IMG/VR virus record: IMGVR_UViG_3300046000_004071
Span: 1-22,519 of that record
Source of the DNA: a virus
Reading direction: 5' to 3' (one strand)
Length of the DNA: 22,519 nt
Shown here: positions 1 to 22,519 of the stretch, in pieces
Numbering within the stretch: position 1 is the first letter of the stretch
How the letters are laid out: each line of letters starts with the position of its first letter
The notes under the pieces: model-generated
Databases searched by the model: none
The model's input: only the letters and a program-made list of their open reading frames with translations
Told to the model about the DNA's origin: nothing
Made by a program: the position numbers and the translations under genes

Positions 1-1
1 A

Positions 2-121
2 GGGATTGACCTGAAACAGTTCGCTGAACGGCTAGGCACCATCAGCGCCTTCGCCATGCTCCGTACTACTTCGATGGCAGTGCAGGGCGCTGAAGTAGCT
101 GAACAGACCCCTCGCCAGTAA
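2..121 (+). CDS. C-terminal end of a rightward gene, unknown product (partial)
   Basis: An open frame runs from the left edge to a TAA at 119-121, giving 39 residues that end in AEQTPRQ. No start is present, so the gene begins outside the window. It reads in the same direction as the packaging and structural genes at the right end and is followed by a rightward terminator at 227-250, so it is probably the last gene of the late transcription unit. The residues (start GIDLKQFAERL) show no motif I recognise. Short frames can arise by chance; the terminator downstream is the main support. Confidence 0.5.
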   Translation, partial: GIDLKQFAERLGTISAFAMLRTTSMAVQGAEVAEQTPRQ

Positions 122-132
122 ACGACAGACAT

Positions 133-168
133 AAAAAAGCCCCGTAGAGACCACACTCTACAGGGCTT
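133..168 (-). terminator. Rho-independent terminator of the leftward gene block
   Basis: Read on the minus strand, AAGCCCTGTAGAG pairs with CTCTACGGGGCTT as a 13-bp stem with one G-U pair and a 6-nt loop. It is followed directly by six U residues (plus-strand A run 133-138). The G-U pair appears as a C/A mismatch when read on the plus strand, so it is built for leftward RNA. It lies 120 bp after the stop of the last leftward gene. Confidence 0.85.
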
Positions 169-226
169 AAGAGTAAACCAAATCAGTTTAAAACGCGATT
201 TTAAACCATTTCAGTTTAACGTGTCG

Positions 227-250
227 GCCCACTTCGGTGGGCTTCTTTTT
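227..250 (+). terminator. Rho-independent terminator of the rightward unit
   Basis: GCCCAC and GTGGGC form a perfect 6-bp stem closed by a UUCG tetraloop (227-242), followed by a T-rich tract TTCTTTTT (243-250). It ends rightward transcription coming from the gene that stops at 121. The rightward RNA reads through the leftward terminator before reaching this one, so the two terminators are crossed. Confidence 0.85.
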
Positions 251-287
251 ACCCCAGAGGGGGTGCTTCTGTCCGCTATACTGCGGC

Positions 288-533
288 TCAATCAATATCA
301 ATGTGGTACTGGTTCATCAGTGCAAAGAACTTCTCAAATACTCTATCCACTGCCTCATGCCCTGATACTTCTTGCCCTGCATCTATGTCTGTCTCTATCT
401 GCCTTTCAATAGGCTTCCTTACGTTGTAAGCCATCTCCCAGAGCACTTGTGTCATGTAGCGTGCCTGTAGTACCTCTCCGAACTTCCTGTATTCTTCAGG
501 TTCATCCAGATCAAACTCTAGCGTAGCCTTCAT
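288..533 (-). CDS. Acidic small protein, last gene of the leftward block
   Basis: An 81-residue acidic protein (start MKATLEFDLDEPEEY, end NQYHIDID). The shape resembles a group of short phage proteins that start with MKATLEF-like residues and contain a VLWEM/VLWD segment, which I recall only as hypothetical proteins. No signal peptide or membrane segment is seen. AGGAGGGG lies just before the ATG, a strong ribosome binding site. Unlike nearly all its neighbours it does not overlap the gene before it. It follows a 66-bp gap that carries its own strong promoter (558-585), and the leftward terminator follows it. It can therefore be made as a single-gene transcript. Function unknown; a host-takeover or anti-defence role would be only a guess from the expression layout. 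Confidence 0.8.
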   Translation of the reverse strand: MKATLEFDLDEPEEYRKFGEVLQARYMTQVLWEMAYNVRKPIERQIETDIDAGQEVSGHEAVDRVFEKFFALMNQYHIDID

Positions 534-557
534 ACCCCTCCTGAACCCTGTGTGCTT

Positions 558-585
558 ATTGTAACTGCTCTATGAATCTTGTCAA
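558..585 (-). promoter_or_regulatory. Sigma70-type promoter for the terminal small gene
   Basis: On the minus strand a perfect TTGACA -35 (plus 580-585) is separated by 16 bp from TACAAT (plus 558-563), five of six matches to the -10 consensus. The start site would be near 551, giving a leader of under 20 nt before the ATG at 533. It is one of the best sigma70 matches in the window and lies in one of the few gaps of the leftward block. Confidence 0.75.
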
Positions 586-599
586 GAGATTACTTCAGA

Positions 600-1736
600 T
601 TAGAACCTGGGCACCGTACCTAGTTTGTAGAGCTTCCAATCAAGAGGAGTGCTACCGTAAGCGGCGTACAGCTCGGCCCCTGTATACGGCTCCAAGTTCA
701 ACCAGTTGACTACTGAAAAGCCTACCTCTTCCTTCAGCAATACTCTGTAACAAGGGGTGAGTCCCGTCTCTATTGGCACGAACACATCCCCAGTGTCTCC
801 TGCCTTAACAAAGACCCTACCGTCTGGCAGCTTGGCACCTACCCAGATGTTAGCTTCCTTACCTGTCTCATGCTGCTCAGGCACCAGTCTGGCCTGACAT
901 AAGAACCTGTTAAGCAATTCCATCTTAATGCCCGGTGTCTCTGGTACGTTGTAACCATCGAAGTCCCGTATTACCCAAGCCTCAAAGAACATCTCGTCTA
1001 CGATCCAGTAGGGCAGACCACAGAAGCCCCCATCACCCCACTCCTTGCCCCAGCTGTTCTGCACCAGGAACTTACCTGCGCTGTCGTCATACCCTACGAT
1101 AACCATGTAGTGCCCACCAGCGGTGCTGAACGTGCTGTTGAGTCCTTTGTAGTCGTGTAGCCGCCATGCTCCCTTGAGTCCAAACAGTGACGTAGTCACC
1201 ATCAGCGCAAACATCACTGGCATCCCCTCATCCAGTGCCGCCTTGACTCGCATGATCCTGTCGTGTCTATCCAGCCCTTGATGCAGCCAGTTGACGTAGA
1301 CGGCCTCATACCGCTTCACCTTGGCCTCTGCTGCTGCCTTGAACATTTCATCACTGGGTATTACGTCCTTAAAAGCCTCGGTGTAGTCGAAATCCACCTC
1401 AGAAGGGATACCGTAGCGGTACGCAGCCTTTAAGGCATCCCTTGGTATCATCCCTTCTGGCGAGTCTTTGGTGAAGCCACTAATGGCCCTTCCTACGTTA
1501 TACACAAACATCCTAGACAAGTCTATGCTCTGCCCGTGCTTGTTTGCCAACCACTCACAGGCGCTCCCTACCCCATTAGCTACACACGTACCGTAGGAGC
1601 CTTGATCTTCTACTTCCTCCACGTTAGGCATCAAGTCTACACTGGCGGGGAAGCCGCTGGTGCGCTTAGGTACAAACGGTATATCGCGTTGATCTGGCTG
1701 GGACGGTAGCGTGCTTACTGTATAATTTATTGTCAT
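600..1736 (-). CDS. Papain-like (C1 family) cysteine peptidase
   Basis: A 378-residue protein with the full catalytic set of a papain-fold peptidase. Gln45 (oxyanion hole) and Cys51 sit in the block DQGSYGTCVANG, His209 in GGHYMVIVGYD, and Asn227 in QNSWGKEWGDGGF. The mature-enzyme region starts close to the N terminus (about residue 30), so there is no long inhibitory propeptide and no signal peptide; it should act in the host cytoplasm or in a virion. About 110 residues after the core (270-378) look beta-rich and may be a separate domain. The ATG overlaps the stop of the upstream DUF3310 gene (ATGA) and follows GAGGAGG. It is the last gene of the main leftward operon, beside replication genes and far from the virion genes. 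Possible jobs are cleaving a host protein, maturing a phage protein, or amidase/deamidase chemistry on another bond. The fold call is firm; the target is unknown. Confidence 0.88.
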   Translation of the reverse strand: MTINYTVSTLPSQPDQRDIPFVPKRTSGFPASVDLMPNVEEVEDQGSYGTCVANGVGSACEWLANKHGQSIDLSRMFVYNVGRAISGFTKDSPEGMIPRDALKAAYRYGIPSEVDFDYTEAFKDVIPSDEMFKAAAEAKVKRYEAVYVNWLHQGLDRHDRIMRVKAALDEGMPVMFALMVTTSLFGLKGAWRLHDYKGLNSTFSTAGGHYMVIVGYDDSAGKFLVQNSWGKEWGDGGFCGLPYWIVDEMFFEAWVIRDFDGYNVPETPGIKMELLNRFLCQARLVPEQHETGKEANIWVGAKLPDGRVFVKAGDTGDVFVPIETGLTPCYRVLLKEEVGFSVVNWLNLEPYTGAELYAAYGSTPLDWKLYKLGTVPRF

Positions 1737-2062
1737 TGAGCCTCCTCAATCAGTTTGTTGAGATACCACTGCGCCTTCTGCAAGTCCTGCTTGGGCTTGC
1801 CCTTGTAGTTGTAGCGCCACAGGTACTTCAAAGTGTTGCCCTTCAAGTAGCCCTTGAACTCCTCTGCTGACATCGAGGCCTTGATGGCTTCAATGCACTC
1901 CACCTTACCGGTGTTGTAGTGCTCTGGTCGGTTCACTTCGTCATTCTTAGGCGCTTCGTCTACAAAGCGAGGGACGCGCCTGTCGCGTAGAGTCTCAGCG
2001 TACCTAGAGACATCCAGCCGCTCCCGCATTAACTCATCCCACTCTTTAGCTGTTCCTGACAT
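1733..2062 (-). CDS. DUF3310 protein (T7 gp1.7-type C-terminal domain)
   Basis: A 109-residue protein. Its second half has the DUF3310 signature: VNRPEHYN near residue 45, then GKVECIEAI, FKGYLKGNTLKYLWRY and a final DLQKAQWYLNKLIE helix. DUF3310 also forms the C-terminal part of T7 gp1.7, reported as a nucleotide kinase; in most phages the domain stands alone without a proven role. The N-terminal 40 residues are charged and unrecognised. The ATG at 2062 is chosen over the GTG just before it because GGAGG then sits 6 nt upstream; the start also overlaps the previous stop as TGATG. The neighbours are a metallophosphoesterase and the peptidase, so it belongs to the operon tail. A role in nucleotide metabolism is inference from gp1.7. 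Confidence 0.85.
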   Translation of the reverse strand: MSGTAKEWDELMRERLDVSRYAETLRDRRVPRFVDEAPKNDEVNRPEHYNTGKVECIEAIKASMSAEEFKGYLKGNTLKYLWRYNYKGKPKQDLQKAQWYLNKLIEEAQ

Positions 2063-2829
2063 CACAGACCTCCGTATTTACGTTTAAGGTAAGACATAGA
2101 GATAGGCATTTCGTCAAAGGCACCGTTGCGTACATCGTTCAACATCCACACTCCCCGCCAGCTCTCATTGCCTTGATTGCCCAAGTAGTCTTCACTGTGC
2201 TGGTAGAAGATGCCTGCAAAGATGCCTGTCATACTCGTACCGTCTGCACGCTTGCCGTAGGCTATATCCCTGTCCTGCACATGCCCCATGATACAGCTCA
2301 TGTGCTTCTTGGTCAGTAGCGCCCTAGCACTCGTTACTGGCCTTCCCATAGCCCCTGAAGCAAAGTAGTGGCTAAAGGCTACCCCCTCTATGGTGACTAC
2401 ATCAAGGAATGGGTACACCTCAAAGCCCCACTGCTCTAGCCCTAAGTCTTCGTAGCCTAGCATCCCTTCCAGTTTTGAATCGTCCTCTACTGCGCGGTGT
2501 ATCCTGCCTTCGTGATTCCCTAGCGTGAACACTAGGCGAGGCTTCCACTGCTTCTCCTTATTGCGCCTGAGGCGCTCCTGCTCCTCCAACACGGGTGCCA
2601 TGAACAATGCCATAGCCTCACGCCCTGCTGCAATGTCGTTGATGTATCTACGCCCTTCAAACGACTTCTTACCCTTGTCGTAACTACTCAGGCTTGGCAT
2701 GTCCCAGTGGTCGCCTATGAATACTATTGCGTCAGGCTTCCTGTCTACTGCGTATCTCCCTGCCCACAACAAGTGGTCTATCGGTACTCCTGGTTTTACC
2801 TGGGTGTCAGGTATCACAAGAATGCGCAT
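2062..2829 (-). CDS. Calcineurin-like metallophosphoesterase
   Basis: A 255-residue protein with the ordered metal-binding motifs of the calcineurin-like phosphoesterase superfamily: DTQ near residue 8, GDHWD near 40, GNHEGR near 104, SHYF near 153 and GHVQDRD near 182. These supply the Asp, His and Asn ligands of a two-metal centre that hydrolyses phosphomono- or diesters. Phage members are often labelled phosphoesterase or nuclease without a known substrate. AAGGAG precedes the ATG at good spacing. It follows a small membrane-protein gene after a 9-bp gap and overlaps the DUF3310 gene. Phage members of the superfamily include lambda phosphatase and RNA-processing enzymes, so a nucleic acid or nucleotide substrate is possible but not shown. 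Confidence 0.88.
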   Translation of the reverse strand: MRILVIPDTQVKPGVPIDHLLWAGRYAVDRKPDAIVFIGDHWDMPSLSSYDKGKKSFEGRRYINDIAAGREAMALFMAPVLEEQERLRRNKEKQWKPRLVFTLGNHEGRIHRAVEDDSKLEGMLGYEDLGLEQWGFEVYPFLDVVTIEGVAFSHYFASGAMGRPVTSARALLTKKHMSCIMGHVQDRDIAYGKRADGTSMTGIFAGIFYQHSEDYLGNQGNESWRGVWMLNDVRNGAFDEMPISMSYLKRKYGGL

Positions 2830-2838
2830 AGCGGCTCC

Positions 2839-3021
2839 TTAGTAGTAGTCCTTAGGTGCAAACAGGTTTACAACCAGCCCTGCCAGCATGCAGGGAAGCC
2901 ATGCTACTGCTACCATTGCGTGTAGCAATGGGTTTACTTCAGGTTCTTCTTCTACCCAATTCAGAAACAACAACACACCAATCCCTACATAAGTCAACAA
3001 ACAGAACAGTGGAAACGACAT
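2839..3021 (-). CDS. Small two-helix membrane protein
   Basis: A 60-residue protein with two hydrophobic stretches: residues about 3-20 (FPLFCLLTYVGIGVLLFL) and about 34-53 (HAMVAVAWLPCMLAGLVVNL). An acidic turn (EEEPEVN) separates them, and the tail is APKDYY. This predicts a hairpin in the inner membrane. AGAGGAT precedes the ATG, and the start lies just after the stop of the endonuclease gene, so it is translated as part of the operon. It could be a holin-like protein because no holin lies beside the lysozyme gene on the other strand, but its place in the replication operon argues for another use, such as altering the host membrane. No family recognised. Confidence 0.7.
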   Translation of the reverse strand: MSFPLFCLLTYVGIGVLLFLNWVEEEPEVNPLLHAMVAVAWLPCMLAGLVVNLFAPKDYY

Positions 3022-3022
3022 A

Positions 3023-3433
3023 TCATCCTCTCAAGCGTTTAGGTAACGTGTGCGGGGTGTAGTGCTCAAAGCCATTCTTATCTGCCCACTGCCCCATTGT
3101 GAGCCTAGTGCCGTCTGTCCTGCGGGGTGATCCCGGCATAGGCGTTCCTGCGTCCATAAAGACAAACACCAGACGCTCTGACTCGTTCAAACCCTTCCGT
3201 ACATCTACATACTTTCTTGCTTCGCCTCTGTCCCTGAAGCGGCCCTTAGCCTCAAAGTAGTAATCTACTTCTGCTATCTTCCTGTGGAAGTCAGGGTAGT
3301 ACGTCTTCTGCTGCACATACGCCACGCCGCTAGGGTGAAACTCTGCGCTCTTCAGCGGCCCTGTAGCAAGGTCGTATTCAAACCAACTATCATACCCTTT
3401 AGGTGGCTTAGTCTTCTTACGCTTTGCTGTCAT
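3023..3433 (-). CDS. T7 endonuclease I-type Holliday junction resolvase
   Basis: A 136-residue nuclease that resolves branched DNA and, in T7, helps break down host DNA. The active-site pattern of T7 gp3 is visible: Glu18 in DSWFEYDL, Asp47 in YYPDF, and Glu60 and Lys62 in YFEAKGRF, matching T7 Glu20, Asp55, Glu65 and Lys67. Length is close to the 149 residues of the T7 enzyme. The C-terminal GSPRRTDG...MGQWADKNGFEHY also fits. The ATG at 3433 is chosen because it overlaps the exonuclease stop as ATGA; an upstream extension to 3457 would lie inside that gene. It follows the 5'-3' exonuclease directly, so the two nucleases are translated together, as expected for recombination and packaging-intermediate processing. 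Confidence 0.9.
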   Translation of the reverse strand: MTAKRKKTKPPKGYDSWFEYDLATGPLKSAEFHPSGVAYVQQKTYYPDFHRKIAEVDYYFEAKGRFRDRGEARKYVDVRKGLNESERLVFVFMDAGTPMPGSPRRTDGTRLTMGQWADKNGFEHYTPHTLPKRLRG

Positions 3434-4110
3434 ACAGGCTCCACTGGCGGTTGCCACAGTTGATTAGGGATACGCCTAAGCCACAGTAGCCTAGCGTTCT
3501 CCAGCGCCCTCTCAGGGCTTCCTAGCAGCTCTACGCACTTGGCGTACATCTTGGCTTCTGTGTCCAATTCTGCCAGTGCCTTCAGCGCCTTCTTGGGGCC
3601 AATGCCGTACACCCCTTCGATGTTATCTATCCTGTCTCCTACCAGTATCTGACAATAGAAGTTCAGGATGGCTTCCTTTTGCGTCACGTAGTAGCGTATG
3701 CGCTTGACGAAGTTATAGTGCCATCCTGGAACCTGATCAAAGTCCTTGTCGATTGAGCAGATGATAGCGGTATTGCCTCTAGCCGTAGCTTCGATGGCTA
3801 TTCTATCGTCTGCTTCCTCGCCTTTGGACAGATCGGACGGGTGAGAAGAGAGCAAATGAGCGCGAATGTCGTCAAGATGCTCAGGCTTCTCAGCCGTCCT
3901 ATTGCCTTTGTACTCCTTAGTGACAGCTATATCCTTCCTGTAGTTCTCTTTACCACTGATGAACACGGTGTAGTCTTTGATCTCAGGGTCTACTTCACTT
4001 ACCATATTGGTAATGTACCCGTCAGCTATTCTTTTCATGTCATCCAGTGATTCAGCTTCCTTGCTGAACACCGTCCTGTAGCAGATTATGTCGCCGTCAA
4101 TGAGGAGCAT
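3430..4110 (-). CDS. 5'-3' exonuclease, flap endonuclease family (T7 gp6 role)
   Basis: A 226-residue protein of the FEN/5' nuclease family. Metal-binding acids are seen in MLLIDGD at the start, GEEADD near residue 97 and SIDKDFDQVPG near 118. A final block, LVGDRIDNIEGVYGIGPKKA, holds further acids plus the helix-hairpin-helix DNA-binding motif. A basic stretch (KEYKGNR) near residue 65 matches the arch region. It would remove RNA primers and degrade 5' ends; T7 gp6 does this and is needed for replication and host DNA degradation. Its stop overlaps the endonuclease I start. No clear Shine-Dalgarno precedes its ATG, which lies 3 nt after the SSB stop, so it probably relies on translational coupling. 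The order SSB, exonuclease, endonuclease differs from T7. Confidence 0.9.
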   Translation of the reverse strand: MLLIDGDIICYRTVFSKEAESLDDMKRIADGYITNMVSEVDPEIKDYTVFISGKENYRKDIAVTKEYKGNRTAEKPEHLDDIRAHLLSSHPSDLSKGEEADDRIAIEATARGNTAIICSIDKDFDQVPGWHYNFVKRIRYYVTQKEAILNFYCQILVGDRIDNIEGVYGIGPKKALKALAELDTEAKMYAKCVELLGSPERALENARLLWLRRIPNQLWQPPVEPV

Positions 4111-4113
4111 AAC

Positions 4114-4524
4114 TTAGAGTGGAGCGTTGTCAGCCATGTGATTAGGCACAAACTCAATCAAGTCTGTGATTACCAGCTCCAACAGCGTTGGTGAGCGGTC
4201 TGGAGCACCTACTGGCTTGCGTTTGGGGATGTAGTAGCTGACGATTACGTTAGCCTTAGTGCCGTTGCCTACCACTGCCTTGAGTGGTTGCTTGCGGGTG
4301 TCGAGAGGGACGATAGGGTACAGTGACTTGCATACAAAGAAGGCACCCTTCTCTGGCTTGTCAGCACGGGTCTTTGCTTGCAGACCGAGTGCTGTGAGCT
4401 TCTCTACGTTCTCTGGGGACAGGTTGGTAATGTCAACTTGGTACTTATCTGACATGGTGTTCTTAGTATCGAGAGCGGCCCACATCAGGGTTACATCGGT
4501 CAACTGCACTTTTGGATTAGCCAT
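4114..4524 (-). CDS. Single-stranded DNA-binding protein (T7 gp2.5-like)
   Basis: A 136-residue protein (start MANPKVQLTDVTLMWA) whose beta-rich pattern, with YQVDITNL, GAFFVCKSLYPI, VGNGTKANVIVSYY and LLELVITDLIEFV, fits the OB-fold SSBs of T7-like phages. It would coat single-stranded DNA and coordinate polymerase and helicase. The ATG at 4524 is preferred to a TTG 75 nt upstream, because the conserved-looking part begins here and a promoter occupies the upstream stretch. The C terminus (NHMADNAPL) lacks the strongly acidic, aromatic-ending tail by which T7 gp2.5 contacts its partners. It sits between the polymerase and exonuclease genes. The family call rests on pattern and position rather than a sharp motif. 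Confidence 0.75.
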   Translation of the reverse strand: MANPKVQLTDVTLMWAALDTKNTMSDKYQVDITNLSPENVEKLTALGLQAKTRADKPEKGAFFVCKSLYPIVPLDTRKQPLKAVVGNGTKANVIVSYYIPKRKPVGAPDRSPTLLELVITDLIEFVPNHMADNAPL

Positions 4525-4570
4525 TTTAGTTTCTCTTTTGTAGTTACTATTTAGTTTGTACTGCTGTGCT

Positions 4571-4599
4571 ACTTTACTTCTCTGACTGCTCTGTGTCAA
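4571..4599 (-). promoter_or_regulatory. Sigma70-type promoter ahead of SSB
   Basis: On the minus strand a perfect TTGACA (plus 4594-4599) is followed after 17 bp by TAAAGT (plus 4571-4576), four of six matches to the -10 consensus. The start site near 4564 would leave a leader of about 40 nt before the SSB ATG. The -35 overlaps the end of the upstream gene. Extra transcription for an abundant protein such as SSB makes sense. Confidence 0.55.
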
Positions 4600-4886
4600 T
4601 ACCCTGCTTTTATTATAAGAACTTTCATGTCTAGCGTTAGGCGGTCAGCTTCTTTGACTAGGCAATCCAATCTAAACTCAGGAGTTATTACTGCTTCAAG
4701 TGCTGCTACTTCATCCCCTTCACCGTAATCGCCACTGTATAGCCACTCAACATCGTGTAGGGCCTTTGCTACTTTGTGCAAATGCTCGGCAAAGGCTCGC
4801 TGTAAGGCCGTCCTCGCCCTCCCCCGTACTTCCTCCGCAGCATCTTCTACGCGTGTGTACAAGTAACCCAAACTACCGCCCGACAT
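4596..4886 (-). CDS. Conserved phage protein of unknown function (SGGSLGYLY type)
   Basis: A 96-residue protein starting MSGGSLGYLYTRVEDAAEEV. The N-terminal GGSLGYLY, the middle AFAEHLHKVAKALHDVEWLYSGDYGEGDE and the segment AVITPEF are features I recall in a phage family annotated only as hypothetical, often near replication genes. It is predicted to be mostly helical. GGAGG lies 5 nt before the ATG at 4886, just after the polymerase stop, which decides the start over longer frames reaching back into the polymerase gene. The position between DNA polymerase and SSB suggests a replication-linked role, but no enzymatic motif is visible. Confidence 0.8.
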   Translation of the reverse strand: MSGGSLGYLYTRVEDAAEEVRGRARTALQRAFAEHLHKVAKALHDVEWLYSGDYGEGDEVAALEAVITPEFRLDCLVKEADRLTLDMKVLIIKAGY

Positions 4887-4894
4887 ATCGCCTC

Positions 4895-6562
4895 CTAGTG
4901 GGTCTGTGCCCAATTTAGTCCTGCTTTGTACTCGCCTGCCAGAGGACACCTCATACTGAAGTGTTCCCCTGCCTTACGTATAGCGTCTGCTCCCATCTGC
5001 CCTACAGTCTCTGCCTGCTCTGGTGTTGCTTCAATCTGCCACTCGTCGTGTATGTTCAACACAAAGGCAGGATCAATACCAGCAGCCCGTAGATCGTTGT
5101 AGAGAATCACTAGCGCCTTCTTCATCACAATGGCCCCTGCTCCCTGCAATAGTGTGTTCAATGCAGCGTGTGCGCTGCGTACCCACAACCTCCTACCGTC
5201 TAAGCCAGGAAGATAACCCCTTGCTGCCAGTGTGTCTACCTTTGACTTCAAAGCCCGTAGAGCTGGAGTAGCGGCCATGAAGCTGTCTATCATCTTCTGC
5301 CCTTCTTTGTATCCGCCGCCTGCTATACTGCCGATCTTACCCGGCCCTGCTCCGTACAGGAAGGCGTAGATAAACGTCTTCGCATCGTCCCTGCTCGACA
5401 GCCCCGCTGCCTTCTGGTTCATCGTGTGTACATCAGTGCCTTCTTTACTACTGCCAGACACTACAGCGTTAACGTAGTCCATATCCCGCATGTAATGTGC
5501 CAGCATCCTAAGCTCCAAGCCGCTAGCGTCTATCCCTACCAACACCTTACCCGGTGTGGCTGCAAACAACCCCCTGCACTCCTTCCCTAGAGAAGTCCCC
5601 ACCTTAGGCACCTGTGCCAAATTAGGGCTTAAGTGTGTCATGCGCCCCGTAGCGGCTCCGTTGGTGATGACCCTACCGTGTATCCTACCGTCTTCGGCTA
5701 CTGCCCCGTTCCAGCTAGCTACAAGCCCTTGCCGCTTCTGTATCGTAAGGTACTCGTTCAGCAGCTTGGCCTCTGGCGTGTCCAGCCCCGCCAGTGTGTC
5801 CTCATCAATCTTGTAGCGCCCTGTATCTGTCCTGCCAGTGAGGCTGTGTCCTAGTCCCCACTCAAACATCTTCTCTACTATCTGTATTCTGCTGCCTATG
5901 TTGAAGTGCTCCAGCCTTGGCTTCAGAGGCTTCTTCGTAGCTATGCTGTACTGCTGTACTTCTCTTGGTGGGCATAGCCGTGCGAAGTGTGCCTCCAGCT
6001 CTGCCATCCGGTACTCAACTGCTTCTAATAGCGCCTTCCCTGCTTCTTTCCGGTAGTAAACTCCCCTTGCTACCTGCTTCTCTATAATGAAGGCTACCTC
6101 ATGCTCCAGCATTACTGCTTCAGCTGAAGTCTCATACTCCTTTATCTCTTGCAATAGTGCCTTATGTGTTGCTCTGGTAACTTCTATGTCCTGCTTGCAG
6201 TACGTTGCCTTTGCTTCATCTAGTGGGCTGTCGTGATCGGTGTAGTCTCCTTTGGGAAGCCCCAGACGGCCTCCCCAGGCATCAAGGCTATGTCCTTCGA
6301 CCCTGTCAGGGTAGTTCACACGGGAGACCAGTAGCGTATCGTACATCTTGCTGAAGGGGATCACTACGCCCCAGACCCGCTTCAGTACAGGGGCGTCGAA
6401 GCTAACTATGTTGTGTCCGATAACAGTGGTGCTGTTAGCGATCAACTGCTTCAACTCGGTTATGTCAGTGATTATGTAGGGGGCTTCCCCGTCCTTGGCG
6501 ACCCCTGCACACCAGACAGTGTCATGGGCATAGTTGGTTTCGATGTCCAGATAGAGATTCAT
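4895..6562 (-). CDS. DNA polymerase, family A, T7 type with 3'-5' exonuclease
   Basis: A 555-residue replicative polymerase. Proofreading domain: Exo I LDIET at residue 5, Exo II GHNIVSFDAP near 49, Exo III YCKQDIEVTRA near 121. Polymerase domain: motif A VGIDASGLELRMLAHYM, motif B with Lys and Tyr in AKTFIYAFLYGAG, and motif C LNIHDEW near the C terminus, all very close to T7 gp5. It is about 150 residues shorter than T7 gp5 (704). Where T7 carries its 76-residue thioredoxin-binding insertion, before the FNxxSR block, this protein has only a short stretch (CPPREVQQYSIATKKPLK). It may therefore use another processivity factor or none. Its ATG overlaps the previous stop as ATGA and follows GAGGATGA. 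Confidence 0.95.
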   Translation of the reverse strand: MNLYLDIETNYAHDTVWCAGVAKDGEAPYIITDITELKQLIANSTTVIGHNIVSFDAPVLKRVWGVVIPFSKMYDTLLVSRVNYPDRVEGHSLDAWGGRLGLPKGDYTDHDSPLDEAKATYCKQDIEVTRATHKALLQEIKEYETSAEAVMLEHEVAFIIEKQVARGVYYRKEAGKALLEAVEYRMAELEAHFARLCPPREVQQYSIATKKPLKPRLEHFNIGSRIQIVEKMFEWGLGHSLTGRTDTGRYKIDEDTLAGLDTPEAKLLNEYLTIQKRQGLVASWNGAVAEDGRIHGRVITNGAATGRMTHLSPNLAQVPKVGTSLGKECRGLFAATPGKVLVGIDASGLELRMLAHYMRDMDYVNAVVSGSSKEGTDVHTMNQKAAGLSSRDDAKTFIYAFLYGAGPGKIGSIAGGGYKEGQKMIDSFMAATPALRALKSKVDTLAARGYLPGLDGRRLWVRSAHAALNTLLQGAGAIVMKKALVILYNDLRAAGIDPAFVLNIHDEWQIEATPEQAETVGQMGADAIRKAGEHFSMRCPLAGEYKAGLNWAQTH

Positions 6563-6753
6563 TCATCCTCGCCCCCGTAGTAGATATCGCCCAGTTCTTC
6601 AAACTTGCGTAGATCAGCTCTTTCGGTTACTTCAAAAGAGCCACGCACACTCTCGTAGCACGTATCACACAAGTCAAGGAACTCCTTCGACTCGGCATAG
6701 CGCCTGGTGGCTTCAAAGTCACTCAGCGCCCTCTGACAAGCTAAACATCTCAT
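6559..6753 (-). CDS. Small Cys-pair (zinc-ribbon-like) protein
   Basis: A 64-residue protein with two Cys pairs: MRCLACQRALSDFEATRR at the start and LCDTCYESV near residue 30. The CxxC pairs flank a short helix and resemble a zinc ribbon. Phage proteins with the same RCxxC..ALSDFE..R start are common and unassigned. The rest is acidic (EELGDIYYGGEDE). It is overlapped at both ends by ATGA junctions, with the methyltransferase-like gene before it and the DNA polymerase after it, so it is translated with them. A small DNA- or protein-binding adaptor is plausible; function unknown. Confidence 0.75.
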   Translation of the reverse strand: MRCLACQRALSDFEATRRYAESKEFLDLCDTCYESVRGSFEVTERADLRKFEELGDIYYGGEDE

Positions 6754-7301
6754 AACTTACCCCACTGATTCGCCATAGCTTCTGCAATACCCTTGTACGT
6801 CCTGCTACGTTCTTTCCACCTATCGGGAGAAGGAGACATCATGTGTACCTTCGCCTCTCTGCCCTCTACTATGTCGGTAGGCGTTAGCTTTGGCAAGCCC
6901 TTCAGCCATAGACAAGTCGCCTTTGTTTCGCCATGCCCAAATTGCCACGGTTGTATGATCTGATCTGGCTTGCGTATCTTACTGCTGATGATGCTTACAG
7001 GGTTCTCCAGTGCTATCTTCGGGATGTCGGCCGTGAGCAGTGCCCTTACGAAGTCCAGTGCCTCAGCTTGTTCTACTCCCTTCTCCTTGAACCACCTAGC
7101 GCCACTGACTGCCAAGTGCGTACAGGGAGGGTGCGCTATCATCAAGTCCCACCCATCCCCGATGATATCCCTAACATCTCCTTGATAGTGCAACCCCTCT
7201 GCCTCTGATGGTAGTAGGTCGCAGCTCATGGCGCAGTGTCCTAGGCGTGTAAAGGCGTCCCTCACTGTACCGCTGAACTCACAAGCAATAAGTATACGCA
7301 T
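6750..7301 (-). CDS. DNA cytosine methyltransferase-like protein
   Basis: A 183-residue protein resembling phage proteins annotated as DNA (cytosine) methyltransferases. The N-terminal ILIACEFSGTVRDAFTRLG with a following SCDLLPSE looks like the S-adenosylmethionine-binding loop. IAHPPCTHLAVSG (near residue 56) resembles the catalytic Pro-Cys motif IV, and ALENPVSII (near 98) the ENV motif. QFGHGETKATCLWLKGLP follows. It is much shorter than a full C5 methyltransferase (usually over 300 residues) and has no visible target-recognition domain. It could protect phage DNA from restriction, modify nucleotides, or be catalytically changed. AAGGAG precedes the ATG; it lies in the middle of the replication operon, upstream of the polymerase. 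Confidence 0.75.
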   Translation of the reverse strand: MRILIACEFSGTVRDAFTRLGHCAMSCDLLPSEAEGLHYQGDVRDIIGDGWDLMIAHPPCTHLAVSGARWFKEKGVEQAEALDFVRALLTADIPKIALENPVSIISSKIRKPDQIIQPWQFGHGETKATCLWLKGLPKLTPTDIVEGREAKVHMMSPSPDRWKERSRTYKGIAEAMANQWGKL

Positions 7302-7303
7302 GT

Positions 7304-7486
7304 CTACTCCTTTGCTGTTGTGCTATCAGTGCTATCATTTAAGCTCTCCAGTGTCTCCGCCTGTGGCGTCTGTTTGTCTTTTCGGTGCTTCCTGGCGTTA
7401 GCACACCACGGACAACTCCCGTGGCTTCTGCAACTCTTGTCAAAGCGTTTAGAGCCAGTATACCCCCTTCGCTTTGTTCTGGCCAC
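7304..7486 (-). CDS. Small basic Cys-containing protein
   Basis: A 60-residue protein. The first half (RRGYTGSKRFDKSCRSHGSCPWCANARKHR) is basic with Cys at about residues 19, 25 and 28, like short phage proteins of unknown role with a GSKxxDxSCRxHGxCPWC pattern. The second half is polar, rich in Ser, Thr and Glu, and probably unstructured. The start is GTG, overlapping the previous stop as TAGTG, with GGAGGTGA about 10 nt upstream. A basic Cys cluster suggests nucleic-acid or metal binding. No assigned function. Confidence 0.65.
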   Translation of the reverse strand: MARTKRRGYTGSKRFDKSCRSHGSCPWCANARKHRKDKQTPQAETLESLNDSTDSTTAKE

Positions 7487-7710
7487 TATTGCGTCACCTC
7501 CCCGGCTTCAACCTGCCCCGGCATAGACCAGAACGAATTGGAACCAGACTGCCGCACCACCATGCCAGCAGCAGCAGGATCAATGCACGCACGATCAACG
7601 CCATGTATGCCCCTGCGGTGACGGTCAAAGTTTGCCACTGTGCTGAAGAACTCCTTACAGCTTGGACACTGGCAACGCTTGCCGGTCAATGCCGCTTTCG
7701 TCTTGTTCAC
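7486..7710 (-). CDS. C2H2-like zinc-finger protein
   Basis: A 74-residue protein whose core RCQCPSCKEFFSTVANFDRHRRGIHG gives CxxC-x12-HxxxxH spacing, that of a classical C2H2 zinc finger; a further Cys follows (DRACIDP). The linker positions between the Cys and His pairs carry Phe, as in known fingers. The start is taken as GTG at 7710 because it overlaps the previous stop as GTGA and a G-rich stretch lies just upstream; a TTG 30 nt further back is less likely. C2H2-like fingers occur in some phage proteins, where they may bind DNA. Here it lies among replication genes, so a DNA-binding accessory role is inference. Confidence 0.65.
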   Translation of the reverse strand: MNKTKAALTGKRCQCPSCKEFFSTVANFDRHRRGIHGVDRACIDPAAAGMVVRQSGSNSFWSMPGQVEAGEVTQ

Positions 7711-7904
7711 AGAATCCCCCCGCCCTTCGTAAGTACACAAACAACACAGCCGATTATCGACACCAGCGCCACACAGCAGAACAGCAGCACGCGAAGTGAA
7801 GCAGCAGCGTAGCCCAAAGACTCAAGATTCCAGACAATAAACAAGGCCAGGGAAAAGCACAGACCGCACAAGGCAGCCAACAATGCAGGGTAGTTAATCA
7901 TCAT
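7707..7904 (-). CDS. Small two-helix membrane protein
   Basis: A short protein (65 residues from ATG 7904, or 64 from the adjacent ATG 7901) with two hydrophobic segments: YPALLAALCGLCFSLALFIVW and LRVLLFCCVALVSIIGCVVCVL, separated by NLESLGYAAAS. GGCGGAGGGGG lies directly upstream; the second ATG gives the better spacing. It overlaps the end of the preceding gene and the GTG of the next. Size and two-helix hairpin would fit a class II-type holin, but a lysis protein inside the replication operon would be unusual; an inner-membrane superinfection or host-modifying role is an alternative. Confidence 0.65.
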   Translation of the reverse strand: MMINYPALLAALCGLCFSLALFIVWNLESLGYAAASLRVLLFCCVALVSIIGCVVCVLTKGGGIL

Positions 7905-8373
7905 CCCCCTCCGCCATAAGCGCACCCGCTGTAGTGTTTCTGAAAAGAAAATGATTGATGATACGCACTGCTGAAGCCCTTGCTATGCCCTTGATCGGAT
8001 TGAAGTCCGCCATGAGAAAATCAACAACCTCAACAGCTCTGTCTTCGTCACCGGTCAGAAGCCACTCATGCATCAGCTCTGTCTTCTCTCCTGGGGTACA
8101 CAGGCTCACCAGCTGCGCGTAGAACTGCTCTTCTCCGCCGATGGTAAACCCGTAGGTGCCGTCCTCTGTCTCCCTGAGTATGCCATCGTCCGCGCCATAC
8201 ACGATGGCTCGCTTGATCTTCGTGTCCAACGTACTGGACGGTGTTGTTGCTGGCGGTGCCGGGGCCACACCGAATGCCTTCTCCAAGTCTTGGAAGGCTT
8301 CTTGATGCGCCCTCAAGCTAGTGAGGATGTCCTGCAAACTCAATTCTTGTGCTGTAGTCATAATATGCCTCAT
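7894..8373 (-). CDS. Unknown protein downstream of primase-helicase
   Basis: A 159-residue soluble protein. It has a helical N terminus (LQDILTSLRAHQEAFQDLEKAFG), a Pro/Ala/Thr linker near residues 37-47, and an acidic mixed alpha/beta remainder ending AEGDDD. I recognise no family. The start chosen overlaps the primase-helicase stop as ATGA; an alternative ATG four codons in (MTTAQEL) is possible. The tight coupling and acidic C-terminal tail might suit a replication-fork partner, since acidic tails are common in such factors, but this is speculative. Confidence 0.6.
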   Translation of the reverse strand: MRHIMTTAQELSLQDILTSLRAHQEAFQDLEKAFGVAPAPPATTPSSTLDTKIKRAIVYGADDGILRETEDGTYGFTIGGEEQFYAQLVSLCTPGEKTELMHEWLLTGDEDRAVEVVDFLMADFNPIKGIARASAVRIINHFLFRNTTAGALMAEGDDD

Positions 8374-10004
8374 AGTTGATTTTCCAGCTCTGTCATCCGC
8401 CCTGTCTGGCGGTTGAATTGCAATAGCGTAGCCACCCCACTACTGCCTGTCAAGCGGTCTTTCAGGACTCGCAGCGTCAAAAGGTCACGCTTGCTTGGTT
8501 CCTCGTCTTGCGTGTTGCGCTCTACAGCCACGACTGCATCTGACAGCTGCGCAATGCTGCCACTGCCGCGTAGTAGGCTCAGTGTCACCTTGGCACCTTC
8601 TTCCAGTGGCTTACCATCTGGGCGGGTAAGGTGGCTTACAACGTGCAGGCTGCACCCTGTCTGCTGCACAACCTCTGTGCGCAGGCGAGTCATCAACTCG
8701 TCAATGCTCTGGCGTTCGTTACTTGTCGCGTTGCCGCTCACGATGATGCTAATGTGATCCAGGATCAACAACCTGCATCCCATAGCCTTCGCCATGTAAC
8801 GCAGGCGGCTGATCACGCTATCGATCTGGCTGCTGCCCCAATGATCCCACAGCTGCACTCTATGTCCGAGGCCCAGGGAGTCAAACGCAAGGTCAACCTC
8901 ATCCGGCGTGTACTCTACGCCATCAATGTGCATTCTCTTGCCCATGTGAAGCCCTGCCAAGCCTCTGAGAGTGCGTTCTGGGGTCTCTTCAAGGAAGGCA
9001 AGGCCCATGTTCCACTCAGTCTGCTGAAGGGCGTGTATGACGATCTCGCGCAGCACAGACGACTTACCTACGCCAGACCCTGCGCACCATGTCACCAAAG
9101 TGCTGTCATACACGCCCCGCAGCATGTTGTTGAGACCTTTCCACGGATAGAGAAGGTCAGGTGCCGCTATAGGCTTCTTAAGCGCCTCGCGTAGACTTTC
9201 AGCAGCTACGATGCCGTCTGGCACATAACGCTCGGCCTTCCAGAAGGCGTTCATAAACTCACCTGTCTTGCCCTTCTGGTAATACTCGCAAGCGTCTTTG
9301 ATGCCCTGCGGGTGTCTCATCACACGCGACTTCCCGCCGAACAACTGCGCTACCTCTTTAGCTGCTGCCTGTCCTGCTTCATCATTGTCAAAGTTGATGA
9401 CGATGTTCTCAAAGCTGTCGAGCCACTGGTAGGCTGCTTTACAGTCCGCCAGCGCACCTCTGGCTCCGTTCTTGATGCTCACCACCGGGTATTTGCTGCC
9501 CATCAGCTGGTAAGAGGCCATGGCGTCTTCTTCCCCTTCGCAAACGGTGACGTACTTGCCACTACCGGCAGGGAATAACTGCTGGCCGAATAGCAGCGCC
9601 AGCTTCTGGTCACCTACCCAAGGGAAAGTCTTGCCCTCATGGATGCGCGTCTTGATCGCGTTTGGTACTGTTGGGTTGTCTACGCCAAAATAACCGTACA
9701 ACGTCTTGTCTGGCATGTGCTGAGTACTGAACAGCCGTGCTGTTGCGCCTGTGATCCCTCTTGCTGGACATCCTGGGAACTCGCCTGTGCTTAACTGGTG
9801 CAACACAGCTCCCCACGATGGCTTGGGCAGTGGCTTTGGCTCATAGCCTATGCTGTCACCACTTCCAGCTACTGCACCGTTCAGGAAGCCCTTGTTGCAG
9901 CTAAAGCAGTGAACCTTGCCGTTCTCATCAGTACTCGCGGCATCACTGCTGCCGCATTTGTCTTGGTCTGGGCAGGCATGGTGTGTCTTGATCCACTTAC
10001 TCAT
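8370..10004 (-). CDS. Bifunctional DNA primase-helicase (T7 gp4 type)
   Basis: A 544-residue replication protein with three parts in order. Residues about 11-36 form a zinc-binding domain (C11, C17, C33, C36). The TOPRIM primase core has VCEGEEDAMAS near 158 and NFDNDEAG near 205. The C-terminal ring helicase has Walker A AGSGVGKSS near 303, Walker B LLILDH, a HVVSHLTRP segment and RGSGSIAQLSDAVVAVERN near 490. Length is close to T7 gp4 (566). It unwinds DNA and lays down primers for the family A polymerase encoded 2 kb downstream. The ATG at 10004 overlaps the upstream gene's stop region and has AGGGG upstream; a longer frame to 10034 adds residues inside that gene. Confidence 0.95.
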   Translation of the reverse strand: MSKWIKTHHACPDQDKCGSSDAASTDENGKVHCFSCNKGFLNGAVAGSGDSIGYEPKPLPKPSWGAVLHQLSTGEFPGCPARGITGATARLFSTQHMPDKTLYGYFGVDNPTVPNAIKTRIHEGKTFPWVGDQKLALLFGQQLFPAGSGKYVTVCEGEEDAMASYQLMGSKYPVVSIKNGARGALADCKAAYQWLDSFENIVINFDNDEAGQAAAKEVAQLFGGKSRVMRHPQGIKDACEYYQKGKTGEFMNAFWKAERYVPDGIVAAESLREALKKPIAAPDLLYPWKGLNNMLRGVYDSTLVTWCAGSGVGKSSVLREIVIHALQQTEWNMGLAFLEETPERTLRGLAGLHMGKRMHIDGVEYTPDEVDLAFDSLGLGHRVQLWDHWGSSQIDSVISRLRYMAKAMGCRLLILDHISIIVSGNATSNERQSIDELMTRLRTEVVQQTGCSLHVVSHLTRPDGKPLEEGAKVTLSLLRGSGSIAQLSDAVVAVERNTQDEEPSKRDLLTLRVLKDRLTGSSGVATLLQFNRQTGRMTELENQL

Positions 10005-10248
10005 TGATAAACCCCTGGCGTAGTGTGAGAGCATCTAGTGCCTGTTCATGCGCGTACAGCTCTGCTGCCATCTCTTCAATATCATCAGGCCACAGATCAT
10101 ACTCTACTGCTGCCTGTTCGGATGTGCTTGTTCCGTGCATCACCTCTTTGGCTGCACGGTAGAGCGCCTGATCCACCTCGCTCCAACGCGATAATACTCT
10201 TTCCAGTCTGCATGTGTACTGGTCGCCTTCTCTGAAATACGTTCTCAT
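9997..10248 (-). CDS. Unknown small protein before primase-helicase
   Basis: An 83-residue acidic helical protein (start MRTYFREGDQYTCRLERVLSRW). A near-perfect Shine-Dalgarno GGAGGTGAT immediately precedes the ATG at 10248, which decides the start over a longer frame. The middle, DQALYRAAKEVMHGT...AVEYDLWPDDIEEMAAELYAHEQALDAL, resembles a helix-turn-helix-like arrangement, but I cannot assign it. It is the first gene after a 128-bp gap that holds a candidate promoter (10273-10301), so it may open a sub-operon that carries the primase-helicase. Confidence 0.7.
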   Translation of the reverse strand: MRTYFREGDQYTCRLERVLSRWSEVDQALYRAAKEVMHGTSTSEQAAVEYDLWPDDIEEMAAELYAHEQALDALTLRQGFINE

Positions 10249-10272
10249 ATCACCTCCACTGGTGTTGAACAC

Positions 10273-10301
10273 ATAATACCACATGATTTACTGCTTGACA
10301 G
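10273..10301 (-). promoter_or_regulatory. Candidate leftward promoter for the replication sub-operon
   Basis: On the minus strand CTGTCA (plus 10296-10301) and TATTAT (plus 10273-10278) are separated by 17 bp, with 4/6 and 5/6 matches to sigma70 consensus. The start site near 10266 is about 18 nt before the next ATG. A separate TATAAT on the same strand at plus 10355-10360 has no good -35. Confidence 0.45.
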
Positions 10302-10322
10302 CCTTTGGATCACCGCTAAAAT
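10295..10322 (+). promoter_or_regulatory. Rightward (antisense-facing) sigma70 promoter
   Basis: On the plus strand a perfect TTGACA (10295-10300) is followed after 16 bp by TAAAAT (10317-10322), five of six. It points into the 3' ends of leftward genes and shares its -35 bases with the leftward promoter above, making a back-to-back pair. No convincing rightward gene follows, so any transcript would be antisense. Confidence 0.5.
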
Positions 10323-10376
10323 GCATTACACAAGCGTAAACACATGTTCTATTGATTATAACAATAAATGATAACG

Positions 10377-10640
10377 CTAGCGACATAGCGAACTGCCCTT
10401 TGTGCGCTTATTCTTATCTGCAATACGCCATAACCGCGCACTGCCATCCTCATCCGTGCCTACTCTGAATGCCCACGGCATGTGCCGCTCTCGCCACCTG
10501 TACGCTGCCTGTGTAATACGGTATTCCTCACCCGGCGGCATCACAAAGGATTGACCTATACCCATGCTACTAAATGGGTATTTCTCAGGTGTCTTATAGC
10601 CGCCCGGCGGCGGTTGATCTGTCAGAATCTCATACGCCAT
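10377..10640 (-). CDS. Unknown phage protein (MAYEILTDQPPPGG type)
   Basis: An 87-residue protein. The pattern of a short N-terminal strand, a Pro/Gly stretch (PPPGGYKTPEKYPF), then MGIGQSFVMPPGEEYR, an AAYRWRERHMPWAFRVGTDEDGSARLWRI core and a basic tail is seen in many small phage proteins that I know only as hypothetical; an N-terminal arm plus a small DNA-binding-like alpha/beta domain is one reading. AGGTGG precedes the ATG at 10640; longer frames run into the previous gene. Its TAG stop falls inside the palindrome CGCTAGCG. Confidence 0.75.
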   Translation of the reverse strand: MAYEILTDQPPPGGYKTPEKYPFSSMGIGQSFVMPPGEEYRITQAAYRWRERHMPWAFRVGTDEDGSARLWRIADKNKRTKGSSLCR

Positions 10641-10896
10641 TGTATCCACCTTCCGATATGTTCCTCTGCCATTTGTGCACCTTGACGGCAGACCTGCCAC
10701 CAGTAGAGGCATCGTACTTGTCGGCATACAGCATCAGGTCGCCCCCAGCGCCGCCATCACTTACTGTGTACAGCCTGTATGTGAACGCCATAGGCGGCAG
10801 CACCTCAATAATGCCCCCCTTTGCCAGGTAAGCCCTTTTGTGTCTCTCTACTGCCGCCTGTTCGGCTTCTTTGGTGTGGTTCGGACGTAATGACAT
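10630..10896 (-). CDS. Unknown small protein
   Basis: An 88-residue protein with a basic helical N terminus (LRPNHTKEAEQAAVERHKRAYLAKGG) followed by a strand-rich section (IEVLPPMAFTYRLYTVSDG, LMLYADKYD). The N-terminal part resembles starts of small phage DNA-binding or regulatory proteins, but no family is assigned. AGGAGA lies 7 nt before the ATG. It overlaps the next gene by 11 bp in another frame and follows a 32-residue membrane peptide gene. Confidence 0.7.
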   Translation of the reverse strand: MSLRPNHTKEAEQAAVERHKRAYLAKGGIIEVLPPMAFTYRLYTVSDGGAGGDLMLYADKYDASTGGRSAVKVHKWQRNISEGGYNGV

Positions 10897-10905
10897 AACG
10901 ATCTC

Positions 10906-11004
10906 CTATGCGCTGAACACAATGACTGTGAGAATGAAACCAATAAGACCCATACAAATAGCAAACGCTACGAACTCACCGATGATCCCTAATAACCCTT
11001 TCAT
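10906..11004 (-). CDS. Single-helix membrane micropeptide (32 aa)
   Basis: A 32-residue frame, MKGLLGIIGEFVAFAICMGL... ending FSA, is hydrophobic from about residue 4 to the end with one Lys at the N terminus, giving a single membrane helix. GGAGGTAGT directly precedes the ATG, and the ATG overlaps the stop of the upstream gene as ATGA, the same junction used by genuine neighbours. Its TAG stop lies within the ribosome binding site region of the next gene, so packing is continuous. Without it this stretch would be a 104-bp gap with a strong unused ribosome binding site. It could be a small inner-membrane modulator or toxin-like peptide; function unknown. Confidence 0.7.
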   Translation of the reverse strand: MKGLLGIIGEFVAFAICMGLIGFILTVIVFSA

Positions 11005-11198
11005 ACTACCTCCTCCGGTTGTTTTACTGCAATAAAGCATTTAGGCGCCTCCACGAACACTGCTATTGGCGCACCGCCATGCCCCCACCACTTATTTGCA
11101 GCTTCCTGTACTGCTGGCGTGAGAGACCTACTGCAAGTGTCCCCATGCTGGCAGTTTGCATAGAAAGGGCACCATGTTCTGTCTTCAAAGCACATCAT
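11001..11198 (-). CDS. Small Cys-rich phage protein (MCFEDRTWCPF type)
   Basis: A 65-residue protein with five Cys, in MMCFEDRTWCPFYANCQHGDTCSR and a later APKCFIAV. Phage proteins with a CFEDxTxCPF start and a following PxC are frequent and unassigned. The spacing suggests metal binding or disulfide pairing. GAGG lies upstream of two consecutive ATGs (11198, 11195). Its stop overlaps the ATG of the 32-residue membrane peptide, so the two are translationally coupled. Upstream is an 81-bp gap. Confidence 0.7.
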   Translation of the reverse strand: MMCFEDRTWCPFYANCQHGDTCSRSLTPAVQEAANKWWGHGGAPIAVFVEAPKCFIAVKQPEEVV

Positions 11199-11279
11199 AT
11201 AGAATCCTCATGTTCCTGCGGGTTATGTGTTTTTAGGTGTCAAAAAGTGGTCAATCCTTACGGGCGTGCTGGCGGACAC

Positions 11280-11498
11280 TCATCGATCGCCACTCCCATA
11301 GGCCATCCGGCAGGCTTCCTCATGTGTGTTTCCAGCCTGCATTGACTGCCAGTACACACAATCCTGCTCTGATTCCCGCGCCATGCTCAGGTATATCTTG
11401 TCCTGAGTGTCGGTGTAGTTCTCTCCACACAGGACAATGAACCGCCTGCACAGGTCTAGTTTGCGCTGCGCATACCCAATGTTGTCATAAGTACTCAT
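11280..11498 (-). CDS. Unknown small protein
   Basis: A 72-residue helical, acidic protein (start MSTYDNIGYAQRKLDLCRRF, end GDR). It has a regular amphipathic pattern (KIYLSMARESEQDCVYWQSMQAG) and three Cys without zinc spacing. AGGA lies very close to the ATG with a G-rich stretch slightly upstream. It follows the next gene's stop by 15 bp. No family recognised. Confidence 0.6.
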   Translation of the reverse strand: MSTYDNIGYAQRKLDLCRRFIVLCGENYTDTQDKIYLSMARESEQDCVYWQSMQAGNTHEEACRMAYGSGDR

Positions 11499-11513
11499 TC
11501 CTGGTCCCCTGAG

Positions 11514-11831
11514 TTAGTAGTTCGCCACAATAAACGGCTTGTTGGTGTCGTCATAGTCGCCGTCTATCAAGATAAGCAACGTCAAGTCGGACACGTCCTG
11601 CATGGTCTCGCACTCTTCGCCTTGTTCTTGGTTGAATTCCGCCAGCGATTCATAGCGCGCGAAGTCGCAACATAGCGCCACAATGTCTAGTTCTTGTTCC
11701 TCCCCTGTATCGCGCTCATACTCTTCAATGTAATCAAACAAGGCGCGCCAGCCATCACTACCGAATTGCTCCAAACTGTCATGGCGTACAACGGTATCAC
11801 GGAAAGTGTACCAGTTTACTGTAGTTTTCAT
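11514..11831 (-). CDS. Conserved acidic phage protein (DTGEEQELDIVALCCDF type)
   Basis: A 105-residue, strongly acidic protein. The block ALFDYIEEYERDTGEEQELDIVALCCDFARYESLAEF is a recurring signature in small proteins of phages and mobile elements that I know as hypothetical. High negative charge could point to DNA mimicry, as in some antirestriction proteins, but it does not match T7 Ocr or ArdA by any motif I can see. The ATG is preceded by GAGGAATTACAT. It lies in the front part of the leftward block, where host-directed genes are usual. Confidence 0.75.
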   Translation of the reverse strand: MKTTVNWYTFRDTVVRHDSLEQFGSDGWRALFDYIEEYERDTGEEQELDIVALCCDFARYESLAEFNQEQGEECETMQDVSDLTLLILIDGDYDDTNKPFIVANY

Positions 11832-11841
11832 ATGTAATTCC

Positions 11842-12063
11842 TCATGCGCAATCAGCGCAGTATTTGTGGGAATAAGGGATCATTTCATTGCACCCATTGC
11901 ACTCATGCATGGTGTTAGGGCATCCACGTTCATGGGTAGGCGTGCCATTGATTACTAACGATTCACATTGGGAGCATGAGACAGCGAACATTTTCGGTCT
12001 ACCAAATACGAGTGAAGTGTTGTCAAATCCTAATGAATGCAGACTCTCAATAGTGTGTTGCAT
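11842..12063 (-). CDS. Small zinc-binding protein with three Cys clusters
   Basis: A 73-residue protein with CSQC near residue 29, a GTPTHERGCPN segment near 41 and CNGCNEMI...KYCADC at the C terminus, giving seven Cys and a His suited to two zinc sites. The INGxxTHExGCPN...HECxGCNExI pattern recurs in phage and plasmid proteins of unknown function. AGAGGAGTCAGGA precedes the ATG at 12063, which is chosen over a longer frame that runs into the clamp-like gene. The Cys tetrads suggest nucleic-acid or protein binding. Confidence 0.75.
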   Translation of the reverse strand: MQHTIESLHSLGFDNTSLVFGRPKMFAVSCSQCESLVINGTPTHERGCPNTMHECNGCNEMIPYSHKYCADCA

Positions 12064-12101
12064 TTTCCTGACTCCTCTTTGTTTTGTTTGTGGTTTAGCA
12101 A

Positions 12102-12746
12102 TCAAAAGCGGCGCGGCATGATTACGAATTCGCCCTTGTCGCAATATCCCCGCGCTGCTGAATTAGGATCAACGGGACTATACAACATTGCATTGCCACC
12201 GGCGATACACTCGGCCATTAAAGCAGCATCAAAAATCGCCTGCTGGTAGGTAACAGGCAGATCATCAGTAACAGTATTCCTTGTCAGAGTATCAACACGG
12301 ACAAGGAATACTTTTGAATCCTCATGCTTTTCACGGGGCAAGGTATCAAGCCTAATTGCGGCCGCCCCTTGTCTGCTAATTTCAGGGATCACGCGGTTAA
12401 TATCGGGAAACCGGATACCATCCATTCCTGCTACCGGTGCGCCTGTTTTCGGGCAGTAGTAGCCCGCAGGTAAGTCAGAGGGAAACCATGCAAGAATATG
12501 CCCGTTAGTCGCGACAATCCTAGCGCCATCGCTGTAAAGGTAACGAAGATATTCCCGGGTATCCTTTTTAGCAACAAAGCCGGCAAGCCAGGACATAGCT
12601 GTTTTGGCCGATTTTGGTGGCGCGAAGTAAAGTAACAACGCTTGGATTTGATAATCAGACAATATCTGACCCGCTGCTAAAGTCTGTACCATAGCGTAGG
12701 CTTCTGCTTTTGTTGCTGGTTTAATGCCTGCATTGATAGTAATCAT
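12102..12746 (-). CDS. Sliding-clamp (DnaN)-like protein, putative
   Basis: A 214-residue protein. The block DTREYLRYLYSDGARIVATNGHILAWFPSDLPAGYY (near residues 60-97) matches the style of beta-clamp domains (xTRxYLxGV...VATDGHRLA), and FPDINRVIP (near 113) matches the clamp FPDxxxVIP segment. It is shorter than DnaN (about 366 residues, three domains), so it would represent about two domains or a clamp-derived protein. GAGGAATACC precedes the ATG at 12746, which is chosen over an upstream frame. A clamp could serve as processivity factor for the phage polymerase, which lacks a full thioredoxin-binding insertion, or interfere with the host clamp. The fold is inferred from short motifs only. 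Confidence 0.55.
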   Translation of the reverse strand: MITINAGIKPATKAEAYAMVQTLAAGQILSDYQIQALLLYFAPPKSAKTAMSWLAGFVAKKDTREYLRYLYSDGARIVATNGHILAWFPSDLPAGYYCPKTGAPVAGMDGIRFPDINRVIPEISRQGAAAIRLDTLPREKHEDSKVFLVRVDTLTRNTVTDDLPVTYQQAIFDAALMAECIAGGNAMLYSPVDPNSAARGYCDKGEFVIMPRRF

Positions 12747-12774
12747 GGTATTCCTCATGTTAGTTGGTTGTTGT

Positions 12775-12987
12775 TTAGTAACCAAGTGTGTACAGCGTGT
12801 GGCCGAGTTTGGTGTATGGGTTGTTACGTGCGGATTCGATAGCAATGATTGCATCTACTTTGAAAGTGTGTGCACCAACCTGGTCGGGTGTAGCAGTCCC
12901 GGTGCCTTTGCAAGCTCCGCACTCAGCGCCGCCGTACAGTGCAGCAAGTAGTGTGATGCCAGCGCCATTGCAGTTTGTGCAGGTCAT
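12775..12987 (-). CDS. DnaJ-type CxxCxGxG zinc protein
   Basis: A 70-residue protein with two CxxCxGxG motifs, CTNCNGAG at residues 3-10 and CGACKGTG near 23-30, as in half of a DnaJ cysteine-rich domain, enough to bind one zinc. The C-terminal 40 residues (VGAHTFKVDAIIAIESARNNPYTKLG) are not recognised. There is no J domain. GGAGAGACAAC precedes the ATG. A promoter-like sequence (13039-13067) and a C/A-rich leader lie upstream. Such mini zinc proteins could modulate a host chaperone or bind single-stranded nucleic acid; unproven. Confidence 0.65.
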   Translation of the reverse strand: MTCTNCNGAGITLLAALYGGAECGACKGTGTATPDQVGAHTFKVDAIIAIESARNNPYTKLGHTLYTLGY

Positions 12988-13038
12988 GTTGTCTCTCCGG
13001 TTGTTTATTGTTTGTTGTTAAGGTTGTTGTGTTTGTTA

Positions 13039-13067
13039 GTTATATAACGCTTTCACTTCGCTTACAA
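13039..13067 (-). promoter_or_regulatory. Candidate leftward promoter
   Basis: On the minus strand TTGTAA (plus 13062-13067) and TATAAC (plus 13039-13044) are separated by 17 bp, 4/6 and 5/6 matches. The start site near 13032 leaves a 45-nt leader made almost only of A and C before the DnaJ-type zinc protein. The promoter lies just after the stop of the preceding gene. Confidence 0.4.
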
Positions 13068-13069
13068 GG

Positions 13070-13399
13070 TTACGCTTGCTCTGTTATCAGTTCCCACGCG
13101 TTATCAGCGGTAGCACGTTGCCCTAAGTAGCTACTCCCTAAACCCAACCAATGTACTTCACGGTCTGCCAGTGCGTAGTTGTAGAAAGGTTTACCGTTCA
13201 CTATACCGGCGGACACAAAGAAACAAGCGCGCGGATTGTTAGCGCATAGGAACACTCGCAACTCCCCAGCCAAGTCGTACAACAACACGCCGCGCTTCCG
13301 TAGCTTATACGTGCCGTTGGCAGTGCCCCCAGCCTGAAATAGACTGCCTGCCACTTCTTTGATGTTTTTAGCGTACTGCTTACCGTTGATAGTTACCAC
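13070..13399 (-). CDS. Conserved unknown phage protein (VTINGKQYAKN type)
   Basis: A 109-residue protein read from a GTG at 13399 (VTINGKQYAKNIKEVAGSLF). Phage proteins starting VTINGKxYAKNxKE and containing GTxNGxYKLRKRGVLLYD followed by a C-terminal FYNYALADREVHWLGL are familiar as hypotheticals. It is predicted to be strand-rich and basic at the centre. GGGAG lies about 9 nt upstream of the GTG, after a C/A-rich leader. It is the second gene transcribed in the leftward block, a place usual for immediate early host-directed proteins. Confidence 0.75.
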   Translation of the reverse strand: MVTINGKQYAKNIKEVAGSLFQAGGTANGTYKLRKRGVLLYDLAGELRVFLCANNPRACFFVSAGIVNGKPFYNYALADREVHWLGLGSSYLGQRATADNAWELITEQA

Positions 13400-13430
13400 A
13401 ATGTAATGCTCCCGTTGATTGTGTTTATTG

Positions 13431-13814
13431 TTAGGCTTGTTGTTGGATGGTAATACTACCTGCAGAGTAAGTCACCAATAAAGCAGCGCCAGCTATGAAG
13501 CTTGCAGCCACTTTGCCGTTATGCAAGTCAATAATAGGTCTCACGCTCCCCCCACGTTTGCAGGACGATACCTTGCCTTTACCGGCAGTGTCTAGTGTAA
13601 GCACAATCACACCATTGCCATATAAGGGAGCGTAGCAGGCGCCAGCAACAAAACCGGCCGCTTCCAGCTTGCTCTTATTTTCCAGCCATATGCGCATAGC
13701 ACGCGCTGTCTGCTTTGCTGTCGTGGTAGTCGTGGCGGATGCCGGCAGTGTGTCGATACCGTAGTCGCGCCCGCCGTAGGTATTCCAGTCAAAGTTACTG
13801 TCTGTTGTTTGCAT
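13431..13814 (-). CDS. Unknown protein, first gene of the leftward block
   Basis: A 127-residue protein starting MQTTDSNFDWNTYGGRDYG. It has a polar N terminus, a Thr-rich stretch (SATTTTTAKQTA), a helix, and a C-terminal strand-rich half (GVIVLTLDTAGKGKVSSCKRGGSVRPIIDLHNGKVAASFIAGAALLVTY). GAGGAG precedes the ATG at 13814; the longer frame to 13919 begins with TTG and has no such site. Being closest to the control region it should be among the first genes made on this strand. No family recognised. Confidence 0.65.
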   Translation of the reverse strand: MQTTDSNFDWNTYGGRDYGIDTLPASATTTTTAKQTARAMRIWLENKSKLEAAGFVAGACYAPLYGNGVIVLTLDTAGKGKVSSCKRGGSVRPIIDLHNGKVAASFIAGAALLVTYSAGSITIQQQA

Positions 13815-13931
13815 GGCGCTTTGCTCCTCTTGTGTGTGTTGATTGTTTGTTTGCCTGCACACAATACAATGCAGACTCCATGCCAACTTTACCAATATCA
13901 ACAACGTCAATACAATCAATGAGTTATAGGT

Positions 13932-13959
13932 TAGCGGGCACTAACACAGATACCCGCTA
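13932..13959. repeat. Inverted repeat TAGCGGG / CCCGCTA
   Basis: Perfect 7-bp arms at 13932-13938 and 13953-13959 with a 14-bp spacer, centre to centre about two helical turns apart. It flanks a possible leftward promoter zone, so an operator for a dimeric regulator is plausible. Confidence 0.5.
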
Positions 13960-13960
13960 T

Positions 13961-14019
13961 TGTGTTACTTTGTTACTGTCGGTATCACTTGAGGTAACAC
14001 ATTAGGTAACAGGTAACAC
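13961..14019. repeat. Cluster of GTAAC/GTTAC elements
   Basis: Five copies in 59 bp: GTTAC at 13964-13968 and 13972-13976, then GTAAC at 13994-13998, 14006-14010 and 14013-14017. The first and third form a perfect 8-bp dyad TGTGTTAC / GTAACACA. Three more copies follow further right (14516, 14671 and 14684). The arrangement resembles multiple protein binding sites. Confidence 0.6.
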
Positions 14020-14132
14020 GTGCTCGAGTGCTACTATATAGGACTTATGTGTACCCGCTTCGCCCTTCACCCTTGTGCTACCTAGTCTACAATTATGACT
14101 CACCAGTCAGTTTTCCTGGGCTGTTAGAACAC

Positions 14133-14144
14133 ATGTTATAACAT
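14133..14144. repeat. Perfect 12-bp palindrome ATGTTATAACAT
   Basis: A self-complementary 12-mer with no spacer. This is typical of a small homodimer binding site and is not inside a gene. Confidence 0.5.
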
Positions 14145-14284
14145 AGGTGGGCCTCGATTGATGCCACCGGGGGCGGGACGCTAGTGTGGAATTGTAGCAG
14201 TACCACCCCAGACACAAAATAGAGCAAAAGTGAGATCAAGGGAGTTGGTCAAATTAACCAATATGTGGCGCATTATACCTCTAT

Positions 14285-14313
14285 TGGGTATGAGCCTACC
14301 TAGACTGGGTATG
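14285..14313 (+). repeat. Direct repeat TGGGTATG, 21-bp period
   Basis: Two identical 8-mers at 14285-14292 and 14306-14313 start exactly 21 bp apart, so they face the same side of the helix. A third partial copy, TGGGTAT, lies at 14450-14456. Confidence 0.45.
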
Positions 14314-14483
14314 TGTCTGTAAGTGATTGATTACATTAGAGAACTCTATCGGCGGCTGCGGTGCCGAGCAGACGCGCTACCCCCGCACCGTACGGCTCAG
14401 GTAAGGGTCAGTGCTGTATCGCCCTGTGGGTGATGTTGGTAGGGGTCATTGGGTATATGGGGACGATAAGACAATGCGCAGTG

Positions 14484-14516
14484 CTAGCGTCCCACTAGCG
14501 TGTCATAGGCGACACG
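14484..14516. repeat. CTAGCGT direct repeat plus 18-bp dyad
   Basis: CTAGCGT occurs at 14484-14490 and 14495-14501, an 11-bp period. It runs into the dyad CGTGTC / GACACG (14499-14504, 14511-14516). The 10-mer CTAGCGTCCC (14484-14493) is the inverted copy of GGGACGCTAG at 14175-14184. Confidence 0.5.
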
Positions 14517-14574
14517 TTACAGGCACTAAAGTGGCCTTAGAGGGCAGATATGGCAGGTAAGTATATTATAATAG

Positions 14575-14583
14575 TTATCCACA
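14575..14583 (+). other. Consensus DnaA box TTATCCACA
   Basis: A perfect match to the 9-bp E. coli DnaA box. It sits in an AT-rich stretch seven bases upstream of the -35 of the main rightward promoter. It could recruit host DnaA for origin firing or regulate the promoter. Confidence 0.5.
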
Positions 14584-14589
14584 TAAGTA

Positions 14590-14618
14590 TTGACTTTTGT
14601 CTCAGAATGTGATATAAT
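14590..14618 (+). promoter_or_regulatory. Main rightward sigma70 promoter
   Basis: TTGACT (14590-14595, 5/6) and a perfect TATAAT (14613-14618) are separated by 17 bp. The start site near 14625 gives a leader of about 210 nt before the AT-hook gene. This is the clear promoter for the packaging and structural genes, or an early start for them read by host polymerase. Confidence 0.8.
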
Positions 14619-14711
14619 CAGAACTGTATTGAAGGTTTGGAGAGTATACATACTAAGGCGGCTCAGTAGGGTAACCAACCACTGTAACTACCTTAGACTG
14701 ACACAAAGTAG

Positions 14712-14814
14712 CGACATGTCGATTAGTCACTTGAAGTAATAATCAATAATAGTTAACACTAACTGACAACAAGACGCTAAAGGGCTACGGTAGTCAATTA
14801 AATTGCCACCGTAG
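14712..14814. repeat. Dyads in the rightward leader
   Basis: CGACATGTCG is a perfect 10-bp palindrome at 14712-14721. CTACGGT (14785-14791) pairs perfectly with ACCGTAG (14808-14814), and the loop itself contains the dyad CAATT-A-AATTG. AGTTA/TAACT (14751-14755, 14760-14764) is a third, weaker hairpin. The last dyad ends about 20 nt before the first ATG and could control translation or bind a regulator. Confidence 0.5.
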
Positions 14815-14835
14815 TACATGACGAGACAATAAGTA

Positions 14836-15345
14836 ATGGTGTCCACTACTAGTAATAACCCTTCTGGTCAAGATGCCTTGGTGTCCCCTTTAAGGGATGC
14901 GGTGTCAGCCGAAGAGGCTTCGGAAACGTCGCAGAACGACACTGCGAAGTCACCGAAGATAGGGAGACCTCCCAAAAAGGATATTGTGTCCAAGACCAAG
15001 GGGCATATGGCTAAACGTGGTAGACCTCCTGGCGAAGCGTCCGCAATGGCGGCATTCAAAGCGAGGCTTATCAACTCCCCTAAATCCCGTAAGGTGATAG
15101 ATAGCATTATCAATGCGGCACTTGATGATAACCACAAGAATCAATCAGCGGCATGGAAGATACTGGCAGATAGGATACTACCACTAAGTCAGTTTGAGAA
15201 AGGGGTTAGCAATAAGAGTGCTATAACAATCAACATCAGCGGTCTGGGCGAAGCGAACATAACTGCCTCAGACGATGAGGAAGATCAGTCAGTAATTGAC
15301 GGAGAGTATTCTGATGTTGAAATCGAAGACTACGAGCAAGAGTAA
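14836..15345 (+). CDS. AT-hook protein, candidate small terminase subunit
   Basis: A 169-residue protein with two AT-hook-like motifs, KIGRPPKKD near residue 41 and KRGRPPGEA near 60, that would grip AT-rich minor grooves. A helical segment follows (AFKARLINSPKSRKVIDSIINAALDDNHKNQSAAWKILADRILP), then a very acidic C terminus (DDEEDQSV...DVEIEDYEQE). The position, first in the packaging block and three genes before the large terminase, fits a DNA-recognising small terminase, and the N-terminal DNA-binding plus helical core would suit that. The RBS is weak (no GGAGG), so translation may depend on leader structure. It could instead be a regulator binding the nearby AT-rich control region. Confidence 0.7.
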   Translation: MVSTTSNNPSGQDALVSPLRDAVSAEEASETSQNDTAKSPKIGRPPKKDIVSKTKGHMAKRGRPPGEASAMAAFKARLINSPKSRKVIDSIINAALDDNHKNQSAAWKILADRILPLSQFEKGVSNKSAITINISGLGEANITASDDEEDQSVIDGEYSDVEIEDYEQE

Positions 15346-15778
15346 GGCAAAGCCTAAAGCTATTGCAAGGATGAAATGGTGTTCCCGTGTTTTGGTTACT
15401 TCTCCTCTATATCTTGGTCTGTGTACTTCTGAGCTTTCCTACCGACGAGAACTAAAGCGGCTAGGTGTAGATAATCCCAGTGAGTGGTTAGAGGAGTCAG
15501 ACGTAGGCAGGGTTCACCAGTTTGAAGAAGAAGGCGGTGCTATCGCTATGATAATCTGTATCAGGCCTTCTGACTGCCAGCGCACGGTACAAGCGACCGT
15601 AGTACATGAAGCAGTTCACGTTTGGCAGTTCGTCAAGGAATACATAGGCGAGAAAGAGCCTAGCAAAGAGTTTGAAGCCTATAGCGTAGAGAACATCTAC
15701 ACAACTTTAATGGACGCATACAATGAGCAGCACCCCGGCAGCGCCTCCAAAGCGCGGCGTAACACCAAAAGAAAATAG
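15314..15778 (+). CDS. Zincin-like HExxH protein
   Basis: A 154-residue protein with the metallopeptidase motif HEAVH (about residues 98-102) followed by EFEAYSVENI near 119-128, where a Glu could be the third zinc ligand. This pairing recurs in a small phage protein family of unknown substrate that I recall from podophages. The N-terminal 25 residues are basic (KSKTTSKSKAKPKAIARMK). The ATG at 15314 is chosen for its upstream GGAG; a TTG at 15296 and an internal ATG at 15371 are alternatives. It overlaps the AT-hook gene at its start and the lysozyme gene at its end, so all three are translated together. Confidence 0.7.
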   Translation: MLKSKTTSKSKAKPKAIARMKWCSRVLVTSPLYLGLCTSELSYRRELKRLGVDNPSEWLEESDVGRVHQFEEEGGAIAMIICIRPSDCQRTVQATVVHEAVHVWQFVKEYIGEKEPSKEFEAYSVENIYTTLMDAYNEQHPGSASKARRNTKRK

Positions 15779-16241
15779 TATCAAGGTGCTGAAACATCTC
15801 CTGAAGGAGACTGAACTCCCTAAGTCCCTGCTAGTAGCCATGATGGCGAACATAGCGGTAGAGACTGGGTATATGTTTGATTACACAATAAAGCAGAAAG
15901 GCAAGCGCACTGATCCTGCCTTTGGCTTGTTCCAGTTTGACCCCAGAGGCGGTTTAGCCTCGCTTTACCGAGATTATCTCGAATACCGTAAGTGTGACGA
16001 TTCTGCCGAAGCGCAAATAGATATGCTGGTGGACATCATGCTAAAGGTATGGAAGCCTGGGGTCTCCCATGTTGGGGGTGGTAACGTCAACAAAGTGTTG
16101 GAAGCGGCTCAAGAAGGCCATGCTCCGGCAACGGAGGCGTTCTGCTCCCACATCCTTAGACCCGGTAAGCCCCACCTTGACAGGCGCATAGCCGCCATCA
16201 CGATGGTAGAGAGCTTACTGGCAGAAGTAGTAGCAGTTTAA
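15723..16241 (+). CDS. Phage lysozyme (tail-lysozyme / muramidase type)
   Basis: A 172-residue protein with the block NIAVETGYMFDYT (Glu47 the likely catalytic acid) and DPAFGLFQFD near residue 65, the signature of phage tail lysozyme-type muramidases that cleave the peptidoglycan sugar chain. No signal peptide or transmembrane anchor is present, so if it is the endolysin it needs a holin, and none lies beside it. It starts inside the HExxH gene and ends against the terminase start (TAATG). The clustered position between packaging genes is seen in several podophages; a virion-entry role is also possible. Confidence 0.8.
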   Translation: MSSTPAAPPKRGVTPKENSIKVLKHLLKETELPKSLLVAMMANIAVETGYMFDYTIKQKGKRTDPAFGLFQFDPRGGLASLYRDYLEYRKCDDSAEAQIDMLVDIMLKVWKPGVSHVGGGNVNKVLEAAQEGHAPATEAFCSHILRPGKPHLDRRIAAITMVESLLAEVVAV

Positions 16242-17503
16242 TGTCGCATTTGAACATACGGCTACTGAAGTGGCAGCAAGAGGTATGGAAGGATACTGCT
16301 CGCTTCCAAGTCATAGCGGCAGGGCGTCGTACTGGTAAGTCCCGCATAGCTGCGTGGAAGCTGCTGGTTAAGGCACTACAGGCCACCGAAGGGACTATCT
16401 TCTACGTTGCGCCTACGCAGGGCCAAGCCCGTGACATTATGTGGAAGCTGCTCTTGGAGCTAGGCCACAACGTCATCAAGAACGTACACGTTAACAACCT
16501 CGAAATAACCCTCATCAACGGCAGACAGATACGCCTGAAGGGTGCCGATAGGCCAGAGACAATGCGTGGTGTGTCTCTCTACTTCGTCGTTCTGGACGAG
16601 TACGCAGACATTCGCCCCGATGTGTGGGAACAGATTCTGCGCCCGGCACTTGCCGACTTGAAGGGTGAGGCTATGTTCATAGGAACTCCTATGGGCCGTA
16701 ACCACTTCTACGACCTGTTCAAAGAGGCCAGTAGCGGTAACGATCCTGACTACAAGGCGTGGCACTACACCTCCTACGACAACGAGACTCTTGACCATAA
16801 AGAGATAGAGGCTGCTAAACGCTCTATGTCTTCCTACGCCTTCCGTCAGGAGTTCCTTGCCTCCTTTGAAGCCAGAGGCTCTGAGATATTCAAGGAGGAG
16901 TGGGTTAAGCTAGGGGATGATGCAGAGAAGGTGGAGGGCGATTACTACATTGCTATAGACCTTGCTGGCTTCGCAGAGGTAGGCGCTAAACGCTCCAAGA
17001 ACACCAAGCTCGACCAGAGCGCCATTGCAGTAGTCAAAGTGTCCGCAGCAGGTGATTGGTACATTGAGACCATCATCCGGGGGCGTTGGGACTTAGGCAC
17101 GACTGCCAACAAGATATTCCAGGCAATCAGGGATTACCAGCCAGTGGCAGTAGGCATAGAGAAGGGGATTAGCCGACAGGCTGTAATGTCCCCCCTGAGC
17201 GACCTGATGCGGATGCATAACAAATACTTTAACGTCTTGGAGCTTACACACGGCAACAAGAAGAAAACTGATCGTATTGTGTGGGCACTACAAGGGCGTT
17301 TTGAGCATGGCAGGATTACAGTGGGTGATGGGGAATGGCGGGAAGAGTTTCTTGATCAGCTGTATCAGTTTCCTTCTGAGCTTGTGCATGACGACCTTGT
17401 GGACGCCGTAGCATATATCGACCAGCTAGTTAAGATACCTTACGGCCTCGCTGACTTTGAAGCGACTGACTTTGAACCCCTAGACCTCCTAAGCGGATAC
17501 TAG
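16241..17503 (+). CDS. terL: Terminase large subunit
   Basis: A 420-residue DNA packaging motor. The ATPase domain has Walker A GRRTGKS at residues 28-34 and a Walker B/catalytic block YFVVLDEYAD near 112. FIGTPMGRNHFYDLF near 145 fits the coupling motif. The nuclease domain shows IAIDLAG near 235 and a C-terminal DDLVDAVAY near 385, supplying metal-binding Asp residues. It cuts concatemers and pumps DNA through the portal encoded just after it. Its ATG overlaps the lysozyme stop. The length is typical of shorter phage TerL proteins. Confidence 0.95.
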   Translation: MSHLNIRLLKWQQEVWKDTARFQVIAAGRRTGKSRIAAWKLLVKALQATEGTIFYVAPTQGQARDIMWKLLLELGHNVIKNVHVNNLEITLINGRQIRLKGADRPETMRGVSLYFVVLDEYADIRPDVWEQILRPALADLKGEAMFIGTPMGRNHFYDLFKEASSGNDPDYKAWHYTSYDNETLDHKEIEAAKRSMSSYAFRQEFLASFEARGSEIFKEEWVKLGDDAEKVEGDYYIAIDLAGFAEVGAKRSKNTKLDQSAIAVVKVSAAGDWYIETIIRGRWDLGTTANKIFQAIRDYQPVAVGIEKGISRQAVMSPLSDLMRMHNKYFNVLELTHGNKKKTDRIVWALQGRFEHGRITVGDGEWREEFLDQLYQFPSELVHDDLVDAVAYIDQLVKIPYGLADFEATDFEPLDLLSGY

Positions 17504-17506
17504 ACA

Positions 17507-19555
17507 ATGACTGAAGATTTTGAAACTGAAGATTTCTCGATAGAGCAGACCCTCTCTGGTTGGGTAATGGGGAAGGTAGAGGCTTGGAAGGAGCACTATG
17601 ACTCCGAGTATCGCCAGAAGCACGAAGAGTATTACCGTATCTGGCGCGGTCACTGGGCTGCTCAGGACAAGACCCGCGAGAGCGAACGCTCCAGACTTAT
17701 TAGCCCCGCAACCCAACAAGCCGTAGAGTCCTCCGTGGCTGAGATTGAAGAAGCTACCTTTGGCCGTGGCCGCTGGTTTGACATCAAAGACGACTTGCAG
17801 GACGAAGAAAGTGGAGATGTCAGCTACCTGAAGAAGAAGCTGTACGAAGACTTTCAGAAGCAGAAGATCAGAAAGGCTACGGCAGAGTGCTTGCTCACCA
17901 GCGCCGTGTATGGCTCAGGGATTGCAGAGGTGTGCATTGAGACCGTCAAGGAGATGGCACCAGCCACTCAGCCTATTATGGACGGGCAGTTGCAGGCAGT
18001 AGGTGTCAACATCACTGATCGCACTGTGGTTCGCTTGCGTCCTATCCTGCCCCAGAACTTTGCTATTGATCCAGCCGCAGTGGATATTGCAGACGCGCTG
18101 GGGTGCGCTATTGATGAAGACGTCCCCACCCACGAGATTGAAGAAAAGCAGGAACAAGGCGTTTACAAGAAGGTAAGGCTAGACACCTCCGTATGGGAAG
18201 ACGACCGCGAGCCTGATATTACCATCCAGCGTCCGGCAGAAGGGCGTACACGCCGTACTACCTACTTTGGCAAGGTTCCCCGTGAGCTGTTGGAAGCGGC
18301 TCGTCAGGAAGAAGGGGTAGAGGTTGTAACCCTCACCGAAGACAGTGAAGAAAAGTCCAAGTATGTTGAGGCTATCGTAGTGATTGCTAACGGTGGTGCC
18401 CTCCTGAAGGCCGAGGAGAACCCCTACATGATGCAAGACCGTCCTGTCATAGCTTTCCCTTGGGATATTGTCCCTGGGCGATTCTGGGGCCGTGGAATCT
18501 GCGAGAAGGCCTATAACAGCCAGAAGGCACTGGATGCCGAGCTGCGTGCTCGTCAGGACGCCTTGGCGCTCACTGTACACCCGATGATAGGGGTAGATTC
18601 TACTCGTATGCCGCGTGGTATGAGTATGGACGTACGCCCCGGCAAGACCATCCTTACTGTTGGCCCTCCGGGCGACGTTATCCAGCCTATTCGACTGGGC
18701 GCTGTGGATCAAGTTACCTTTGTGCAGGCTGAGGCACTCCAGCGTATGCTCCAGATGGCTACAGGCGCAATAGACAGCGCTGGGATAGCAGGAAGCATCA
18801 ACGGTGACGCTACCGCTGCTGGTATCTCCATGAGCCTAGGCGCTATCATTAAACGCCACAAACGTACCTTGATTAACTTCCAGGAATCGTTTATAATCCC
18901 GTTCGTAGAAAAGGCGGCATGGCGCTATATGCAGTTTGACCCTGAACACTACCCGGTCAATGACTATAAGTTTGTAGCTACCTCCTCACTTGGCATCATT
19001 GCCAGAGAGTACGAAGTTACCCAGCTCACTCAATTGCTTCAGACGATGGGCCAAGACAGCCCTCTGTATGCTCCCCTTGTTATGGCTATTGTAGACAACA
19101 TGAGCCTGGGCAACAGCGAGGAACTCAAGAAGACCCTCACAGCAGCCTCTCAGCCTTCGCCTGAAGCACAACAGGCAGCACAGGCACAGCAGGAGAGCCA
19201 GTTGCGCTTCCAAGCCTCTCAGTCGGCTGCTCTGGAAGCTCAGGCAAATGAGTCTGCCGCAAGGGCAGCTAAGTACGTTGAAGAAACCCGTATGCTGCCT
19301 TTTGAGTTGCGTATAAAAGCAACTGAGGCAGCGACTAAGAACATGAAGTCGTCTGGTAACGAAGGCGATGAGTTTGAGAAGCGCATAAAGCTGGTACAAA
19401 CGCTGCTGGATGAGCGCAAGGTAGCCCTCATGGAGAAGAAAGATGAAAGGGAATCCAAAGCTCAGGAAGGCTCTGGAGACAAAGCCATGAAGTACCTTGA
19501 GTCTGCTGCTGAAATGGAGATGGACTTGATGCGGAGGCTAAACAATGGACAGTAA
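17507..19555 (+). CDS. Portal protein
   Basis: A 682-residue protein directly after the large terminase. The opening pattern (KVEAWKEHYDSEYRQKHEEYYRIWRGHW, then SRLISPATQQAVESSVAEIEEATFGR) is that of a podophage portal family. A central region follows (RPVIAFPWDIVPGRFWGRGICE, then the helix QKALDAELRARQDAL), as in portals. The last 170 residues are Gln/Ala/Glu-rich and predicted coiled coil, matching the barrel or crown of a long portal. Twelve copies should form the ring at one head vertex through which DNA is packaged and ejected. Its end overlaps the collagen-like gene by 11 bp. Confidence 0.88.
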   Translation: MTEDFETEDFSIEQTLSGWVMGKVEAWKEHYDSEYRQKHEEYYRIWRGHWAAQDKTRESERSRLISPATQQAVESSVAEIEEATFGRGRWFDIKDDLQDEESGDVSYLKKKLYEDFQKQKIRKATAECLLTSAVYGSGIAEVCIETVKEMAPATQPIMDGQLQAVGVNITDRTVVRLRPILPQNFAIDPAAVDIADALGCAIDEDVPTHEIEEKQEQGVYKKVRLDTSVWEDDREPDITIQRPAEGRTRRTTYFGKVPRELLEAARQEEGVEVVTLTEDSEEKSKYVEAIVVIANGGALLKAEENPYMMQDRPVIAFPWDIVPGRFWGRGICEKAYNSQKALDAELRARQDALALTVHPMIGVDSTRMPRGMSMDVRPGKTILTVGPPGDVIQPIRLGAVDQVTFVQAEALQRMLQMATGAIDSAGIAGSINGDATAAGISMSLGAIIKRHKRTLINFQESFIIPFVEKAAWRYMQFDPEHYPVNDYKFVATSSLGIIAREYEVTQLTQLLQTMGQDSPLYAPLVMAIVDNMSLGNSEELKKTLTAASQPSPEAQQAAQAQQESQLRFQASQSAALEAQANESAARAAKYVEETRMLPFELRIKATEAATKNMKSSGNEGDEFEKRIKLVQTLLDERKVALMEKKDERESKAQEGSGDKAMKYLESAAEMEMDLMRRLNNGQ

Positions 19556-20009
19556 GCTCCTTGTCCTTGCCTTAGATGAGAAGTTCACCAAACAAATAAA
19601 ATCAGTCAAACAAGAAGTAGAGACACTTCAGCACATAAAGCTACAGGTTCCTGAGAAGGGAGATAAAGGAGATAAGGGCGACACCGGCCCTAGAGGCGAG
19701 AGAGGGCCAAAAGGAGAGGACGGCCTCAAAGGGCGCACTGGCGACCCCGGTCTTCAAGGCCCAGAAGGCCCGCAAGGACTTGACGGCGTAAGTGTAGTAG
19801 ATGTCAGGGTAGACCTTGATAATCACCTTGTAGTCTCCTTTTCAAACGGTAATGAAGTAGACGCTGGTGAGATTCTTGTACCTGATGGCCCAGGAGGAGG
19901 CACAACCAATGTAGTAATCCAGCGCACTGATGGCACCGAGGGCGGAGGAGGAGGTACTGAAGGTATCTCTGAAGAACTTGTAATTGCTTATGCTGTTGCA
20001 CTAGGGTAA
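19545..20009 (+). CDS. Collagen-repeat fibre-like protein
   Basis: A 154-residue protein: a helical N terminus (MDSKLLVLALDEKFTKQIKSVKQEVETLQ), then 14 unbroken Gly-X-Y triplets from Gly39 to about residue 80 (KGDKGDTGPRGERGPKGEDG and onwards), then a beta-rich part (VSVVDVRVDLDNHLVVSFSNG) and a Gly-rich tail. Such triplets fold as a triple helix, so this is probably a trimeric fibre or spike on the head or neck. Its ATG lies inside the end of the portal gene, with GGAGG 7 nt upstream, so it is made together with the portal. Phage proteins with a GVxVxDxRxDxDxxLVVxxSNG end are known structural or fibre-like hypotheticals. Confidence 0.8.
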   Translation: MDSKLLVLALDEKFTKQIKSVKQEVETLQHIKLQVPEKGDKGDKGDTGPRGERGPKGEDGLKGRTGDPGLQGPEGPQGLDGVSVVDVRVDLDNHLVVSFSNGNEVDAGEILVPDGPGGGTTNVVIQRTDGTEGGGGGTEGISEELVIAYAVALG

Positions 20010-20011
20010 AT

Positions 20012-20475
20012 ATGAAGACACTTATTAAGAACTACACGTTTGACCCGGTAGCCAAGACTATCCAGTTCAGTGATAAAAGTATCACTCTGGATACTCTGCT
20101 TGTTATTACCAACGTAACCGACAACATTATAATCTACAACTTTGCTGCCTCTACCAAGGGCGGCACCATGTCTGGCAGTACTCTGACGCTAACATACGAT
20201 ACGTCAACGATGTCAGCTACAGACACGCTTCAAATCTTTGCAGTCAGAACATCTTACAACGCATTTTGCAGATGCTCATGGCTCCGCTTGGTTATGACAA
20301 GTCATTGCAGCGTCAGCGTGGCACGGTTCTGATTGAGTCTGGCACGGTCACTACCGTCACCACGGTGGGCACTGTTACTACCCTGAGTAACATTGACGGC
20401 TACAACGCTCGTATGCAGATACTGGATCAAAACCGCACATCGTGGGCGCAGTGCGTCCGTTCGCGTATTTCTTGA
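20012..20475 (+). pseudogene. Structural-type gene with an apparent frameshift near 20240
   Basis: The first part (MKTLIKNYTFDPVAKTIQFS, through GGTMSGSTLTLTYDTSTMSATDTLQIF, to about 20239) belongs to a podophage protein family. The expected second part continues in the -1 frame: NILQRILQMLMAPLGYDKSLQRQRGT, then repeated TVTTV and an end CVRSRIS at 20475. In the first frame the reading instead runs into unrelated residues and a stop at 20332. Joined, the two frames give about 154 residues. The switch lies at 20236-20250, where I see no X-XXY-YYZ slippery heptamer, so a one-base loss (real or a sequencing error) is likelier than programmed shifting. The junction sequence GCAGTCAGAAC is not a homopolymer. 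Confidence 0.75.
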
Positions 20476-20484
20476 GGAAAAAAC

Positions 20485-22110
20485 ATGGCTAACACTTTCA
20501 AAAAAGTTATTGATAACCTCGTATGGCGTCAGGTTCCGCCGCTGCCGAACGCGCACGCTGCTGCGGCTGCCGTGTGCAGTGATTTGCGTAACGACATTTC
20601 ACGCAATCCTTTTGTGTACCAGCTTGTTTCTGCGGCAATCCTTAACCGCTACAACATCATCACCAAGGGTTCAGCTTTTGCAGTTAACCCGGCATTGGGC
20701 GGCACGTTTGGCGCGGGTGCAGCGTGCGCTTTCCTGCCGTCTTTCGGCCTTGTGGGCACGATTGCAGCGGGTGCTACGACCACTTCTGTAGTGCTGACCA
20801 CCGCACTGCCTACTGCTGTGGGTGTGAACATGCTTGCTAACCGAGGCGGCTCGGGTGAGTATGGCTACAAGCTGCGCATTATTGACAACGCGGCAGGCGG
20901 GTCAGGCAAGACTGTTGAACGGTATATCACGGGCAATACCGGGGGCACTACGCCAACGATAACGGTCTTGTCAGCTTTCGGCTTTACGCCCACTACTGGC
21001 TCACGCTATGAGATTGTCGCGGGTCGTGTGGCAATGCTGTCAGCAGGTACGCTTGCGGCAACTTCGTGGAGGTCTTTCGAGGTCGCCACGAACACGTTGG
21101 CGTCGATGACGCAGACCAACTTGCCAGCCACGATTGGCACAGACTCAAGCCTGATGGTTCTTGATGAGCAATACGTGCCGTTCAACAACTCTCCCGGTGA
21201 TGGGATGATCAAAGGGGCTTTCAACTACGATACGGGCGTCGTGTCCCGCTACGCTCTGACTGCCACTGCGACTGCCGCTGGCACGTTGACAGGGCAAGCC
21301 ACGCTTGGCGATGCGGTTGTACTTGCGAATGAGTACAGGAACTTCCAGATCAGAATCGTTCAAGACCTCACTAACGTCACGGCTGTCGGGCAACGCAGAA
21401 TCATTGCGTCACACACTGCTGGCGCGAGTCCGGTCTACACGCTCGGCACGAACTGGACGGTAACGCCGTCTGCAACGGCGAAGTTTGTCATTGAACTGCC
21501 GAACCTGTGCCTGCTGCGCTCCTCTGCCACCACTACGGTCTACACATACAACTATACTGACGCGACGATCAACAACGGCACCAACAACATCGTTGCCAAC
21601 GCGTGGAGCACCACGTACTTTGGTGCGGCTACTGTGGCAAATGCTGCTGGTGGCATGTGGGCACCTAGCTGGGGTATTGAGCCAGACCAAAACCGTTATG
21701 GGCGCCAGAGCTTCTGTTACTTCTTCAGGGGCGGTGCGGCAACGCTGGACGTACTGGACATTGCAGGCGGTACTACTGGCGCGTGGACGGCAGCTATTAC
21801 TTATGATGGCTCGCCCGGCGCTCTGCCGACTACCGGCTCAAGCGGGTGCTACTCGCCTTTCGACAACGAGGGCCGGATGTTCTATCTCAACCTATACACG
21901 GCTTCGGCGATCAGTCAGATTTTCAGGTTTGACGTTGAGAACCGTGTGCTTTCTGTGTTCACTCCAACAGATTTCCTGCAATCTGGTACTGCTGCGTTGG
22001 GCAATCGCATGGCTGCATACTGCGCACTTGACGGAACGGATACATACGACACGATTTTTCTTCAGTCCCACCTGTCAACTGTCACGCAGGAGATAATAGC
22101 ACTCGTATGA
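20485..22110 (+). CDS. Large virion structural protein (MANTFKKVIDNLVWRQV family)
   Basis: A 541-residue protein beginning MANTFKKVIDNLVWRQVPP, rich in Ala, Thr, Gly and aromatic residues with little charge, as in capsid-surface or tail beta-structured proteins. I recognise the family from podophages with the same order (portal, collagen-like, MKTLIKNYTF protein, this one), where it is labelled structural. Blocks such as NEYRNFQIRIVQD, QRRIIASHTAGASPVYTLGTNW and TPTDFLQSGTAALGNRMA recur in relatives. GAGGAAAAAAC precedes the ATG. Its exact place in the particle is unknown to me. Its stop overlaps the next gene's ATG. Codons look richer in GCG/GGC than in the upstream genes, possibly from high-level expression or transfer. 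Confidence 0.8.
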   Translation: MANTFKKVIDNLVWRQVPPLPNAHAAAAAVCSDLRNDISRNPFVYQLVSAAILNRYNIITKGSAFAVNPALGGTFGAGAACAFLPSFGLVGTIAAGATTTSVVLTTALPTAVGVNMLANRGGSGEYGYKLRIIDNAAGGSGKTVERYITGNTGGTTPTITVLSAFGFTPTTGSRYEIVAGRVAMLSAGTLAATSWRSFEVATNTLASMTQTNLPATIGTDSSLMVLDEQYVPFNNSPGDGMIKGAFNYDTGVVSRYALTATATAAGTLTGQATLGDAVVLANEYRNFQIRIVQDLTNVTAVGQRRIIASHTAGASPVYTLGTNWTVTPSATAKFVIELPNLCLLRSSATTTVYTYNYTDATINNGTNNIVANAWSTTYFGAATVANAAGGMWAPSWGIEPDQNRYGRQSFCYFFRGGAATLDVLDIAGGTTGAWTAAITYDGSPGALPTTGSSGCYSPFDNEGRMFYLNLYTASAISQIFRFDVENRVLSVFTPTDFLQSGTAALGNRMAAYCALDGTDTYDTIFLQSHLSTVTQEIIALV

Positions 22111-22271
22111 CAATCCCTGAAATCCTTAAAATTGTCAGTTATCGTTTAAGTAACCTCAACTCTCAAAAGGCTACAGCAGTCTCCCTTGGAAACTTGGAAG
22201 CTGTAGAGAGTCTTACAAAGGAGATTGAAGAGACTCAGAACACCATAAATACACTACAACAATTTGTGTGA
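22107..22271 (+). CDS. 54-residue helical protein
   Basis: A short frame starting MTIPEILKIVSYRLSNLNSQ and ending NTLQQFV. It is polar and helical with heptad-like leucines (residues 22-50), suggesting a small coiled coil. Its ATG overlaps the structural gene's stop (ATGA). Relatives with the pattern MTxPxILxIxSxRLSNLNSxKATAV occur right after the same structural protein in related phages, so it is probably a real conserved small gene. Confidence 0.75.
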   Translation: MTIPEILKIVSYRLSNLNSQKATAVSLGNLEAVESLTKEIEETQNTINTLQQFV

Positions 22272-22288
22272 TGCCCAGGAAACTAACA

Positions 22289-22519
22289 ATGCCCAGCAAA
22301 GACCCAAGACTGGAAAGAGCCGGAGTAGAGGCTTTTAACAAGCCAAAGAGAACTCCAGGGCACCCTACTAAAAGCCATGTTGTGGTAGCAAAGCAGGGCG
22401 ACCAAGTAAAGACTATCAGGTTCGGGCAGCAGGGCGTTAGCGGTAGCCCCAAGCGCGAAGGAGAGTCGGAAGCGGATCGAAAGCGCAGAGCATCGTTCAA
22501 GGCCCGTCATGCTTCCAAT
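22289..22519 (+). CDS. Basic conserved phage protein (partial, continues past the right edge)
   Basis: Seventy-seven residues are visible, starting MPSKDPRLERAGVEAFNKPKRTPGHPTKSH and continuing VVVAKQGDQVKTIRFGQQGV, a set of blocks I recall from a widely distributed phage protein family of unknown function. The protein is strongly basic. The visible end ...SFKARHASN fits its SFKARHAxN block. AGGA lies 8 nt upstream of the ATG at 22289; an in-frame ATG at 22271 overlapping the previous stop is an alternative. No stop before the window edge. Confidence 0.8.
   Translation, partial: MPSKDPRLERAGVEAFNKPKRTPGHPTKSHVVVAKQGDQVKTIRFGQQGVSGSPKREGESEADRKRRASFKARHASN

Follow-up and report, generated by a model that had tools for sequence, protein, structure and literature searches.

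The peptidase gene and its surroundings

The window analysed here is a stretch of 22,519 nt of viral DNA (IMG/VR record IMGVR_UViG_3300046000_004071), whose features are collected in Table 1. On its minus strand lies a replication set of the T7 type, i.e. primase-helicase, family A DNA polymerase (Pol), exonuclease, endonuclease, metallophosphoesterase and DUF3310; the assignment of an SSB-like gene is weak (E 0.057). The open reading frame noted in a preliminary description of this DNA, which left the strand unstated, was confirmed as a genuine gene and lies on the minus strand. Its product matches the Pfam family PF00112 (Peptidase_C1) with an E value of 8.8e-12 (46 bits, against a curated cut-off of 20.7) and also PHROG 16701, a peptidase family. 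The closest solved relative by sequence is xylellain (PDB 3ois; E 2.1e-24 over residues 10-257 of the phage protein). No PADLOC model matched the peptidase at E values up to 0.1. A second metagenome holds the same phage (locus L072), extending beyond the window on the peptidase side, and the two peptidases differ by a single residue change, L178M.

The start of the peptidase gene overlaps the stop of the DUF3310 gene by 4 nt (ATGA) and is preceded by a ribosome site, GAGGAGG; the coupling to replication genes claimed earlier thus holds, and the peptidase is predicted to be translationally coupled to the replication operon. Of the longer genes it is the final one ahead of a strong terminator-like hairpin, beyond which lie convergent late genes; an 81-aa ORF intervenes. 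Among the viral loci compared this small ORF was found in this phage only, and since no other carrier of the peptidase was seen to have it, it was rejected as a candidate cognate inhibitor. The promoter-like sequence between the two is one of three such matches in this region, where 2.7 would be expected, i.e. there is no excess over chance.

Table 1. Features of the window discussed in the text
Feature	Position	Strand	Basis
Terminator-like hairpin closing the operon, 13 pairs, T tail	137-168	-	Sequence
81-aa ORF downstream of the peptidase	288-533	-	Sequence
Promoter-like TTGACA-16-TACAAT (11/12), between peptidase and 81-aa ORF	558-585	-	Consensus match only
Xylellain-type C1A (papain-family) cysteine peptidase gene, 378 aa	600-1736	-	PF00112, 3ois match, model
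C-terminal beta-sandwich domain, codons for residues 266-378	603-941	-	Models, alignment
Papain-fold catalytic domain, codons for residues 29-262	951-1652	-	Pfam, model, structure matches
N227, third catalytic residue (NSWG motif)	1056-1058	-	52/52 relatives
H209, catalytic histidine	1110-1112	-	52/52 relatives
C51, catalytic cysteine	1584-1586	-	51/51 covered relatives
Q45, oxyanion-hole glutamine	1602-1604	-	50/51 relatives
Short N-terminal segment with D15-x-R17-D18, codons for residues 1-28	1653-1736	-	Counterpart of xylellain N-terminal segment
DUF3310 gene, carries peptidase ribosome site	1733-2065	-	PF11753, E 1.1e-21
Metallophosphoesterase gene	2062-2829	-	phrog_221, E 4.2e-53
Phage endonuclease gene	3023-3457	-	phrog_945, E 1.4e-21
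5'-3' exonuclease gene	3430-4110	-	phrog_107, E 1.1e-57
Family A DNA polymerase (Pol) gene	4895-6562	-	PF00476, E 3.9e-49
Small conserved CxxC...CxxC protein, 64 aa, adjoining Pol	6559-6753	-	Comparison of loci
T7-type primase-helicase gene	8370-10034	-	phrog_239, E 4.8e-161
Separate phage lysozyme gene	15723-16241	+	PF18013, E 6e-7

Several other features of the window are recorded here in their own right. The small CxxC protein, which has no family match above cut-off, is found upstream of Pol in most of the relatives compared (33-94% identical), and its gene overlaps the Pol start by 4 nt. A 250-aa ORF (12102-12854, minus strand) gives weak matches to RusA-type, DNA polymerase and processivity-factor profiles and is possibly clamp-like. 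The divergent early and late gene sets are separated by ∼0.9 kb (13920-14835) with no ORF of at least 60 aa except at its ends, which is likely to hold a control region. Between a small ORF in the position of the terminase small subunit and the lysozyme gene there is a 160-aa ORF (15296-15778, plus strand) with a zinc-peptidase-like HEAVH motif, which matches phrog_882 (function unknown; E 2.2e-17) and, weakly, the putative metallopeptidase family DUF6782. A collagen-like Gly-X-Y repeat protein (19545-20009, plus strand; PF01391, E 1.9e-8) is encoded directly 3' of the portal gene.

Fold, active site and N-terminal segment

The preliminary description proposed structure prediction, comparison with C1 peptidases and a check of active-site conservation. 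An AlphaFold2 model built from an alignment of 52 bacterial and viral sequences (mean pLDDT 91.4, pTM 0.87) has the papain fold. Its top structural match is 3ois (Z 31.7, 1.8 Å over 239 residues, 30% identity), the next papain-fold chains follow at Z 25, and papain-fold chains overall span Z 22-32; Foldseek and structural alignment agree that xylellain is closest in fold as it is in sequence. The four active-site residues lie where they had been noted and are near-invariant in the alignment (Table 1). Some of the aligned relatives had been retrieved with the patterns WGK[ED]WGD and WG[KE][ED][WY]GD, and because these begin directly after N227, intact surroundings of N227 were favoured in its count of 52/52; C51 and H209 were absent from every pattern used in those scans. 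By sequence, then, the protein is assigned to papain family C1A, xylellain type, with all catalytic residues present. Inactive papain-fold proteins do exist, e.g. PDB 2b1m among the structure matches, and the phage protein could in principle be a binding protein that has lost catalysis; however, with every catalytic position conserved this is hardly credible.

At its N-terminus the protein was said to have neither a signal peptide nor a long inhibitory propeptide. The former was borne out, as no hydrophobic signal or membrane segment was found in the peptidase (highest 19-residue Kyte-Doolittle mean 1.38). The latter is literally true but misses a short segment of the xylellain type, in which D15, R17 and D18 are kept in 35, 38 and 36, respectively, of the 43 relatives that cover it. 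The sequence alignment to 3ois begins at residue 10, while the model superposes on 3ois from residue 4 and on pro-cathepsins from residue 1; most mature plant enzymes align to it only from residue 29. In xylellain the N-terminal segment reportedly blocks the active site, and the same structure paper is said to describe a regulatory ribonucleotide site. Because the first 25-28 residues of the phage enzyme match the start of xylellain, and given the blocking role reported for it, they are likely to form a short latency segment.

The lack of export features bears on a role in lysis, in which the enzyme would cleave peptidoglycan cross-links or envelope proteins. Among distant phage relatives lysin settings do occur: that of THSA-485A is beside a GH25 gene and that of MMB025 is in a gene annotated as an endolysin. 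However, the phage peptidase has no signal peptide or membrane segment, and its nearest structures are protein peptidases rather than NlpC/P60 or CHAP enzymes; neither of these families was among the Pfam families listed to E 0.1, a result that is compatible with cell-wall activity even so. A lysin role is further weakened because the lysozyme gene of this phage is a separate one located elsewhere, so we regard it as very unlikely. The amidase activity suggested in the preliminary description fits poorly on the same two grounds.

The C-terminal beta-sandwich

A C-terminal beta domain had been placed at about residues 270-378. It is present, the model putting it at ∼266-378, and when these residues were modelled alone they formed a separate beta-sandwich (pLDDT 84.6). 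The domain was seen in five phage loci only, namely the window/L072, L002, L178, L227 and L236. It had no profile match in Pfam, PHROGs or NCBIfam and no relative among PDB sequences (best E 0.36); a viral scan with the beta-sandwich as query returned nothing beyond the members already found, and further viral scans for the fused group added no members. In bacterial relatives from a genome scan the match is almost always confined to residues 10-260; a single weak one (L037) extends to residue 352. Structure matches of the beta-sandwich are led by Ig-V chains, at a level within background (best Z 7.3, Foldseek E 0.065). A likeness to a C-terminal domain of secreted bacterial proteins was dropped when searches gave no support for it. 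The beta-sandwich may bind a partner and in this way narrow the range of targets.

Distribution and descent of the fused peptidase

The search for the same fusion in related phages, as had been suggested, was successful: complete two-domain peptidases were found in the metagenomic relatives L002, L178 and L227, and in L236 the last 193 residues are encoded where the contig ends, next to convergent genes of tail type, in an 11.7 kb record where no related polymerase was found. The complete forms are found in three slots of the same T7-type replication operon: in the window the gene follows DUF3310 with a start/stop overlap, in L002 it is closely spaced between the small CxxC gene and Pol, and in L178 and L227 it separates Pol from the SSB-like gene; the gene order around it is otherwise much as in the window. 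Identity to the window peptidase is 45% for L002 over 390 columns and 34-35% for L178 and L227.

In the tree the four complete fused enzymes group together as a clade (support 97/88), and L229 is next. For the pairs window-L002, window-L178 and L002-L178, respectively, identities are 48, 34 and 34% for the peptidase, 57, 41 and 40% for the primase-helicase and 53, 43 and 46% for Pol. The peptidase identities parallel those of the two replication proteins, which is consistent with shared descent together with movement of the gene within the operon; transfer is possible too. For the L178/L227 pair dN/dS is ∼0.25 (0.22 for the catalytic part and 0.31 for the C-terminal part), and the peptidase appears to be under purifying selection, both parts alike.

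Among 70 loci with relatives of both Pol and the metallophosphoesterase, some being overlapping copies (L073 and L152 belong to a single contig) and 36 extending less than 1.5 kb beyond the metallophosphoesterase, with only the inner slots visible in many of those, the peptidase was found in four (L072, L002, L227 and L178) and not found in the other 66. Whole-record searches of 32 such relatives, none of the records being listed as at least 90% complete, also found no peptidase. Because most viral records are fragments, absence is sure only for the operons that are covered. One such case is L073 (primase-helicase 97% and Pol 90% identical), where DUF3310 is followed by the convergent late genes with no peptidase between them and the whole record is negative. 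The peptidase is therefore an accessory gene, patchy among near-identical phages.

This distribution also bears on the proposal that the peptidase trims a phage replication or regulatory protein and so switches between stages of infection. All of the complete members (4/4) are located among replication genes, as would be expected; nevertheless, so close a relative as L073 manages without the peptidase, and we consider such a switch highly improbable.

Function of the peptidase

Cleavage of a host protein, maturation of a phage polyprotein and an amidase activity were the roles put forward in the preliminary description. Of these the first fits best, given how unevenly the gene is distributed over very close relatives, and the other two fit poorly. 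Maturation would involve late cleavage of a phage structural protein or polyprotein, e.g. a virion or ejection protein, and it gains something from the position of the gene, which adjoins the late genes where these end convergently, and from L229, where a related enzyme is encoded downstream of virion and ejection-type genes and in the same direction. In L002 and L178, however, the peptidase lies deep within the replication operon, and the role is weakened because L076 and L155 carry an internal virion protein homologue (53 and 43%, respectively) at this junction and have no peptidase. We therefore think maturation unlikely.

Papain-family enzymes are often broad in specificity. Together with the coupling of the gene to replication genes, this would suit general proteolysis of host proteins, with no defined target, supplying amino acids during replication. 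The conserved fused beta-sandwich and the likely latency segment instead suggest control and targeting, and unrestricted cleavage in the cytoplasm would endanger the phage's own proteins; we judge general proteolysis to be distinctly unlikely.

The best explanation of the sequence data is that the gene encodes what is predicted to be a catalytically competent, cytoplasmic peptidase of the xylellain type, carried by a tailed phage. The patchiness, the coupling to replication, the conserved catalytic residues and the conserved additional domain together suggest that the enzyme is optional and acts on a host protein; to this reading, in which a cytoplasmic protease is coexpressed with the replication proteins, we give a probability of about 0.5. 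The enzyme would be made partly latent, its first 25-28 residues occupying the active-site cleft in the manner of xylellain, and would be released by displacement of this segment or by self-cleavage. Its target might be a defence or regulatory factor of the host, whose cleavage would favour DNA synthesis by the phage only in certain hosts; a benefit limited in this way would explain why near-identical phages gain and lose the gene. Patchy phage peptidases have been considered likely to target host proteins and conserved ones virion proteins (PMC7824862), although patchy presence is also compatible with any dispensable function. A more specific version, in which a papain-family effector protease that is latent at its N-terminus is directed by an Ig-like domain to a single defence or regulatory protein of the host and is carried as optional cargo in varying operon slots, is offered as a tentative possibility.

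Cleavage of host proteins by phage-made proteases has often been proposed and seldom demonstrated. A compact, intact enzyme with a presumed targeting domain, together with natural pairs of closely related phages with and without it, would make the question testable, and a defined substrate could lead to a host factor, perhaps one of its defence proteins, that restricts DNA synthesis by the phage.

Comparison with known systems

Xylellain shares with the phage enzyme the papain fold over peptidase residues 4-261, including the N-terminal segment, and the same catalytic residues. It is, however, bacterial and without a C-terminal beta-sandwich of this kind, whereas the phage gene stands in a replication operon. 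Papain and cathepsins with an I29-type propeptide likewise have the fold and active site in common with the phage peptidase, which differs from them in lacking a propeptide of I29 length and a secretion signal.

On phages the same catalytic family is found in THSA-485A, Burkholderia phage FLC9 and Alicyclobacillus phage MMB025, but those peptidases are only ∼26-30% identical, in the catalytic part alone, as the match stops before the C-terminal domain, and they are located either close to lysins or on a jumbo phage. Outside the fused clade, the closest catalytic domain is of the L229 type (IMG/VR; 39% identical), which has a proline-rich linker and a hydrophobic C-terminal helix instead of the beta-sandwich, and a late-gene setting; no related polymerase was found in the L229 record. 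From its sequence the hydrophobic C-terminus looks like a membrane anchor, and because this cousin combines a late-gene setting with an anchor-like C-terminus, related enzymes can act elsewhere. Related phage peptidases with a proline-rich linker are encoded at L229:7938-8942, L237:7959-9002 and L240:7914-9071, those of L229 and L237 ending in a strongly hydrophobic segment and being probably membrane-anchored. On a 74 kb viral contig, L230:7758-9491 encodes a xylellain-type peptidase with a long, very acidic Glu/Ser/Tyr-rich repeat tail, its frame being open to the edge of the stretch compared.

Phage papain-fold enzymes with an intact triad in a replication operon had been called uncommon. 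C1A genes of xylellain type are already on record from Myoviridae and Siphoviridae (PMC10380794), so the rarity does not extend to the family on phages; what seems uncommon is the fused domain combined with a place in a replication operon. The open-access literature searched yielded no description of a phage C1A peptidase encoded in a replication operon, nor of the fused form in one of T7 type, and this beta-sandwich-fused lineage of replication-operon peptidases appears to be new.
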